This document shows positions 1-64,000 of a stretch of 64,000 nt of DNA, piece by piece (position 1 is the stretch's first letter; every line of letters begins with the position of its first letter). The notes beneath the pieces are model-generated. The model did not search any database and had not been told where the DNA came from. It saw only the letters and a list, made by a program, of their open reading frames with translations. The position numbers were made by a program, and so were the translations under genes. The DNA is from Mariprofundus ferrooxydans PV-1 (GTDB lineage: Bacteria; Pseudomonadota; Zetaproteobacteria; Mariprofundales; Mariprofundaceae): contig NZ_DS022294.1 of NCBI RefSeq assembly GCF_000153765.1, positions 682,836-746,835 of the forward strand, in the 5' to 3' direction.

Positions 1-581
1 TAATCCAGTTTGTTTTGCTGCGCCGAGCACAGATCCTGATCGGGATCATCGAAATAGGCGCAGGAATAGACCATCTCCGGATCCAGCCACAAGCGGTAAA
101 ATTCATTTGAAACATCGTAATGGTGGGCGATACTGCTCTGGCAGTTGCGCTGCCTCTTTTCTGCAGCGCGCACAGCAGAAGCTTCCTTTTCTATCGTTGC
201 AACCGGAATACGCAGCGCTTCCCGCATCAATCGGAAACGCAATGACAACGACAGTTCGAGCTCCTGCAGGTAATCGCTAATGCCGAGCAGCAGCTCCATA
301 TCGCCTTCCACGTCAACATATCCGCCCAGATACGCCTCAGCCAGGCGGATCACATCCTGATGCAAAACAAGATCCCGCAACGGTGCCGACCGTCTGAAGA
401 TAACGCGGCATGGGCTGGCTTCATCGCCGATCACCGTTTCACCGGTCCATAAAGCCGCTGCCACCGGCCCGCTGTAAGCATCCAGCAGCGTATGAAGAAT
501 AACTCTGGCAGCCACCGTTGCTGCCAGCGGCTCGGTTGCTGTCATGGCCGCACTTGCAGGCAGATCATGACTGGTGCTCAT
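1..581 (-). CDS. cfa: Cyclopropane-fatty-acyl-phospholipid synthase, N-terminal part (runs off window)
   Basis: SAM-dependent enzyme that adds a methylene bridge across double bonds of membrane phospholipid acyl chains. The ATG is at 581 and 193 codons are visible before the window edge. The last visible stretch contains HHYDVSNEFYRLWLDP followed by MVYSCAYF, the hallmark start of the SAM-binding catalytic domain of this family; the first 130 residues match the N-terminal lipid-binding region in style. Its start overlaps the end of the YHS gene by 17 bases, so it is probably the last gene of the copper operon and translationally coupled. Placement beside metal efflux suggests membrane hardening under metal stress, which is inference. 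The C-terminal half is not visible, so activity cannot be judged. Confidence 0.88.
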   Translation of the reverse strand, partial: MSTSHDLPASAAMTATEPLAATVAARVILHTLLDAYSGPVAAALWTGETVIGDEASPCRVIFRRSAPLRDLVLHQDVIRLAEAYLGGYVDVEGDMELLLGISDYLQELELSLSLRFRLMREALRIPVATIEKEASAVRAAEKRQRNCQSSIAHHYDVSNEFYRLWLDPEMVYSCAYFDDPDQDLCSAQQNKLD

Positions 582-867
582 GATCCGCCTGACTTATGTG
601 CTTGTTGATAAACAGCGTCGGTTGGCCGTCAAACTGATCCAGGCATTTTCGCGAACAGAAGCGGTAAAGGTTGCCCTCGTGCATCACCCCATAGCCTTTT
701 TTCGGATCAACCTCCCTGCCGCACACCGGGTCGATGAATTTGCCCTGAGCCGTATCGTTTTTTACTGCATGGTCACCGTGACCATGCACCATATGAGCAC
801 CGCAGCCAAAACGCATCATCACATAAAACAGCAATGCGAAGACGATAAGCGAGCCTAATCCTTCCAT
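565..867 (-). CDS. Small membrane-anchored YHS-domain protein
   Basis: A 100-residue protein with one N-terminal membrane segment (about residues 4-20), a His-rich linker (HMVHGHGDH) and a YHS/TRASH metal-binding domain from about residue 44: DPVCGREVD, then YRFCSRKCLDQF. The C-x(n)-C-x3-C pattern is the expected metal-binding set of this family, which occurs in copper chaperones and copper ATPase tails. Start ATG at 867 has AGGAGG seven bases upstream. It sits between a small ORF that overlaps its start and cfa, which overlaps its end, in the copper operon. A role in binding copper at the membrane is inferred from domain and context; specificity cannot be read from sequence. Confidence 0.8.
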   Translation of the reverse strand: MEGLGSLIVFALLFYVMMRFGCGAHMVHGHGDHAVKNDTAQGKFIDPVCGREVDPKKGYGVMHEGNLYRFCSRKCLDQFDGQPTLFINKHISQADHEHQS

Positions 868-998
868 ATTCTACCTCCTTGGCTGGTCATGATAATAAAG
901 GCCAGATACTGGGGATGACAGATGAGGGCATAGATGCCGGAATTGACCAGCAGCAGCGTCCACAGGCCATAATCATAGGAAACGGCAGGTGCGGTCAT
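855..998 (-). pseudogene. 47-codon ORF resembling the N-terminus of a membrane methyltransferase-like protein
   Basis: ATG at 998 to TAG at 855 encodes one hydrophobic segment with YDYGLWTLLLVNSGIYALI. This resembles, from memory, the opening of a longer family of isoprenylcysteine carboxyl methyltransferase-like membrane proteins found beside YHS and heavy-metal genes. Nothing after residue 20 continues that family, and the ORF overlaps the start of the YHS gene by 13 bases, so I read it as a remnant. It could instead be a genuine small membrane protein. The stretch from 999 to 1133 shows no other coding signal. Confidence 0.3.
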
Positions 999-1133
999 CA
1001 GCCTATCGCCTCGCTATCCAGCAGGAAGCAGGAAGCAGGTCATGTCATCATGAGAGATATTCAGGCATCGCACAATAACCTCCGGTCTGTGTCTGTCCGT
1101 GGGGTAGTATAGAGGGTTGGTGTAACACACAGG

Positions 1134-1541
1134 TCAAGTATCCATCGCATCAATGAGTCGACAAATCGAGCCCTCGTCCGGCATGCCATCTTCCATGCTC
1201 TGCCACTGACTGTCTGCCAGCTCCATCCGATCCTGTAATGCCAGCAGTTCATCTATGCGCTGACGGTTTTCTTCGATGCGTCGCCGGATGATTGCCCTCA
1301 CCCGTGGGCAGGGGGAATCCCCGGCCTCCGCATCGGCGAATACATCGGTGATTTCAGCCAGCGTAAAGCCGAGCGACTTGGCGCGGCAAATAAATCGCAA
1401 GCGGTCGACATCCAGCATAGAAAACCGGCGATAACCATTCACCGGATCGCGAACAGGGCGTAGCAACCCGGTTCGTACATAATAACGTACCGTATCCGGT
1501 GTGACGTTGACTGCCGTAGCCAAACCCTTGACCGTCATCAT
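1134..1541 (-). CDS. MerR-family heavy-metal-responsive regulator
   Basis: A 135-residue MerR protein. The N-terminal winged helix (residues 3-70: VKGLATAVNVTPDTVRYYVRTGLL, then NGYRRF) binds DNA; the long dimerisation helix follows (about 80-115). Cysteines sit at SPCPRV, the place of the ligand cysteine of divalent-metal sensors such as ZntR, and at SICRLI near the C-terminus. The paired Cys of the CueR loop (C-x7-C) is absent. MerR proteins activate by untwisting promoters with long spacers. It is the same strand as the efflux genes, only 9 bases behind the PII-like gene, so it is the product of the operon it probably controls. The metal sensed cannot be assigned from this ligand set. Confidence 0.85.
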   Translation of the reverse strand: MMTVKGLATAVNVTPDTVRYYVRTGLLRPVRDPVNGYRRFSMLDVDRLRFICRAKSLGFTLAEITDVFADAEAGDSPCPRVRAIIRRRIEENRQRIDELLALQDRMELADSQWQSMEDGMPDEGSICRLIDAMDT

Positions 1542-1550
1542 ACCCAGACC

Positions 1551-1880
1551 TCAGTCAGCACTATCGACACACGGTTCGGATCGGGTGCGGATGTGATAGA
1601 ATTGTTCTACCGGCAGGATGCCTACGATGCCATCACCGGACATGCCGGTATGCGCCGCGTCCATAATACAGCGGGCAATCGCATTCGCCTCGGACGTCTG
1701 GCAGAAGATTTCGATGCGGGCATGACGGCATGTCATGTCATGCCGGTAAAAGTTATGATATTCACCGTAGCCGCGCACCTGAGTGACGCTGAGTCCGGAA
1801 ACGTGCATGGCATTCAGCGCTTTTTCTACCTCTTCCAGTTTCTCACTTATGATAATAGCCATCACTTTTTTGTATTTCAT
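1551..1880 (-). CDS. PII-like signalling protein of the metal-efflux-associated group
   Basis: A 109-residue protein of PII size. It opens with MKYKKVMAIIISEKLEEVEKAL, matching the first strand and helix of the GlnB fold, then VTQVRGYGE where classical PII has the T-loop base, and ends with GDGIVGILPVEQFYHIRT, the family's G-D-G-(K/I)-I-F-V-x-P-V-E signature region. The T-loop tyrosine for uridylylation is not recognisable. A PII subgroup (PII-NG) is known to sit beside heavy-metal RND genes; this gene fits. ATG at 1880 has GGGAGCAG six bases upstream, which excludes a longer upstream start. Ligand and partner (perhaps CusA or an uptake step) are unknown. Confidence 0.75.
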   Translation of the reverse strand: MKYKKVMAIIISEKLEEVEKALNAMHVSGLSVTQVRGYGEYHNFYRHDMTCRHARIEIFCQTSEANAIARCIMDAAHTGMSGDGIVGILPVEQFYHIRTRSEPCVDSAD

Positions 1881-1890
1881 GTCCTGCTCC

Positions 1891-2394
1891 CTATCCCTTT
1901 GCCGGTGGTTTATTGCAGCAGGCGGCATCGCCTGTTGCCAGATTATCAAGCTCATTTTCTTCGGTGTATTGAACCCAGCCGCGCTTGAGCCGTGCGGCCC
2001 AGCCGCTGCCAAGTGCCGCGCCTGCATCGGCCAACGCCCGCTCCATCTGTTCGGCCGTCGCCTCCAACAGATCGTATGTGATGGCGACATCACGGCCATT
2101 CACCTCCACATCCCTGACGCCCATCATTTGCTTCATAGTCTGGATCAGTTGCGCCTGCATCTCTCCCTCAATGACCTGATCCAGAGAAAACGACCTTCGC
2201 TTGATGATCTCCCGACCGGCAGACTTTGCCGATTGTCTGCCCAGATACAGCTGCGGACGGGCGATAAAGTTTTCCCTGCACTGAGGGGTGCAGAAGTAAT
2301 ATTCAATGCCGGTATGTTCAGCATGAACCGTTGAATCTTTCGCATCCATGCCGCAAACCGGGCAGGTATGTTCTTCCATATGCATCAATTGCAT
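1891..2394 (-). CDS. YHS-domain protein with HMA-like C-terminal region
   Basis: 167 residues. The first 50 form a YHS/TRASH domain (HTCPVCGMDAKDS, then YYFCTPQCRENF). Residues about 75-130 look like a ferredoxin-fold heavy-metal-associated region (MMGVRDVEVNGRDVAITYDLLEATAEQMERALADAG) but lack the CxxC metal loop of classical HMA domains. The C-terminus ends with a CC pair and a short tail. No signal peptide, so cytoplasmic. GGAGG lies five bases before the ATG. The gene starts 2 bases after the AhpD-like stop and ends 10 bases before the PII-like gene. Likely a cytoplasmic metal chaperone or scavenger; inferred from domains and context. Confidence 0.75.
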   Translation of the reverse strand: MQLMHMEEHTCPVCGMDAKDSTVHAEHTGIEYYFCTPQCRENFIARPQLYLGRQSAKSAGREIIKRRSFSLDQVIEGEMQAQLIQTMKQMMGVRDVEVNGRDVAITYDLLEATAEQMERALADAGAALGSGWAARLKRGWVQYTEENELDNLATGDAACCNKPPAKG

Positions 2395-2396
2395 GA

Positions 2397-2966
2397 CTAG
2401 CCTCCATCACTGTTTTTGTTTTTCGCGGGCAGGCAAAATCCCTGCGGCTCCACGCCGAGTGCTGCGTTGAACTTGCTCGACATATTCTGAAAGGCAATCA
2501 GCCCTGTTAACTCGATTATAGCATCGTCATCAAAGTAGCGGCGCAATGCCGTGAAAAGATTCTCACCCGGCTGTTGATCGGAGCATGTTACCGCCTCGGC
2601 ATAGACCAGCGCCGCCTGCTCGCGCGCGCTGAACAAACCGCTTTCCCGGAACTCGGTCAGTTTATCGAATTTTTCTCTCTCCACCCCGCGCTTGAGCACC
2701 GTGGCTGAATTGATGTCCACACAAAACCTGCACCAGTTGATCTGGGAGACGCGCACAGTGACCAGTGATCGCAGCGCGGGTTCCAGCGGTGATGAACGCC
2801 GATCCAGAGCCCCGTACAGCAGGGCCAGCGAGCAGAACACCCGAGGCGTGCGCCCCCACAAACGCGCCGGCTCCAGTACCTGCCCGTAGCGCCGTCTCTG
2901 GTTCCAAAAGAACAAGCGCACATACCACGGGAAGCGGTAATCAGTGGGCGTTGTGATTGCGCTCAC
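2397..2966 (-). CDS. Carboxymuconolactone decarboxylase/AhpD-like family protein
   Basis: 189 residues, helical, with the AhpD core: SLVTVRVSQINWCRFCVDINSATVLKRG, including the CxxC pair typical of peroxidase-type members, followed by the family helix ALVYAEAVT. AhpD-like proteins are thiol reductases that recycle peroxiredoxins or react with alkylhydroperoxides. The start codon appears to be GTG at 2966, with no clear Shine-Dalgarno. It is inside the copper operon, so protection against copper-driven peroxide or thiol damage is a reasonable inference. Substrate is not readable. Confidence 0.75.
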   Translation of the reverse strand: MSAITTPTDYRFPWYVRLFFWNQRRRYGQVLEPARLWGRTPRVFCSLALLYGALDRRSSPLEPALRSLVTVRVSQINWCRFCVDINSATVLKRGVEREKFDKLTEFRESGLFSAREQAALVYAEAVTCSDQQPGENLFTALRRYFDDDAIIELTGLIAFQNMSSKFNAALGVEPQGFCLPAKNKNSDGG

Positions 2967-3014
2967 TGGATATAGCCCTCAGCCTGTAGATAATGGTTAT
3001 CGAGGCTGTTCATT

Positions 3015-3674
3015 TCAAACTTCCGGCGATGGCCCGGGCTCAAAAAAGCCGCAGAAAGGCGCACGCGCATACCAGCCCGTCATTTCAAGCAGCAAAATGA
3101 TAAATACGCCGACCAGTGACGCCAGCAGCAAGCCGGCTGCCGGGCCGAACAGCCACATGACGCTCGCTTCGGCTGTCTCCCCTCCCATGATCACGGTACG
3201 AAAACCCATCAGAATCCAGGCCACCGGATAGACCAGCGCGCCAATGCCAAAGGTCCATGCCAACGCTTTTTTCCAAACGCTCTTCACGGTTGTAAAAGCG
3301 ACAATCAGCAATAGCCCTGTGACAAGGATGCCCAACCCCATCCAGTGAATATGGCCGCGCAGCAGTCGCTGCATGGCATCCATGGCCGGGCTGCCGGTGT
3401 GGGAATGCTGATGCAGGGCATCGGGCTCTCCGCTGTGGTGGTCTGATTCAGCGCCGTGCATGTTCATCCCCGTTTCCTGGGCCATCAAAGCAGATTCCTG
3501 CTTCTCGAATCCGCCGTGAAGTTGCTCATGGTGGGTCGCCAGATAGCCGGCCCACGATATACCCAGAATCATCGCGGCTATAGCCATCAGCAATCCATGT
3601 CGTACAGGTCGGATGACCGCCCATATCACGGCACGCATAGCGCCGGTTTCAATGCCTGTCGATTGAGGACTCAT
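3015..3674 (-). CDS. His-rich multi-pass membrane protein of unknown function
   Basis: 219 residues with an N-terminal membrane segment (about 25-46), a long His/Met-rich periplasmic loop (HHEQLHGG, MNMHGAESDHHSGEP, LHQHSHTG) and three further membrane segments (about 107-128, 135-158, 170-197). I do not recognise the family. The loop composition suggests copper binding on the periplasmic face. ATG at 3674 overlaps the stop of the preceding gene as ATGA, with GGAGCG just upstream, so the two are translationally coupled. Could be a copper-storage or copper-relay membrane partner of the preceding periplasmic protein; this is inference. Confidence 0.65.
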   Translation of the reverse strand: MSPQSTGIETGAMRAVIWAVIRPVRHGLLMAIAAMILGISWAGYLATHHEQLHGGFEKQESALMAQETGMNMHGAESDHHSGEPDALHQHSHTGSPAMDAMQRLLRGHIHWMGLGILVTGLLLIVAFTTVKSVWKKALAWTFGIGALVYPVAWILMGFRTVIMGGETAEASVMWLFGPAAGLLLASLVGVFIILLLEMTGWYARAPFCGFFEPGPSPEV

Positions 3675-4207
3675 TTATTCGCTCCCTGCGCCTGATAGTC
3701 AATGCCACCAAAATGCTTGACGCCATCCGCCGTTTTGAACAGCAGCATCAACTGATGCTTGCCGGGGTGATCCAGGTTGTAGCCGGCCATATACCAATCG
3801 CCCATTTTCTTCAGCATTTTGGACTCTGATTTTCCATTGGGATGCACCACCTTGGAATTGGCCACGAGATTCGTTACTGCCTTTCCGCCCTTTTCAAATT
3901 TGATCATTACATTGTGACTCGGGGCATCCTGCCCCTCGCCCGAATGGTGACTGGCTCCATGCTTCATTCCCGCCATGGCTTTCATGATGTGAAAACTGAC
4001 GGTGTAGCCGTCTATTTCCTTTTTGACCATAAAAGCACCCTTGGCGACTGCCATACACGGGTTTTCCATATCGACATGCATGCTATGCATCGAACAAGGA
4101 TTGACTTTATCCATAGGCATAGCGCCATGCATATTCTCGCCGGCCATGGCCGGCTGGCTCATCGCCACTGCCAGTAGCGTGCTTAATACCAAGCTTGTCT
4201 TCTTCAT
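3671..4207 (-). CDS. Periplasmic Met/His-rich protein, probable copper-binding
   Basis: 178 residues with a clear signal peptide (MKKTSLVLSTLLAVAMSQPAMA, cleavage near 22). The mature part starts Met/His/Cys-rich (GENMHGAMPMDK, CSMHSMHVDMENPCM) and has a second His-Met patch (MAGMKHGASHHSGEGQDAPSHN) before a beta-rich C-terminal domain ending HFGGIDYQ. The composition is that of periplasmic Cu(I)/Ag(I) carriers, but I do not recognise a named family. AGGAGG lies about seven bases before the ATG. The EGQDAP segment and its DNA hairpin also occur near the C-terminus of CusB in the same operon. Likely hands copper to the CusCBA pump; inferred. Confidence 0.65.
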   Translation of the reverse strand: MKKTSLVLSTLLAVAMSQPAMAGENMHGAMPMDKVNPCSMHSMHVDMENPCMAVAKGAFMVKKEIDGYTVSFHIMKAMAGMKHGASHHSGEGQDAPSHNVMIKFEKGGKAVTNLVANSKVVHPNGKSESKMLKKMGDWYMAGYNLDHPGKHQLMLLFKTADGVKHFGGIDYQAQGANK

Positions 4208-4253
4208 ATGATTCCTCCTGCTTTCAATGTTTTCTCTTCAGCTTTCATTACGT

Positions 4254-4832
4254 CTATCGCGCGCCGGGAGTGCCGGCGCTTGACTGCTCCGGGATTTTTC
4301 CGGTGTTATAAATAGTATTCAGAATACGGACGGTTATTGGCGAAGCCCAAGGGAATCCACCCATGATTTTTTCCAAATAGACACCGCGCCGGTTGATGAT
4401 GAATGTCTCGGGATACTTGAACACGCCCAGCTGCGGCCCTGCCAGCTGCTTACCGCCTTTATCCCAGTAAATCGGAAAGGAGACATGCTTCTCTTCGATA
4501 AATTTGCGCACATCTTCTGCCTGATTATCCGCCGCCAGACCAACCACTATGAACTTATTGGCTGGCAGCAGACGGGAGAGTCGGATCAGATCCGGCATCT
4601 CCTTGCGACATGGCGGACACCATGTCGCCCACACATTTAAAATAATCACTTTGCCGGCAAACAGGTTGTGACTATCCACCAGCTTGCCATCCAATGTACC
4701 CATCTTGAATATCGGCATCGCCTGACCCTTGACCGGCAGCGCTTTGCCGGAGCTATCCGGATCAACCGAGCACGCGGCCAACAAGCCAGCCAGCAGCATA
4801 AGCCCGATGATTCGTGTCATGCAGCGTAGCAT
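4254..4832 (-). CDS. TlpA/ResA-type thioredoxin-fold lipoprotein
   Basis: 192 residues. A lipoprotein signal (LMLLAGLLAAC, lipidated Cys at about 21) anchors it to a membrane. The thioredoxin domain carries the redox motif WATWCPPCRKEMPDL and the cis-proline region KYPETFIINRRG. TlpA/ResA proteins reduce disulfides in periplasmic partners, often in copper delivery. The gene starts 3 bases after the DUF411 stop. Here it may keep cysteine ligands of the DUF411 protein or other copper carriers reduced; that link is inferred from adjacency. Confidence 0.82.
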   Translation of the reverse strand: MLRCMTRIIGLMLLAGLLAACSVDPDSSGKALPVKGQAMPIFKMGTLDGKLVDSHNLFAGKVIILNVWATWCPPCRKEMPDLIRLSRLLPANKFIVVGLAADNQAEDVRKFIEEKHVSFPIYWDKGGKQLAGPQLGVFKYPETFIINRRGVYLEKIMGGFPWASPITVRILNTIYNTGKIPEQSSAGTPGAR

Positions 4833-4835
4833 GGC

Positions 4836-5321
4836 TTAATACCGGTGAAACACAGTGGTAGTTCCATCCTTGTCAAAGGCCAACACATCATAATCCTGCG
4901 GCGGCTGACCAACGCTCTGCATACCTGGTGATTTCATCGGCATGCCCGGTGCGGTCAGCCCGATGACATTGGCCGGGCGCTCCTTCAGCAGCCGCTCGAC
5001 ATCGGCAGCAGGGACATGGCCTTCGATCACATAACCATTCACAATGGCTGTATGGCAGGATGCCAGTTTATCGGTGATGCCGTACTTCGCCTTGATCACA
5101 TCCATATCATCACGCTTGTTCACCGTGACGCTAAAACCATCCTTGCGCATGTGCTCGGCCCAACCGCTACAGCATTCACAGGCGGGGGATTTGTACATCA
5201 CAACTTCATGATTCATTTTCGCAACCTGCGTTCCACTGCCTTCAGCTATAGCGACAGCACTGGTAGAGCCGAACATCACACTTACCAGGGCTAACATCCA
5301 AGTGCATTTATATAGTTTCAT
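4836..5321 (-). CDS. DUF411 metal-binding protein, exported
   Basis: 161 residues with an N-terminal signal sequence (about 1-26) and the DUF411 domain: VVMYKSPACECCSGWAEHM, KYGITDKLASCHTAIVNGYVIEGHVPA, and IGLTAPGMPMKSPGM. Conserved Cys at ACECC and SCHT and the Met-rich PGMPMKSPGM strip are the typical features of this family, which is linked to copper resistance and storage in several proteobacteria. Its ATG overlaps the CusA stop (ATGA), so it is made together with the pump. Role as periplasmic copper scavenger is inferred. Confidence 0.85.
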   Translation of the reverse strand: MKLYKCTWMLALVSVMFGSTSAVAIAEGSGTQVAKMNHEVVMYKSPACECCSGWAEHMRKDGFSVTVNKRDDMDVIKAKYGITDKLASCHTAIVNGYVIEGHVPAADVERLLKERPANVIGLTAPGMPMKSPGMQSVGQPPQDYDVLAFDKDGTTTVFHRY

Positions 5322-8300
5322 ACGGTCTCCTTATCTTTCTTGATAATTTGTTTTTCCCTGAACTGCAGAAGCATGCCGTAGATCACCGGCAGCACGACCA
5401 GGCACATGAGCGTTGTTGTGACCATGCCGCCGATCATCGGAGCCGCGATACGTTGCATTACATCGGAGCCTGTACCGCCACCCAGCATGATCGGCACCAG
5501 CCCTGCAATCACCGCCGTGGCGGTCATCGCAATCGGCCTTACGCGCTTGGCAACACCGGCCTGCACTGCGGCGCGCAAAGCATCCGGCGCCAGTTTTCCG
5601 CCTGCATCCTCACGCCTGAGCGCCACCTCCTGATCGATAAAGGTCAGCACCAACACACCAATTTCGGCCGCCACGCCGGCCAGCGCAATAAATCCGACAG
5701 CTACCGCCACGCTGAGATTGAAGCCCAGCCACCATACCAGCCAGAAACCGCCGATCAGTGCAAACGGCACCGACAACATCACCACCACCGGCGCCATCAG
5801 ATTGCCGAAGTTGAAGTAGAGCAGCAGAAAGATCAGCAACAGCGTAGCCGGAATAACAATACGCATTTTAGCTGCTGCCCGCTGCATGTACTCAAACTGA
5901 CCGGACCACTCCAGCGTATAACCTGCCGGTATCTTTACCTGATCATGAATCGCCTGTTTGGCCCGGGCTACATAACCGCCGATATCGCTGGAGCTGATAT
6001 CCACATAGACCCAGGCATTGGGACGCGCATTCTCGCTCTTGATCACTGGTGGCCCCCGGTGCACACCGATCTCTGCTACGGCAGCCAGCGGTATCTGCGC
6101 CCCGGTCGGTGTCGGTATCAATACACGTTTCAGTGCATCAGGGTCACTGCGGTAATCACGCGGATAGCGCAGGTTAACCGGATAACGCTCCAGTCCCTCC
6201 ACCGTTTGCGTCACATTCATACCGCCAATGGCCGACTGGATCACATCTTCGATATCACCGATGGTCAATCCGTAGCGCGCTGCCTTATCGCGCTGGATAT
6301 CGATATCCAGATAATAACCGCCGGCTGCACGGTCACTGAAGGCCGAAGTTGTCTCCGGCAGCGTTTTGACCGCACGCTCTATCTGCATGCCGACGTCCTG
6401 CAACACATTCAGATCCGGTCCCGACACCTTGATGCCGATCGGCGTCTTGATGCCGGTGGAAAGCATGTCGATGCGTGTCTTGATCGGATACGTCCAGGCA
6501 TTGGCCAGCCCCGGAAACTTGATGGCAGCATCCATCTCCTTCATCAAGGCTTGCGTGGTTTTTTCCGGATTGGCCCAATCCTTCTTCGGCTTCAACCGAA
6601 TAATGGTTTCCACCATGGCCAGAGGCGCGGCATCGGTAGCTGTATCCGCGCGTCCGATTTTGCCAAAGACGGATTCAACTTCCGGAAAGGTTTTCAGTAT
6701 CTTGTCCGTTTGCTGCAATAGCTCTTTGGCCTTGGTAATTGAGATACCGGGGAAGGTGGTCGGCATATAGAGAATATCACCTTCATCCAGCGGCGGCATA
6801 AACTCAGAGCCAATTTTCGCCAACGGCACAGCCATCGAAAACAGCAGGGCAATGGCAATCAGTATCGTCACCCACTTATGCCGTAAAGCAGCTGCCAGTG
6901 TTGGCCCGTGCATCCATTGCAGCGCGCGGTTTACCGGATTCTTCTCCTCCGGCATCACCTTGCCGCGAATAAACCAGCCCATCAGCAGCGGCACCAGGGT
7001 CACCGCCAGCAGGGCAGACCCCAGCATGGCGTAGGTCGCGGTGAAGGCCAGCGGCTTGAACAAACGGCCCTCCTGCGCTTCCAGCGTGAAGATGGCCATA
7101 TAGGACACAGTGATGATCAGCAACGAGAAAAACAGCGCCGGGCCCACTTCTCTGGAGGCCCGGCCAATCGCCGCCCAGCGCTCGTTGATGCTCAGTACAC
7201 TACCCTTAACGTGCTCCGACTGCTCCAGATGCTTGTGGGCATTTTCAATCAGCACAATCGCGCCATCCACCATCGCACCCAGCGTAATCGCGATACCGCC
7301 AAGACTCATGATATTGGCGGCCAGTCCCTGCCACTGCATCAGCATAAAGGCGATCAACACACCCAGTGGCAGCGTGATAATGGCCACTAGGGCTGAACGT
7401 GCATGCATCAGGAACAACATGCAGACGAGCGAAATAACCAGAAACTCCTCAAACAACTTGTCCTTGAGGTTTTCCACCGCACGCTCAATCAGGCCGCCAC
7501 GATCATAGGTAGGCACGATTTCCACGCCTTCGGGCAGACCGGACTTCAGCTCTTCCAGTTTTTTGCGTACAGCTTCAATGGTGGTCAACGCATTTTCGCC
7601 GTAACGCATAATGATCACGCCGCCGGCTACCTCTCCTTCACCATTGAGCTCGGCCAGTCCACGGCGCAATTCAGGCCCCAGATGCACATGCGCCACGTCG
7701 CGCAGCAATATCGGGGTGCCATGCGCATCCACCCCTACCGGAATGGACTCCAGATCAGGAATTCCTTTCAGATAACCCTTGCCGCGCACCATGTATTCGG
7801 TTTCACCCATTTCAATCAGGCGTCCGCCAACATCGTTATTGCTGCGCTTGATGGCATTCCTGACCCTGGCCAGAGGAATGCCATATTCGGCCAGCGCATT
7901 GGGATCGACTTCCACCTGATATTGCTTCACAAAGCCGCCAATGGAGGCGACCTCGGATACGCCGCGTACCGTTTGCAGCGCATAACGCATATACCAGTCC
8001 TGAATGGAGCGTAGCTCGGCCAGATCATGCTTGCCGGATTTGTCGACCAGCGCATATTCATACACCCAGCCCACACCGGTGGCATCCGGCCCCAGTGTCG
8101 GCGTAACGCCATCAGGCAGACGCCCGGCCACGTAGTTCAGATATTCCAGCACGCGCGAGCGCGCCCAGTACATATCCGTACCATCATCGAAGATGATATA
8201 GACGACGGAAAACCCGAAGAATGAGTAACCGCGCACCACCTTGGAGTGCGGCACAGCCAACATCGCAGTGGTCAGCGGATAAGTGACCTGATCCTCGACC

Positions 8301-8491
8301 ACCTGCGGCGCCTGACCGGCATATTTGGTGAATACAATCACCTGCACATCGGAGAGATCGGGAATGGCATCAAGCGAGATATTTTTCACAGCAAAAGCGC
8401 CGGCAGCGATGAGCAGGCCGGTGAAGATAAGCACGATTAACTTGTTGCGCAGGCTGGCATCAATGATTTTCGCGATCATGGCTGGCTCCAC
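5318..8491 (-). CDS. cusA: CusA-type Cu(I)/Ag(I) RND efflux pump
   Basis: 1057 residues, full length for a heavy-metal RND inner-membrane pump with 12 membrane segments and two large periplasmic domains. Proton relay region: GGIAITLGAMVDGAIVLIENAH. The three methionines that bind Cu(I)/Ag(I) in E. coli CusA (573, 623, 672) have equivalents at 576 (LYMPTTFPG), 626 (LAMVETI) and 676 (IDMLSTGIKTPIGIKV), which points to monovalent metal rather than zinc or cobalt. It works with CusB and the outer-membrane channel as a tripartite pump driven by proton flow. Start ATG at 8491, or possibly the ATG at 8479 (MIAKIID). Its stop overlaps the DUF411 start. Confidence 0.95.
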   Translation of the reverse strand: MEPAMIAKIIDASLRNKLIVLIFTGLLIAAGAFAVKNISLDAIPDLSDVQVIVFTKYAGQAPQVVEDQVTYPLTTAMLAVPHSKVVRGYSFFGFSVVYIIFDDGTDMYWARSRVLEYLNYVAGRLPDGVTPTLGPDATGVGWVYEYALVDKSGKHDLAELRSIQDWYMRYALQTVRGVSEVASIGGFVKQYQVEVDPNALAEYGIPLARVRNAIKRSNNDVGGRLIEMGETEYMVRGKGYLKGIPDLESIPVGVDAHGTPILLRDVAHVHLGPELRRGLAELNGEGEVAGGVIIMRYGENALTTIEAVRKKLEELKSGLPEGVEIVPTYDRGGLIERAVENLKDKLFEEFLVISLVCMLFLMHARSALVAIITLPLGVLIAFMLMQWQGLAANIMSLGGIAITLGAMVDGAIVLIENAHKHLEQSEHVKGSVLSINERWAAIGRASREVGPALFFSLLIITVSYMAIFTLEAQEGRLFKPLAFTATYAMLGSALLAVTLVPLLMGWFIRGKVMPEEKNPVNRALQWMHGPTLAAALRHKWVTILIAIALLFSMAVPLAKIGSEFMPPLDEGDILYMPTTFPGISITKAKELLQQTDKILKTFPEVESVFGKIGRADTATDAAPLAMVETIIRLKPKKDWANPEKTTQALMKEMDAAIKFPGLANAWTYPIKTRIDMLSTGIKTPIGIKVSGPDLNVLQDVGMQIERAVKTLPETTSAFSDRAAGGYYLDIDIQRDKAARYGLTIGDIEDVIQSAIGGMNVTQTVEGLERYPVNLRYPRDYRSDPDALKRVLIPTPTGAQIPLAAVAEIGVHRGPPVIKSENARPNAWVYVDISSSDIGGYVARAKQAIHDQVKIPAGYTLEWSGQFEYMQRAAAKMRIVIPATLLLIFLLLYFNFGNLMAPVVVMLSVPFALIGGFWLVWWLGFNLSVAVAVGFIALAGVAAEIGVLVLTFIDQEVALRREDAGGKLAPDALRAAVQAGVAKRVRPIAMTATAVIAGLVPIMLGGGTGSDVMQRIAAPMIGGMVTTTLMCLVVLPVIYGMLLQFREKQIIKKDKETV

Positions 8492-8611
8492 CTGTGAAAG
8501 TGAGAAAATTCAAAATCCTTTACTGGCCATGCCTGCGCATCCATGCGGCTGCGGCATGTGTGCATCCTGCACGTCACTGCACGCATAAAGGACGCAGAGA
8601 AGAATTTGCTT
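8492..8611 (-). other. 120-base gap between cusB and cusA with short unproven ORFs
   Basis: The minus strand holds two short open frames. One starts inside the cusB stop region (MSTSKSKFFSASFMRAVTCRM...) and runs about 50 codons into the cusA start. The other can start at GTG or ATG and encodes a Cys/His/Met-rich peptide including AHMPQPHGCAGMAS. Neither has a convincing Shine-Dalgarno. I see no terminator. The segment may only be a spacer. Confidence 0.25.
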
Positions 8612-10126
8612 TTACTTGTGCTCATCTGTACCTCCCTCCATGCTCATGCCTTGCATTTTCTCTCCGTTCATCTGCATCCCCTTCATATCCATGTGATTCG
8701 GGGCATCCTGCCCCTCACCTTTCATGTGACCTTTGGTCATCCCATTTGGCTCTCCTGCCGAGTGGTAATCCATGGACATGCCCTGCATGTTCATGCCTTC
8801 CATGTCCTGACCGGCACTCCCACTGCCTTGTGGTGAGGCCATTGTCTTTGGTTCAACCATTTTGGCGGCGGCTTCGCGGATGGAGGATTCCGAGTCGATC
8901 AGGAACTGACCGCTGGACACCACCAGCTCACCGGCTTTCACGCCATCCAGAATCTCAACCTGTCCTTCGGCACTGGTGCCTGTTTTGACCGTACGTGGCT
9001 CAAAACGCCCGGGCCCGACCTGAACAAACAGATGGGCCTGTTTACCTGTAATCAGCACCGCTTCTCTCGGCACATAGATGCCGGGCTTGCTGGTGGATGA
9101 GGCGATAGCGACATCGCCGAACATATCCGGCTTGAGTGCGCCATCGCGATTATCAAACTCGATGCGCACCTTGTTGGTCCGTGTTTTGGGATCCAGGTAA
9201 GGATAGATATAAGTAATCTTGCCGGTGAACGTACGACCGGGCATCGAAGCAATACTCAGACTGGCCGAATCCCCCACTTTGACCCAGGGAATCTCATACT
9301 CATACAAATCGGCCAGCACCCATACGCGGGACAGATCGGCGATCTGATACAGCTCGGTCGCAGGCGTGACACGCGCTCCATCGCGTACGCCTATTTTTGT
9401 CACGATACCGGCTGCCGGTGCATGGATGTGCATGTTTTTCAGTACCTTGTGCGTGCGCTGCAGAGCCCGAATCTGGTGCTCCGGCACATCGAAAAAGCGC
9501 AGCCGATCCAGCGATGAGTCGAGCAGACGTTTTGCGCCTTCACGGATGTCCTTATACTGGCTGGCTTTCAGTTGCTCCCAGTTGGCCAGTGCAAGCAGGT
9601 ATTCCTCCTGTGTCGCCACCAGTTCCGGCGCGTAAAAGGAGAGTAACATCGTGTTCTCCTTGACACTCTCACCGGTTTTATCGACAAACAGCTTGTCCAC
9701 CCAGCCATCCACCTTCGGATGCAGGGTCGTCAGGCGCGTCTCATCAAAGGTAACACGCCCCACTGTGGTAACCTCACGCGACAGATTTTTTTGCACTGCT
9801 TTGGTGACGCGCACGCCGATATCCTGTGTTACAGTCGGATCAATCTTCACCGTGCCGGCCGGGCCACCGGCGCCTTCATCAGCACAGACGGGAATGTAAT
9901 CCATGCCCATTGAATCCTTGGCCGGCGCCGGACTGGTCACCGACGGATTCATAGGATTGCGCCACATCAGCGGCTGCGCTCCTCCGGCACATGGACCATC
10001 AGCCCTGGCACTTGCTTTCGGCGAACGATCGTCCTTTTCACCCTGTTGGCCGCCGAAAATAAAATACCCGCCAGCCAGGCCGATCGCGACGGCTGCACTG
10101 ATCCCTAGTAGGTTGTTTTTATTCAT
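8612..10126 (-). CDS. cusB: CusB-type membrane-fusion (adaptor) protein
   Basis: 504 residues from the ATG at 10126, which has AGGTGA eight bases upstream; the GTG at 10138 is part of that signal. An N-terminal membrane anchor (NLLGISAAVAIGLAGGYFIFGG) is followed by the metal-binding linker MWRNPMNPSV...DSMGMDYIPV, as in CusB. Then come barrel-sandwich and helical hairpin regions (KLFVDKTGESVKENTMLLSFYAPELVATQEEYLLA) and beta-barrel domains. The C-terminus is an unusual long Met/His-rich tail (MKGEGQDAPNHMDMKGMQMN, MQGMSMEGG). It joins CusA to the outer-membrane channel and passes metal to CusA. Overlaps the cusC stop by 8 bases. Confidence 0.93.
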   Translation of the reverse strand: MNKNNLLGISAAVAIGLAGGYFIFGGQQGEKDDRSPKASARADGPCAGGAQPLMWRNPMNPSVTSPAPAKDSMGMDYIPVCADEGAGGPAGTVKIDPTVTQDIGVRVTKAVQKNLSREVTTVGRVTFDETRLTTLHPKVDGWVDKLFVDKTGESVKENTMLLSFYAPELVATQEEYLLALANWEQLKASQYKDIREGAKRLLDSSLDRLRFFDVPEHQIRALQRTHKVLKNMHIHAPAAGIVTKIGVRDGARVTPATELYQIADLSRVWVLADLYEYEIPWVKVGDSASLSIASMPGRTFTGKITYIYPYLDPKTRTNKVRIEFDNRDGALKPDMFGDVAIASSTSKPGIYVPREAVLITGKQAHLFVQVGPGRFEPRTVKTGTSAEGQVEILDGVKAGELVVSSGQFLIDSESSIREAAAKMVEPKTMASPQGSGSAGQDMEGMNMQGMSMDYHSAGEPNGMTKGHMKGEGQDAPNHMDMKGMQMNGEKMQGMSMEGGTDEHK

Positions 10127-11426
10127 AATTATTATCACCTTTGTTTAAATCTTCTTTGCCGGCTGCAGCAGCCAGGCGCGCTTCGGCCTGTCGGGCCATC
10201 GACACCTGCTGCCAGTACTGGATATCGGTGTTGAATTCATTAAGTTGGGCGCGCACCAGGTTGAGAAAATCCACCTTGTTGACCTGATAACCGGCCAGCA
10301 TTGATGCCGTGGTCTGACGCGCCTGTGGCAGAATGCCCTGCTCAAACAGGGTTAGCTGCTTACGGGCAATGCGTAGGTCCGATGCAGCAGCGTCAATCTC
10401 TGCATCCACCTGATTGGCCGCGTCCTGCCATGAAAACTCGGCTTTTGCCTTTTCAGCCATGCGCTGATCCACCGCCTTATCCTGCTTGCTGCCGGTGTAG
10501 AGCGGCAGCGACATGCTCAGCATCAGCGAAGCCATATCGGGCCGTGGCTGACGGTTGGTCGTGCCGGAGCGAAAGCCATACACTGCGCCCAGCTTGAAGT
10601 CGGGGTAATAATCCTTTTGCGCCAACGCCACCATGCTGTCTGCAGCCAGCACCTGATCGTTCATCGCCAGCAACATCGGACGATGCTCTCTGGCCCAGAC
10701 TTTAAGTGCGGCGGTATCCGGTCTTTGCACACTGATATTCGTCTTCGCTTTACCGGCCAGTGCGATGGGGGTGGCAGCTGCGCGCCCAAGCAAGGCATTC
10801 AGCGTTGCTGATTCGCTGTTCTGTGCAGCCTGCAGCTTTAATTCCTGCTCCAGTAATTTGGAGAGTTCCAGTTGCGCCAGCAGCACATCCTGCTGCAGAC
10901 CCTTGCCCGTCTTGTATTTGGTTTCAGCAATACGAACCAGATTGCGTAACAGGCTCTGGTTCTGGCGCACAATGGACAGCGCCTTATCCAGATATGCCAG
11001 ATTCCACCAGTGGATGCGGGTATTGCGCAACAACACCAGCTTGAATTCCTGCTGGTTCTGCAGAGCTGCTGCAGCCATATGTTCTGCAGCTTCTGATTTC
11101 AGTCCAAGTTTGCCTGGAAAGGGGATTGCCTGCGAAAACCCCAGTTGCAACTGGGTCATCGCCTCCTGCGTGGTGGAAAATGAATCCACCGGCAGGTTCA
11201 TCGCATTAAACGATAATGTGGGGTCAGGCAGACTGCCCGCCTGTGACGGAATGGCTGCCATGGCAGCTGCATTTTTAGTGGCAGCGGCGAGGGCCGGGTT
11301 ATGCTTGATTGCCAGCACTTCGGCCTCTGACAGGCTTAAACCATCAGCCCATGCCATGGATAAATTTGGAACGGTGGCCAGCACCGTATACGCCAGCATA
11401 CGCCGGACTTTTTGCGGGACATGCAT
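10119..11426 (-). CDS. cusC: CusC/TolC-family outer-membrane efflux channel
   Basis: 435 residues from the ATG at 11426, chosen because AGGAGG lies nine bases upstream and a signal peptide (VRRMLAYTVLATVPNLSMAWA) begins at once. Two outer-membrane-efflux repeats are visible: LSLSEAEVLAIKHNPALAAA with its long helices, and the second starting LKVWAREHRPMLLAMNDQVLAADSMVALAQKDYYPDFKLGAVYG. Coiled helices rich in Ala, Gln and Leu form the periplasmic tunnel. There is no N-terminal lipobox, unlike E. coli CusC. It is the exit duct of the CusCBA pump encoded with it. Confidence 0.9.
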   Translation of the reverse strand: MHVPQKVRRMLAYTVLATVPNLSMAWADGLSLSEAEVLAIKHNPALAAATKNAAAMAAIPSQAGSLPDPTLSFNAMNLPVDSFSTTQEAMTQLQLGFSQAIPFPGKLGLKSEAAEHMAAAALQNQQEFKLVLLRNTRIHWWNLAYLDKALSIVRQNQSLLRNLVRIAETKYKTGKGLQQDVLLAQLELSKLLEQELKLQAAQNSESATLNALLGRAAATPIALAGKAKTNISVQRPDTAALKVWAREHRPMLLAMNDQVLAADSMVALAQKDYYPDFKLGAVYGFRSGTTNRQPRPDMASLMLSMSLPLYTGSKQDKAVDQRMAEKAKAEFSWQDAANQVDAEIDAAASDLRIARKQLTLFEQGILPQARQTTASMLAGYQVNKVDFLNLVRAQLNEFNTDIQYWQQVSMARQAEARLAAAAGKEDLNKGDNNYE

Positions 11427-11525
11427 AGAAACACGCCTCCTGCTAGAGATTCGCGCCATGCTGAAATGCACACAGCAGACGCACCCCCGACTCACAAGAG
11501 TGGTGGTATCAGCAGAAGGGTTTGA

Positions 11526-11960
11526 TTAAATTCGGATGCGTTGGCTGGTTGTATAAAGAAGGGTGGATGAGCGCGGTGGCCCGGTCGGAGTGCGCACGGT
11601 AAACAGGCCGCTGAAGTCATTCCATGTCGGGGCTGCAGGTTCGATCAATAAAGCCGGCAACACTAATGCTATATGTGCAAAGGAGGAGGACAGATTCGAC
11701 AACTCATCCGGCTGATCACAATGATAGCAACTACCCGAGTGATTCGAGGCATGATGCCCGTTCTCGGCTTTGGCACAGTGACCATCAACGTGGGCTGCTG
11801 TGTGTACTGAATGCACGCCAAGCATTGTCATCGCATGCGCTTCCGGCGTCAACATACAGAAGCCAGTGACTACAATTTGCAGCGCAAACAAACCCGCCAT
11901 CAGGCGAGAGAGACCACGGAGATGTAGTTTATGCCTCAACATAGGCCGCACCATACTCAT
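11526..11960 (-). CDS. Exported His/Cys-rich protein at the head of the copper operon
   Basis: About 144 residues from the ATG at 11960 (a TTG at 11978 is also possible; neither has a good Shine-Dalgarno). A signal or membrane segment (LMAGLFALQIVVTGFCMLTPEAHA) precedes a His-rich patch with HVDGHCAKAENGHHASNHSGSCYHCDQPDE, then a second hydrophobic stretch. This layout recalls DUF2946-like small proteins found at the start of metal-efflux operons, but I am not certain of the family. It is the first gene after the predicted promoter and ends 99 bases before cusC. Probably a periplasmic copper-binding or sensing protein; inferred. Confidence 0.6.
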   Translation of the reverse strand: MSMVRPMLRHKLHLRGLSRLMAGLFALQIVVTGFCMLTPEAHAMTMLGVHSVHTAAHVDGHCAKAENGHHASNHSGSCYHCDQPDELSNLSSSFAHIALVLPALLIEPAAPTWNDFSGLFTVRTPTGPPRSSTLLYTTSQRIRI

Positions 11961-12022
11961 CCAAACATGAAAACACAATGAAATGAAACCGCGTAAATTC
12001 CCACTCAGAATCTCTCCGGTAT

Positions 12023-12064
12023 GCGTTCCAGAAAATCATAAAGCGGTTTTGTCTAGCGTTCCAA
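12023..12064 (-). promoter_or_regulatory. Predicted promoter of the copper operon with two TGGAACGC repeats
   Basis: Reading the minus strand, TTGGAA (12059-12064) and TATGAT (12035-12040) are separated by 18 bases, about 80 bases before the first gene. The octamer TGGAACGC occurs twice in direct orientation (12056-12063 and 12023-12030), 33 bases apart, flanking the promoter core. The repeats could be an activator site. A MerR-type dyad between -35 and -10 was not obvious. Confidence 0.4.
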
Positions 12065-12114
12065 TTGCGGATGCCAGATTATTACAGATTGTTCCGCAAG
12101 CTCCGGAGGTTGAT

Positions 12115-12582
12115 ATGGGTACAAAATTGCAGACTGAAAGTAGCTGGTTTTCTGTCTACCACCCCCTCCAATCCGGAGAAGATAATGCAAGGCACACCGA
12201 TATAGCGATTACTGAATGCACAGTGAAAATGGTCCGTCAGGGCTTAGACCCAAACTATGCATTTCAGGTGCAGGAGTTGCTTGGTGCGAACCAGGAAACC
12301 ATAAGAAATATTTTCTGCGTATCGTACAGGACCCTACAGCGAAAAAGGAGCAAGAGATAGTTACTATCGCCCGCCATATCGGATCGTATTGCCAGATCTA
12401 TGCGCTTACTCAGATGTGTCCTGGATACCTTTGGTTGCGGGCAAGAAGGTGCCCGCATCTGGTTACATCACCCTTGTCGACCGTTGGGAAATATACCACC
12501 CATCCAGTTAATGGATACCGATGCAGGGTTGATTGAAATTGAAGATGTTCTCGGACGAATTCGCCATGGCATTTTTTCTTAA
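12115..12582 (+). pseudogene. Xre/ParS-type antitoxin gene interrupted by an in-frame amber codon
   Basis: ATG at 12115 has GGAGG six bases upstream. Residues about 35-80 (LGANQETIRNIFCVSYRTLQRKR) form the helix-turn-helix half of the DUF2384 antitoxin family. At 12358-12360 there is a TAG. The same frame continues without a break as LLSPAISDRIARSM and then the toxin-binding half RLLRCVLDTFGCGQEGARIWL...DTDAGLIEIEDVLGRIRHGIFS, ending at TAA 12582, exactly as the intact family ends. So a full antitoxin of about 155 residues is cut by a single nonsense codon. Its partner RES-domain toxin should follow on the same strand; none is recognisable in 12583-12754. Read-through by an amber suppressor cannot be excluded. 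Confidence 0.7.
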
Positions 12583-12754
12583 ACGCATTCAGCCTTGATT
12601 CTGAACTCCCCCGGCTCCCTAGTTGCAAATTGCACGCTAATCCCACAGGTGATTGCAACTCAAAATGGCGCAGTGCCACAGGCCCTCTTGACTCCATAAA
12701 GGATAATTTATTTACCACCATAGCATGGTGCCGGTTTACCAGCACGCGAAAATA

Positions 12755-13147
12755 TCAATGCTGTCGGCACCTATCTAGGTATGTCCTAATCATAAGTAGC
12801 CCGGTGAACCCCCATTCGCTGATTACCTCAACAGGGGATTTACCATGGAATGCCTGGTTACGTTGTGTCATCCAGGCGTAAGCCAGGTCCCGATCTTGTG
12901 GGAAGATTAACCGGAGGCTTTTGTGGATAGAGAGAATATGGCCAGCCCGCTCTAACAGGTCACGATTTGAAGCCATGGGAGCGCCATGGCGGTAACGCAA
13001 CAGCGTCGAGTGACTGGCATTGGATAGGCCGAGCATGGCCAGCTGATTGGAGTTGGTAAGCTTCCAATACTGAAATACTTTTGTTGTCATGCGAGCCAGC
13101 GCACGACGGTTCGTCTTGTCCAATTTTCTTGATACAGCGGTTACCAC
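12755..13147 (-). CDS. Xre/MbcA/ParS-type antitoxin, apparently orphan
   Basis: 130 residues from a GTG at 13147 that has AGGAGG six bases upstream. The N-terminal half carries the helix-turn-helix (LAMLGLSNASHSTLLRYRHG). The C-terminal half matches the toxin-binding domain of MbcA/ParS antitoxins (LLERAGHILSIHKSLRLIFP, AFHGKSPVEVISEWGFTGLLMIRTYLDR). Members normally precede a RES-family NAD-degrading toxin. Downstream on the minus strand (12754 to 12583) no RES domain is readable, so the toxin seems lost. It converges with the broken antitoxin gene at 12115-12582. An orphan antitoxin may protect against a related toxin elsewhere; inference. Confidence 0.7.
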   Translation of the reverse strand: MVTAVSRKLDKTNRRALARMTTKVFQYWKLTNSNQLAMLGLSNASHSTLLRYRHGAPMASNRDLLERAGHILSIHKSLRLIFPQDRDLAYAWMTQRNQAFHGKSPVEVISEWGFTGLLMIRTYLDRCRQH

Positions 13148-13289
13148 GCTTCTCCTCCTATCCAGTTTGCAGATTTTAGCACAGGTCACCTTCATGTGCA
13201 GAAAGCAAAGCGGCTTCCACAATTGCAATTTAAGTATTTAAGACTCAGCCACAAGCACTACTCATCATTCCACTTTTGAACTCGATTTG

Positions 13290-13375
13290 AGAGCCGGCCC
13301 CGGAAAACTGGACAGTGTTATAATTGGATTTCTTGCCTAATCTAAGCCGCCGGATTACATCAACAGGACAGTGCT
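13290..13375. other. Possible insertion-sequence end remnant
   Basis: The segment around GCCCCGGAAAACTGGACAG (13296-13314) resembles, from memory, terminal repeats of IS3-family elements. GGACAGTG occurs twice in direct orientation, at 13310-13317 and 13366-13373, and a TATAAT lies at 13319-13324. No transposase is nearby. The second copy lies inside the C-terminal codons of the HD gene, whose last residues may therefore be foreign. The rest of 13148-13359 shows no gene. Confidence 0.2.
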
Positions 13376-14289
13376 ATTTCAGTGGTTTGTTTGTGAACTT
13401 TAGATCGCAGTATCCTTCCTATCTGGCCACCACTGTAGCTCCGCTGCTCCAGATCTTTTTCGCCGCTCAATTTGTCGGCAAAGCGTAGTATATTTACCAG
13501 AGCACTTCTTGGATGCCTGATGCCAGTCCATTGAGGTGCCGGCTTGGCCACGAGAAAATGAAGTAAGGCAATTCGGGTTGGGTGATTGATTTCCCAAATG
13601 CTATTCATGATCGGAGCGAGCATTTCAAGTAGTGTTACTTCATGCCCGAGCAGTGTTCCACGGTCTGTCAGGCGTCGATACTGGTTGTACTCGTAGGCCT
13701 TACCAAGATCATGCAGAAAGGCCGCAACCAGAAGCAGATCACGTTCAATTGGTTGCAGGTTTCCAGATTGGGCCAGTACGATTTCCATTGTCTCACGAGT
13801 ATGGCGAATAAGCCCGCCGGGGTAAGCGTGATGGTGATTAAGGCTGCCGGGCGCATGTAGTGTTGCTATCATAAACTGTCGATCTGAAATCACCTGAAAT
13901 ACAAGGCGACGAAGCTCTGCATTGCCGATGTCATCCAGCAGTGACGATACAAGTGCCGACTCATCGGGCAAAGGGATATCTGAAGGCGCCAGCAGAAGTG
14001 GGCAACCATCCCATGATGAGAGCTCAAGTATGGATATTACATCGCATATAACCTGCCTCCCAAGGATTCGTCCCTGGCCGGAGATCCATAGTACCGCATC
14101 TGTTTTAGGAGGTTCCAGCGGAGTGCCCCAGAAGTAGGCATCAATTTTTCCAGAGTGATCTGACAGACCAAGCTTCCAGTAATCTTTGCCCATACGGGAG
14201 ATACTACCCATTGAGGATTGCAGGTAATAAATCCCGGAAAATCTCTGCCCATCAAGAATTGACCGAATTGAAGTGCCGTTGTTTTTCAT
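13360..14289 (-). CDS. OB-fold plus HD-domain protein, YhaM-like
   Basis: 309 residues from the ATG at 14289 (AGGGTGA five bases upstream; GTG starts at 14292 and 14298 also exist). Residues about 25-80 look like an OB-fold nucleic-acid-binding domain (YWKLGLSDHSGKIDAYFWG). Residues about 145-280 are an HD domain: HHHAYPGGLIRHTRETMEI, the metal pair FLHDLGK near residue 193, and a late H. This OB-HD layout matches the 3'-5' exoribonuclease YhaM and the N-terminal part of TraI_2 proteins of mobile elements. It is the last gene of the integrase operon, overlapping or abutting the preceding small gene. Likely a nuclease or phosphohydrolase serving the element; substrate unknown. Confidence 0.7.
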   Translation of the reverse strand: MKNNGTSIRSILDGQRFSGIYYLQSSMGSISRMGKDYWKLGLSDHSGKIDAYFWGTPLEPPKTDAVLWISGQGRILGRQVICDVISILELSSWDGCPLLLAPSDIPLPDESALVSSLLDDIGNAELRRLVFQVISDRQFMIATLHAPGSLNHHHAYPGGLIRHTRETMEIVLAQSGNLQPIERDLLLVAAFLHDLGKAYEYNQYRRLTDRGTLLGHEVTLLEMLAPIMNSIWEINHPTRIALLHFLVAKPAPQWTGIRHPRSALVNILRFADKLSGEKDLEQRSYSGGQIGRILRSKVHKQTTEIALSC

Positions 14290-14294
14290 CACAT

Positions 14295-14627
14295 TCACCC
14301 TATATGGATATTTTGAAGGTAGGCTCGAAGCTCCGCCTCCAGAGATTCGACCAATAAGACAGCATCAGAACTGGGTAATGGCCACTGTTCTGTTTGCCCC
14401 AGCCTCATTAGAACCCAGGAGGCAATCAAATCAATAGTGTCTGTCTCCTGCCCATTTGCTCCTGGCAGTCGGCGCAACTGATTTCCCTGCCGGATCTGGA
14501 GAGAGAAGGCCAGGTGCCGCGCCAGCATTTGAGCAGCACTCCGGCGTTGAGGATCATCCTCTTTATTCATTGTTTTGCTTATGTGAGCTCCACAACTTGG
14601 GCACAAGGAAGCATGACCACTATTCAT
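14295..14627 (-). CDS. Small protein with an N-terminal CPSC knuckle, unknown function
   Basis: 110 residues from the ATG at 14627, chosen because GGAGG lies eight bases upstream. The N-terminus has CPSCGAHI, half of a zinc knuckle or a CxxC redox motif, with no second pair visible. The remainder is helical and charged (QRRSAAQMLARHLAFSLQIRQG, LLVESLEAELRAYLQNI). I do not recognise the family. It overlaps the integrase stop by 8 bases and its own stop falls 5 bases before the HD gene, so it is translated as part of that unit. A DNA-binding or adaptor role is only a guess. Confidence 0.55.
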   Translation of the reverse strand: MNSGHASLCPSCGAHISKTMNKEDDPQRRSAAQMLARHLAFSLQIRQGNQLRRLPGANGQETDTIDLIASWVLMRLGQTEQWPLPSSDAVLLVESLEAELRAYLQNIHIG

Positions 14628-15798
14628 CGTCACTGCCTCCAACCCTCGTTTCGATTAATGCTCTAATAGCAGAGCCATCATTACGGGTCAGGTTGGGGAT
14701 ATAGCGGGAGTAGACTCTGAAAAGCATTTCCGTATTGGTATGGCCCAGTTGACGGGCTACCCACTCAGGGTTTTCACCTGAAGCAAGCCAGATTGTCGCT
14801 GCTGTATGACGCGTTTCATATGGTCTGCGTATTGGCAACCCCAGTCGATTCAACAGCGGGCGCCAGACCCGGCGCCTGAAATTATTTTGATGTAATGGGG
14901 TTCCACTACGACTACAAAACACCAACTCCATAGAACCGGAGTATTTTCTCTGGTCAAGTAAGGCTTCACGTACGATTGGGAGCATCATGATGTCCCTGTA
15001 CGAGCTCTGAGTCTTTGGTGTGTCCTCCTCCCGGTCGACCACCGTTTCCCGAACTGCAATAATACCAAGATCAAAATCCACATATTTCCACTTTAGCCCA
15101 TCGATTTCACCTGACCTCATGCCGGTAAAAAAACGGGTTACAAGGTAGTTGTGGTAGTCACCCCTGATTTTTTTACAAAGCAACATTACCTCATCCAACG
15201 TGAATGGATGTATCTCCTTTTTACCTTCCGGTATTTTTTTTATGCTGCGGAATGGGTTGGGGAAGTCATAACGCTCAGAAGCCTCGCCAAGAATCCCGCG
15301 TAGGGGCTTCATGATATTATTGATGCGTGATGGTGACCTTTTAATGCCACCCTTACCGAGTGTGGTTGATAGCTCGGCGCGAAAGGCGAGGATATCTGCT
15401 TTAGTAATGGCTCCCACCTCATAATGTCCAAATCGGGGGAAGAGTGGGTTTTCTAAAGTATATCGATACCCCTTGATCACCGATTTTTTCCAGCGCACCA
15501 CATTTTCGGACATCCAAATTTCTGCGAAATCCCTGAATAGTGGAGTCCCTGTGTGTGAGCTTGATGGCAGTGGCCGGAATTCAGCAGCTCGTTTACTGTG
15601 GGGGAAGTATTTTGCATACGAAAACACTCCTGTAGCGATTTCCCTCTCAATTTTATCCAGCACCTTCTGCAACCGGCTGCGATTGCTTGGAGTGTCCTCC
15701 AACAGGGTCTGCTCCCGGCAGCGAACCCCCTGATAACGGAAGTCGATCACTAAGTGGCCAGCACCACCCTTTGATTTGCGAACAGTGATGCTACCCAT
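14620..15798 (-). CDS. Tyrosine-type site-specific integrase
   Basis: 392 residues from the ATG at 15798, which has AGGAGG seven bases upstream. The N-terminus (SITVRKSKGGAGHLVIDFRYQGVRCREQT) is an arm-type DNA-binding domain of the DUF3596 kind; a SAM-like core-binding domain follows (about 95-190). The catalytic domain has the full set: R in TRFFTGMRSGEIDGLKW, H and R in YETRHTAATIW, H in RQLGHTNTEMLFRVY, and the nucleophile Y ten residues after that H. It would integrate and excise the element with the small protein encoded just before it, whose gene overlaps by 8 bases. It is not adjacent to the tRNA scar, so it may belong to a second, nested element. Confidence 0.9.
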   Translation of the reverse strand: MGSITVRKSKGGAGHLVIDFRYQGVRCREQTLLEDTPSNRSRLQKVLDKIEREIATGVFSYAKYFPHSKRAAEFRPLPSSSHTGTPLFRDFAEIWMSENVVRWKKSVIKGYRYTLENPLFPRFGHYEVGAITKADILAFRAELSTTLGKGGIKRSPSRINNIMKPLRGILGEASERYDFPNPFRSIKKIPEGKKEIHPFTLDEVMLLCKKIRGDYHNYLVTRFFTGMRSGEIDGLKWKYVDFDLGIIAVRETVVDREEDTPKTQSSYRDIMMLPIVREALLDQRKYSGSMELVFCSRSGTPLHQNNFRRRVWRPLLNRLGLPIRRPYETRHTAATIWLASGENPEWVARQLGHTNTEMLFRVYSRYIPNLTRNDGSAIRALIETRVGGSDDE

Positions 15799-16024
15799 GA
15801 ATAGCACCTCCTGCGCGTAGCGGAATAATCGGTATTTCATCATTCGATGCCTTGTGCATCTCACCCTCTATCGCCTCCCAGATAAACAGGATCTTCCTGC
15901 GTCCAAACGGACGAATGTAGTGGACACCTTCGATGAACACGGAATCCAGCAAGCAGTTTCTTATGTATCTGGCATCGTATTTTATACGACTAGATAGCTC
16001 TCCAGTGGTTATATATTGACCCAT
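15791..16024 (-). CDS. Excisionase-like small DNA-binding protein
   Basis: 77 residues from the ATG at 16024 (AGGAGGT six bases upstream). The sequence ITTGELSSRIKYDARYIRNCLLDSVFIEGVHYIRPFGRRKILFIWEAI reads as a winged helix-turn-helix of the excisionase or helix-turn-helix-17 kind, with the basic wing at GRRK. Such proteins bend att DNA and turn the integrase towards excision. Its gene is first in the leftward operon and its stop overlaps the integrase start, so the two are made in a fixed ratio. Expression should be under the divergent Xre repressor. Confidence 0.7.
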   Translation of the reverse strand: MGQYITTGELSSRIKYDARYIRNCLLDSVFIEGVHYIRPFGRRKILFIWEAIEGEMHKASNDEIPIIPLRAGGAIHG

Positions 16025-16052
16025 AACGACCTCCTTTGGTTCGTATGTGCCA

Positions 16053-16081
16053 ATTATGATACATTTGTAATGCTGTGTCAA
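16053..16081 (-). promoter_or_regulatory. Leftward promoter of the excisionase-integrase operon
   Basis: On the minus strand TTGACA (16076-16081) and CATAAT (16053-16058) are separated by exactly 17 bases, 29 bases before the excisionase ATG. The spacer contains the dyad at 16058-16071, so a bound repressor would block RNA polymerase directly. Confidence 0.6.
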
Positions 16082-16119
16082 TAGCGATACATTTGTATCT
16101 TTGTTGACAACAAGTTGTC
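16058..16119. promoter_or_regulatory. Three 14-base dyads in the divergent control region
   Basis: GATACATTTGTAAT (16058-16071) and GATACATTTGTATC (16086-16099) are near-identical dyads with centres 28 bases apart. GACAACAAGTTGTC (16106-16119) is a third perfect 6+6 dyad with the same two-base centre but a different half-site. The first lies in the leftward promoter spacer, the second just upstream of its -35, the third over a rightward TTGACA (16104-16109). Layout suits autoregulation by the Xre protein encoded at 16162. Confidence 0.55.
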
Positions 16120-16161
16120 GCCAAACAATCATTGGAGTCACTTGACTTCTAAGGGGGAGCG

Positions 16162-16383
16162 ATGATAAAAATAAAACTGAAGCAGTTGCTTGCTCAACGA
16201 GCCTATGACGGGGAGCGCATGACGCTTGTTGAACTTGCCGAACAAACCGGCATTTCCCGCACAACGTTACAGCGCATTGCTAACACTCCTGGTCATAGCA
16301 CAACCACGGAGCACATTGATAAGCTTTGCAAAGCGTTGAACTGCAACCTGAATGATCTGATTGAATTTTCTCAGGACGAGTGA
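16162..16383 (+). CDS. Xre/Cro-type repressor, divergent from the integrase operon
   Basis: 73 residues, almost only a helix-turn-helix_26-type domain: MTLVELAEQTGISRTTLQRIANTPG, then HIDKLCKALNCNLNDLIEF, the typical Cro/C1 five-helix core of compact repressors in mobile elements. GGGGGAG lies four bases before the ATG. Divergently transcribed from the excisionase-integrase unit across a 137-base region that holds three dyads, so it most likely represses its own promoter and that of the integrase. Its stop is 19 bases from the convergent stop of the large recombinase gene. Confidence 0.8.
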   Translation: MIKIKLKQLLAQRAYDGERMTLVELAEQTGISRTTLQRIANTPGHSTTTEHIDKLCKALNCNLNDLIEFSQDE

Positions 16384-16402
16384 TTGAGAGTTTCTTTGCT
16401 CG

Positions 16403-19400
16403 TCACTTCAATCCTTTAACTTCAGAGTGATGAGCGTCGTCCAAAATATATAAAATATAAAGAGCATACCTAAACCCATAAGGCATGCTTAGCTTTGCCT
16501 TCCTTTTTTTTCTTACACCACTAACTCCGGTGATTGAACTGATTGTAATACCAATGGTTCCATTTCCACGTTGTTGTCCAAATGTCGCTTTGATTAAATC
16601 ACACTGATCAACAGGTATAGAGAGGGCGTTAGCCCACTGATCTGCCTGCAGTTTAGCTTCCTCCGCACTCCGACCCTTTCCTCGATAATGAAGTAGCTTC
16701 ATCTCCTCCTTTCGAACCCCTATCATCGTCAAAAATTGCAAATACTCGATTGCATTTGCCTCATCTGTGAAGCGAATATCACCACCCTTTGGGGAGTAGT
16801 GGTGAATAAAGTGGTTGAGCCATTGATGAATAAGCTCACGTTTTTGAGGAACACGCTTTTGGGTGAACGAAAATATTCTGTCTGCCATTTCGATATCATA
16901 TGGGGATGTTAATCCGGTGGGGAATGGAAGGAGGGCAGTTACTCTATGGCGAGGCTTCCCATTCGGGTGTGCCTTGGTCTTACGTGTTCGCATACCGAAT
17001 AACTCATTCGCTCGACTAAACCAATGTTTTAGCTTTTGCTCTTCTATCGTATATTTTGCAGAAATATCAGAGACTGCCATCCTCTTGACCGACCTGTCTT
17101 CAAGTATGGATTGGACGGTTCGCCACTCAATGGGTAGGGGTTCAATAATGATGTCAGAAATATTTACTGCTGACAGCTGGTTAAGTCGCGGGTCTTTGAA
17201 CTGATGCTTCAACTGCTTCCATGCAGGAGCAATAAAAGCTGAAGGAAGCCATTGATCCATACCTGCCTTCTGCCTCAGGCGGTATGCCATAGCTTTTTTA
17301 ATGTCGGTTAAATTTAACACTGCTTCTAATGTTAGTATGGGCTGGGCTACATTCCTCATAGTACTGCAGCCAAGCAGCAGATCCAGCAGGTGAATGTAGT
17401 GCCTGAGGGACATTTCAGGACTTGAGTGTCCACACACAAGAGCTACATGATAGAGGGCCTTTCGATTTATGCGTAGATCAATTTGTAAATGATGATGTTC
17501 GACCAAACATCGCCTCATAGAGTTCATACTCTCATTTAAGGCAGATACACTTTTCGGTCGCCACGATGTCTGGCTGCCGGATTCCAGCCTATAGAAAAAC
17601 CACGATGCAAAAGAGTGTCTCAATGTGTGAAAATGCAAGCTGGGGTCTGCTGACACTTGCCTTAATGCCTGATGAATCGCCCCAAATATCTGCCGCTCAT
17701 CTATTGGTTCAAAGGGGGTTCCTGCTTTACAAAAAAGTAATCGTTTCTGATTCTTCTTTTCCCACTGAGTCTGATATTCAATACCATCCTCATGGCCTCT
17801 AAGGTGAATCCACTCCTTCAACCTGGTTAACTCATTATGCGTCAGAAATGCTTTAAGATGGATCTTTCTGACCGCACTGTCAGATTTTTTATAGGCGTAT
17901 GGATTATGACGAATAAACAGCACGGGATTGTAGAGGCCACAGATATCAGAGCATAAAATAGTCATCACTTCAGCTCGTCTCAAACCGCACCTGAATCCAA
18001 GCATCATGATTAATAGCGCTATGAGGTTATCTCTAGGGGCTCTTGCTCCATATCTTTTTCCCAAGGTATTAGCAGCGTATTGGTAGATGGATGGACAAAC
18101 AATGTTTGCGTCGACACCAAGGTCACTACTGCCTTTCCCTCTATAGAATTCTGTTAAATCAATCTTAGGGACATCCCAGTAGTAAACGAGGAAGTCATGG
18201 AACTCCGCCAGTCTCATAGCTGTAACTTGCTTATTGTTTTCACCGCATTTCGACTCGATGACATCCCGATATAACGCATAAAACTCACATTCATTCAGGG
18301 CCATAATATCGCTTCCACCTACATGAACCTGAAGCTTTCTGGCTATAGTAGTGACATATGTGCGAACAGATGATGGTGCGATTTTTGATCCTTTCCTTAT
18401 ACCACGCTTATAGGTGAAGAGCATGATCGCCCACTGTGCTATAAGCCAACCAAGTTGACTCATTTTACTGCCATGGAGTTCTAAAAAAATCTGAACAGCT
18501 GTTTTACTCGATGCTGAGCTACCACCCTCTTTTCGGGCTCGGCACTCTTTTGGGTGAATGGCTTCGTAAAGCTTTGCCCATAATGCAGGAGGCATATCTG
18601 TAACCGCCTGCTTGATATTTTTTGATTTCTCTTTAGGGATAAAATCAGAGTCTAAGGATAATGCCCTCAATTCAATCGGTACGGCATGTCCGACTCGTAC
18701 TCTGGCCCAGACATCAGCAGGTAGTGAGACGGATTTAATTTTCTCAATTGCATAATCTGCCAGGTATGGTTTTGAGTAGAGCGATATTCTCGTATGTGCC
18801 ATTGCCAGAAAATCTGATAGATTTTTTTGCCTGTGATTGATATCCAATTGCAAATGATCCATCAGTTGCGTGAGATACTGCCAAGGATCCACTCGGAGCC
18901 TGTTTGAGCCTATCTGTATGGATAACCTTATCCTGCCTAATATTAATAATGTTAAAGGGTCAATAAACCAGCGCTTATGCAGACTTATACATTCACCACT
19001 GTGTTCTTTATTGAAATACACAGGTCGGTAAATCTCTACCCATGCTATATCTTCCTCAAAAACCAAACCCTCAAAGGGATCTCTAAGCCAAGCGATTAAC
19101 CATTGCCGACTGAGTAATCCACCATATACGGAGGCGGAGAAGGCTAGGTAACCTAATAATATCGAACTACCGTCAGTAAGTGGCCTGTCCAATGATTGTA
19201 AAAATAGGGACTCGAATGCTCTGAGCTTACCCAGCCCACGCATGGCATCACCTGTAAAATGCGGCGGTTCTCTTGTCGCATAGGTTACCGGTGCGGGTAT
19301 ATAGACTTGCCACCCTAGTTGCCCGGCTCCACGCTCCAAGCCTTGAACCAATAGGTTTCTACGCTGCTTGTAAATATGCCCGGGGGCATCTTTTCTTAGT

Positions 19401-19600
19401 ACATCACAAAAATCCTCGGCCTCCTGCTTTGTCCATGATGCTCCAATGACACCAGCGTATATCTCTGGAAATGAGCCATGAAGAAGCCTCATGAGAATAC
19501 GGAACTGTATACGCTTTCTCACAGCGGGTTGCGACCTGGGATTATTCTTGCTTGGTCTGGGAGCCAGCCCCAGCCATATTTTGTGAGGCTTAATCATCAT
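16403..19600 (-). CDS. Very large tyrosine-recombinase-like protein (1065 residues)
   Basis: From the ATG at 19600, which overlaps the stop of the preceding gene as ATGA. The catalytic domain lies in the middle (about 500-760): R in MMLGFRCGLRRAEVMTILCSD, H-x-L-R-H in LHFHTLRHSFASWFF, H in LVCGHSSPEMSLRHY with Y ten residues later, so all catalytic residues seem present. About 490 residues precede it and about 300 follow it, including a basic region (VRKKRKAKLS); neither flank matches a domain I know. Typical integrases are 300-450 residues. It is the third gene of a leftward operon starting near the tRNA scar and is richer in A and T than the copper genes. Likely the catalytic integrase of the island. 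Confidence 0.75.
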   Translation of the reverse strand: MMIKPHKIWLGLAPRPSKNNPRSQPAVRKRIQFRILMRLLHGSFPEIYAGVIGASWTKQEAEDFCDVLRKDAPGHIYKQRRNLLVQGLERGAGQLGWQVYIPAPVTYATREPPHFTGDAMRGLGKLRAFESLFLQSLDRPLTDGSSILLGYLAFSASVYGGLLSRQWLIAWLRDPFEGLVFEEDIAWVEIYRPVYFNKEHSGECISLHKRWFIDPLTLLILGRIRLSIQIGSNRLRVDPWQYLTQLMDHLQLDINHRQKNLSDFLAMAHTRISLYSKPYLADYAIEKIKSVSLPADVWARVRVGHAVPIELRALSLDSDFIPKEKSKNIKQAVTDMPPALWAKLYEAIHPKECRARKEGGSSASSKTAVQIFLELHGSKMSQLGWLIAQWAIMLFTYKRGIRKGSKIAPSSVRTYVTTIARKLQVHVGGSDIMALNECEFYALYRDVIESKCGENNKQVTAMRLAEFHDFLVYYWDVPKIDLTEFYRGKGSSDLGVDANIVCPSIYQYAANTLGKRYGARAPRDNLIALLIMMLGFRCGLRRAEVMTILCSDICGLYNPVLFIRHNPYAYKKSDSAVRKIHLKAFLTHNELTRLKEWIHLRGHEDGIEYQTQWEKKNQKRLLFCKAGTPFEPIDERQIFGAIHQALRQVSADPSLHFHTLRHSFASWFFYRLESGSQTSWRPKSVSALNESMNSMRRCLVEHHHLQIDLRINRKALYHVALVCGHSSPEMSLRHYIHLLDLLLGCSTMRNVAQPILTLEAVLNLTDIKKAMAYRLRQKAGMDQWLPSAFIAPAWKQLKHQFKDPRLNQLSAVNISDIIIEPLPIEWRTVQSILEDRSVKRMAVSDISAKYTIEEQKLKHWFSRANELFGMRTRKTKAHPNGKPRHRVTALLPFPTGLTSPYDIEMADRIFSFTQKRVPQKRELIHQWLNHFIHHYSPKGGDIRFTDEANAIEYLQFLTMIGVRKEEMKLLHYRGKGRSAEEAKLQADQWANALSIPVDQCDLIKATFGQQRGNGTIGITISSITGVSGVRKKRKAKLSMPYGFRYALYILYILDDAHHSEVKGLK

Positions 19601-21960
19601 GGAAAATAAACCATGGTCTCCCAACCGCAATCACCAAGTAATTTAGTGATGTGCTTTGCGAGAGTGACTTTATAATCAATCGGGCTCATGGATGAAAACT
19701 TTGCCCAGGGCTCCTGGCCTCTTTCCCAATGCCCCATGAACGCGTTGATCACGTCACCGGGGCAGCCCATTTCCAGCAGGTTGCTTCTGATAAAATGCCT
19801 ATGTGCATTGGCTGGAAAAGGATATTCGCTTGGGAAAAATGTCTCGTATAATTTTGGAGTAAGCGTTGTTATGTTCTCATCTACGATTAAAAAAAAGCCC
19901 GGCAGTGATTTTTTATCCTTATTATCCTTTTCAATCGCACCCAGAAGCTCTTCACTTAATTTCTGATATACCGCAGGCAAGCAAACGGAAGCATATTCAA
20001 GTAGCTTGTGTAACTGGGATCTATAGACCTTTATTTGTTCTAAACAACCCTCTGGAATCCAAACCAATCTGGAGTGGTATTTATCATCACTATCTTTGTC
20101 CGATACAACTGCAAATCCTTCCATAAAATCGACTTCATCCAGTTTAAATGAAGGGTCTCCAACTGCTCGATAGCCGGTTGAGAAGTGAATAAATGCTGCT
20201 GTATATATCGACATAGCATTGTGTCGTGCAATCACATCCTCTTTTCCCGCCCTCAGAACATCTTGTTTCAACTTTTCACATAGTGCAGACACCTCTGACT
20301 TAGTTGGTCTTAGCCTTGCTCCATGCATCCGCTTATCTGGATAAAACGGCTTCAGGCACAGAGGTGACCGTTTTTCTGATTGAAATTCAAACTGAGTGTT
20401 TTTCGCAATGTGAAGACACGTTTTCTGGTATAGAGAATGCAACCGCTCTGAATCGGTGGCTGTATAATAAATAGGAGTAGCCCCAACAAAGCAAGCCTTT
20501 CCGGTAATTAACATCCCAGTGGTGACTTCCGAGTTAGCGGCACCTGCAATCGCCTCAAACATGAAGCTTGAAAGGCGGCCAACAGTAAGGCGGCAGCCAT
20601 ACTGGTTATTAACGCTGGAGAGAAAACCAGACACCTTACCTTTGTAATCCTCAACCGTACCTGAAAACAGCTTTTTACGGCAGTGGATTGATTGAAAGTA
20701 TGTAGCAATGATCTGCTCTACAGATATCCCTGTTGTTAATTGCAAATGGGTAGCTATATCCAGCTTTGAATATTTCCTAACTTGTGATGTATAGTGAGGC
20801 TGGGCTGTTTTGATAAGCAAAAACGGCTGGGGTGATAGTACAAACGTCACAGCCTCAGTTGGGGACTTCGGCTCAATTCTATACCCAACAGTTCTGATGG
20901 CCTTTTCGAGAGGTGCGGAAAACCAGAACATAATAGCCAACAGCGCCGCCAGTTCGATCAATTCATTTTGGCGTTCCTGATCTTTATGTGTGATTCTACT
21001 TCTGTATAAAGTTGTGATGCATTTTGCCGCACAACTTGCCTCATACATCGATAGATTAGCCCAGCGCGATATCAGCATCTGGTTCGACATGGCCATGTTT
21101 TTATGGACATTTTTAGATCTTATAATGTGATCTGCGCTAGTTCTTCCATCCAGTGGTTTGTCATCACTGAATGATACTTCGGTTATCTCTAACGGGTATG
21201 TAAACTCACCAATAGAAAGCCCGCTTCGATCCAGCTCCTTTTCCTTTACAGGACCATACATTGGCAATTTGGTAATTGTTCCAGATACAACCGGTTGCCC
21301 ACTGTCAGGGTTCTCGGATACAGGTTCTCTATCCCTTGCCGGATGCTTTCGGTGACCGTCACCACCTTCACGTGTGACCCCTTTTCTAATTCCAAGTGCA
21401 TATCGAATAAACACAATGAATGATGTTACTCTAGGACAGTCATTCAACTCTATCAGATGTGATAAATAATCTTCTGTAGATGTGATCGTATCTGGCAGTT
21501 GTTCCAGCTCATGAATATGAGTGCTCTTGATGATCGAACGTGCAAAGGTGAATGCAGATTTTCTGCTACTTTTGAAAACGCTCCCTTTATCTTCGAGCCT
21601 GTGGCAGGAGGCATTTGCAACAAATAAATGCGCAAGCAGAATATCATGCTTGGTTAATAGATTATGATCCCTAGGAACATATGATAATGTTACATACGCT
21701 TGGTGCTTTTCATACAGTCCACGAAGTGAATCGATTGATTCGATGTTTGTACCTTGGGCCGCTTGAGCTTGCAGTGCGTTTTGGCATGATTGCAACCATA
21801 GTGGGATAGAAGATAACTCAGGGAGCTTGTCGAGGTTGGCTATCTTATTAACATGATCCAGTACTCGAATCAGGCGGGGAATAATAAAATGCGCCTCGTT
21901 GAGTTCTTCCGGTGCCTCAATATAGGCTATTAGATTAGGATTCAGTTGCATTGGGCTCAT
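19597..21960 (-). CDS. Large tyrosine-recombinase-like protein with unusual active site
   Basis: About 787 residues from the ATG at 21960; upstream starts to 22062 would overlap the previous gene by 128 bases and none has a Shine-Dalgarno. The C-terminal third resembles a tyrosine-recombinase fold: R in FSTGYRAVGDPSF, then HRHFIRSNLLEMGCPGDVINAFMGHWERGQEPWAKFSS. After the GHW histidine the place where the nucleophilic tyrosine is expected holds F (eleven residues on); a later Y is nineteen residues on. It may therefore be a non-cutting structural partner. It sits between a ParB-like gene and the 1065-residue recombinase, with coupled overlaps on both sides. Function beyond island recombination is not readable. 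Confidence 0.65.
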   Translation of the reverse strand: MSPMQLNPNLIAYIEAPEELNEAHFIIPRLIRVLDHVNKIANLDKLPELSSIPLWLQSCQNALQAQAAQGTNIESIDSLRGLYEKHQAYVTLSYVPRDHNLLTKHDILLAHLFVANASCHRLEDKGSVFKSSRKSAFTFARSIIKSTHIHELEQLPDTITSTEDYLSHLIELNDCPRVTSFIVFIRYALGIRKGVTREGGDGHRKHPARDREPVSENPDSGQPVVSGTITKLPMYGPVKEKELDRSGLSIGEFTYPLEITEVSFSDDKPLDGRTSADHIIRSKNVHKNMAMSNQMLISRWANLSMYEASCAAKCITTLYRSRITHKDQERQNELIELAALLAIMFWFSAPLEKAIRTVGYRIEPKSPTEAVTFVLSPQPFLLIKTAQPHYTSQVRKYSKLDIATHLQLTTGISVEQIIATYFQSIHCRKKLFSGTVEDYKGKVSGFLSSVNNQYGCRLTVGRLSSFMFEAIAGAANSEVTTGMLITGKACFVGATPIYYTATDSERLHSLYQKTCLHIAKNTQFEFQSEKRSPLCLKPFYPDKRMHGARLRPTKSEVSALCEKLKQDVLRAGKEDVIARHNAMSIYTAAFIHFSTGYRAVGDPSFKLDEVDFMEGFAVVSDKDSDDKYHSRLVWIPEGCLEQIKVYRSQLHKLLEYASVCLPAVYQKLSEELLGAIEKDNKDKKSLPGFFLIVDENITTLTPKLYETFFPSEYPFPANAHRHFIRSNLLEMGCPGDVINAFMGHWERGQEPWAKFSSMSPIDYKVTLAKHITKLLGDCGWETMVYFP

Positions 21961-22477
21961 TTTGTTGCGCGTAAAAAAGTTTCTGCCTGCTGTAACCGAT
22001 GGCTCTTGAATAAGCAGTTTTAGATGCATGAAGTGGCGCGAGCTTTCGGATGGTTTGTTCACCCAGCAAACGAAACAGACTTGCGAGCTGCTTACCTTGT
22101 GATCTATGCATCAGCTGAGTGAAGTGCTTCAAGTAAATATCAGACAGTGTCAACTCCATCAGCACACTATCATCTAACTGGTCATTCGGAATGAGTGTTG
22201 CTGGCACAGTAGCCGCGGACTTAATGCGGGTTCTCGCAGCTTGCAATGTTCGAATTCCTGCAACGCAATAGTATCTATCACGCTCTTTTATCACGATAAT
22301 CGGCTGGGTGACCAAGAGGATGTTGATTGCCTCCGCCGATAAGTCAGTGAATGAAATGGCATATTGTAGTTTCGCCTGAGCACTGGCGGCATCTTGTATC
22401 ATCGGGTGAATCAGGATACTACCCAGTTCCACGGGAGCTATGGCGGCGGAGACGGGGCATGGTGAAATATTCGTCAC
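21935..22477 (-). CDS. ParB-like small protein, first gene of the recombinase operon
   Basis: 180 residues. Residues about 12-100 resemble the ParB/Srx-like N-terminal fold: ELGSILIHPMI, then LVTQPIIVIKERDRYYCVAGIRTLQAAR, which has the strand-strand-helix order in which ParB families read a value, then G-x-R-x-L-x-A. The C-terminal part (TIRKLAPLHASKTAYSRAIGYSRQKL) may be a helix-turn-helix. There is no catalytic GERR motif in full. It is upstream of and overlaps the two large recombinase genes. It could be a CTPase-type DNA-loading or targeting factor for the recombinases, or a regulator of the operon. Assignment to the ParB fold is moderate; role is inferred. Confidence 0.55.
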   Translation of the reverse strand: MTNISPCPVSAAIAPVELGSILIHPMIQDAASAQAKLQYAISFTDLSAEAINILLVTQPIIVIKERDRYYCVAGIRTLQAARTRIKSAATVPATLIPNDQLDDSVLMELTLSDIYLKHFTQLMHRSQGKQLASLFRLLGEQTIRKLAPLHASKTAYSRAIGYSRQKLFYAQQNEPNATES

Positions 22478-22978
22478 ATTTTAACTCCTTACATTCTACT
22501 TTTTATGGATGATAGCAAGGGGTGGCAAGTTGTCCAATATTGCATAAAGTGACCATTTAAAATATTTAATTTGTTTATTTTAAACAAGTTAATATACTTT
22601 AAGGCCGTCTGTCACATCTAGCCTCCATTATCCTCCGAAGCCGAAGGCCAGTGGTTCGAATCCACTAGGGTGCACCATCTCTCAGACAGTTATTGCGACA
22701 CCTGCCTGTCATCCACCCTGCCTCAGCACAGCTCCGTGACAGCACTACCGGAGGCCGCTAGCACCCGTTCCATCCCTGTTTGCCGATAAAAACCTTACAG
22801 GGACAATGATTTTGTTTCTGCTATAATCTGAAAACTCATCCCTTGCTCCTAAAGCGGGTGGTGGGGACGAATATGGGGTCACCTAAATGACAGGGTCAGA
22901 GAGTAAATCCCGTAACAAGCAACCTGCCGGGCTGAAAAAGAGCCGCCCGACCGGCATCTCCGGACAGGATCACACTGC
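22478..22978. other. Intergenic junction region with island end
   Basis: The part from 22490 to 22620 is very A+T-rich and should hold the promoter of the leftward recombinase operon; ATTTAATTTGTTTATTTTAA is typical of it. The tRNA fragment follows at 22632-22677. From 22678 to 22978 I see no gene; GTTTCTGCTATAATCTG (around 22816-22832) contains a good -10 for the rightward sensor gene. Confidence 0.5.
22632..22677 (+). other. 3' fragment of tRNA-Arg(CCG): right attachment site
   Basis: The sequence contains the anticodon loop CTCCGAA (anticodon CCG), anticodon stem 3' strand GCCGA, variable AGGCC, T arm AGTGG-TTCGAAT-CCACT, acceptor strand AGGGTGC, discriminator A and CCA. The bases upstream (CCATTAT) do not pair as a 5' anticodon strand (TCGGC expected), and no D arm or 5' acceptor is present, so this is not a functional tRNA. 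Islands that insert at tRNA genes leave such a duplicate of the anticodon-to-CCA half at the far end. Confidence 0.85.
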
Positions 22979-25900
22979 ATGAAGTCGAGGCGGGTGCAGG
23001 CAATACACACCACGGCCTGGTATCTGCTGCTGGGCGGGGGCTGGACGTTGCTTATCCATGTGCTTCCGGCCCTGCTTCACCCTGCTGACGCAGAGATCTT
23101 GTCTGCGGGCCATCTGGCCATGGCCGCCATACTCGCTACCGTGGCCCTGCTGCTCTACCTGATCATTCGCTTTCGCTTTCCCGAGGCAAAGAGTGGCCAG
23201 CAAGGTTCAACCCCGCCCTTTCCTGTGCGGCAGGCAGCAACGATGCTGCTCTCCTTCGCCGTGATCTCGACCTTCATCTTGACCAGCACCCTGCGCATCG
23301 ACGACTTAATGAAGGAACATGCCCGGCAGAAGGAGTCGCAGGAACTGGAAAGCATTGTCGAACTGAAAGAGAACCTTGTTTCATCCTGGCTGCGCGAGCG
23401 ATTGCATGACGCGGACCTGATTGGCGCGGATTATGACATCGCCGATCATTACTCGCTCGAACTATCGGGGCGGAACTCCGGACAGAATCAAGCGATCTTG
23501 CTGGACCGGCTGGAAGCCATCCGCAAGGAATACGGTTATACCAACGTCATCCTGCTGGACACTCAGGGCCAGCACCCAATCTATGCCGATGATACGCATG
23601 CCTACATGGCCGGCGCCACACAATCCCTTGCCCACAAGGCCTCCGCCAGTGGCAATGCCCTGATTTCTCCCCTTTACGTCGATGACCTGGACGGCGATGC
23701 ACATATCGATTTCATCGCACCGCTAATGTTTAAGCATGGCAAAAAGCAAGCATCCATCGGCGCGGTTGTCATCCAGGTCTCAATCGAACAACAGCTCACA
23801 CCGCTCATCCGCATGTGGCCGGTACCCAGCCGGACAGCGGAAACCCTGCTGGCCAAGAGGGTTGGCGACAAGGTGGTGTTCCTCAACACGCTGCGCTACG
23901 CCAACAGCAAACCCCTGGAGTACAGCAAGCCGTTAAGCGAAGCGAAACTGATTGCGGCCATGGCCCTGCGCGATGAACAGAATGTGGGCGAGGGGGTGGA
24001 CTACCGCGGCGTACCCGTGCTGGCGGCGACACGACGCATCACGGGTACGCCCTGGATCATGGTGGCCAAGATTGATCAGGGTGAGGTGTACGGCGCACTG
24101 CCCCTGCAGCACTGGGCGCTACTCGCCCTTTCGCTGCTGCTGGTCGTCCTGACGGGCGGCCTCCTGTTATTCTTATGGAGACAGCAACAGTATGCCCGCA
24201 TCGAACATCACTATAGGGAGATGATGGAACGCGAAGCGCTGCGCAACCATTACGAAACAGTGCTCCGGTATGCCAACGATATATCCCTGCTGGCCGATAG
24301 CGACGGGCGCATCGTCGATGCCAACATGCGTGCCTCCGAGTTGACCGGCTACAACCATGACGAACTGCTGGGCATGCATACCCGTGATTTGCACTCCGCA
24401 AAAAGCCGGGCGGCAATGGACAAACAATGGCAATTCGACGAACAGGGATCAGTCTTCGAGGCGGAATTCATGCGCAAGGACGACGCAACCTTCCCTGTCG
24501 AGGTCAGCGCCCGCATCATCGAGGTGGAAGGCAAGCAGTTCCGGCAGGCCATCATCCGTGACATCACCGAGCGCAAGCGGGCGGAGGATGATCTGCGTAA
24601 AAGCGAGCAGGCCTATCGCACTCTGGCGACGAACTTACCGGGGCTGGTCTACCGGGTGCTGACCCGCGAAGGCAATCGCATGCAGTTTTACAATGACATG
24701 TTCACCCAATTAACCGGTTACCCGGAGACTGAAATGACCGCCGGAAAAATATGCTCCATCGAACCGTTGATTGTGGATGAAGACCATGCACGTGTGGTCG
24801 CCATGGTCAGGGATGCAGCGGTCGGAAAACGGGCATTCGTGGTGGAGTACCGGCTAAAGCAGAAGCACGACGGTATCCGCTGGATGGAGGAACATGGCAT
24901 GCCGGTTTACGGAGCGGATGGTGCCTTGCTTTACATCGACGGTGTGATCTTCGATATCACCAAGCGCAAGACTGCGGAGAAGGCGATCCGGGTATCACGC
25001 GACCTGCTGCGCTCGGTGCTGGAAAACGTCCCCGTGCGCGTCTTCTGGAAGGATAAAGAGTTGCATTATCTCGGCTGCAATACGGCCTTCGCCAAGGATG
25101 CCGGCATGTCGCATCCGAAGCAGCTCTACGGCAAGGATGATTTCCAGATGGGCTGGAAAGATCAGGCCGAGCTGTACCGAGCCGACGACATGGCCGTGAT
25201 CCAGTCGGGCGAACCAAGGATCGGCTTCGAGGAGCCGCAGACCACACCGGACGGCCAAACCATCTGGTTGCGCACCTCCAAGGTGCCACTGCGCAATACC
25301 GATAACGAGATCACCGGCATGCTGGGCATCTACGAGGACATCACCGCGCACAAACAGGCGCAGGATTCGCTGCGCCATCTCAACCGTGCACTGAAAACTC
25401 TGAGCTCCGTCAACCATACGCTGGTGCATGCACAAAGCGAGGAGGAGCTGTGGCAGGGGGTATGCCGGGCGGCTGTCGAGGAGGGTGGCTACCTGCTGGC
25501 CTGGATCGGCTATGCCGAGGAAAACGAGACGAAATCGGTCAGGGTGATGGCCTCGCACGCTGTCAGGACGGGCTATACCAACGGCATCCGGATCAGTTGG
25601 GACGATGTGCCCGAGGGTCGCGGCCCGACCGGTATGGCGATACGCACCGGAAAGTCACGATATATCCAGGATATTGAGTATGACCCGGCCATGGCACCGT
25701 GGCAGGAAAATGCGCTGGCCTACGGCTACAAGGCCTGTATCGCACTGCCGCTATTTGAAAACGGCAAACCCTTCGGGGTGCTGACCATCTATGCGGCCGA
25801 AACGGATGCCTTCAATGACCAGGAGATTGCCCTGCTGGAGGAGATGGCCGGCGAACTGGACTACGGCATCCACATGCTGCGTACCGGCATCGAGCGCGAC

Positions 25901-26518
25901 CTCTCTCGTGCCGAACAGCAGCAGACCCTCAAACAAATGCAGCAAGGGCTGGTGGAGACCGTTGAAGCGATTGCCAGTACGGTTGAGATGCGCGACCCCT
26001 ATACCGCCGGCCACCAGCGCCGCGTCGCCGAGATAGCCGTGGCCATCGCTCGCAAACTCGGCATGGAGGAAGAGCAAATCCGAGGGCTCTTTTTGGCCGG
26101 CATCGTGCACGATCTCGGCAAGATCGGCATTCCCGCCGAAATCCTCAGTTACCCGGGCAGGCTGAGCGAAACGCAGTTTATGATGGTCCAGGAGCATTCA
26201 CAAATCGGTTTCGACATTCTCAAGGATGTTCATTTCCCCTGGCCGATCGCCCAGATGGTATTACAGCACCACGAACGCCTGGACGGATCGGGCTACCCGC
26301 AGGGACTCAAGGGAGAAGAGATACTGCGTGAGGCGCAAATACTCAGTGTGGCCGACGTGGTCGAAGCGATGGCCTCACACCGGCCCTACCGGGCCGGGCT
26401 GGGGCTGGATGCGGCCCTGGCGGAGATCAACGACAAGCGCGGCACACTGTTCGAGGCTGATGTGGTCGATGCCTGCACCAGTCTGTTCCGCGAAGACGGC
26501 TTTGAGCTGCCGACCTGA
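22979..26518 (+). CDS. Membrane sensor with three PAS domains, GAF and HD-GYP phosphodiesterase
   Basis: 1179 residues. Two N-terminal membrane segments (about 12-65) and one near 95, then a periplasmic sensor region of dCache type (about 115-375), a further membrane segment (ALLALSLLLVVLTGGLLLFLW), PAS domains near 425-540, 545-665 and 670-795, a GAF domain near 800-965, and a C-terminal HD-GYP domain. HD-GYP residues are intact: H in DPYTAGHQRRVAEIA, HD in GIVHDLGKIGIP, HH in LQHHERLDGSGYPQG. Such proteins hydrolyse cyclic di-GMP in response to signals. First chromosomal gene right of the island scar. The ligand cannot be read. Confidence 0.9.
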   Translation: MKSRRVQAIHTTAWYLLLGGGWTLLIHVLPALLHPADAEILSAGHLAMAAILATVALLLYLIIRFRFPEAKSGQQGSTPPFPVRQAATMLLSFAVISTFILTSTLRIDDLMKEHARQKESQELESIVELKENLVSSWLRERLHDADLIGADYDIADHYSLELSGRNSGQNQAILLDRLEAIRKEYGYTNVILLDTQGQHPIYADDTHAYMAGATQSLAHKASASGNALISPLYVDDLDGDAHIDFIAPLMFKHGKKQASIGAVVIQVSIEQQLTPLIRMWPVPSRTAETLLAKRVGDKVVFLNTLRYANSKPLEYSKPLSEAKLIAAMALRDEQNVGEGVDYRGVPVLAATRRITGTPWIMVAKIDQGEVYGALPLQHWALLALSLLLVVLTGGLLLFLWRQQQYARIEHHYREMMEREALRNHYETVLRYANDISLLADSDGRIVDANMRASELTGYNHDELLGMHTRDLHSAKSRAAMDKQWQFDEQGSVFEAEFMRKDDATFPVEVSARIIEVEGKQFRQAIIRDITERKRAEDDLRKSEQAYRTLATNLPGLVYRVLTREGNRMQFYNDMFTQLTGYPETEMTAGKICSIEPLIVDEDHARVVAMVRDAAVGKRAFVVEYRLKQKHDGIRWMEEHGMPVYGADGALLYIDGVIFDITKRKTAEKAIRVSRDLLRSVLENVPVRVFWKDKELHYLGCNTAFAKDAGMSHPKQLYGKDDFQMGWKDQAELYRADDMAVIQSGEPRIGFEEPQTTPDGQTIWLRTSKVPLRNTDNEITGMLGIYEDITAHKQAQDSLRHLNRALKTLSSVNHTLVHAQSEEELWQGVCRAAVEEGGYLLAWIGYAEENETKSVRVMASHAVRTGYTNGIRISWDDVPEGRGPTGMAIRTGKSRYIQDIEYDPAMAPWQENALAYGYKACIALPLFENGKPFGVLTIYAAETDAFNDQEIALLEEMAGELDYGIHMLRTGIERDLSRAEQQQTLKQMQQGLVETVEAIASTVEMRDPYTAGHQRRVAEIAVAIARKLGMEEEQIRGLFLAGIVHDLGKIGIPAEILSYPGRLSETQFMMVQEHSQIGFDILKDVHFPWPIAQMVLQHHERLDGSGYPQGLKGEEILREAQILSVADVVEAMASHRPYRAGLGLDAALAEINDKRGTLFEADVVDACTSLFREDGFELPT

Positions 26519-26552
26519 AGCCGGAGAGATCATTCAAAACCAGTGGCCTGCT

Positions 26553-27446
26553 TCAGACTGCGGCTTCTTCAACCAGCCACTGCCGGAAAGCAGCCAGTTC
26601 CGGCGTATCCTTGCGCCGCTCGGACCAGACCAGATAGTAGGCGCTGCGTGTCGGCACGGCATGCGTAAACGGCTGTATCAGGCGCCCGTCCTTCAACTCC
26701 TCCTGCACCAGCAACGGATCGACAATGGCAACACCGAGCCCGCGCACGGCTGCGGCAATAGCAAAGTTGCGGGTTTCAAAATGCAGCTGCTGTGCCCCGA
26801 CAAGCTCCGGCAAACCCTCGGCACTGAGCCATATACGCCAGTCATCAGGGCGCTGGTTTGAGTGCAACAGGGTATACTCAGCGAGATCGGCAGGCCGGGC
26901 CAGTGGTCGTTCAGCTGTGATCAGCGACGGACTGCATACCGGCGCAAATTGCTCATCCAGCAGACGTAGCGAGGCTGTATGCGGCCAGTCACCCTGACCC
27001 GAGCGAATCGCACAATCCACACCCTCCTGCTCAAAATCAACCAGCTCAATGGAGGTGGATATCCGCACCTCAATATGCGGAAAGGCTTGCTGGAAGCGGT
27101 GCAGGCGGGGAATAAACCAGCGCATGGCAAAGGTGGAGAGCATGCTGACGGTCAGTATGCCCGGATGATGGATCGGGCGCAGGGCAGCAACAGCCTCGAC
27201 CAACCGGCTAAAACCCGCAGTCAGTTCAGGTAGCAACTGTTTCCCTGACTGCGTCAGCTCCAGACCGTGGCGCTGACGCACAAACAGCTTCACACCCAAC
27301 TGCTCCTCCAGACCGCGAATCTGGTGACTCAGGGCCGAGGGGGTAACAAAAAGCTCCTCTGCCGCGGCGCGCAGATTCAGGTGGCGGCCAGCCGCCTCAA
27401 AGGCGCGCAGCGCATTCAGCGACGGCATCCTGACACGATCAGACAT
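26553..27446 (-). CDS. LysR-family regulator of the GcvA type
   Basis: 297 residues. The N-terminal helix-turn-helix is LNALRAFEAAGRHLNLRAAAEELFVTPSALSHQIRGLEEQLGVKLF, and the ligand-binding domain begins ILTVSMLSTFAMRWFIPRLHRF, as in GcvA-like members. Divergently transcribed from leuC with 104 bases between coding starts, a standard LysR arrangement, so leuCD or itself are likely targets. The inducer is unknown. Calling it GcvA by name would overreach because the glycine cleavage genes are not here. Confidence 0.85.
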   Translation of the reverse strand: MSDRVRMPSLNALRAFEAAGRHLNLRAAAEELFVTPSALSHQIRGLEEQLGVKLFVRQRHGLELTQSGKQLLPELTAGFSRLVEAVAALRPIHHPGILTVSMLSTFAMRWFIPRLHRFQQAFPHIEVRISTSIELVDFEQEGVDCAIRSGQGDWPHTASLRLLDEQFAPVCSPSLITAERPLARPADLAEYTLLHSNQRPDDWRIWLSAEGLPELVGAQQLHFETRNFAIAAAVRGLGVAIVDPLLVQEELKDGRLIQPFTHAVPTRSAYYLVWSERRKDTPELAAFRQWLVEEAAV

Positions 27447-27550
27447 GAATAAAACTCATCATAACAGAAGAATATTTCCTTTTATCTATTTGTAAACAGC
27501 CGCTAAGCTTCTCATTCTGATGAATTAACTTCATTATGGCCGAGGTGGTT

Positions 27551-28954
27551 ATGGGTAAAACATTATTTGAAAAAGTTTGGCAGCAGCATGTAGTCCAGCA
27601 GAATGAAGATGGCTCGACACTGCTCTATATCGACCGGCATCTGGTGCATGAGGTGACCAGCCCACAAGCTTTTGAGGGATTGCGACTGGCCGGACGCAAA
27701 CCGTGGAAAATCAGCGCCAGCATTGCCACACCCGACCATAACGTACCTACAATTGACCGGGACAAAGGCATTGCCGACCCGGTTTCCCGCGCCCAGGTTG
27801 AGGCGCTGGATAACAACTGTGCGGAATTCGGCATTACCGAATTCGGACTTGGTGACATCCGTCAGGGCGTTGTCCATGTCATGGGCCCGGAACAGGGCTT
27901 GATTCTGCCGGGCATGACCGTCGTCTGCGGCGATTCACACACCTCCACCCACGGAGCTTTCGGCTCAATCGCCATGGGTATCGGCACATCCGAAGTCGAA
28001 CACGTATTGGCCACGCAATGCCTGATCCAGAAAAAACCGAAAGTGATGCGCATCAGCGTCAACGGATCCCTGCCTGCCGGCATTACCGGCAAGGATGTGG
28101 CGCTCTATATTATCGGTGAAATCGGCACAGCCGGCGGCACCGGCTTTGCGCTCGAATTTGCCGGCGAGGCAATCCGCGCACTCTCCATGGAGGGACGCAT
28201 GAGCCTGTGCAATATGGCCATCGAAGCAGGCGCCCGTTGTGGCATGATCGCCGTCGACGATGTCACCCTCGACTATGTCAGGGGACGCCCGTATGCACCG
28301 AAGGCTGATAACTGGGACGCGGCCGAAGCGATGTGGCGCGAGCTGCACTCCGATGCAGATGCCGCATTTGATGCCGAGCTTGTGTTTGATGCTGCCAATA
28401 TCGTGCCACAGGTAAGCTGGGGCACGAGCCCGGAAATGGTACTGCCGGTCACCTCATCCATACCCGCGCTGCAATCAGCGCGCGATGAGGTCCAGCGGGA
28501 AGGTTGGCGGCGGGCGTTGACCTATATGGGACTGCAGGAGAACACCCCGATCACGGACATCGCCATCGACAAGGTCTTTATCGGCTCCTGTACCAATGGC
28601 CGCATTGAAGACTTCCGCGCTGCCGCTGCCATCGTACAGGGCAAAAAAGTAGCCGCCAACGTCAAGCTGGCCATGGTGGTGCCTGGATCAGGACTGGTGA
28701 AACAGCAGGCTGAAGCCGAAGGGCTGGATGCGATTTTCACCGCGGCAGGCTTCCAGTGGCGCGACCCGGGCTGTTCGATGTGTCTGGCGATGAATGCCGA
28801 CCGGCTGGAGCCGGGTGAGCGCTGCGCCTCCACCTCCAACCGTAACTTTGAAGGCCGTCAGGGCATGGGTGGACGCACACATCTGGTCAGCCCGGCCATG
28901 GCTGCTGCCGCCGGCATTGCCGGTCATTTCGTCGATGTGCGCGACTGGTCATAG
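27551..28954 (+). CDS. leuC: 3-isopropylmalate dehydratase large subunit
   Basis: 467 residues; isomerises 2-isopropylmalate to 3-isopropylmalate in leucine synthesis together with LeuD. The 4Fe-4S ligands are Cys 347 (IGSCTNGR) and Cys 408 and 411 ([11 protein letters not shown]). The substrate and cluster region [33 protein letters not shown] is intact. I chose the ATG at 27551 ([10 protein letters not shown] is the usual family start, and GAGG lies five bases upstream) over the ATG at 27536. Followed after 11 bases by leuD. Confidence 0.96.
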
Positions 28955-28965
28955 GAGACACTGAT

Positions 28966-29601
28966 ATGCAGGCATTTACTACTTTGAAGGGCTTGGTGGC
29001 GCCGATGGATCGCGCCAATGTCGATACCGACGCCATTATTCCCAAACAGTTCCTGAAATCGATCAAGCGCACCGGTTACGGCCCGTTCCTGTTTGACGAG
29101 TGGCGCTATGAAGATCGCGGCGAGCCGGAAATGGATTGCACTCACCGCCCGGTCAAAACGGACTTCGTACTCAACCAGCCACGCTATCAGGGGGCGCAGA
29201 TCCTGCTGGCGCGTGAGAATTTCGGTTGCGGGTCGTCCCGTGAGCATGCTCCCTGGGCTATCCTCGATTACGGCTTCTCCTGCGTAATCGCATCGAGCTT
29301 TGCCGATATATTTTTCAATAACTGCTTTAAAAACGGCATCCTGCCGATCGTGCTGGATGATAAAGTTATCGACCAGCTGTTCAAAGAGTGTGCGGCAACA
29401 GAAGGATATAGCCTCACCGTGGATCTGCCGGCGCAGACAGTGACAACCCCGTCGGGGCACTCTTTCGCCTTTAACATTGATGGGTTCCGCAAACATTGTC
29501 TGCTCAACGGGCTGGATGATATCGGCCTGACGCTTACCCACGCTGACAGCATTCATGCCTATGAGGCTGCCCGGCGGCAGCAGGCACCCTGGCTGTTTTA
29601 A
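28966..29601 (+). CDS. leuD: 3-isopropylmalate dehydratase small subunit
   Basis: 211 residues, normal length. Carries the swivel-domain signatures [23 protein letters not shown] and [23 protein letters not shown], where the loop decides substrate specificity. AGGAGA lies eight bases before the ATG. Forms the active isomerase with LeuC. leuA and leuB are not in the window downstream, so the leucine pathway genes are split. Confidence 0.95.
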
Positions 29602-29647
29602 ACTATTGCACTTAAATAGTTGCGTTGTAGCAATCGATGCGGACGCT

Positions 29648-29661
29648 GTGCTAGTCTGCGG
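29648..29661 (+). promoter_or_regulatory. Extended -10-like element upstream of fdxA
   Basis: GTGCTAGTCTGCGG holds a TGC-TAGTCT extended -10-like hexamer about 35 bases before the fdxA ATG. The same 14 bases occur before mlaF at 48515-48528. No good -35 is visible in either case. Confidence 0.3.
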
Positions 29662-29691
29662 CGCTCAAAATAGTTTGCGAGGTAATCAGCT

Positions 29692-30036
29692 ATGGCTTTT
29701 GTTGTCACCCAGCTTTGTAAGGATTGTGTAGATACCGCATGCGTTGCCGTATGTCCGGTGGACTGTTTCTATCAGCCCAAGGATATCAGCGCTGAGACAC
29801 CGAACATGCTCTATATCTCCCCGGAAGAGTGCATCGACTGTGCGGTATGTGAACCGGAGTGTCCGTGGGAAGCAATCTATCCCGAAGAGGATGTGCCGGA
29901 TGTATTCGAAGACGATATTGCTCTGAACGAGCTCTCCGATACCGAGCGCGATCTGTTTGAGCTGGCAGAAGTGAAAGACCATACGCCGCCAAGTGCCGAT
30001 GAAGTGGCTGCCAACAAGGCCAAATACGGTCTGTAA
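29692..30036 (+). CDS. fdxA: 7Fe ferredoxin
   Basis: 114 residues. The N-terminal part carries [19 protein letters not shown] and the second cluster motif is [18 protein letters not shown], the arrangement of seven-iron ferredoxins with one 3Fe-4S and one 4Fe-4S cluster. The acidic C-terminal helix is typical of FdxA. A low-potential electron carrier in the cytoplasm; partner unknown. Preceded by GAGG and followed by a strong terminator, so it is probably a single-gene transcript. Confidence 0.93.
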
Positions 30037-30056
30037 TCCACCTGCCTTACGGATTC

Positions 30057-30099
30057 AAAACGCATGCGCAGCTAACTCTGCGCATGCGTTTTTCTTTTT
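30057..30099 (+). terminator. Rho-independent terminator after fdxA
   Basis: An 11-base perfect stem (CGCATGCGCAG at 30061-30071 with CTGCGCATGCG at 30078-30088), a six-base loop, preceded by AAAA and followed by TTTTTCTTTTT. The A-run also makes it usable in reverse. Confidence 0.92.
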
Positions 30100-30108
30100 A
30101 AGGATAAG

Positions 30109-31182
30109 ATGATGTCACCCGCCCTGCTCAACGGCATGAACCATGACCAGCTGCTCGCCCTGTGCGGGGCGGCAGGAGTCTCTCCTGCTCATGCCGACAG
30201 ACTCAGAGCGGCAATATTTCGTCACTACGGCAGCGATACCGACATCAACAACACGCCCGACTTGCCGCTACGCCTGCGCAGCTATCTGGCTGAGCATACC
30301 GCCCTGCTGCAACCGGCATCCACGGCAACAAGCGAAGGCGAAGACGGCACCCGTAAATTGCTGCTCGCCATGGCTGACGGCAGAGAGGTCGAAACCGTAC
30401 TGATTCCGGGCAACGGGCGGCTGACCCAGTGTATCTCCACCCAGGTCGGCTGTGCTGTTGGCTGCACATTCTGCCTGACTGCAACGGCCGGACTGACCCG
30501 CAATCTCACTGCGGCTGAAATGGTCGCTGAAGTGACGGCCGGGCAACGTATCAGCGGGCGGCAAGTACGCAATCTGGTGCTGATGGGCATGGGCGAGCCG
30601 CTACACAACTATGATGAAGTAGCTCACTTTGTACGTCTCGCCACCGACCCGAAAGGCATGGCCTTCTCACCCAACCGCGTCACTCTCTCCACATCCGGAC
30701 TGGTGCCGGCCATGCAGCGCATGATCCGCGATGAACTGCCGTGTAATCTGGCTGTTTCGCTCAATGCCACGAACGATGCCGTGCGCGATACGATTATGCC
30801 GATCAACCGCAAATATCCGATTGCCATGCTGCTGGATACCGTGCGCGAATATATTCGTGTGCGCGGCAACAAGCGGGTACTGATCGAATATGTGCTGCTC
30901 GACGGCATCAATGACTCACAGGCCGATGCAATCCGCCTGTGCGAGCTGATGGCCGGCATGGGCTGTACGGTCAACCTGCTGCCCTTCAACGCCTACCCGG
31001 GACTGCCGTTCCAGCGACCGGCCGATGCTGCAGTCTCAGCCTTCCGGGCCATACTGGTAGAGGCAGGCATCATCACCGTTGTGCGCGAGTCCAAGGGACG
31101 GGATATTGCCGCCGCCTGTGGCCAGCTCAAGACAGAAGTAGTGCAACGCAGAAAAGCCTCCCGCATCACACCTGCTGCGTAG
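30109..31182 (+). CDS. rlmN: 23S rRNA (adenine-2503-C2) methyltransferase
   Basis: 357 residues, radical SAM enzyme that methylates A2503 of 23S rRNA and A37 of some tRNAs. The radical SAM cluster motif is TQVGCAVGCTFCLTATAG (C-x3-C-x2-C). Other signatures: NLVLMGMGEPLHNYDEV, RVTLSTSGLVPAM, LAVSLNATNDAVRDTIMPINRKYP, and a late Cys in DIAAACGQL as acceptor cysteine. AAGGA is four bases before the first of two adjacent ATGs. Its end overlaps the convergent Crp/Fnr gene by 17 bases. Confidence 0.96.
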   Translation: MMSPALLNGMNHDQLLALCGAAGVSPAHADRLRAAIFRHYGSDTDINNTPDLPLRLRSYLAEHTALLQPASTATSEGEDGTRKLLLAMADGREVETVLIPGNGRLTQCISTQVGCAVGCTFCLTATAGLTRNLTAAEMVAEVTAGQRISGRQVRNLVLMGMGEPLHNYDEVAHFVRLATDPKGMAFSPNRVTLSTSGLVPAMQRMIRDELPCNLAVSLNATNDAVRDTIMPINRKYPIAMLLDTVREYIRVRGNKRVLIEYVLLDGINDSQADAIRLCELMAGMGCTVNLLPFNAYPGLPFQRPADAAVSAFRAILVEAGIITVVRESKGRDIAAACGQLKTEVVQRRKASRITPAA

Positions 31183-31828
31183 CCAACTCCCTGAGCCCGT
31201 TCAGATCGGAGATCTCCACCCGGCCGCGCTTCAGCGCCACACTGCCCCGACGCTCAAAATCCTTCAGAATCCGGCTGATCACCTCACGCGCCGTACCAAG
31301 TTCCGTAGCCAGCTGATGATGTGTCAGCTGCAACGAATGCGTGCCATCATCGAGCTCCAGCAGGCGACGCGCCAACCGCACATCCATACGCCCGAAGGCA
31401 ACATCCTCGATCAGCGCCATTAACTCCGCGATGCGATCGGAAATCATGCCCAGCGCAAACCGGCGGAAGGCGGGATCGGCCAGCAGTGCATCAAAACGGG
31501 CGGCCGGCAACAACACCAGTTCGGTCGGCTCTTCCACGACCCCTTCCGCCGGATAGGAGCGACCGGCCAGCAGACATGAAGTTGTTAACATACAGGTCTG
31601 CCCGTCTTCAACCCGGTAGAGCACAATTTCACGCCCTTCGGGGTCCATCTTCTGCACCCGGATCGAGCCGTGCATAACGAACACATAGCCCTGACAGCTG
31701 TCGCCATCACGAAACAACACCGTGCCCTTGTCGACCCGCATCTGTTTGAGGCCGGAAAATTCGCGCAGTATCGTTGCCGGTAACCCTGCAAGCGAGGGAA
31801 AGGCCAAAAGCATGGCGTCTGCCGTCAT
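31166..31828 (-). CDS. Crp/Fnr-family transcriptional regulator
   Basis: 220 residues. Cyclic-nucleotide-type beta-barrel (about 20-115: GTVLFRDGDSCQGYVFVMHGSIRV), dimer helix, and a C-terminal winged helix with LTHHQLATELGTAREVISRILKDFERRG. The N-terminal Fe-S cysteine cluster of Fnr is missing; Cys 45, 79 and 85 lie within the barrel. This resembles members that sense redox state or nitric oxide, but the signal is not readable. Start ATG overlaps the ampD stop as ATGA, so the two form a coupled pair with ampD upstream. Confidence 0.88.
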   Translation of the reverse strand: MTADAMLLAFPSLAGLPATILREFSGLKQMRVDKGTVLFRDGDSCQGYVFVMHGSIRVQKMDPEGREIVLYRVEDGQTCMLTTSCLLAGRSYPAEGVVEEPTELVLLPAARFDALLADPAFRRFALGMISDRIAELMALIEDVAFGRMDVRLARRLLELDDGTHSLQLTHHQLATELGTAREVISRILKDFERRGSVALKRGRVEISDLNGLRELATQQV

Positions 31829-32367
31829 AATACCTCCAGTTGATCATGGCGAATATGCGACAGGGATCGATTAAAATGGTGCCAGTCCCATTGCCTGCCC
31901 GGGTCCCATTTACGCCCCGGTGCAATATCCTGATGGCCGACAATATTTTCACGCCTGATAAGCGGATAGCGCCGCATCAGATAACGACACAAGCGCGCGG
32001 TTTCCCTGTACTGTGCTGCGGTAAACGACTGCCTTTCATCACCGATGATCTCTATGCCGATGGCAAAATCGTTGCATTGGCTGCGCCCCTGCCACTGCGA
32101 GACACCGGCATGCCAGGCACGCTTCTCACAGCCGACAAACTGGGTCACCTCGCCCTTTCGATCCACCACGAAGTGCGCTGATACCGCAAGCCCCTTGAGT
32201 TCCGAAAATTCCGGGCAGGCACCACAATCCAGCCGCCCCATAAACAGATCCTCAACATATTGCATATCGAATTCACCGTCCGGCAGGCTGATGGCGTGCA
32301 GCACGATCAGCTCAATGCCCAAGCCGGCCGGGCGCGCATTCTGGTGAGGCGATACAAGCTGTCGCAT
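31825..32367 (-). CDS. ampD: 1,6-anhydro-N-acetylmuramyl-L-alanine amidase
   Basis: 180 residues from the ATG at 32367, which gives normal AmpD length; upstream starts to 32505 have no family match. Zinc amidase_2 fold: first His in LIVLHAISLP, second in RAWHAGVSQWQGR, and the late region VGHQDIAPGRKWDPGRQWDW that holds the third ligand and catalytic Lys. Cleaves the peptide from anhydro-muropeptides in the cytoplasm during wall recycling. Divergent from the cation efflux gene. Confidence 0.93.
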   Translation of the reverse strand: MRQLVSPHQNARPAGLGIELIVLHAISLPDGEFDMQYVEDLFMGRLDCGACPEFSELKGLAVSAHFVVDRKGEVTQFVGCEKRAWHAGVSQWQGRSQCNDFAIGIEIIGDERQSFTAAQYRETARLCRYLMRRYPLIRRENIVGHQDIAPGRKWDPGRQWDWHHFNRSLSHIRHDQLEVL

Positions 32368-32456
32368 GCGCTTATCATGCGGATCGCGGTATTGCTTGTC
32401 ATGTCCGAATAATACCGAGGCTTTATTATCACAAGCTTTGCCGTCAAAATGCCCCG

Positions 32457-33368
32457 ATGTCACGAAGTTCCCCCGATCAAGCAGCGCGTCTGATGCGCAT
32501 GGCAACCTACGCCTCTACCAGTGTCGCACTGGTCCTTATTCTCACCAAAACAGCGGCGTGGATGATGACCGACTCGGTCAGTCTGCTGGCAACACTGATC
32601 GATTCCTGTCTGGATGCGGCAGCCTCCATGCTCAACCTGCTGGCTGTGCGTCATGCGCTGGAGCCGGCCGATAAACTGCATCGCTTCGGACACGGCAAAG
32701 CCGAGGCGCTGGCCGGGCTCGGGCAATCGACATTCATTGCAGGTTCCGCCCTGTTTCTCTGTTTTGAATCAATCGGTCGTTTTTCGCACCCGCAACCGAT
32801 AGAGGCAATGCCGGTTGGCGTGGGCGTGATGATCTTCTCCATTCTGGCCACACTCGGCCTGATGTTGTTCCAGCGCCATGTCATCCGCCAGAGCAACTCA
32901 ACGGCCATCAAGGCCGATCACCTGCACTATAAAACCGATCTGATCGTTAATGGCGCCGTGATCGCCGCCCTGATCCTCGCTTACTACGGCTGGCCGGGGT
33001 TCGACCCGGTATTCGCCATCGCCATTGCCGGTTATATCCTGTTCAGCGCAGCGGAAATCGCCCGCGAATCGCTGGATCTGCTAATGGACAGGGAGTTACC
33101 CGATGAGCAGCGCGCCAGAATCAAGGAGATCGTCAAAAAGCATCCGCAGACACGCGGCATCCATGATTTGCGTACCCGCAAATCCGGCATGACCGCCTTT
33201 ATCCAGCTGCACCTTGAGCTCGATGGCCACCTGACACTGATGCAGGCCCATGCCATTGCCGATGATGTCGAGGCGCTTATTCTGGCTGAGTTTGAAGATG
33301 CAGAGGTCATTATCCATCAGGACCCTGCCGGCCTGATGGAGCAGCGACCGGAGTTTGCAGCAGCATGA
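32457..33368 (+). CDS. Cation diffusion facilitator, FieF/YiiP type
   Basis: 303 residues, six membrane segments and a C-terminal cytoplasmic domain. Transport-site residues match YiiP: two Asp in SLLATLIDSCLDAAASM, and His and Asp in IKADHLHYKTDLIVNG. The interface loop HRFGHGKAEALAGLGQ is intact. The C-terminal domain has the His positions LQLHLELDG and DAEVIIHQDP. Exports Zn(II) or Fe(II) from the cytoplasm by proton antiport; which one cannot be fixed by sequence alone. Its stop overlaps the next gene by 4 bases. Confidence 0.92.
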   Translation: MSRSSPDQAARLMRMATYASTSVALVLILTKTAAWMMTDSVSLLATLIDSCLDAAASMLNLLAVRHALEPADKLHRFGHGKAEALAGLGQSTFIAGSALFLCFESIGRFSHPQPIEAMPVGVGVMIFSILATLGLMLFQRHVIRQSNSTAIKADHLHYKTDLIVNGAVIAALILAYYGWPGFDPVFAIAIAGYILFSAAEIARESLDLLMDRELPDEQRARIKEIVKKHPQTRGIHDLRTRKSGMTAFIQLHLELDGHLTLMQAHAIADDVEALILAEFEDAEVIIHQDPAGLMEQRPEFAAA

Positions 33369-34282
33369 TCCGCCGACTGTACACTTTTCTCCTGTTGCTG
33401 ATGCTGCTGCCTGCCACGCAGGCGATGGCCGCCACAGATGTGATCACCATCGACTATCTGCCATTGCAGGAGGCCGCCATGGCCGCGCGCAGCCAGCTCT
33501 CTCCCGACGGCAGCGTCGGTATTCTGGCCTCCCGACGCATGTTGCTTGTCGATGATGACGAAGCGCACCTGAAAAAAGTACGGGCGCTGCTGAAACGGCT
33601 GGATGTGCGCTCACAGCAATATACGCTACACCTCACCATCGAAGACGTGCTCAGCAACCGCAACAGCCAGGCGCAGATGAGCGGCAGCGCTAACCTCGGC
33701 AACCTGCCCGGCGGCTGGGTGCAACTGCGCCTGCAGGATCAGCGCAACCGCAGCATGAATTCCCAACAGTACTCGTTACGCCTGAGCGCCGGCCAGCCGG
33801 CCAGCATGGAGATCGGCACGCTCGAACCGATTGAGGAGACACGCGTCTGGCTCAGCAGCTACGGCCTGATGCAGGTCAACAGCGTCACCATGACTCCGAT
33901 TACCTCCGGGTTTCACGTGACCGCGCGCCCGGCCGGAGCGGATCAGGTGCATCTGCGCATCACACCATGGATGCAACGACAACAGGATGTACAGCTGCAG
34001 GGACAACAGGAGATGCTGCTGGGGCTCGGCAACAGCAGCGCACCGGCTACGCCACCCGGTCAGACAGCCAATATGCGGCTCAATGCCCGCCCGGTCATCA
34101 AAGCCGGCCGTCGCATCAATATCAGCGGTGCGGCGACCGAAGTGACTGTGCACAAAGGAGAAGAGGTAGAAATTGCCGCAAGCCACGGTGAGGCCAACCG
34201 GCTGGGAGAGGCCCTGCTCAGTCGCTACTCAGGCACCGGCCAGCGACAGTTTGTCATTCGACTGAAGATCGACACGGAGTAG
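33365..34282 (+). CDS. Exported protein with a secretin N-domain-like region
   Basis: 305 residues with a signal peptide (LYTFLLLLMLLPATQAMA). Residues about 28-80 (ITIDYLPLQEAAMAARSQLSPDGSVGILASRRMLLVDDDEAHLKKVRALLKRLD) look like a secretin N1 domain as found in GspD and PilQ. The rest is beta-rich and has no secretin gate domain, so it cannot form the outer-membrane ring by itself. ATG overlaps the stop of the transporter gene. It may be a pilotin-like or accessory protein; I do not recognise a named family. No type II or IV pilus genes are nearby. Confidence 0.6.
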   Translation: MIRRLYTFLLLLMLLPATQAMAATDVITIDYLPLQEAAMAARSQLSPDGSVGILASRRMLLVDDDEAHLKKVRALLKRLDVRSQQYTLHLTIEDVLSNRNSQAQMSGSANLGNLPGGWVQLRLQDQRNRSMNSQQYSLRLSAGQPASMEIGTLEPIEETRVWLSSYGLMQVNSVTMTPITSGFHVTARPAGADQVHLRITPWMQRQQDVQLQGQQEMLLGLGNSSAPATPPGQTANMRLNARPVIKAGRRINISGAATEVTVHKGEEVEIAASHGEANRLGEALLSRYSGTGQRQFVIRLKIDTE

Positions 34283-34303
34283 CCACTCCACTACAGCGCG
34301 CTA

Positions 34304-34588
34304 TCACCGTTTCAGGCGATACCACTTCGCCTTTTCCTTGACCCAGAATGCACGATATTCATCGGCGCTGATTTCGCCGTCGCCATTAGCATCCATCTGG
34401 CTGAAGCGTTCATTTGCCCGCTTCTCGACCATGGCCTTATATTCATCAGAGGAAACTGTGCCACTGTCATCGCCATCCAGCGCCATGAATGTATCGACAA
34501 CCTTATCGGTAGCTGTTTTCTGCTCAGCCCATGCAGGCGTTGCCATCAGGCCAGCCAACAGGATTGCACTCAAACAACGAATGAACAT
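34304..34588 (-). CDS. Exported EF-hand protein
   Basis: 94 residues from the ATG at 34588 (GAGG eight bases upstream). A signal peptide ([20 protein letters not shown]) precedes two EF-hand loops: [13 protein letters not shown] and [13 protein letters not shown], each with the D-x-D/N-x-D/G pattern and final E. Likely a small periplasmic calcium-binding protein. Convergent with the preceding gene and divergent from thyA. Partner unknown. Confidence 0.82.
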
Positions 34589-34663
34589 ACTCAAAACCTC
34601 GCATTGCCGTGGGAGACGACAGACGGCATCATAGCCAAGTCATATTCATCAGGCGAGGGGAAC

Positions 34664-35497
34664 ATGAAGAGTTATCTGGATCTAATGCGTCACGTGCGCG
34701 ATCACGGCACACAGAAGGGCGACCGCACCGGCACCGGCACCCGCTCGGTGTTCGGTCATCAGATGCGCTTCGACCTCTCCGCAGGATTTCCGATGGTGAC
34801 CACCAAAAAAGTGCACCTGAAATCAATCATCCATGAACTGCTCTGGTTTCTCAAGGGTGAGACAAACACCGCTTATCTGAGCGAAAACGGTGTCAGCATC
34901 TGGAACGAGTGGGCTACAGAGGACGGATCACTCGGGCCTGTCTACGGCTATCAGTGGCGCAACTGGCCAACCCCGTCCGGCGAATCGATCGATCAGATTT
35001 CCGAACTGATCGAACAGATCAAGGCTCGCCCGAATTCGCGCCGCCTGATTGTATCGGCCTGGAATGTGGCCGATCTGCCGGATGAATCGATCAGTCCGCA
35101 AGCCAATGTGGCGGAGGGCAAAATGGCACTCGCCCCCTGCCATGCCTTTTTCCAGTTCTATGTCGCCGACGGTAAACTCTCCTGCCAGCTCTATCAGCGC
35201 AGCGCCGATATTTTTCTCGGCGTACCGTTCAATATCGCCTCCTACGCACTGCTGACCATGATGATTGCCCAGGTCTGCGAGCTTGAGCCGGGTGATTTCA
35301 TCCACACCTTCGGCGATGCGCACCTCTACTCCAATCATACTGAGCAGGTGGAGACCCAGCTGGCGCGCGAGTGCTACCCGCTACCGACTATGAAGCTCAA
35401 TCCGGCTGTGAAAAATATCTTTGACTTCACCTATGACGATTTTGAGCTGAGTGATTATCAGTGCCATCCCGGCATCCGCGCCCCGATTGCCATCTAA
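34664..35497 (+). CDS. thyA: Thymidylate synthase
   Basis: 277 residues; transfers a methyl group from methylene-tetrahydrofolate to dUMP. Catalytic Cys 159 in [12 protein letters not shown]; dUMP-binding region [23 protein letters not shown]; start [21 protein letters not shown]. The ATG at 34664 is preceded by GAGGGG. About 13 residues longer than the E. coli enzyme by an inserted segment before the catalytic Cys ([17 protein letters not shown]), as in many bacteria. Confidence 0.97.
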
Positions 35498-35639
35498 GCA
35501 TGATTCACTGATCCGGTGAGCCGGCCGAGGCACACTTACGGGCACCGGCTACAAACCTCATTCAATACATAATTATGCAACTCAGGTTTCTTTAGCTACA
35601 ATAGAAATCACCGGTGAGCTAATCGCAATATATCCATAG

Positions 35640-35663
35640 CCCCCCGCATGGCTAAAACGGGGG
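35640..35663 (+). promoter_or_regulatory. Stem-loop in the leader of the hybrid kinase gene
   Basis: CCCCCG (35641-35646) can pair with CGGGGG (35658-35663) around an 11-base loop, 19 bases before the ATG. The ATG has no clear Shine-Dalgarno. It could be a regulatory hairpin; I do not recognise a known riboswitch. Confidence 0.3.
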
Positions 35664-35682
35664 AATATTCAGAGATGTATTT

Positions 35683-37788
35683 ATGATCAGGCAAACAAAC
35701 GAGACAGCCGGCATAGATGATGCTATTCCCGAGGCCGGACAACCAAAGGCACTACTCAGGGAGGCGCTACAGAACGCGATTTTCAACAGCGCCAACTTCT
35801 CCAGCATTGCCACCGACGCCAACGGCGTCATACAGATATTCAATGTCGGTGCCGAGCGCATGCTGGGCTATGAAGCCGCCGACGTAATGAACAATATCAC
35901 CCCGGCCGATCTTTCCGACCCGCAGGAACTGATCGCCCGTGCCGAGGCATTGAGCGCCGAACTCGACACACCGATCACGCCGGGCTTCGAAGCTCTGGTG
36001 TTCAAGGCGACACGTGGCATCGAGGATATCTACGAGCTGACATATATCCGCAAGGATGGCAGCCGATTCCCGGCAGTAGTGTCGGTCACCGCACTGCGCG
36101 ACCCTCAAAACAACATCATTGGCTACCTGCTGATCGGCACGGATAACACTGCGCGCAAACAGGTCGAAGCCGATCAGGCAAAGCTCGACCAGCGCCTGCG
36201 CGACCAACAGTTTTACACCCGATCACTGATCGAATCCAACATCGACGCTATCATCGCTACCGATCCATCCGGCATCATCAGCGACGTCAATAAACAGATG
36301 GAAGCGCTCACCGGCTGCACTCGCGACGAATTGATCGGCGCGCCGATGAAGAACTTCTTCACTGACCCGCAGCGGGCCGAGGCGGGTATCAAGCGGGTAC
36401 TGAACGAAAAAAAGGTTACCGACTACGAACTCACAGCGCGCGCCTGGGATGGCAAGGAAACGGTAGTATCCTACAACGCAACCACGTTCTACGACCGGGA
36501 CAGAAAATTACAGGGTGTATTCGCCGCCGCACGCGACGTCACGGATCGCAAGCACCTGGATGTCGAGTTGGAGGACGCCAAGTCTGTGGCGGAAAAAGCC
36601 AGCCTCGCCAAATCGGATTTCCTTTCCAGCATGAGCCATGAACTACGCAGCCCGCTCAACGCGATTCTCGGTTTCGGCCAACTGATGGAATCCGAATCCC
36701 CCCCGCCAACGGATAGCCAAAAGGAGAGTATTGCACAGATCCTCCAGGCAGGATGGCATCTGCTGACACTGATCAACGAGATACTCGATCTCTCCAAGGT
36801 CGAGTCCGGGAAGGTGCCGCTGTCGCGAGAGCCTGTATTGCTGTCCGAAGTCATGCTGGAATGCCAGAGCATGGTCGAGCCACAGGCGCAAGAGCGTGGC
36901 ATCCGCATGACCTTCCCCCAATCCGATACTCCCTATTTCATTCACGCTGATCGGACCCGGGTGAAGCAGATTATGATTAACCTGCTTACCAATGCGATTA
37001 AATACAACAGCGCGAAGGGAGAGATCGAGGTGGAGTACACCGAGAGCGCGCCCGGACGCCTACGCATCAGCATCAAAGACAGCGGTGCAGGCTTGACTCC
37101 GGAACAGTTGGAGCAGCTATTTGAGCCGTTCAATCGTCTCGGACAGGAAAATGGCAGCGAGGAGGGCACAGGTGTCGGCCTGGTAGTGAGCAAACGCCTG
37201 GTTGAACTGATGGGGGGCACTATTGGTGCAGAAAGCAGCCTTGGGGCGGGTAGCGTGTTCTGGTTCGAACTCGCATTGGTTGCTGAGCCAGCTCTTACCA
37301 AGAGAGAGAGCACCATTGAGGGTGATGATGCCGAGGCATCCGCTCAACCAACACATGAGCCTCGTGAAGTGCGGCCATGCACCCTGCTTTATATAGAAGA
37401 CAACCCGGCAAATATGAAACTGGTCGAGCAGATCACCGCACGCCACCCCAATATCAGTCTGCTGACTGCCGCGACCGGGAATAGCGGTATTGATACTGCT
37501 TGCGAAGCCCTGCCTGACTTGATCTTGATGGACATCAACCTGCCCGATATCAACGGCTTCGAAGCCCTGAATATCCTGCGCGAAGACCCGGCCACCACGC
37601 ATATCCCCGTCATTGCCATCAGTGCCAACGCCATGCCGGAAGATATCGAAAGAGGGCTGAAGGCGGGATTCTTCCGCTACATCACCAAGCCGATCAAGGT
37701 CGATGAATTCATAAATGCACTGAGTGAAGCGCTGGGGTTTGCAGAAAAAGACTCTGCCAAGAGCGCACAGGAACCGAAGCTATCATGA
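35683..37788 (+). CDS. Hybrid histidine kinase (PAS-PAS-HisKA-HATPase-receiver)
   Basis: 701 residues, no membrane segment, so a cytoplasmic sensor. PAS domains near 25-165 and 180-300; phospho-acceptor His near 319 in LSSMSHELRSPLNAILGFG; ATP-binding boxes in LLTNAIKYNSAKG, DSGAGLTPEQLEQLFEPF and GTGVGLVVSKRLVELMGG; C-terminal receiver with Asp near 615 in LILMDINLPDINGFEAL and Lys in YITKPIKVDEF. The gene overlaps the following HD-GYP response regulator as ATGA, so the pair is one signalling module controlling cyclic di-GMP turnover. The signal is unknown. Confidence 0.93.
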   Translation: MIRQTNETAGIDDAIPEAGQPKALLREALQNAIFNSANFSSIATDANGVIQIFNVGAERMLGYEAADVMNNITPADLSDPQELIARAEALSAELDTPITPGFEALVFKATRGIEDIYELTYIRKDGSRFPAVVSVTALRDPQNNIIGYLLIGTDNTARKQVEADQAKLDQRLRDQQFYTRSLIESNIDAIIATDPSGIISDVNKQMEALTGCTRDELIGAPMKNFFTDPQRAEAGIKRVLNEKKVTDYELTARAWDGKETVVSYNATTFYDRDRKLQGVFAAARDVTDRKHLDVELEDAKSVAEKASLAKSDFLSSMSHELRSPLNAILGFGQLMESESPPPTDSQKESIAQILQAGWHLLTLINEILDLSKVESGKVPLSREPVLLSEVMLECQSMVEPQAQERGIRMTFPQSDTPYFIHADRTRVKQIMINLLTNAIKYNSAKGEIEVEYTESAPGRLRISIKDSGAGLTPEQLEQLFEPFNRLGQENGSEEGTGVGLVVSKRLVELMGGTIGAESSLGAGSVFWFELALVAEPALTKRESTIEGDDAEASAQPTHEPREVRPCTLLYIEDNPANMKLVEQITARHPNISLLTAATGNSGIDTACEALPDLILMDINLPDINGFEALNILREDPATTHIPVIAISANAMPEDIERGLKAGFFRYITKPIKVDEFINALSEALGFAEKDSAKSAQEPKLS

Positions 37789-38876
37789 TTGATTCATCCA
37801 ACCTTCTTCACGGCACAATCCTGATCGTCGATGACCTGGAAGCCAATATTCTTCTGCTCGAACGAATACTGCGCGGAGCCGGCTATGATTCCATCACCTC
37901 CACAATGGACCCGTTCACAGTCTGCGAGCTTCACCGCAAGAATAACTACGATTTGATCCTGCTCGACCTGCAGATGCCCGGCATGGATGGGTTCCAGGTG
38001 ATGGAGGGGCTAAAGGCAATCAAACCGGACAACTACCTTCCGGTGCTGGTGATTACCGCTCAACCGGCATACAAGCTGCGCGCATTTAAAGCCGGAGCGA
38101 AGGATTTCATCAGCAAGCCGTTTGAGGTTCCCGAAGTGCTGGCGCGCGTGAACAACATGGTGGAAATGAGCCTGCTACAAAAGGAGTTGCACAGCTACAA
38201 CGACGTGTTGGAGCAACGTGTACAGGAAAGAACTGCCGACCTTCAGGAAAACTATCTGGAAACCATTTTCACAATGACGCGCGCAGCGGAATATAAAGAC
38301 GAGGATACCGGAGACCATGTACAGCGCATCAGCTATTATTGTCGCGCCCTTGCCAAACTGCTCGGCCTGAATGAAATCTTCGTCGACAAAATATTTTTTG
38401 CCAGCCCGATGCACGACATTGGCAAAATTGGTATTCCCGATCATATCCTGCTCAAGCCCGGCACCTTCGAACCGGAAGAGTGGGAGATCATGAAAACCCA
38501 CGTAACAATGGGCGCAAAGATTCTTGGCAAAAGCAAATCCCCTTATCTTAAAATGGGGGCAGAGATTGCGCTCAATCACCACGAGCGCTGGGACGGAGGT
38601 GGCTATCCGGAGGGCAAGCAAGGGAAAAGCATTCCACTTGCCGCGCGTGTTATGACTATCTGCGACACCTACGATGCGCTTCGCAGCAAGCGCCCCTATA
38701 AACCCGCATTTGATCACGAGAAGGCTGTACAGATTATTACCTGCGGCGATGGTCGCACCGAGCCGGCACATTTTGACCCGCTTATCCTTGCAGCGTTCAC
38801 AAAAAATCACCAAATATTCTGTGATATCTTCGAAAAATATAGAGCACAGCTATCCGGGCCAAATGCCGCAGATTGA
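37785..38876 (+). CDS. Response regulator with HD-GYP domain, RpfG-like
   Basis: 363 residues. Receiver domain with Asp near 61 (DLILLDLQMPGMDGFQVM) and Lys in FISKPFEVPEVLARV. HD-GYP domain: DTGDHVQRISYYCRALAKLLG, HDIGKIGIPDHILLKPG, NHHERWDGGGYPEG. The third Gly-Tyr-Pro motif is intact (GGYP). Hydrolyses cyclic di-GMP when phosphorylated, presumably by the kinase whose gene overlaps it. Naming it rpfG is not justified because no rpfF or rpfC is present. Confidence 0.92.
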   Translation: MIDSSNLLHGTILIVDDLEANILLLERILRGAGYDSITSTMDPFTVCELHRKNNYDLILLDLQMPGMDGFQVMEGLKAIKPDNYLPVLVITAQPAYKLRAFKAGAKDFISKPFEVPEVLARVNNMVEMSLLQKELHSYNDVLEQRVQERTADLQENYLETIFTMTRAAEYKDEDTGDHVQRISYYCRALAKLLGLNEIFVDKIFFASPMHDIGKIGIPDHILLKPGTFEPEEWEIMKTHVTMGAKILGKSKSPYLKMGAEIALNHHERWDGGGYPEGKQGKSIPLAARVMTICDTYDALRSKRPYKPAFDHEKAVQIITCGDGRTEPAHFDPLILAAFTKNHQIFCDIFEKYRAQLSGPNAAD

Positions 38877-38926
38877 CTATAAGAGGACTTTTAATGGAAG
38901 AAAAGTAAACCGCTGCTGTTTTGACG

Positions 38927-38946
38927 GCAATCGACGCTCCGATTGC
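38927..38946 (+). terminator. Possible terminator after the HD-GYP regulator gene
   Basis: A perfect seven-base stem GCAATCG/CGATTGC with a six-base loop, within a larger inverted repeat (TAAACCGC ... GCGGTTTA). The T-run afterwards is weak, so termination is uncertain. It lies between two convergent genes. Confidence 0.4.
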
Positions 38947-39002
38947 GGTTTAACACCGCCAATAGGGAATGACACTTTTATTCTTATAAGTCCGACAGAC
39001 TC

Positions 39003-39959
39003 CTAGGCAAGTATCCAGAAGACACTGACAAGTGTCACACCACTTACCAGACTGGCGGCCAGCAACAGCGCCGATGCCAGTGCAGCGTCTCCTCCATAGC
39101 GTCGCAGGAACACCGCGCCGAGAACTGCCGGCGGCATGGCGGCCAGCAGTACCAGAACCTCTTTCCATAGTTCGGGAAAACCAAAGCCGGTTGAAAGGGC
39201 GCCGGCAAGCATCGGTTTGATAATCAGCTTCAGCAGAATGACTATTGTCAGAGGCACGATAATAACCTTGCCCAGATGGGGCAGCCTGAACATGAGGCCA
39301 ACCGATAAAATGGCAAGCGGAGTCAGCGCAGAGGCCAGCACATGGCCTAACTGGAACAATGGCGCCAGAAAAACATTCTCCTGACCGGGCAGCTGGAAGT
39401 GCCCCCAAAGCAGACCTGTGAGCAGCGCAAAGAATACGGGTGACCTGAAAAAAACCAGCGAGGACTTCCACTGTAATTTTGCTTCTGATTCGCCTGAACC
39501 GAAATAGGCGGCAAGCATGGGGCCCAGTATAAATATCGGGTAGCCAACGCCTATTTCCGAAATTAGAACGGCTTCACCAAGTGCCTGGGATGTATGCGGA
39601 AACATCTGCATAATAATCGAATAACCCAGAAACGTTGAAGAGCCGAATGCCGAGCAGAAAACAATGGCTCCCTGCTGCGCCTTGTTAAACTTCAGCAATG
39701 CACTGATCGCCCAGGCCAGGGCAACACAGGCAAGCTCCACTCCCAGCATGACCAGCGCCGGCGCCACCTGATCCAGCCGGATTGACTGCTTTGCCAGACT
39801 CACAAAAATAATGGCCGGCAAACACAGATCTGTAACAATACGGGCCAGAACCAGCGAATCATCTTCTGTCAGTATCCCTTTCTCTCGCAATAAAAGGGCC
39901 AGCGCATAAATAAAAGCAATCACCAGAATCGAATTCACCAAATGATGAATGGCATCCAT
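39003..39959 (-). CDS. AEC-family transporter (auxin efflux carrier type permease)
   Basis: 318 residues with about ten membrane segments in two halves. Typical features are the N-terminal NSILVIAFIYALALLLREKG and ARIVTDLCLPAIIFVSLAKQ, and the C-terminal half ALTPLAILSVGLMFRLP with LLAAMPPAVLGAVFLRRYGGDAALAS. Bacterial members move malate, malonate or other small organic anions. The substrate cannot be assigned. It is alone between convergent and unrelated genes. Confidence 0.8.
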   Translation of the reverse strand: MDAIHHLVNSILVIAFIYALALLLREKGILTEDDSLVLARIVTDLCLPAIIFVSLAKQSIRLDQVAPALVMLGVELACVALAWAISALLKFNKAQQGAIVFCSAFGSSTFLGYSIIMQMFPHTSQALGEAVLISEIGVGYPIFILGPMLAAYFGSGESEAKLQWKSSLVFFRSPVFFALLTGLLWGHFQLPGQENVFLAPLFQLGHVLASALTPLAILSVGLMFRLPHLGKVIIVPLTIVILLKLIIKPMLAGALSTGFGFPELWKEVLVLLAAMPPAVLGAVFLRRYGGDAALASALLLAASLVSGVTLVSVFWILA

Positions 39960-40131
39960 CAGTTCACCACCCTGCTTCCAACGCCTGAGGGCGCCAGGCA
40001 GCCGGATCTTGCAAGTTGCATCACCTCTCCCCCTCGCCTTGATTCTTTTATGCTAACCAGAGCGTAGTTTACCCTGAGACAGAGTGCAATTTACCGCACC
40101 ATGGCAACCGGTGTGAAATCAGCTGCCTGAT
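39960..40131. other. Intergenic stretch without a gene
   Basis: Upstream region of the AEC transporter gene; TTGATTCTTTTATGCTAACC contains a plausible -10 in either direction. Nothing else was recognised. Confidence 0.4.
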
Positions 40132-40335
40132 TCAACTTCTGATAAAGTACGGTAGCGCGACAAGCGCGCTGCCGATGCCGACAAGGAGATAGGTATTACT
40201 GATAAAATAGGGAAAGATCATCAGAATCAGGCCGCAGGCCAGCGGCACAATCTTTCCCTGCCGCTTGCCAAAGATAAAAAAGCCAATGCCGATGGAGCCA
40301 AACAGCAGCCCCCAATAGAGCAGCGCGGTATTAAT
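40132..40335 (-). CDS. Small two-helix membrane protein, apparently starting with ATT
   Basis: 67 codons encode NTALLYWGLLFGSIGIGFFIFGK, then a basic turn RQGKIV and two further hydrophobic segments ending ALPYFIRS. This resembles, from memory, a widespread family of short membrane proteins that start MNTALLYWGLLFG. Here the codon before Asn is ATT (40335-40333), and no ATG, GTG or TTG lies in frame before an upstream TAA. Either ATT is used, or the start was lost. It lies 41 bases downstream of tamB on the same strand. Confidence 0.5.
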   Translation of the reverse strand: MNTALLYWGLLFGSIGIGFFIFGKRQGKIVPLACGLILMIFPYFISNTYLLVGIGSALVALPYFIRS

Positions 40336-40376
40336 ACTGCACCATGCTTACCCGACCTGCGTAATCCGGGCGATGT

Positions 40377-43300
40377 CTACTTATCATGCTTTGGCTCCTG
40401 CTTCGCCTTTGCCGGGCCGAACCACTCCTTGCTGTAGCGCAGCCCCACCATAGGGGCCATATTGACCGTCTGCCGACCGAACAGGGAGAGACTTTTGGTC
40501 AACATGTATTGCAAGGTCAATGCAGTACTCGCATCTCTGGATACAGTCTGATCCACCGTCAGCGTCACCTTGTCCGAGAGCTTGCGACCGGCCCGTATCT
40601 TGCCGCCGGAAGCATCGCCGCCGACTTCGAATACATCCAGCCCCGTCACCTGCTCAACCTTGCCCTGCACCTCCTGCATCATCGTGCCGGGACCAAGCAG
40701 AAACTCGGCAGCAGTCATCATATCACTGACACCATCCTTGCCCAGCGAGGCAAGCGGCCTGCCTGTGGCAATATAGGAAAAGATCTCGGCATTAGACATC
40801 GCCGGTTGCGAATAGAGCTGTGTGGTCAGTTGGTCAACCGGCCCCTCGACAATCACCCCGGCTGTAATATCGCCAATCTTGCGGGCGGCTTTGACATAGA
40901 TGGACGGCCGTTTCGGATCGCCGGAAAACACCACCCTGCTGCCGGGCTGAATATCGAGTTTCACACTGCGGAATTCAATTTTTCCGCTGGCCAGATCCAG
41001 CACCCCGGTAAGCTTCGGTTGCGTCACGCTGCCACCCAGATGCAGCTTGCCTGTCGGTTTCAGGCTCATGCCCCGTCCGTAAATCTCGGCATCACCGCTG
41101 AGCAGCAGATCGACATCCACTTTCGAGAGCGGCACCCTCTTTTTGCCGGCACTGGCAACCGAATCACTCTTCCACTGCAGGTCGGTTGTCGGCCCGGCAA
41201 CCGGATTGGGGATCTCCAGACGCAGCTTCACCACCTCCAGCGCGCCCTTGATGATACTGACCTTCTTTTGCTCGGATGCGCTGATCGTACCACTGACCAC
41301 CAGTTGCTGATCCGGCAGATTCATCAGCGCAAAGCGTTTGAACTTCAGGTCCGGTACCGTTCGCCTGTCGATATCCAGCGGGCCGCTGATAACCAGCTCT
41401 CCATCACCGCTGTGCAGATGCAGATCAACCGACGGCTTGCCATCGGCCAGTGCGGCTGTAAGCCCACCCTTCATCTCCAGCCCGAATTCGGGGATGCCGA
41501 TAGCATCCAGCGTGATCACACCGCTGCCTTTGGCACTATGCAGCGTCATCGGCATACTCCAGCTCAGGTTCATATTGCTGCTACCCTTCAGCGGATCGAT
41601 GCGAGGCAGCAGCGCCTGCAGATCGGAGAGCCGTGAAAACTTAACGGATACAGCGCCAGAGCCCTGCTGCTTATCGGGAAAGGCCAGCTGCCACGGCTGC
41701 ACGACAAACGTCATCGCCATCTGACCGCTACTTGCAAGCCTCCCCCCTGCCGGGGCTTTTGCCTGCAGCTGCCAGGCAAGCTCTTGCCGGCCGTAATCCA
41801 GTTTCAATCTGACATCACTGAGCAGCAGCGATCGACCTGCCTCTGTTGCAAACATCGGATGAGTGACCCGCAAAGCCGGCGAGGTGAGCTCCACCACAAG
41901 CGTCGGTGCCTGCGGCGAGCCGGCAAGTGACACTTTCACCGCTACATGCGTTGCAAGATGATATGGCACTCCGGCAAGCCAGGGTTCATTGCCGGATATA
42001 TTAAATGCCGCAAGCGCCAGTTTACCGCTGATCCGCTCAGGCAACAGATCAAAGGCGACAGTCCCTGTTGAGCCCAGCAGGCGGATGTCGGACTCGGGCA
42101 GGTGAAAGTGGCTGCCGTCAATATCCAGCGCCAGCCTGTCAGCTGCCAGCCATTCGGATTTTGCATAGCTTACGCGCGCTGCCGTCACCACAATCGTGGT
42201 GTGGGTCGGGTCGGCTATGCCGACCGCCACCCCGGCGCTACTCTTCAGTCGTCCTTGCGAGGAGAACTTCAGGCTCAGCCGCTCTGCCTTCAATCGGCCC
42301 GTAATATCCAGCTTTTCCATCTCCCGCCGGCCATCTATCGACACATTGCCGGCAACCAGATGACAGGCGCCGGCGCTCGCAGCATAGGTGCCACTCAGAC
42401 TAACCCTGTCGATGGCCACCGATGCAAGCTTCACACCGCGAAGCTTCGCCGTGATATCCGCATGCGGGGCAGCATAACTGCCTGCCAGAGCGATATCCGC
42501 CTGCAGATTGCCGGCCGCCTGATCAATGCCGACAAACTGTAGCGCCGGCGCAATATCCGTCCCGGCCAGTGAGCCGGTCAGCTTGAATCGCTGGCTGTCA
42601 CCCTGGCCAGCAAGATCCAGTTTCAGCCCGAGTGCGTGGATATCAGCCCGCCGTATCTGCCAGCTGCCTGCATCGCCCTCACCATCAATGTGTATACCGG
42701 CAATCAGGCCTGCCAGTTCGCCCTTGTCGATATCACCCTGCAGGCGCCACTGCCCGCTCTCTGACTGCCAGCTCCCGTGCATACTGCCACTTAATCGCCC
42801 GGCCGCGTTTTTTAGTGGAGAGTCCCATCCGGTCAGTGTCAAATCACCCTGCAGCAGCGCGTCGCTATAACCCAGCGCCAACTTCAGACCATGCTCCTGC
42901 TCCTTGATCACGGCAGAGAAGTTTTCCTTTTTCCATATCGCACTGATCTCCAGCGGCATCGTCCGTGCCAGCAATGCACCGCTGCTTGCCACAGCATGCA
43001 TGGAGATATCTGCACGCGAAAAATCGAGCGGCGCATGAAATTTCCAGGCACCGCTTATTGCACCGCGATCGGCATGCAATTTTAGCTTCCCGTTGGCTGT
43101 CAGTGCGCCCTTCTGCTGCTGCCAGAGCGCCTGCATCTGCGCACCACCAGCACCGGACACAAGCTCCAGCTTCGCCTCACCGTCGTGCAGGTAGTGACCC
43201 GCAAGCGAGAAGGCGGCCTCTCCTCTGACCTTGCTGGCAAGCTTCCCGTCCGCGCGCCAGTTGGCCAATTGCCCGGCAAGCTGAACAGTGACATTGCCGT

Positions 43301-43820
43301 CGGGCAGCTCTGCCTGCAGATGACCGGCAACGGTTTTACCCAGCTGAAAACCATCGAGACGGATAGCTGAAATCCGGGTGGACGTGCCGTCGCCCTGCTC
43401 GACATTCAGCTCACCTATATCCAGCGCGTCCAGACGGGCGGAGTAGAGCGGCACTGCTACAGCCGCCTGCGGCCCGGTCGCTGCTGACGCAGTGCTGCGC
43501 AGATCTATCCTGTCGGCCTTGAGCATGCTGATGCTCAGCTCGCCCGAGAGTAACCGCCATGGCGACCAGGCCAGTGTCACCCGCCTGGCCGTCATCTCCA
43601 CGCCGTTGCCCTTAAGCAGCAGCGAGCCGGCACTGATCTGCGTCAGCGGGTGCCCGCTTAAAGCCCGTATAACAACACGGCCGTCGCTTTGAGAAGCAAT
43701 GGTATCGGCCAGCCACCGGCGACCGCCATCACTACCCAGCCAGCCCCACAGACCGGACACGGCGAGCACAAAGATCGACAGCACAGCCAGAACTGCAAGC
43801 AACAGGCGCGATCGGATCAA
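40377..43820 (-). CDS. tamB: TamB, translocation and assembly module inner-membrane component
   Basis: 1147 residues. One N-terminal membrane anchor (LLLAVLAVLSIFVLAVSGLWGWL), about 850 residues of long beta-rich groove-forming repeats, and the C-terminal DUF490 domain (LHLGGSVTQPKLTGVLDLASGKIEFR, SRVVFSGDPKRPSIYVKAARKIGDITAGVIVEGP, ending GLRYSKEWF). TamB spans the periplasm, helps insertion of some outer-membrane proteins with TamA, and is also implicated in phospholipid transport. Its start overlaps the tamA stop (ATGA). Confidence 0.93.
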   Translation of the reverse strand: MIRSRLLLAVLAVLSIFVLAVSGLWGWLGSDGGRRWLADTIASQSDGRVVIRALSGHPLTQISAGSLLLKGNGVEMTARRVTLAWSPWRLLSGELSISMLKADRIDLRSTASAATGPQAAVAVPLYSARLDALDIGELNVEQGDGTSTRISAIRLDGFQLGKTVAGHLQAELPDGNVTVQLAGQLANWRADGKLASKVRGEAAFSLAGHYLHDGEAKLELVSGAGGAQMQALWQQQKGALTANGKLKLHADRGAISGAWKFHAPLDFSRADISMHAVASSGALLARTMPLEISAIWKKENFSAVIKEQEHGLKLALGYSDALLQGDLTLTGWDSPLKNAAGRLSGSMHGSWQSESGQWRLQGDIDKGELAGLIAGIHIDGEGDAGSWQIRRADIHALGLKLDLAGQGDSQRFKLTGSLAGTDIAPALQFVGIDQAAGNLQADIALAGSYAAPHADITAKLRGVKLASVAIDRVSLSGTYAASAGACHLVAGNVSIDGRREMEKLDITGRLKAERLSLKFSSQGRLKSSAGVAVGIADPTHTTIVVTAARVSYAKSEWLAADRLALDIDGSHFHLPESDIRLLGSTGTVAFDLLPERISGKLALAAFNISGNEPWLAGVPYHLATHVAVKVSLAGSPQAPTLVVELTSPALRVTHPMFATEAGRSLLLSDVRLKLDYGRQELAWQLQAKAPAGGRLASSGQMAMTFVVQPWQLAFPDKQQGSGAVSVKFSRLSDLQALLPRIDPLKGSSNMNLSWSMPMTLHSAKGSGVITLDAIGIPEFGLEMKGGLTAALADGKPSVDLHLHSGDGELVISGPLDIDRRTVPDLKFKRFALMNLPDQQLVVSGTISASEQKKVSIIKGALEVVKLRLEIPNPVAGPTTDLQWKSDSVASAGKKRVPLSKVDVDLLLSGDAEIYGRGMSLKPTGKLHLGGSVTQPKLTGVLDLASGKIEFRSVKLDIQPGSRVVFSGDPKRPSIYVKAARKIGDITAGVIVEGPVDQLTTQLYSQPAMSNAEIFSYIATGRPLASLGKDGVSDMMTAAEFLLGPGTMMQEVQGKVEQVTGLDVFEVGGDASGGKIRAGRKLSDKVTLTVDQTVSRDASTALTLQYMLTKSLSLFGRQTVNMAPMVGLRYSKEWFGPAKAKQEPKHDK

Positions 43821-45541
43821 AACACATCTCCGAGCGTCAGGTAGAACTGGAAACGCTTGTCCTGCGGCCGTCTGTTCAGCGGTATCGCCAGATCAAGACG
43901 CAAGGGGCCTGCCGGAGTGCGCATAATCACACCGAAACCTGCCGAGAACACAGTCGGCGCAGCCTTGCCAATGGCCTGCCACACTTTCGCCGCATCAGCG
44001 AACAGCAGCGGCGAAAACAGCTCTGCTTCAGGCATCAGCACCAGATCCACGCCGCCGTATGTTTTCATCAGCCCGCCGGTAGCCAAGCCGTCAGCGCCGA
44101 TGGGACCCAGCGAGTCGAGCGAATAACCCCTTGCACTGGCGGCGCCGCCGGCAAACTGGCGATATGTTTTGGGAACTACGCCCTGCAAATTGAGCGTGCG
44201 CCCGTAACCTGCGCGAGGGGAGAACAGCAACCAGTTCACTGGCCGGAAAAAGTAGCGAGCAGACGCATCAAACACAGCCCAGAGTCCAGCACTGTTGACC
44301 CGCAGCGGCAGACCTGCGCCAAGGTTCATACGCCATCCCTTTAGCGGCACCAGTCCGCCCTGCTCATGTGAGAAGCGCACATCCATGCGGGGGCCGAGCG
44401 TGAGCAGGTGAGCTCCCGCTTCGCGCACATTTTCAGCCTGCAGTGTCAGGCGCAGGTAGTCCTTGCGCCTGAAATTCCATTGCCAGAAGGGGCCGCCACT
44501 AACGGAGTCGTAGAGCCGTCCGTCCGTACTCTTGCGCAAATAGTCTACATCGATGCCGACCTGCTGATCATACTCCGGCCACGTGGGCACTCTCAGCGTA
44601 GCGCCCGCACCGGAGGTTGTACGTGACGTCTGGGCGCGCAGCGCATATTCAAGCTTGCCCTGTAACAGGCTGCGATCCACCCAGTTGGCCCCCAGCCCCA
44701 GACCTGCATCGGTTGAATAACCGACATCACCACTGAGTTTTCGCCAGCCTGCCTCACTGACTGTGATGCGCAGCGGCACCCGGTTACCGACGGCCTGCTG
44801 CATCTGCGGCACAACCATTGCGTGCTGATAACGGGAGTCTTCGGAGAGATGCTGCATCGCATCCTGCAGGCGCTGTTGGGTAACGATTTGGCCCGCTTGC
44901 AACTGGCTGATTCTAGTAGCCAGATCGGCCGAGTACTGCGCTGCACCGTCAACATGGATCGTTGAAATATAAAACAGCGGTCCCGGCACTATATGCCAGG
45001 TGATATCCACTTCCCGGGTCTTTTTGTCCGGAATGACAACAGCCTTGTCGAATGCGGCCTTCAGATAGCCTGCATCGCGCCATGCCCAGCGCAACGCCGA
45101 TTTGGCCTGCTCATAAGCGTCACTGCGAAATGCATCGCCGGAATGCGGTAGTGCCGCCACATGAGTGCTGAGCGCGGGTGACACTTCGACGTGGCGAATC
45201 CGCCACAGGGCACCGGCATCAACGCGCCAGCGCGCTTCACCTGCTTCCAGCACAGGCGTAACCTTCGCATCCAGATATCCCTCACTGCGTAACCACTGCC
45301 GGATCAGCGCAGCATCCTGTCCCGCCATATATCGCACCACACCGGTGCCGACGGACGGTTTCAGCCGCAGCGTGTCCATCTGCCTGAACAGGGATTCGGG
45401 TACGGCAACGGGGGAATTGACGATACGGCTGGCATCATCAGCCAGTGCAGGCAGGCAAAACAGCAGTGCCCCCGCCAGCAACAACAGACGCAGCAGCACA
45501 CCGGCATTCAGCGGCTTGCCCACATGACTACATATATGCAT
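43817..45541 (-). CDS. tamA: TamA, outer-membrane Omp85-family protein
   Basis: 574 residues with a signal peptide (LLLLAGALLFCLPALA), POTRA domains (about 85-265: VEVSPALSTHVAALPHSGDAFRSDAYEQAKSALRWAWRDAGYLKAAFD) and a C-terminal 16-strand barrel. The Omp85 signature is present: QFAGGAASARGYSLDSLGP (the RGY motif on the sixth barrel loop), and the last strand ends RFQFYLTLGDVF. Works with TamB, encoded next with overlap. Confidence 0.92.
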   Translation of the reverse strand: MHICSHVGKPLNAGVLLRLLLLAGALLFCLPALADDASRIVNSPVAVPESLFRQMDTLRLKPSVGTGVVRYMAGQDAALIRQWLRSEGYLDAKVTPVLEAGEARWRVDAGALWRIRHVEVSPALSTHVAALPHSGDAFRSDAYEQAKSALRWAWRDAGYLKAAFDKAVVIPDKKTREVDITWHIVPGPLFYISTIHVDGAAQYSADLATRISQLQAGQIVTQQRLQDAMQHLSEDSRYQHAMVVPQMQQAVGNRVPLRITVSEAGWRKLSGDVGYSTDAGLGLGANWVDRSLLQGKLEYALRAQTSRTTSGAGATLRVPTWPEYDQQVGIDVDYLRKSTDGRLYDSVSGGPFWQWNFRRKDYLRLTLQAENVREAGAHLLTLGPRMDVRFSHEQGGLVPLKGWRMNLGAGLPLRVNSAGLWAVFDASARYFFRPVNWLLFSPRAGYGRTLNLQGVVPKTYRQFAGGAASARGYSLDSLGPIGADGLATGGLMKTYGGVDLVLMPEAELFSPLLFADAAKVWQAIGKAAPTVFSAGFGVIMRTPAGPLRLDLAIPLNRRPQDKRFQFYLTLGDVF

Positions 45542-45656
45542 GACAGGGCATCATCGGGCAATGCGCCATGGAATACAACGATGAAACAGTTGACGGCAAT
45601 CGCCGACTGCAGCTAACAAGCGGCCGGCACAAAACGGGTGCACCGGCCGGCGGATC

Positions 45657-47045
45657 TTACTGCTGCAATGCCGCCATGCCCGCTTGCAGGCGTTTTACTG
45701 TTTCAGCCTTGCCGAGCAGGTCGAGGGTCAGATCAATCGGCGGAGAGACAGGCCCGCCCGAGATCAGGATACGGATCGGCTGGGCCAGCTTGCCCATATT
45801 CACGCCTTCGGCTTCACAAATCGACTGAATCAGCGCATGCACCGCCTCACCCGAATAGTCATTCATCGCCTCAACAGCTGTAACAAAGGCGTTCAGCAAT
45901 GGCCATGTTGTATCTTTGAAATTCTTTTTGACGGCCTTTTCATCATAAACGGCCGGAGCGACATAGAAAAACCTGGCCCCTTCCGCCAGATCCAGCAGGT
46001 TTTTCGAGCGCTCCTGCAGTGAGCCGATGACAGCCGTCAGGTCGGGGCCGGCCGAAACATCGAGCGCCAGGAAGCGGGCAACTTCATCAACCAGTGAGGC
46101 AGGCGAGGCAGTATGCAGATAGTGGCCGTTGAGCCAGTCCAGCTTGTGCTGGTCAAAACGGGCGGCAGCCTTGCCCACCTGCGCCAGATCGAACAGTTCA
46201 ATCAGCTGCTCACGGGAGAAGACCTCTTCATCACCATGCGACCAGCTCAGCCGGGCCAGATAATTATTCACCGCATCGGGCAGATAACCCTGCTCGCGAT
46301 ATTCGGTAAGCGCGACCGAGCCGTGACGCTTGGACATCTTGGCTCCGTCGGGTCCGTGGATCAACGGAATATGGGCAAACTGCGGCATCGGCAGGCCGAG
46401 CGCCTGATAGAGCTGAATCTGCCGCGGTGTATTATTCAGATGATCGGAACCGCGTACCACATGCGTAATACCCATGGCCGAATCATCTGCGACCACAGCC
46501 AGGTTATAGGTCGGTGTGCCATCGGTGCGCAGCAGGATCAGATCATCCAACTCGGCATTGGGAAACACCACCGGCCCGAGCACCAGGTCATTAACGATGG
46601 TGTCGCCTTCATCGGGCGAACGGAAACGAACGACAAAAGGAGCATTCTCGGGCCTGTCGGAACGATGACGACAGCGACCGTCATACATCGGCTTTTTGCC
46701 TGCGGCACGCTGGGCTTCACGCATATCATCCAGCTCTTCGCGCGAGCAATAGCAGCGGTAGGCATGGCCCTCCTTGATCAACTGCTCCACAGCCAGTACG
46801 TGCTCGGCCTGACGCTCCGCCTGAAACACCGGCTCCTGATCCCAGTCCAGCCCCAGCCACGTCAAACCATCGAGAATCACCTGAGTCGCTTCATCGGTAG
46901 AACGCTCGCGATCGGTATCTTCAATGCGCAGTACAAACTCACCGCCGTGATGGCGGGCAAACAGCCATGAGAACAGCGCGGTTCTGGCGCCGCCGATATG
47001 CAGCATGCCGGTCGGTGAAGGGGCAAAACGGGTACGAACAGTCAT
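45657..47045 (-). CDS. gltX: Glutamyl-tRNA synthetase
   Basis: 462 residues, class I synthetase. HIGH motif in PSPTGMLHIGGARTALFSWLF; KMSKR in KMSKRHGSVALTEYREQGYLPDA; the short zinc-like region CYCSREELDDMREAQ is present and has Cys. Anticodon-binding domain from about 310. The C-terminal part is typical of the short form. A second tRNA-Glu/Gln enzyme may exist elsewhere because some proteobacteria carry two. Confidence 0.96.
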   Translation of the reverse strand: MTVRTRFAPSPTGMLHIGGARTALFSWLFARHHGGEFVLRIEDTDRERSTDEATQVILDGLTWLGLDWDQEPVFQAERQAEHVLAVEQLIKEGHAYRCYCSREELDDMREAQRAAGKKPMYDGRCRHRSDRPENAPFVVRFRSPDEGDTIVNDLVLGPVVFPNAELDDLILLRTDGTPTYNLAVVADDSAMGITHVVRGSDHLNNTPRQIQLYQALGLPMPQFAHIPLIHGPDGAKMSKRHGSVALTEYREQGYLPDAVNNYLARLSWSHGDEEVFSREQLIELFDLAQVGKAAARFDQHKLDWLNGHYLHTASPASLVDEVARFLALDVSAGPDLTAVIGSLQERSKNLLDLAEGARFFYVAPAVYDEKAVKKNFKDTTWPLLNAFVTAVEAMNDYSGEAVHALIQSICEAEGVNMGKLAQPIRILISGGPVSPPIDLTLDLLGKAETVKRLQAGMAALQQ

Positions 47046-47172
47046 GGAAATCTCCTCGAAAATAAAACCGCGCCGCAGCCTAACCGGAAGAGGTGAAAAG
47101 ATGTAGCTGTACCTGCCATGCGAAGCATACAGACAGAGCTATCTTAAGCTTGTGGACTGATCTCCTGCGATC

Positions 47173-47505
47173 TCAGGGAGTCTTCGGAGCGGGTGCAGCA
47201 ACAACAGTTTTATCAGCATGTGGAGGCACGGCGTTTAACACCTCACTGCCACTGATGAGGGAGAACTGTCGATGGTGCACCTCTTCAGTCACCGAAGGCG
47301 TCATCAGCCACAGGCATGTGGAGAGCACCAGAAAGATCACCCCGCCAATCCATTTATCGAAATAGAGAAAATACAACAGGGTAAGCAACATGCTCAAACC
47401 GGTCATAACTGTCAGAGCAACATCCACATAGGGAAGCCAGCCTACAGGCAGGCTATAGACAAGCGTATGGAGCATCCCGCCCAGCGCATTAAGGATGGGA
47501 ATCAT
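47173..47505 (-). CDS. Small membrane protein downstream of ilvE, unknown function
   Basis: 110 residues with three hydrophobic segments (about 2-22, 27-46, 52-70), then a polar tail (TEEVHHRQFSLISGSEVLNAVPPHADKT) ending in an Ala/Pro-rich stretch. I do not recognise the family. Its start overlaps the ilvE stop by 4 bases, so it is co-translated with it. Confidence 0.55.
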   Translation of the reverse strand: MIPILNALGGMLHTLVYSLPVGWLPYVDVALTVMTGLSMLLTLLYFLYFDKWIGGVIFLVLSTCLWLMTPSVTEEVHHRQFSLISGSEVLNAVPPHADKTVVAAPAPKTP

Positions 47506-48422
47506 ACGAAATCCAGCCAGTCCCGGTGCTCGTCACTACGACCATGGACGACATCAAAATATTTCTTCTGCAGCACTGCGGTGATCGGGCCGCGCGAACC
47601 GCAACCGATGGTACGTCCGTCCAGTTCCCTGATCGGAGTGACCTCGGCAGCCGTACCAGTAAAAAATGCCTCATCGGCCACATAGACCTCATCACGGGTG
47701 ATACGCTTCTCAACCACCTGATATCCCTCTTCTTCTGCCAGCTGCATCACTGTCGAGCGCGTGATACCATCGAGTGCACTGGTTAATTCCGGCGTATAGA
47801 TCACACCATCGTAAACCATAAAGAAGTTCTCGCCGCTGCCTTCGGTAACAAAGCCGTCCACATCCAGAAACAGCGCCTCGTCATAACCGTCGCGCAGCGC
47901 ATCGGAAAGTGCCAGCATCGAATTGATGTACTGACCATTGGCCTTGGCCTTACACATGCCAATATTAACATGGTGACGGGTAAACGAAGAGGTGCGAATA
48001 CGAATACCCCGCTCCAGTGCATCCGCGCCCAGGTAGGCGCCCCAACTCCACGCTGCCACAATGACGTGCGATTTCAGGTTATCGGCGCGCAGACCCATGC
48101 CTTCGGAGCCGTAAAACACCATCGGGCGCAAATAGGCCGAGTCCAGTCCGTTTTCACGTACCGAGGCGAGCTGAGCTGCATTCAGCTCTTCTTTGGAAAA
48201 AGGCATATCCATATTCATGATTTTGGCCGAGCGGAACAGGCGATCCGTATGCGCCTGCAAACGGAAAATAGCAGTACCGTTATCGGTCTGATAGGCCCGC
48301 ACACCTTCAAACACACCCATGCCATAATGCAGGGTATGCGTCAGCACATGCACCTTGGCCTCACGCCAGTCTACCATTTCCCCATCGAACCAAATCAAGC
48401 CATCACGATCTGCAAAATTCAT
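47502..48422 (-). CDS. ilvE: Branched-chain amino acid aminotransferase
   Basis: 306 residues from the ATG at 48422 (GGGAGCAG four bases upstream; the typical family start NFADRDGLIWFDGEMVDWREA follows). PLP enzyme of fold type IV; Lys in SMLALSDALRDGYDEALFLDVDGFVTEGSGENFF region, with the cofactor-binding E in GENFF and L-T-S-A-L-D-G-I-T-R motif intact. Transfers amino groups to and from Val, Leu and Ile. Divergent from mlaF, with 108 bases between starts. Confidence 0.94.
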   Translation of the reverse strand: MNFADRDGLIWFDGEMVDWREAKVHVLTHTLHYGMGVFEGVRAYQTDNGTAIFRLQAHTDRLFRSAKIMNMDMPFSKEELNAAQLASVRENGLDSAYLRPMVFYGSEGMGLRADNLKSHVIVAAWSWGAYLGADALERGIRIRTSSFTRHHVNIGMCKAKANGQYINSMLALSDALRDGYDEALFLDVDGFVTEGSGENFFMVYDGVIYTPELTSALDGITRSTVMQLAEEEGYQVVEKRITRDEVYVADEAFFTGTAAEVTPIRELDGRTIGCGSRGPITAVLQKKYFDVVHGRSDEHRDWLDFV

Positions 48423-48514
48423 CTGTCTGCTCCCGAAAAAAAGTGCCCCAAAGGTAACGCCTGACAACCCGTTGCGCCATCCTTGGGCGCGCGCGCGTGC
48501 ATTGGCAATCTGGC

Positions 48515-48530
48515 GTGCTAGTCTGCGGAC
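48515..48530 (+). promoter_or_regulatory. Extended -10-like element directly before mlaF
   Basis: GTGCTAGTCTGCGG puts a TAGTCT hexamer at 48519-48524; transcription would start about at the ATG (48531), so the mRNA may be leaderless. There is no Shine-Dalgarno. The same 14-mer lies before fdxA. Confidence 0.3.
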
Positions 48531-49340
48531 ATGATTCGTGGAGAAAAACTTAGCAAACGCTACGGCGATGTCACCGCACTCAGTCCGACTGATATTGAGA
48601 TCAGCACGGGAAAAATAACGGCTATTATGGGCGGATCGGGTTCAGGAAAAACAACCCTGCTGCGCCTTTTGGCCGGACTCGAAGCGCCGACCACAGGTCA
48701 TATCTGGTACGGCGATGAAGATCTGTGCGGCATGCCTGTGAAGCGTCTGTACGAACTGCGTGAAAGCATGGGCATGCTGTTTCAGTATTCCGCCCTGCTC
48801 AACTCGCTCAATGTCTATGATAATGTCGCCTTCCCGCTACATGAGCATACCGAGCTGGATGAATCGGTCATCGGCACCATGGTTTCCATGAAACTGGAGC
48901 AGGTCGGTTTACGTGGCTTTGAAGATTTGATGCCGTCAGAACTCTCCGGCGGCATGGCCAAACGCGTGGCTTTTGCCCGTGCCATGGCGATGGACCCAAG
49001 AGTGGTGTTTTTTGATGAGCCTACATCGGGACTGGACCCGATTTCGGCAGGCGTGATCAGCAACCTGATTAGCGAGACCTCGCGCAAGAACCGCATGACC
49101 TCGATTGTCGTAACCCACGACGTCGACGCCGGGCTGGGTATTGCCGACCACGTTATTCTGCTCTGGCAGGGTTGCATTATCGCCGAAGGAGCACCTGAAT
49201 CGATCAGAAACAGCGACGATGAGCGCGTCCAGCAGTTCCTGAATGGACGCCCGGACGGACCTATTCCATTTTCACGCAGCACGACATCCTATATTGATGA
49301 CCTGACCCATAAACCGGGTACGGTACGGTTTGCATCATGA
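48531..49340 (+). CDS. mlaF: MlaF, ATPase of the phospholipid ABC transporter
   Basis: 269 residues. Walker A GGSGSGKTT, signature LSGGMAKRVAFARAMAMDP, Walker B VVFFDEPTSGLDP, switch His VTHDVDAGL. The Mla system (here MlaFEDC) moves phospholipids between the outer and inner membranes to keep outer-membrane asymmetry. The stop overlaps the mlaE start by 4 bases. No MlaB STAS gene is seen in the operon. Confidence 0.93.
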   Translation: MIRGEKLSKRYGDVTALSPTDIEISTGKITAIMGGSGSGKTTLLRLLAGLEAPTTGHIWYGDEDLCGMPVKRLYELRESMGMLFQYSALLNSLNVYDNVAFPLHEHTELDESVIGTMVSMKLEQVGLRGFEDLMPSELSGGMAKRVAFARAMAMDPRVVFFDEPTSGLDPISAGVISNLISETSRKNRMTSIVVTHDVDAGLGIADHVILLWQGCIIAEGAPESIRNSDDERVQQFLNGRPDGPIPFSRSTTSYIDDLTHKPGTVRFAS

Positions 49341-50137
49341 GTAATTTATTTGTCAAACAGTCGGCTACGGCCACATTCTTCGGCAGGCTGGGCCGACATG
49401 CTCTGCGCGGAATCGAGCAGATCGGTGACGCCACCATGCTCGGCCTCGGTGCACTCTCGTTGTTCTTCGTCAGGCCGTGGCAGGGCAAACATTTTGTATT
49501 GCAACTCTCGGCACTGGGCGTCGGCTCACTGATTATCATCATCATTACCGGCGCCTTCACCGGCATGGTACTGGCCCTGCAGGGCTATTACACGCTGGCC
49601 AAATTCGGTTCGGAATCACTGCTCGGCGCAGGTGTGGGCATGTCGATCATTCGCGAATTAGGCCCTGTGCTCGGTGCATTCATGGTGATCGGCCGGGCTG
49701 GCTCCAGCATTACCGCTGAAATAGGCATCATGCGCGTGACCGAGCAGACCGATGCACTGGAAATGATGGCAATCAATCCGAAGCAGCGCATCCTGCTGCC
49801 GCGCATTGTAGCCACAACCATCGCTGTACCGCTGCTGGTCTCCATCTTTGATGTGATCGGCATCGGCTCCGGCTACATTGTCGGCGTAGAGCTGTTGGGC
49901 GTAAACCCGGGCGCTTACATGGCCGAGCTGGTCTCAACAGTCACCATGCACGACATTTACGGCGGCTGGGTCAAGGCTGTGGTATTCGGCTTCATGATCG
50001 GCATGATCTGCACCTACATGGGCTATCGCTCCGAACCCACTACCGAAGGCGTGGCACGGGCCACCACTCAGGCTGTAGTTGTGTCATCCGTGACCGTCCT
50101 GATTTTAGATTATATCCTCACCTCGTTTTACCTGTAA
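49337..50137 (+). CDS. mlaE: MlaE, permease of the phospholipid ABC transporter
   Basis: 266 residues, about five to six membrane segments. MlaE signatures: LGPVLGAFMVIGRAGSSITAEIG, MRVTEQTDALEMMAINP, LLPRIVATTIAVPLLVSIFDVIG. N-terminal coupling region begins FVRPWQGKHF. Followed after 12 bases by mlaD. Confidence 0.93.
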   Translation: MSNLFVKQSATATFFGRLGRHALRGIEQIGDATMLGLGALSLFFVRPWQGKHFVLQLSALGVGSLIIIIITGAFTGMVLALQGYYTLAKFGSESLLGAGVGMSIIRELGPVLGAFMVIGRAGSSITAEIGIMRVTEQTDALEMMAINPKQRILLPRIVATTIAVPLLVSIFDVIGIGSGYIVGVELLGVNPGAYMAELVSTVTMHDIYGGWVKAVVFGFMIGMICTYMGYRSEPTTEGVARATTQAVVVSSVTVLILDYILTSFYL

Positions 50138-50149
50138 GGAGTTCATAAC

Positions 50150-50602
50150 ATGCAACCATATAGACGTGTCGAAATGAGTGTCGGCGTATTCGTGTTTCTG
50201 GGTATTCTGGCCATCGGCTGGATGGCCCTGAAACTCGGACAGGTTGGCGGCCTGGGTGAATCCGGCTACACACTGGTCGCGAATTTCGATGATGTGGGCG
50301 GCATGCGCAAAGGCGGCGATATCATGATGGCCGGCGTTATTATTGGTCGCATAGACGCCGTGCACCTGGTCAAGAACGACCATGCCCAAATGGTTTTGCG
50401 CATCAACAATGGCGTAAAAATCACTGAGGATGCATACGCCTCCGTACGCACCAAGGGCATCATCGGCGACCGCTACCTGCGCATCACGCAGGGGCCGTCG
50501 GAAACCTATCTTAAGCCCGGCAGCGAAATCGAGGAGACCGAATCGGCGATCAATATTGAAGACCTGATCAGCAAATACATTTTCAGCGGCAAGGGCAAGT
50601 AA
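50150..50602 (+). CDS. mlaD: MlaD, MCE-domain substrate-binding component
   Basis: 150 residues. One N-terminal membrane segment (VGVFVFLGILAIGWMALKLG), then a single MCE domain (YTLVANFDDVGGMRKGGDIMMAGVIIGRIDAV, VRTKGIIGDRYLRITQG). MlaD forms a hexameric ring that shuttles phospholipid to MlaE. AAGGAG lies ten bases before the ATG. Slightly short but complete. Confidence 0.93.
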   Translation: MQPYRRVEMSVGVFVFLGILAIGWMALKLGQVGGLGESGYTLVANFDDVGGMRKGGDIMMAGVIIGRIDAVHLVKNDHAQMVLRINNGVKITEDAYASVRTKGIIGDRYLRITQGPSETYLKPGSEIEETESAINIEDLISKYIFSGKGK

Positions 50603-50731
50603 CAAACCCACACCCGACTGACTGCAGGATGACATTTTGCGCCGGGCACGCGAAAAATACGATATTCACGCATAAGCATGACTGTTAGCCTGCATATGCC
50701 CGATATCAACACGTTATACAGGAGTATACAT

Positions 50732-51361
50732 ATGAAACGTATTCAATTTGCAATTGTAAGCTGTCTGGCACTTGTCTTCGCTTCCCCCCTTTGGGCGGCC
50801 AGCGAAGGCACTGCTGGCGAAGAAGGTCCCCGGGCGGTGATTGAAAGCACGGTTAACGATATTGTCCATATTCTCGAAGCGCGCAAGGATACCAGCAAGA
50901 TGTCCGCTGCTGATCGCGAAGCGATCCGCCATGCGATACAGGGGCGTTTCGACTACACCGCCATGGCCAGTCGCAGCCTGGGTAAGCCGTGGAGAAAAAT
51001 CGATAGCGACGAGCGCGCACATTTCACAGAGCTGTTTCGCGAACTGCTTGAGCGCTCCTATGGCAATCGCCTGAGCGGCTACAAAGGGCAGAAAATTGTT
51101 TTTGCAAATGCTGAGGAGAAAGGTGACAAGGCGCGGGTCAAATCAACCGTCATTGACGGAACGCGGGAAACGCCGGTGGAATACCGCCTGCACCAGACCC
51201 CTACCGGCTGGCAGGTTTATGATATCCGCATTGAGGGTACCAGCATGGTGCGTACCTTCTATCAGGACTTCCAGTCCACACTGGATAACGGTAACTATCA
51301 AACCCTCGTCAAAACCCTGCAGGACAAAATCGCCGACCTTAAAGGTAAGGAGCAAAGCTGA
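50732..51361 (+). CDS. mlaC: MlaC, periplasmic phospholipid-carrier protein
   Basis: 209 residues from the ATG at 50732 (AGGAG seven bases upstream, signal peptide FAIVSCLALVFASPLWA follows at once). The MlaC/Ttg2D domain is RKDTSKMSAADREAIRHAIQGRFDYTAMASRSLG, HFTELFRELLERSYGNRLSGY and VYDIRIEGTSMVRTFYQDFQSTL. Ferries phospholipids between the outer-membrane and the MlaFED complex. Confidence 0.92.
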   Translation: MKRIQFAIVSCLALVFASPLWAASEGTAGEEGPRAVIESTVNDIVHILEARKDTSKMSAADREAIRHAIQGRFDYTAMASRSLGKPWRKIDSDERAHFTELFRELLERSYGNRLSGYKGQKIVFANAEEKGDKARVKSTVIDGTRETPVEYRLHQTPTGWQVYDIRIEGTSMVRTFYQDFQSTLDNGNYQTLVKTLQDKIADLKGKEQS

Positions 51362-54300
51362 CCGAAGCCGGGAAACCGGTTGTGCCCGGCACTATTCTGA
51401 AGCGCGCGCTGGCATCATGCCGGCGCGTGTTCCTTTTGCTGTCGCTGGCGGCTACCCTGTTTGTCGCATGGGTCTACTGGCAGGCGCCCGGGCTGGACAA
51501 TATTCGCCCGAGTATAGAGAACTATCTGCAGCAGGACCTGAACCTCAAAGAGCTGCAACTGGGCAAACTGTCCTGGTATTGGGCAGGTTTTCTCTGGATT
51601 CAGGCCGATCAGCTGAACTTCACCAGCCGGGACGGCCATCTGGCATTTCACGACGGCCATGTTGCCGTCAGGATTCCATTGCAAGACCTATTGGCTGGCA
51701 ATATCACACCTGACCGGATACGCCTGAGCGGCGGCCGTCTTGATACGAGAGTCGACCTCTCCGAGGTATCGGCTCCTGCAGGAAAACTACTACTGGATCA
51801 TGTCGAGGTAACCTGGCGATACGGTGAATGGCAGGGCAAGATTGAAAATATGTCGCTAACACTCGACGGTAAGGACCGCAGCCTGAAAGCCACATCTCCT
51901 ACACTGAATATGACAGGCAGCCTCGATGCGGACGGACTGCTGAATACGCTGAATCTGCAATGCAAAGATATCCGCTGGCTGCCGGAGAGTGTGCGGAAAG
52001 ATATACAGGGTTCACCGTCAGCCACTCTTCATACAAAGCGCAGTGACCCGCAAACCTGGCAGGTCGATTTTGAACTCAGCTCCAAAGATCCCGTCACCAT
52101 TACTCCGGAAACCACCCCAATCAAGGTTGCCCTGAACAGGCTGAAAGCAGGACTCAAAATTACAGCCATCAATAGTGCCAAGGGACTGCAAGCTCAACGC
52201 ATTGACATCAACCGACTGGTCTGGTCACTGGGAGAAAACAACATCACTGCAAGCGGACGCTGGCTGCAGGGGCAGCTCAGCATGCAGGCGGAATCCCCTC
52301 AAATCCAGATGCCAGTAGTTTGGAGCTGGCTGGAAGGGGCTGGTGATGAACAGTGGAGCCACTGGTTAGGCCTGATGCACGCAGGCCATGCCAGTGAGGC
52401 GATGGGCGAACTCGAGCTGGCATGGGCCAACCCGTTGCAGCAACTGCCGTCTGAGAAGGATTTGCAGGCCATGCGTTACCATCTGCGGGCAACCATTGAC
52501 GATGCAGATATAGCTCTGGGGGTCAGTAACGACTACCTGCAACACACCCGTGGACAGGTCGATCTTAACCAGGAGGGCATGCTGGCGAAGATTACAACCG
52601 AACTGCCCGGAGGCCTCGGTACTTCAAGCGCTAAACTGCGTATTCTCTGGAATACACTCGATCTGCATATCTCTGGAGAGGCAGAAGCCGATATGGCCGG
52701 CTTACTGCACTGGCTTGAACCGGACGTCGCGACTGACTGGCAGTGGAACGAAGCACGCACGAAGGGCACGTTCAAGCTACTGTGGAACCCCAACGACGCA
52801 GAACCAAAACAGGCATCTGCCGAATTGCATCCGCTGGGCACATGGCATATTTCGATGGCAGGTCAGGACCTGGACCTGCTTGCAGGTGACATCCGCTGGG
52901 ATAAGGCCACAGGATTGACACTGGAGCAAATGAAAATTCAGGCCGACCACCTGAATGCATCGCTGTCGCTTACAGCAGCACCTGGCAGCCCATCGGCAGC
53001 CGGGAGTAAGCAGCAGTGGCAGCTGCAGTCACTGGATGCGCATATTCAGGGTCAACTCTCATCTCTGGCGAGCCGTTATCAGATACCGATTTCGGATGTC
53101 GATGGCAGCATCAGTTCAACCCTGCACTACGATGGTCACTGGTCGGGCATACTGGATATGCAGCAGGCCGGCTGGAAACACCTGCTGGGTTCGCAAAAAA
53201 ACATCGGTGAGCCATTCGCGCTGCATTATCGCGGCGAGCTGAAAACAGTGGATGGCATTCCCACCGTCGAGTTAAGTAACCTGAAGAGCCAGGGCAATGT
53301 GTTCAAACTCTATGGTGGCTCCCTGAGCATCAACCGCAACAGAATCAAGGCGCAGCTGCAGGATATCCACACGCCTTCATTCAGCGGCTCGCTGACGATT
53401 AATGTCCCCTTTGATAACAAAGCGTGGCAGGCAGATGTGAAGGCCAGCTACCTCAACCGCAACGCGCTCCCGGAATCACTCAATGGCACTGAGCAACTGA
53501 CAGACAAACCCTGGGTGCTGCACGCCAACATTGACCGTTTCGACTGGGATGCGGCCAGCATGTCCGGCGTCAGGGTAAATCTGGCATCCAAAAGCGGCAG
53601 TATCGGCGAATTTGAAGCCGCGCAGATTCATACATCACAACTGAACATCATGGATGTCGCCGCCCGTTTTACGCTGCCCGGTCAGGGGCGGGTGGAGCTG
53701 CGCAAATTAGCCGCCAGCGTCGAAAGACAGCATCTGCTGATGTCTGCCACCCTGGAGCCGGAAAAGAGCGGCGGCATGCGCTGGAGCGGCTTTGCCGAGC
53801 TGGAAGGAGACTTCGGTCATCTGGTCAAGATCGGCCACCTCTCTGAACGCTTTCTGGGAGGGCGCGGGCACCTGCTCTTTTCCGGCCAGGGCCTGATACT
53901 GCGCGATATGCCATGGTGGAAGGGGTTGGACGGTCGACTGCGTATGCGCGTGGATAACGGGCGGATACTGGAAGGAGGCTCCCTGACGACGCTACTGGCG
54001 GCAATCAACCTGAGCAAGCTGCCAGCGCTGCTCTTCGGCAAGCGCGATGATTTAACCGGCCCCGGCATCAAATATGACCGTCTCCAGATGGAGGCCATCA
54101 TACAGAACCAGGATATTCACATCCGTAATGTCGCCATGCGCTCGACTGCCTTTGACCTCATCGGTCACGGCAAGCTGGATATTGATCAGGACACCATTGA
54201 CCTTTACCTGATCGCGCGCCCCTTGCAAAATCTGGATGCGCTGCTGGCTCATGTGCCGCTGTTACGCGATATCATCGGTGGTGCATCGCACAGCCTGATG

Positions 54301-54459
54301 CGCAAGGTTTACTATATGCATGGCCCATTCACCAATGCCCAGGTCGACGAGGTTGCACCCGAGCAGGCGGGCATGGCATCGCCGGGACTGATCGAGCGCA
54401 TGCTGGCCCTGCCCAATGAGTGGTTTGGCGGCGGCAAAAAACCTGCTGTCAAACCATAG
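51358..54459 (+). CDS. Large AsmA/YhdP-like protein of the mla operon, probable CTG start
   Basis: About 1033 residues from a CTG at 51358 that overlaps the mlaC stop as CTGA and has AAGGAG five bases upstream; the first in-frame GTG (51382) has no Shine-Dalgarno. An N-terminal membrane anchor (LLLSLAATLFVAWVYW) is followed by a DUF3971/AsmA-like groove domain over 900 residues and an AsmA C-terminal region (GGRGHLLFSGQGLILRDMPWW, LRMRVDNGRILEGGSLTTLLAAINLSKLPAL, DLYLIARPLQNLDALLAHVPLLRDI). The family (YhdP, TamB, YdbH) forms bridges that transfer phospholipid across the periplasm. Being cotranscribed with mlaFEDC suggests a role in the same traffic; inferred. Confidence 0.85.
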   Translation: MTEAGKPVVPGTILKRALASCRRVFLLLSLAATLFVAWVYWQAPGLDNIRPSIENYLQQDLNLKELQLGKLSWYWAGFLWIQADQLNFTSRDGHLAFHDGHVAVRIPLQDLLAGNITPDRIRLSGGRLDTRVDLSEVSAPAGKLLLDHVEVTWRYGEWQGKIENMSLTLDGKDRSLKATSPTLNMTGSLDADGLLNTLNLQCKDIRWLPESVRKDIQGSPSATLHTKRSDPQTWQVDFELSSKDPVTITPETTPIKVALNRLKAGLKITAINSAKGLQAQRIDINRLVWSLGENNITASGRWLQGQLSMQAESPQIQMPVVWSWLEGAGDEQWSHWLGLMHAGHASEAMGELELAWANPLQQLPSEKDLQAMRYHLRATIDDADIALGVSNDYLQHTRGQVDLNQEGMLAKITTELPGGLGTSSAKLRILWNTLDLHISGEAEADMAGLLHWLEPDVATDWQWNEARTKGTFKLLWNPNDAEPKQASAELHPLGTWHISMAGQDLDLLAGDIRWDKATGLTLEQMKIQADHLNASLSLTAAPGSPSAAGSKQQWQLQSLDAHIQGQLSSLASRYQIPISDVDGSISSTLHYDGHWSGILDMQQAGWKHLLGSQKNIGEPFALHYRGELKTVDGIPTVELSNLKSQGNVFKLYGGSLSINRNRIKAQLQDIHTPSFSGSLTINVPFDNKAWQADVKASYLNRNALPESLNGTEQLTDKPWVLHANIDRFDWDAASMSGVRVNLASKSGSIGEFEAAQIHTSQLNIMDVAARFTLPGQGRVELRKLAASVERQHLLMSATLEPEKSGGMRWSGFAELEGDFGHLVKIGHLSERFLGGRGHLLFSGQGLILRDMPWWKGLDGRLRMRVDNGRILEGGSLTTLLAAINLSKLPALLFGKRDDLTGPGIKYDRLQMEAIIQNQDIHIRNVAMRSTAFDLIGHGKLDIDQDTIDLYLIARPLQNLDALLAHVPLLRDIIGGASHSLMRKVYYMHGPFTNAQVDEVAPEQAGMASPGLIERMLALPNEWFGGGKKPAVKP

Positions 54460-54479
54460 TCACCCTCCCCGAGGGTGAC
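54459..54479. terminator. Strong hairpin between convergent genes
   Basis: GTCACCCT pairs with AGGGTGAC around a CCCCG loop, starting at the last base of the AsmA-like stop codon and 50 bases before the xerC stop. There is no T-run, so it may slow or stop transcription in either direction or block read-through. Confidence 0.45.
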
Positions 54480-54528
54480 ACAAGGCTCCCTGTTTCGCTT
54501 CAAACCTGTCGAATACTACCAGCCCTTT

Positions 54529-55425
54529 TCAACTGTCGCGCCGACCGGCACGCGGATGACTCCGATCATATACCTCGGTAAGTTTGGCTATATCCAGATG
54601 CGTATAGCGCTCTGTGGTTGCAAGCGAGGCATGGCCGAGCAGCTCCTGAATCGCACGCAGATCCACACCGCCGGCCAACAGATGTGTGGCAAAAGAGTGA
54701 CGCAGACGGTGCGGTGTGACCGAGATATCAGCGCCGCTTTCCAGCGCACGCGTTTTAAGCATCCGCTGTACACTGCGCGCTGTCAGGCGCTGGCCAAAAC
54801 GATTAAGAAACACCGCCCGCTCATCCCTGACAAGGCCCAGCAGGCGTTCGTCCAGCCACTGGCCCAGCAGGTCGGCAGCCGTTGTCGGCAGAGGCACAAT
54901 GCGCTGCTTGCTCCCCTTGCCCAATACACGCAATTCGCAGCTATGCAGGTCGATATCGTGCAGATCAAGCCCCACCGCCTCCGAAACACGCAGGCCGGCG
55001 CCATACATGACTGCCAGCAGCGCCAGGTCACGTCGGTCGGCACTGGCATGCGTCGGTTGCATCAGTGCTGCGGTCTGCTCCGGCGGCAATGTACGTGGCA
55101 GGCGTGCCGACTTCTTTGGCGGCCGCACCCCGGCAGCTACATTTGCCGGACAGATGCCGGCCTGCACTGCACTATCCAGCAGCCCCGTAAGCGCGGATAG
55201 TCGACGCGCCAGCGTTGCTGCTGCAAGTCCTTTCGCATGCCCGACCACCAGCCAGTCCTGCACCTGCAGGCGGGTAATCTGTTGCAGCCCTATATTGCCG
55301 CAATGCTCGCCGAATGCGCCGAGATCCCGCCGATAAGCGGCAATGGTGTGGGGTGAAGCCAGGCGCACTTCAGCCAGCTCCTGCAGATATGCGCTGACTG
55401 CGGTCCGAAAGTCAGCTGCAGCCAT
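54529..55425 (-). CDS. xerC: Tyrosine recombinase XerC
   Basis: 298 residues from the ATG at 55425. SAM-like N-terminal domain, then R in LAVMYGAGLRVSEAVGLDLHDID, H-x-L-R-H in VTPHRLRHSFATHLLAGGVD, H in ELLGHASLATTERY with Y nine residues later. With XerD it resolves chromosome dimers at dif. The gene follows a DUF484-containing gene, as yigA precedes xerC in E. coli, which supports XerC rather than XerD. Overlaps the preceding gene by 14 bases. Confidence 0.92.
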   Translation of the reverse strand: MAAADFRTAVSAYLQELAEVRLASPHTIAAYRRDLGAFGEHCGNIGLQQITRLQVQDWLVVGHAKGLAAATLARRLSALTGLLDSAVQAGICPANVAAGVRPPKKSARLPRTLPPEQTAALMQPTHASADRRDLALLAVMYGAGLRVSEAVGLDLHDIDLHSCELRVLGKGSKQRIVPLPTTAADLLGQWLDERLLGLVRDERAVFLNRFGQRLTARSVQRMLKTRALESGADISVTPHRLRHSFATHLLAGGVDLRAIQELLGHASLATTERYTHLDIAKLTEVYDRSHPRAGRRDS

Positions 55426-56530
55426 CGGACTGTTGATCCGCAAGTTCAAAGCGGTTACCGCCCAGCGCCTTGGCCACATACATAGCCTGATCGGCATGAG
55501 CAATCAGCGCCTTGACCGTCATGTCCTGAGCGGGTCGGGAATAAGCCACCCCGATACTGATCGTCAGGCCATCCGCCCCATGCTGATCGGATGCGGCAAC
55601 CCCATGCACGACAAGACCGGCGATCTCTTTGGCTTTCGCCTCGGATATGCCCGGCATAAAGAGGACAAACTCATCGCCATCCATGCGAATCAGCGGATCG
55701 GTGGTACGCACAAACTGGCGAACCACGCCGCATACACTGTTAAGCGCCTGATCGCCGGCTTCTTCACCTGCACGCTCTGTATATCTCCGGAACTGATCAA
55801 TATCGAGATAGAGACAGGCAATCGGATTATCTACACCAAACCACTGTGACAGACGCTGATGACTGTGCGGCTGCAAAAAACGACGATTATGGCTGGCTGT
55901 TACCGTATCGGTAACCGACAGGCGCGCCAGACGCTCCTGAGCAACAGCATGTTCCATGGTAAGGCCAATGACCTGAGCCAGATGCTGTAGAAAATCACTG
56001 CTCTGGTCGGGTGCAAAACGATCACGATCCACCGAGCCCAGCCCCAGCACACCAAACGGATGCTCCGGATTGCCTAGTGTCAGCAAAGCCAGTGAACCGA
56101 GATGACTATCCTGCGTCTGCAGCCAGACAAACGGTTTCTCTGATGAGAGTTGAATCAGCCAGACAGGCTTGCGGGAGAAGCCCATGCCGGTGATTTCATC
56201 CTTCTCCACCCACACCAGATCCCGGTCGGACAGGCCGTCGAGTTTATGCCCCCCCATAAAACTGGAACGATCCAGCCAGAAGCGCACCAGATCCAGGTCA
56301 AATCCCGAACGCAATCCCCGCAGCAAGGTAAAGCAGAGGTCTTCCGGGTCAGCTGCCTTGAGAACCTGCGACTCCAGTTCAAACAAGCGCGAAAACAGCA
56401 TCTCGTTCTGACGCAGGCGCTGCATCACCTCTGCCACATAGGACTTCAGCTCACGGTTCTCATCCGCCATCTTCTCAAAACGGCGATCAGAAAAGTCTTT
56501 AACCTTGTCATTCGGCACCTTGGAGATCAC
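55412..56530 (-). CDS. DUF484 plus GGDEF-like protein
   Basis: 372 residues. The N-terminal 180 residues form a DUF484-type coiled start and GAF-like domain (MQRLRQNEMLFSRLFELESQVLKAADPEDL, FGVLGLGSVDRDRFAPDQSSDFLQHLAQVIGLTMEHA). The C-terminal half is a GGDEF domain with DGDEF in place of GGDEF (LIRMDGDEFVLF) and FRRYTERAGEEAGDQAL where the family has F-K-x-I-N-D-x-x-G-H-x-x-G-D; the substrate-contact Asn is replaced, so catalysis is doubtful. It could be a GTP- or cyclic-di-GMP-related receptor. ATGA overlap with the L,D-transpeptidase gene. Confidence 0.82.
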   Translation of the reverse strand: MISKVPNDKVKDFSDRRFEKMADENRELKSYVAEVMQRLRQNEMLFSRLFELESQVLKAADPEDLCFTLLRGLRSGFDLDLVRFWLDRSSFMGGHKLDGLSDRDLVWVEKDEITGMGFSRKPVWLIQLSSEKPFVWLQTQDSHLGSLALLTLGNPEHPFGVLGLGSVDRDRFAPDQSSDFLQHLAQVIGLTMEHAVAQERLARLSVTDTVTASHNRRFLQPHSHQRLSQWFGVDNPIACLYLDIDQFRRYTERAGEEAGDQALNSVCGVVRQFVRTTDPLIRMDGDEFVLFMPGISEAKAKEIAGLVVHGVAASDQHGADGLTISIGVAYSRPAQDMTVKALIAHADQAMYVAKALGGNRFELADQQSDGCS

Positions 56531-57807
56531 TTGCCCAGAGTCTCCTCAAGCAGGATTTTCCAGTGACTCTTTGCATCCGAGCGCGCCAGATACAGGCGTT
56601 TTCGACCGGAATCGGCATAATTACTGGAGCGGTAATGCTGCACAAACTCAGCCACCACCACTTCACCTTCCGGCCAGCGGTTGGGATCATGGATCAGTGT
56701 CATATCACTCAGGCTGACATCGATAAATGCCTTGCCTGCATTGACCCGGCGCTTGTACGCCTTCCATGCAGCCAGATCGCGCGTGCCGGAGTGGAACTCG
56801 GGATGGTAGTGGGAGAGGTAAGCATCGGTATTCAATGTCGCCCAATCGTGACGCCAGGACTCGATATCCTGCTTGACGGAGGCCAGTAGTTTCTGTTTAT
56901 CGTCGCTATGGCCAAAGCGGAGGTTTTCTCCAACCACGACCCATGTCTTGCCCAGGCTCACATGTTTAGCCATGGCCAGCAGACGTTTATTGGAGAGCGA
57001 GAAGCAACCGCGTGTGTCCTGCGGGGGACGACGGCTTACATCCATAGGATAGCCGTGCAACCAGATGCCGGAGCCATCCTTGTGATGCAGGCGATCCAGT
57101 TCATTGGGGTAATCGATAGGAAAAGCGATCGGCCCGTAAATAGCCTGTAACTGTTTGCCCTGCAGCTTTTTGATAAAGCGATATATGCCGTTAGGAGTAC
57201 GTCCGTCGCCGCGATGCTCCTTATCACCCTTCACTGAACCGGTTACAACATACTCATCTGTGATTTTCTTCAACCGGCCATCCTCTCCCGGCTGATAGAC
57301 AAACATACGGCTGCGCGCCTTGTCGAACATGAATATACTGGCGACATCGGGGCCCGGTTGCAGAATATCAACCGGCTCACCGCTAATCGGGTCCAGCCTG
57401 TCCATAAATGCCTTCAGACGCGCATCCGCCTCACCCAGCCCGCGATTGAGATCGGCAGATGCCAGCATCTGCACCTCTTTGCCGCTACCGCCGGCTTCGC
57501 GCACGGCCGCAATGGCCTGCTGCCGACGCGCTTCAGCCTCCAGCAATGCAACCAGCGGATCGCTGCCGCCCTTAGCGCTGGCCAGCAGGCGCAACGCCTG
57601 CCCCGGCTTGTCTGTCTTCAGTGCCAGAGAAGCCTGCAGTATAGTACGCTCTTGCGTCGAAAGGTTGGTAACTGCTGCCGCACTGTTATCCTGTAGTGCT
57701 ATCGAAGCTTGTTTCCATTCCCCGGCATCATCCGCCATGCCTGTTAACGGCATACAGAGCATCAGCGCCAGCAGGCCGAATCCGGTCAGGTTACTGAGTC
57801 GTTTCAT
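56527..57807 (-). CDS. L,D-transpeptidase (YkuD) with C-terminal NTF2-like domain
   Basis: 426 residues with a signal peptide (LTGFGLLALMLCMPLTGMA). The YkuD domain (about 155-290) carries the catalytic H and C in the pattern HGYPMDVSRRPPQDTRGCFSLSN. About residues 305-425 form an NTF2/SnoaL-like domain (DIESWRHDWATLNTDAYLSHYHPEF, AWKAYKRRVNAGKAFIDVSLSDM). It would crosslink peptidoglycan or attach proteins to it in the periplasm. The same tail domain ends the neighbouring TPR protein, whose gene overlaps this one by 17 bases. Confidence 0.88.
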   Translation of the reverse strand: MKRLSNLTGFGLLALMLCMPLTGMADDAGEWKQASIALQDNSAAAVTNLSTQERTILQASLALKTDKPGQALRLLASAKGGSDPLVALLEAEARRQQAIAAVREAGGSGKEVQMLASADLNRGLGEADARLKAFMDRLDPISGEPVDILQPGPDVASIFMFDKARSRMFVYQPGEDGRLKKITDEYVVTGSVKGDKEHRGDGRTPNGIYRFIKKLQGKQLQAIYGPIAFPIDYPNELDRLHHKDGSGIWLHGYPMDVSRRPPQDTRGCFSLSNKRLLAMAKHVSLGKTWVVVGENLRFGHSDDKQKLLASVKQDIESWRHDWATLNTDAYLSHYHPEFHSGTRDLAAWKAYKRRVNAGKAFIDVSLSDMTLIHDPNRWPEGEVVVAEFVQHYRSSNYADSGRKRLYLARSDAKSHWKILLEETLGK

Positions 57808-58741
57808 GTATAATCTTCCATCCGTCAGGCATCTGCTTCAACAGCAGCTCCTTCTGATCATCACTGTCAAAGGCATCAGAGCGGAAGTGCTGTGTAAACG
57901 TCACGTGGAATCCATCAGCGTGTTGCACCGCCTTGATATGCTCCAGCGTCACTCGGATAAATGCCCGTTTCCCAATCACTAACCGCTTGTATTTTTTCCA
58001 TGCCGCAATATTTTTAAACCGCTTTCCGGTATCGAAATCATCTGCGTAAGCGTTAAAGTATGCGTTAATATCGCGCCTGCTCCAGGCTGAGCGCCAGGCC
58101 TCCACCGCCGACAATACAGCCGCCTCGGCAGGCAATGTCGGTGTGATATGCGCAGCCTCCGCGACAGGCGGGGTTGCCGGGGCCCCGGTCTGTCGCTCTT
58201 CGCCTGTTAGCGCAGGCCGCGACTCCGATACTGATTCATTTGCCGGAGAAGCTGCATCATGGACGTGCAACAACCGTGCATAACGCTGTTTGAGCTCGGC
58301 ACTATCATGTTTCTGCAACGCCTGCTTATAGGCATTGGCTGCCAGCTTCACATACAGATCGCCGATATTTTCATAGGCGGTAGCATATGCAGGGTTGAGT
58401 TTCAGCGACGTTTCCAACTCAGCCACAGCTGCTCGAAGATCCCCCAGTTCATTATAAATCACCGCCAGATTATTATGCGGTTCTGCCAGTGCAGGTTTCA
58501 GGCTGATAACCTGCCGGAAGGCAGTGATGGCATCCTGATAGTGACGTTGTTTGGCTTGCTCCACACCCAAACCGAACCACGACTCATAGTCACCCGGATC
58601 TTTAGTGACCTTCGCCTGATAACGGGCGATAGCCGCACTGCCATCCGAAGTGACTGCAGGGGCAGCCTGCTGCGCTCTTGCCGTCCCCGCAAGCGACACC
58701 ACAGACAATAGCATCATGATAGCAATAAAAGCCTTTAACAT
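57791..58741 (-). CDS. Exported TPR protein with C-terminal NTF2-like domain
   Basis: 316 residues from the ATG at 58741, which opens a signal peptide (FIAIMMLLSVVSLAGTARA); a GTG at 58786 coupled to the DUF502 stop is also possible. Two to three TPR units follow (YESWFGLGVEQAKQRHYQDAITAFRQVISLKPALAEPHNNLAVIYNELGDLRAAVAELETSLKLNPAYATAYENIGDLYVKLA), then a Pro-rich linker and an NTF2-like domain (YFNAYADDF, AWKKYKRLVIGKRAFIRVTLEHI) similar to the tail of the L,D-transpeptidase encoded next. Probably a partner or regulator of that enzyme at the wall; inferred. Confidence 0.8.
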   Translation of the reverse strand: MLKAFIAIMMLLSVVSLAGTARAQQAAPAVTSDGSAAIARYQAKVTKDPGDYESWFGLGVEQAKQRHYQDAITAFRQVISLKPALAEPHNNLAVIYNELGDLRAAVAELETSLKLNPAYATAYENIGDLYVKLAANAYKQALQKHDSAELKQRYARLLHVHDAASPANESVSESRPALTGEERQTGAPATPPVAEAAHITPTLPAEAAVLSAVEAWRSAWSRRDINAYFNAYADDFDTGKRFKNIAAWKKYKRLVIGKRAFIRVTLEHIKAVQHADGFHVTFTQHFRSDAFDSDDQKELLLKQMPDGWKIIHETTQ

Positions 58742-58782
58742 ACGGAGATCGTATGCAAACCGGCCCCAAGGTACAAGTTCGC

Positions 58783-59430
58783 TCACTGATGCCCCTCTTG
58801 CCGCGGCTGATCATGCACCTGTTCGTCTGCCTGTATCGCCCCGCCGGAAAGCAACAGCTTCATACCCTCCTCCACGCTCATATCCAGGTGTACCAGCTGC
58901 GAAGGCTCAACAAACATCAGCCATCCGGTTGTCGGCAGCGGGGTCGAGGGTACAAACACGGAGACTCGCTCGGCAAGCGGTGCATCACCCACCACAGCCA
59001 CAACAGGCAACGGCTTTTTGCCGGTAACAAATCCGATCACCATACTGTCGCTGGTGGGAAAGGGTACCAGTACCACTTCACTGAATGCCTTTGAGCTATC
59101 GCCGAACACAGCCTCCAGCATTTGCCGTGTCGCTTTATAGACAATACGCACCAATGGAATGCGTTCCATGGTTTCGTGAATCAGGCGCATCACATGCCGC
59201 CCGACAAAATGGCTCGTCAGCGCACCCGTCAGCAAAATAACCAGCAGCGCCAACAGAATGCCCATACCCGGGATATCCATACCAAGCAACAGTTCAGGGT
59301 GGTAGGCCGCCGGCAGCAAGGCAATCGCCTTGTCCGACATATCCAGCAACCAGTTGATCAGTGCAACCACAACCAGTAGCGGCATCATTGCCACCACGCC
59401 GGCCAGTAGATACCTGCGCAACAGAATCAT
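58783..59430 (-). CDS. DUF502 membrane protein
   Basis: 215 residues with two membrane segments near the N-terminus (YLLAGVVAMMPLLVVVALINWLL and MGILLALLVILLTGAL) and the DUF502 body (RLIHETMERIPLVRIVYKATRQMLEAVFG, VVLVPFPTSDSMVIGFVTGKKP, RVSVFVPSTPLPTTGWLMFVEPSQLVHLDMSVEEGMKLLLSGG). Function unknown; the family is often near cell-envelope genes. ATGA overlap with the deacetylase-like gene. Confidence 0.88.
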   Translation of the reverse strand: MILLRRYLLAGVVAMMPLLVVVALINWLLDMSDKAIALLPAAYHPELLLGMDIPGMGILLALLVILLTGALTSHFVGRHVMRLIHETMERIPLVRIVYKATRQMLEAVFGDSSKAFSEVVLVPFPTSDSMVIGFVTGKKPLPVVAVVGDAPLAERVSVFVPSTPLPTTGWLMFVEPSQLVHLDMSVEEGMKLLLSGGAIQADEQVHDQPRQEGHQ

Positions 59431-60386
59431 GGCCTTGCCACTGTCATCCTGTTCATCTCCTGCCTGGCCAGAAGCGACGCCGGGTGCAGCAGCCGCTTCA
59501 ATGGCACCATCATGGCCCGGTCATCCGCACTTATATTGTTCTCCAGAAATGTCACGGTCTGCCGGTGCGGGTGCCCGATCACAACACAGCGATGCCCCTT
59601 GCGGGCGCATATACGCACCTTCTCCCACATGGCTTTGAGCGCCGGTGTGTCCAGATTATTATCCAGGAAAAATTGCCTTCTGCCTCGTTCCAGCCCCATT
59701 TCGGTCGCAACTCGGCCGGCCACACTTTTACCGCTGGTGACAGAATCGACAAAAAACAGCCCCTTCTCCAGACAGACCTGCATCACCCAGTGCATAGGCT
59801 TTTCCAGCTGAGTCAGCGCTGAGCCCATATGATTGTTGACTCCCTCGACATAGGGCACCAGTGCCAGATCATTGATAAATGTACGGCGCAACTGCATCTC
59901 ATTCATCTGATCTGTCAGAAAGGCATCGCTCATGCGGCTACTGTATTTTTCACTGACCGGCTGCATCGGCAGATGCAACATCACGACATGTCCGGCCTGA
60001 TGGGCCATGACCGCTGCCTGTCGGGCATATGGCGCATCCGGAATCACCGCAATAGCCACAGGCACGCCGAGCTTGAGCATGCGTTGCAGCTCCGGCAAAT
60101 CATAGCCGGCATCATCCAGAATCAAGGCGATACCTGCCGCCTTTCCCGCATCACTTATTTCAGGTTCCGGCGCCTGCACCGGCTCATCTACAAGCGGTGG
60201 GGTCGTCTCCGGCCTGGCTACGGTATGAGCCGGAGCATGATGCGCCCGATGGGCAGCAGTATGCTCCGCACTCATTTTAGAGCGCACGTCGCTCATTTCC
60301 GAAATCATGGCGATCGCCAATAAAGCCGCCAGCAACAGGAACAGCGTGACCACCAGCCACATTGGGAGGCCCTTTCTGAGCGCCAT
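59427..60386 (-). CDS. Divergent polysaccharide deacetylase family protein, YibQ-like
   Basis: 319 residues. One N-terminal membrane segment (LPMWLVVTLFLLLAALLAIAMI), a His/Ala/Pro-rich linker, and a divergent NodB-type domain: IALILDDAGYDLPELQRMLKLGVPVAIAVIPDAPYARQAAVMAHQAGHVVMLHLPMQPVS, then LVPYVEGVNNHMGSALTQ and LFFVDSVTSGKSVAGRVA. Periplasmic, function unproven, and in E. coli the gene lies beside envC, as it lies close to the envC-like gene here. Starts 28 bases after the ctpA stop. Confidence 0.86.
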   Translation of the reverse strand: MALRKGLPMWLVVTLFLLLAALLAIAMISEMSDVRSKMSAEHTAAHRAHHAPAHTVARPETTPPLVDEPVQAPEPEISDAGKAAGIALILDDAGYDLPELQRMLKLGVPVAIAVIPDAPYARQAAVMAHQAGHVVMLHLPMQPVSEKYSSRMSDAFLTDQMNEMQLRRTFINDLALVPYVEGVNNHMGSALTQLEKPMHWVMQVCLEKGLFFVDSVTSGKSVAGRVATEMGLERGRRQFFLDNNLDTPALKAMWEKVRICARKGHRCVVIGHPHRQTVTFLENNISADDRAMMVPLKRLLHPASLLARQEMNRMTVARP

Positions 60387-60414
60387 CAGTTAACCTGCGC
60401 TGATCAGGTCTCTA

Positions 60415-61743
60415 TCAACCCTTGAGCGCATGCAGCCCCCGGAGCAGATCAAGCGCCCGTTGCAGCTGGGTATCAATCTGCAGACGCTCTTTCATCGCAG
60501 CACTGGCATCATCCCCTGCTATTGTTTTTTTCTTGACGACTTTCTTGTCGTGATTGCCGTTAGCCAGATGTCCTTTCAGGTTGCTCTCGAACAATGAAGG
60601 TAACCTGGCCTTACCCTTCTCCGCTGGCTTGATTGCCTCTTGCTCCACCTTGATATCCGGTTCAATGCCGGTGGCCTGAATCGAGCGACCGCTCGGTGTA
60701 TAATAGAGAGCCGTGGTGAACTTGATCGCCGTGCCATCCGACAGAGGGACAACCGACTGCACCGAGCCTTTACCAAAGCTGCGGGTTCCCAGCAGCACGG
60801 CACGGTGATGATCCTGCAGAGCGCCGGCGACAATTTCCGAGGCGGAAGCTGAGCCATGGTTAATCAGTACGATCAGGGGCAGACCGCCCAGCGCATCGCC
60901 TGCCTGTGCATCAAAGCTCATATTTTTGCCTGCACGCGATTTGGTGCTGACAATATTGCCTTTATTCAGGAATGTATCGGAGACCGCAACAGCCTGATTG
61001 AGCAGGCCGCCGGGATTGCTGCGCAAATCCAGCACCGCACCCGAGAGCTGGCCACCGGCGCGCTTTTTCAGCTCCCCGATCTGCTTCTCCAACAGGTCAT
61101 CTGTGCGCTCCTGAAACTGGGTAATGCGCAGATAGGCATAGCCGGGAGCCAGCAAATCACTCTTCACCGACTTCACCTTGATGATGGCACGCACGATCTT
61201 CACTTCCCTTGGCGCATCCTCTCCCTTGCGGAAGATCGTCAGGGTAATGCTGGTGTTGGGTTTGCCGCGCATCTTTTTCACCGCGTCTGCCAGTGACATA
61301 TCGCGCGCCAGTTCATCATCAATCTTGATAATCAGATCGCCTGCCTTGATGCCCGCGCGATAAGCTGGTGTATCCTCAATCGGAGAGACGATACGAATAC
61401 CGCCTTCAGCAGCGGAAATCTCGATGCCCAAACCACCGAACTCACCGGTGGTATCAACATTCATCTGCTTGAACATCTCCTTGTCCATATAGGTTGAATG
61501 CGGATCAAGACTGGAAAGCATGCCTGAGAGAGCGCCGTCGATCAGCTTCTCATCACCCACCTTCTCGACATAGGCCTGACGCACCATTTCCATCACGCGT
61601 GAAAACTTCTGTAGCTGCTCGTAATCCGTAGTGGCTGCATTGGCCTGCTTGACCCCGCCACCCGGCTGCCAGGCCATGACACCCACTCCGATCAGGGCAA
61701 CGGCGCCTGCACTTAACAATAGTCGACGAAACATCAAAGACAT
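60415..61743 (-). CDS. ctpA: Carboxy-terminal processing protease, S41 family
   Basis: 442 residues from the ATG at 61743 (GGAG six bases upstream; a start at 61755 is also possible). A signal anchor is followed by a PDZ domain (FGGLGIEISAAEGGIRIVSPIEDTPAYRAGIKAGDLIIKIDD) and the S41 core with the Ser-Lys dyad in NHGSASASEIVAGALQDHHRAVLLGTRSFGKGSVQ. Tail processing of periplasmic wall enzymes is the usual role. Sits between envC and the YibQ-like gene. Confidence 0.92.
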   Translation of the reverse strand: MSLMFRRLLLSAGAVALIGVGVMAWQPGGGVKQANAATTDYEQLQKFSRVMEMVRQAYVEKVGDEKLIDGALSGMLSSLDPHSTYMDKEMFKQMNVDTTGEFGGLGIEISAAEGGIRIVSPIEDTPAYRAGIKAGDLIIKIDDELARDMSLADAVKKMRGKPNTSITLTIFRKGEDAPREVKIVRAIIKVKSVKSDLLAPGYAYLRITQFQERTDDLLEKQIGELKKRAGGQLSGAVLDLRSNPGGLLNQAVAVSDTFLNKGNIVSTKSRAGKNMSFDAQAGDALGGLPLIVLINHGSASASEIVAGALQDHHRAVLLGTRSFGKGSVQSVVPLSDGTAIKFTTALYYTPSGRSIQATGIEPDIKVEQEAIKPAEKGKARLPSLFESNLKGHLANGNHDKKVVKKKTIAGDDASAAMKERLQIDTQLQRALDLLRGLHALKG

Positions 61744-61835
61744 ATATTTCTCCATGGTATGGCTATCACAGGAACCTCACGAAACAACGGTGTGTGACGA
61801 CCAAATACATTCAAGTGTCGCAGCATGCCAGCAGG

Positions 61836-62999
61836 TCAGCGTCTGCACCAGTATTTCGGGTTAACCGGCTTCCCTTTGTCGCGAATTTCAAAATAGAGCA
61901 ACTGCCTGCTCACCCATCCGGTACTGCCTGAGTCAGCCAGCACCTCTCCTGCTTCCACCCAGTCGCCCAACTGCTTGTATAGCACTTCGTTATGAGCATA
62001 CACACCGAGGATGCCTTCGCCATAGTCGACGATAATCATTAGCCCGTAACCACCGAACCAGTCGGCATAGCGCACCTGACCTGCCCCCATGGCCTTCACC
62101 TGATAAGCGCCATGATCGGGCTTGAGCTGCACGCCCTGCAGACGGGGCATGCCTTTTAGCGGCCTGGAGTGGTAGCTGGCAACAATCCGCCCCCTTAGCG
62201 GCCATGGCAGCCGCCCCTTGCGCTTGCGTATCTGCTCTACCGATCCCGGATTATCGCCTGCAACGATATCCTCGGATATCCCCTGCAGCAGGCGCAGCAG
62301 CGCTTTCTCTTCTCTGGCCAGCTGTGAATCGTGCCGCTTGCTGGCTCTCATCTCTCCGTTTACCCGCTTGACCAGGTTGCGCTTATCCCTGACGCGCGCT
62401 TCAAGTTGCGCCTCAGCCCGTTTCTTCTCCTCATGCAGGCGCGTCAACTGATCACGCTGCTGTTTCAAATCGGCCTCGATATGCGCCAGATGTTCCACAC
62501 TCTTCAGATATTCCTGGCGATCCTTCTGCTGCGCCTGCATCACCACATTCAGCAGAAAACGCCGGTGTGGAATATCGCTGACCGGCACGCCGGTCAGTAT
62601 ACCCATCCACGGTGAGGATCGGCTGCTGCGCTGCCAGGCAGCGACAGCCTCCTCCATCATCGTCTGTTTCAATGTCTCAATATGCCGCTGCAGGTCTGCC
62701 CGCTCAGCTTCCAGATTGGCAAGTTTGTGGTCGGACACCCTGATGCTCGCCCGCACATCGCGACTGGCCCTGCGCGCTGCAATCAACTCGGTATCAAGCT
62801 CTTTTAATTCCCGACCAATGCTACCGAGCTCCTGTTCCATGGAGTGCCGCAGTTTCGCCAGTCGCTGTCGCTCCAGCTTGATCTGCTCGATCTTCTGCTT
62901 GGTCGTGATGCCGGCAGCAGCAATAGATGGCGATATCAGCACCATCACAACAGCAAGTGCTGCGGCAAGAGAGAGTATGCTGGTAGTGAGTCGTTTCAT
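61836..62999 (-). CDS. envC: EnvC-like murein hydrolase activator
   Basis: 387 residues from the ATG at 62999, where a signal peptide begins (LTTSILSLAAALAVVMVLIS) and the stop of rlmH overlaps as ATGA. A long coiled coil (about 30-250) precedes a C-terminal LytM/M23 domain (GAGQVRYADWFGGYGLMIIVDYGEGILGVYAHNEVL, LLYFEIRDKGKPVNPKYW). The first zinc His and the H-x-G-x-D site are not kept, as in EnvC, so it would activate AmiA/B-type amidases rather than cut wall itself. Confidence 0.88.
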   Translation of the reverse strand: MKRLTTSILSLAAALAVVMVLISPSIAAAGITTKQKIEQIKLERQRLAKLRHSMEQELGSIGRELKELDTELIAARRASRDVRASIRVSDHKLANLEAERADLQRHIETLKQTMMEEAVAAWQRSSRSSPWMGILTGVPVSDIPHRRFLLNVVMQAQQKDRQEYLKSVEHLAHIEADLKQQRDQLTRLHEEKKRAEAQLEARVRDKRNLVKRVNGEMRASKRHDSQLAREEKALLRLLQGISEDIVAGDNPGSVEQIRKRKGRLPWPLRGRIVASYHSRPLKGMPRLQGVQLKPDHGAYQVKAMGAGQVRYADWFGGYGLMIIVDYGEGILGVYAHNEVLYKQLGDWVEAGEVLADSGSTGWVSRQLLYFEIRDKGKPVNPKYWCRR

Positions 63000-63445
63000 A
63001 CGCGGTGGTAGGGATGCCCCTGAATAATGGTAAAGGCACGGTAGATCTGCTCCAGCACAATAGCCCGGACAAGCTGGTGGGGCAGCGTCAACTTTGACAG
63101 GCTCCAGCATGCAGCAGCCTCTCTGCGCACCTCATCAGCCACCCCATCGGCTCCGCCAATGACAAAATCCAGTTGCGCATTACCGGCCTGACGCTCCAGG
63201 TGAGCAGCCCATTTCACACTCTCCAGCAAGGCACCACGCTCATCAAAGAGAATAAACCCCTTGCCGGCATGGGTCAGTATCTGTTTTGCCTCTTCCTGCT
63301 TACGCTGCACAGGCTGTTTCGCGCGCCCCTCCGGCAGCTCAACAACCTGAAAGTCGGCAAACGGGCGCAATCGCTGATCAAACCGCGATTCGAATTCAGC
63401 CAGCTCGCGCGAGCCGCGGCCGACAACCAGCAGGCGCAACTTCAC
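62996..63445 (-). CDS. rlmH: 23S rRNA (pseudouridine-1915-N3) methyltransferase
   Basis: 149 residues from the GTG at 63445, which overlaps the rsfS stop as GTGA; upstream starts give non-family residues. SPOUT fold with LDFVIGGADGVADEVRREA and SLSKLTLPHQLVRAIVLEQIYRAFTIIQGHPYHR, the conserved knot end. Methylates pseudouridine 1915 in helix 69 on 70S ribosomes. Adjacent to rsfS, the usual neighbour. Confidence 0.95.
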   Translation of the reverse strand: MKLRLLVVGRGSRELAEFESRFDQRLRPFADFQVVELPEGRAKQPVQRKQEEAKQILTHAGKGFILFDERGALLESVKWAAHLERQAGNAQLDFVIGGADGVADEVRREAAACWSLSKLTLPHQLVRAIVLEQIYRAFTIIQGHPYHRV

Positions 63446-63804
63446 GAGGCCGTGATTACTCCGGAAGGAACTGCCCACAGGCGCTCCAGCTGGAAGCTTT
63501 CACGCACTTCCGGCAGGAACAGGTGAACAACGACATCACCCAGGTCAACAAGCACCCATTCGGCAGCCTCCAGCCCTTCTGTCTTGGCCGGCAGTTGAAA
63601 ACGGTGTGCGGCTTCGCCGACTGAATTGGCCAGCGCCTTGAGCTGCCGGTCACTGCGACCGGAGGCCAACACAAAGCGGTCGGTAAAGTCGCAACGGCCG
63701 CGTACATCAATCACCAGTATGTCGGTTGCCTTTTTATCTTCCAGCGCTTCAACCACAGCTGTGGTCAGCGCCTCCAGCGATTCCTGTTCTGTCTCTTTAC
63801 TCAC
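63442..63804 (-). CDS. rsfS: Ribosomal silencing factor RsfS
   Basis: 120 residues from the GTG at 63804 (AGGAG five bases upstream). Family core ATDILVIDVRGRCDFTDRFVLASGRSDRQLKALANSV and EWVLVDLGDVVVHLFLPEVRESFQLERLW. Binds ribosomal protein uL14 and blocks subunit joining when nutrients are short. Follows nadD, precedes rlmH, as in many proteobacteria. Confidence 0.95.
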   Translation of the reverse strand: MSKETEQESLEALTTAVVEALEDKKATDILVIDVRGRCDFTDRFVLASGRSDRQLKALANSVGEAAHRFQLPAKTEGLEAAEWVLVDLGDVVVHLFLPEVRESFQLERLWAVPSGVITAS

Positions 63805-63831
63805 ATGTTCTCCTGTTCTTCTCTTAAAAGT

Positions 63832-64000
63832 TCAAACCCTGTTTACTGCAGACATCTTTCGATAAGCCGCTTCCACCGCAGGACGGATAGGCTCGGGCAC
63901 CCGCCCTTTCAGCGAGCGGCCTGCATCTGCATCGCAGCGCAGATCTGTCGCTGAAATATCCGGCAGCGATACAGGCACATAGCACCAGCAACCTGTCGTC
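63832..64000 (-). CDS. nadD: Nicotinate-nucleotide adenylyltransferase, C-terminal end (runs off window)
   Basis: The last 55 codons of a reading frame, ending TGA at 63832-63834. The visible end includes LPDISATDLRCDADAG and VPEPIRPAVEAAYRKM, matching the ISATxIR motif and final helix of NadD. Makes NaAD from NaMN in NAD synthesis. The gene order nadD-rsfS-rlmH supports the call; only the tail is visible. Confidence 0.85.
   Translation of the reverse strand, partial: TTGCWCYVPVSLPDISATDLRCDADAGRSLKGRVPEPIRPAVEAAYRKMSAVNRV

Follow-up and report, generated by a model that had tools for sequence, protein, structure and literature searches.

A ParB-fold protein and two recombinase-fold proteins form a widespread, apparently undescribed gene trio just inside one end of tRNA-inserted genomic islands

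Several described mobile systems combine more than one recombinase-type gene. GInt islands carry the operon ginABCD, in which three recombinase-type genes come first and the small ginD comes last (PMC5385486), and strand-biased circularizing elements (SE) have the order intA-tfp-intB-srap, 13-19 bp imperfect terminal inverted repeats and 6-bp footprints (PMC10214605). RIT elements encode RitA, RitB and RitC, recombinases of 315-410 aa that all have the catalytic tyrosine, and have 34-bp terminal inverted repeats (PMC3414803, PMC10214605); the Gamma-Mobile-Trio (GmtX, GmtY and GmtZ; Nat Microbiol 2024, as cited in PMC12715929) is given as 492-889-225 aa. The IntBPP-1/DUF3596 integrases include phage members such as Gifsy-2, for which no trio is reported there (PMC8138268).

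We analyzed a 64,000-nucleotide stretch of the Mariprofundus ferrooxydans PV-1 genome (the window, to whose positions all coordinates refer unless a contig is named). The first-pass annotation had placed here an operon of three overlapping genes ending at 16403, and the reading frames agree: three intact ORFs lie on the minus strand from 22477 to 16403, where it had put them. Gene 1 (21935-22477, minus strand, 180 aa) encodes a predicted ParB/sulfiredoxin-fold protein; gene 2, the middle gene (19597-22062, minus strand), encodes a tyrosine-recombinase-fold protein of 821 aa from a GTG start, or 787 aa from the ATG at 21960; and gene 3 (16403-19630, minus strand) encodes a giant tyrosine recombinase of 1075 aa from a TTG start, or 1065 aa from the ATG at 19600. 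Genes 1 and 2 overlap by at least 26 bp, and genes 2 and 3 are joined by an ATGA overlap. A fourth partner had been overlooked: 0.4 kb past gene 3 (14620-16024) lie a DUF3596/Arm-DNA-bind_2-type integrase gene (Int; 14620-15798, minus strand, 392 aa from ATG, with the longest ORF reaching 15864) and a gene for an excisionase-like small protein (15791-16024, minus strand, 77 aa), from which a Cro/C1-type HTH regulator gene diverges (16162-16383, plus strand, 73 aa). A chance arrangement or pseudogene is ruled out by conservation, as the trio recurs in divergent relatives.

The small protein had been called ParB-like with moderate confidence; its sequence match is weak (PF02195, E=0.02; TIGR04285, E=9e-4), and its predicted fold is clear. 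The best Foldseek match is ParB (E 7e-4), the comparison with Myxococcus ParB gives Z 9.2 over 95 residues (rmsd 2.8 Å), and the 13 best matches in the fold comparison are ParB, Noc, PadC or KorB. The model (pLDDT 68 overall, about 80 within the ParB-type domain) predicts that helices follow an N-terminal domain of ParB type (residues about 12-121); in relatives an HTH-like stretch lies at the C-terminus, and homologues precede the middle gene in most loci. At the ParB CTP-binding motifs (GERR.., ENxxR), the window protein has GIRTLQAA, keeping G-x-R only, which is lost in many relatives. Gene 1 thus clearly appears, from its modeled structure, to belong to the ParB/sulfiredoxin-fold superfamily, and its motifs suggest that it is not a canonical partition CTPase.

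Both larger proteins had been read as giant recombinases, and the fold holds for both; the middle protein, however, is not a normal tyrosine recombinase because it has no conserved catalytic tyrosine. The gene 3 protein matches PF00589 (E 5e-12) and has all active-site residues (R551, K582, H668, R671, H735 and Y745), of which five are kept in 55/55 sequences and H668 in 42/55. The gene 2 protein has a C-terminal catalytic-type domain (residues 581-814) with the fold of the archaeal Xer 4a8e (Z 15.5, rmsd 2.5 Å, 170 residues) and a second, degenerate Cre-like fold (residues 334-528). Its activating residues are kept (R632 in 47/47, K656 and H778 each in 46/47); among the same 47 sequences no conserved catalytic tyrosine was found, with a tyrosine at 789 in 13 only, and position 790 is a near-invariant serine (44/47).

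The GInt operon resembles the trio in that it joins a small non-recombinase protein to several proteins of tyrosine-recombinase fold, of which one has an incomplete active site, and in that it marks one end of a cargo island (PMC5385486). However, GinD is encoded last and has no reported ParB fold, whereas the trio's small gene comes first and encodes the ParB-fold protein; and GinC is without the first arginine, whereas the trio's middle protein keeps the arginine and is without the tyrosine, a separation drawn from the published description of GInt (PMC5385486). By analogy, SE offer the closest parallel to the trio plus Int in division of labor, since IntA, Tfp, IntB and Srap likewise comprise an ordinary integrase, a large integrase, a non-catalytic recombinase-fold protein and a small protein; but their gene order is different, no ParB-fold gene comes first and tRNA halves are not described (PMC10214605), whereas the island in the window ends in tRNA halves with a 9-bp core. 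RIT elements share three overlapping recombination genes (PMC3414803, PMC10214605), but theirs are ordinary-sized recombinases, from which the trio differs in its protein sizes and in its first gene, which encodes a ParB fold. As far as it is described in PMC12715929, the Gamma-Mobile-Trio is likewise a three-gene recombination module of cargo islands in gammaproteobacteria, but its protein sizes follow another order. We rejected identity with it on the strength of family models and a direct comparison: true Gamma-Mobile-Trio loci are not similar to the middle protein and only weakly similar to the large one. The GmtY-family model NF040693 gave no NCBIfam match in the trio and stayed below cut-off in this genome, and the Gamma-Mobile-Trio is present elsewhere in four of the trio-bearing genomes. 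Int shares the PF12167 arm-binding domain with the IntBPP-1/DUF3596 integrases (PMC8138268), whereas the trio itself is unrelated to them. The trio is not the Gamma-Mobile-Trio, and features that define GInt, SE and RIT are missing from it.

What had been noted as a tRNA scar beside the operon comes from a split tRNA-Arg(CCG) gene, whose 3' half (22632-22677, plus strand) forms the right attachment site; the trio starts 154 bp inward of this half. The 5' half (G000:C4:644648-644701) is 60.8 kb distant, and both ends carry the 9-bp core CCTCCGAAG from the anticodon loop (22632-22640 on the right; about 644693-644701 of G000:C4 on the left). ARAGORN detected no whole tRNA in the window; an intact tRNA-Arg copy is located inside the element. 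We rejected the reading that the 3' fragment merely reconstitutes an intact tRNA some 60 kb off, since the chromosomal tRNA-Arg is split in this genome. Genus relatives in which the tRNA-Arg is uninterrupted support an empty site, but the flanks past the tRNA are not conserved. A tRNA-Arg gene has thus been interrupted at its anticodon loop by a 60.8-kb genomic island whose right end lies in the window (1-22631, the rest being G000:C4:644702-682835); the island is one of metal resistance. The heptamer TGGTCAC occurs five times in the 177-bp left arm vs. once, near 22550, in the right arm (22478-22631, core to gene 1), and since it is present on both arms it may mark Int arm sites rather than trio sites.

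Trio relatives (46 non-redundant) came from gamma-, alpha- and deltaproteobacterial records, and the trio was present in 18/398 proteobacterial genomes, about 1 in 20; in most cases its genes carry the annotation hypothetical protein or site-specific integrase. Upstream DNA of 1 kb or more was available for 42 non-redundant trios; in 18 of these a tRNA 3' half lies no more than 1.3 kb upstream of gene 2 (0.7 expected, P about 8e-20), and in 24 none was found. All 18 halves have the same, antisense orientation and represent at least seven types (Arg, Asp, Gly-TCC, Gly-GCC, Val, Thr and fMet), and one locus with shorter upstream DNA adds a His half. The distance from trio to tRNA half stays at 0.2-1.0 kb, in fixed orientation, across divergent lineages (about 20% identity). 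A second attachment copy at an intact tRNA was found in islands of Asp (46 kb), Gly (66 kb), His (33 kb) and Thr (74 kb) type; it was also found in several other Gly islands of Vibrio/Photobacterium, in which Int lies 0.6-1.0 kb from the intact tRNA. Plasmid-borne trios also exist with neither a DUF3596 Int nor tRNA halves. An E. coli match was absent in a comparison at the DNA level only. A phage origin was rejected, as searches of phage records and IMG/VR yielded no trio relative at the sensitivity applied and the PHROGs matches are generic integrases, and a defense system was rejected with no PADLOC match. The suspicion of a little-described system proved justified in that the trio, though widespread just inside one end of tRNA-inserted islands, is apparently undescribed.

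By its domains (PF12167, E 2.9e-23; PF00589, E 1.3e-15), Int is an IntBPP-1/DUF3596-type integrase. It was found in 18 of the 398 genomes, together with the trio in 13 (0.8 expected, P 8e-17), and trio genes or a remnant also turned up in two of the seemingly Int-only genomes (G102 and G030). Int distances correlate with those of gene 3 (Mantel r 0.75, 0/5000 permutations), a value confounded by host phylogeny. An excisionase-like ORF lies upstream of Int in 15/15 trio-associated integrases tested, although the 77-aa protein has no Pfam match, and pALWED3.4 has a regulator gene at the position equivalent to the window's Cro/C1-type HTH gene. At one locus (L101) the large protein falls with relatives from Gly islands (41.7%), whereas Int falls with Asp-targeting integrases (57.9%) and the target is Asp, so the choice of tRNA follows Int, not the trio. 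Moreover, a 12.4-kb Acinetobacter circle carries Int, excisionase-like and regulator genes and a tRNA-Gly 3' half with no trio, and the trio is thus not required for such an element to exist. Together these observations make it most likely that Int and the excisionase-like protein perform integration at the tRNA, and the proposal that the trio itself is the integration system goes beyond the evidence.

We reasoned that Int and its excisionase-like partner recombine at the tRNA and that the trio represents a second, conserved recombination module inside the opposite attachment arm, a reading to which we give an even chance. Counting against it are the trio-free Acinetobacter circle, the plasmid trios with neither Int nor tRNA halves and the 24 loci with no tRNA half upstream. 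The DUF3596-type Int and its partner would most likely recognize the tRNA and carry out both integration and excision, and the trio would be kept just inside the other arm, letting both modules flank attP in the excised circle. Under the most likely mechanism, the ParB-fold protein would bind arm DNA and the middle protein, with its active-site residues and no tyrosine, would serve as a partner in a structural or allosteric way. Strand cleavage would come from the giant protein, whose active site is intact, in a reaction that would control or complete excision and integration or process the excised circle. The stronger claim that the trio is a new site-specific recombination machine required for tRNA-island movement, in which a ParB-fold DNA binder, a recombinase-like scaffold with a conserved serine at the nucleophile position and a giant active recombinase join a separate integrase in acting at a single attachment site, we consider doubtful.

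Slightly less doubtful, and still on the unlikely side, is that Int and the excisionase-like protein do all of the recombination at the tRNA while the trio serves the element or its circle elsewhere, for example in multimer resolution or maintenance by a ParB-like protein with recombinases, and sits near attP since mobility genes cluster. The trios of Acinetobacter plasmids, which are near rep and parAB genes with no Int, fit such a role, as do the trio-free circle and the link of tRNA choice to Int; the fixed orientation and short distance to the tRNA half in divergent lineages do not, and dimer resolution does not usually involve recombinases of such size or a partner with no tyrosine. That the trio is instead an independent GInt/Tn554-like transposon, repeatedly hitchhiking beside island ends, is improbable: plasmid trios without tRNA halves and the modular exchange of Int partners would suit it, but orientation and distance are alike at about 20% identity, no terminal repeats of the trio's own were identified, and tRNA halves far exceed expectation (18 vs. 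0.7). The least probable reading, by a shade, makes the trio the actual recombinase of the tRNA site and Int a passenger. Although gene 3 has a full active site and the trio is closest to the tRNA half in the window and in the Asp islands, the target tRNA tracks Int, Int adjoins the intact tRNA in Gly and His islands, and Int with a tRNA half is known without the trio.

With the trio, the few multi-recombinase systems (GInt, SE, Tn554, RIT and the Gamma-Mobile-Trio) gain another member, and the question arises why tRNA islands that have an ordinary integrase retain another recombinase set that is far larger and in which one protein has lost its nucleophile. As a marker, the trio can also flag a large set of tRNA-linked islands, among them the metal-resistance island of M. 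ferrooxydans PV-1.

Three overlapping ORFs lie on the minus strand: gene 1 (22477-21935, 180 aa), gene 2 (22062-19597, 821 aa, or 787 aa from the ATG at 21960) and gene 3 (19630-16403, 1075 aa, or 1065 aa from the ATG at 19600). The first-pass annotation had described this three-gene arrangement, with lengths counted from the ATG starts, and both its positions and its overlaps hold. Elsewhere genes 2 and 3 form one continuous ORF of 1739-1941 aa (L058 7287-12902, L067 5593-11418 and L146 2-5218). The ParB-like nature proposed for gene 1 is barely detected by sequence profiles and is borne out at the level of fold: its AlphaFold model (pLDDT 68; about 80 over the first 110 residues) best matches ParB, Noc, KorB and PadC, followed by sulfiredoxins (Foldseek E 7e-4 and VIA Z 9.2 across 95 residues against ParB-type structures).

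Judged by its residues, gene 3 encodes a complete tyrosine recombinase embedded in a giant protein, with R551, K582, R671, H735 and Y745 conserved in 55/55 relatives and H668 in 42/55. In the predicted structure of gene 2, residues 581-814 adopt the recombinase catalytic fold (Z 15.5 vs. an archaeal Xer) and residues 334-528 a second, Cre-like fold (Z 10.0); the predicted protein models are of moderate confidence. Across 47 gene 2 relatives, R632 is retained in all, K656 and H778 in 46, H756 in 41, R759 in 37 and serine 790 in 44; no tyrosine is conserved.

The tRNA-Arg(CCG) 3' half at 22632-22677 starts at the anticodon loop, and the matching 5' half lies outside the window on the same contig (G000:C4:644648-644701), so that the 9-bp core CCTCCGAAG bounds a 60.8-kb island on both sides. 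The two halves have acceptor stems that match (GCACCC/GGGTGC), and a separate intact tRNA-Arg with a distinct acceptor (GCACTC/GAGTGC; C4:644879-644955) sits 177 bp inside the island's left end; the 5' half and the replacement tRNA together span G000:C4:644648-644955 (L044 8649-8956). The island therefore disrupted tRNA-Arg(CCG) and carries its replacement. Several same-genus genomes have the joined tRNA-Arg intact (93-99% identity), with no sequence conservation beyond the tRNA. The same-genus genomes G010, G014 and G021 also have tRNA-Arg(CCG) halves broken at this 9-bp core, with trio and Int absent near the ends examined. Genes of metal-resistance kind (efflux, P-type ATPase) occupy the left part of the island; those at L044 10426-18334 (G000:C4:646425-654333) encode an outer-membrane efflux protein, a membrane-fusion protein, a CusA/CzcA-type RND pump and a CadA-type P-ATPase.

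Of 398 proteobacterial genomes (one per species), 18 carry the trio, and a further search placed 29 loci in named species, among them Shewanella sp. ANA-3, Vibrio, Photobacterium, Pseudomonas and Geobacteraceae MAGs; most relatives have the small gene before gene 2. For 42 non-redundant loci, 1 kb or more of upstream DNA was available, and in 18 of these a tRNA 3' half lies no further than 1.3 kb from gene 2 (0.7 expected from the remainder of the same loci), always antisense with its cut end facing the trio; no half was detected in the other 24 with the strict pattern used. The halves derive from tRNA-Arg, Asp, Gly-TCC, Gly-GCC, Val, Thr and fMet, and a tRNA-His half occurs on a contig whose upstream DNA is a little shorter. 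Islands of the Asp, Gly, His and Thr types also yielded their second att copy, situated at an intact tRNA, which sets their sizes at 33-74 kb. Trio relatives are also present on plasmids, one in Acinetobacter baumannii standing immediately before an HNH gene and a BREX defence cluster (L179 7221-23422, NZ_CP151079.1).

The first-pass annotation missed a partner, the DUF3596-type integrase Int (14620-15798), a type corresponding to the IntBPP-1 subgroup (PMC8138268). Among the 398 genomes, trio and Int each occur in 18 and both in 13 (0.8 expected), and two seemingly Int-only genomes also contain trio genes or a remnant. Close Int relatives lie directly past the trio in Asp-type and several other islands, whereas in Gly and His islands they sit at the other end, 0.6-1.0 kb away from the intact tRNA. 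An excisionase-like ORF precedes Int in 15/15 loci tested. Gene 3 and Int distances are correlated (r 0.75), part of which is accounted for by common host ancestry. More distant recombinases of 965-973 aa, paired with a divergent DUF3596 integrase (L144 9202-12099, L148 11560-14481, L153 4712-7621), are possibly a sister system. Downstream of Int, 13360-14298 encodes a 312-aa HD-domain protein whose relatives include YhaM and the HD part of MobH/TraI_2 relaxases.

A clue to what selects the tRNA comes from a tRNA-Asp island (L101) whose gene 3 clusters with Gly-island proteins (41.7% to L115) and whose Int clusters with Asp-targeting integrases (57.9% to L099); the target thus goes with Int. 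The 12.4-kb circle pALWED3.4 of permafrost Acinetobacter lwoffii (L176, NZ_CP032289.1), annotated as a plasmid, carries Int, the excisionase-like gene, a regulator and a tRNA-Gly 3' half without the trio, and may be an excised integrative element; conversely, Acinetobacter plasmid trios lack a DUF3596-type Int. Taken together, these sequence patterns make Int the likely tRNA integrase.

TGGTCAC motifs are enriched in the attachment arms of the window's island and of Asp islands; they are found on both arms and may be Int sites. Tandem GGTCACGGTCAC and TGGTCAC motifs (L017 2659-2930; L090 from 6542, A. caviae KAM479) mark right arms of Asp islands and left arms of the Mariprofundus and A. caviae islands, and are candidate arm-type binding sites.

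As for the trio, we tested and rejected Gamma-Mobile-Trio as its identity; it does not fit GInt, SE or RIT by gene content, order, size or ends, and its gene combination was not found in the open literature searched, a library beyond which further papers may exist. We favour a role in which the trio would act at the attachment region, because deeply diverged relatives keep it in the same place and direction with respect to the tRNA half and because, by analogy, elements with an incomplete-active-site recombinase-fold protein and a small partner require them for recombination (in GInt, four of four genes are essential; PMC5385486). A role in maintenance, with the trio working on the excised circle, remains a close rival to action at the attachment region. 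The trio itself is probably a second module, separable from Int yet strongly linked to it.
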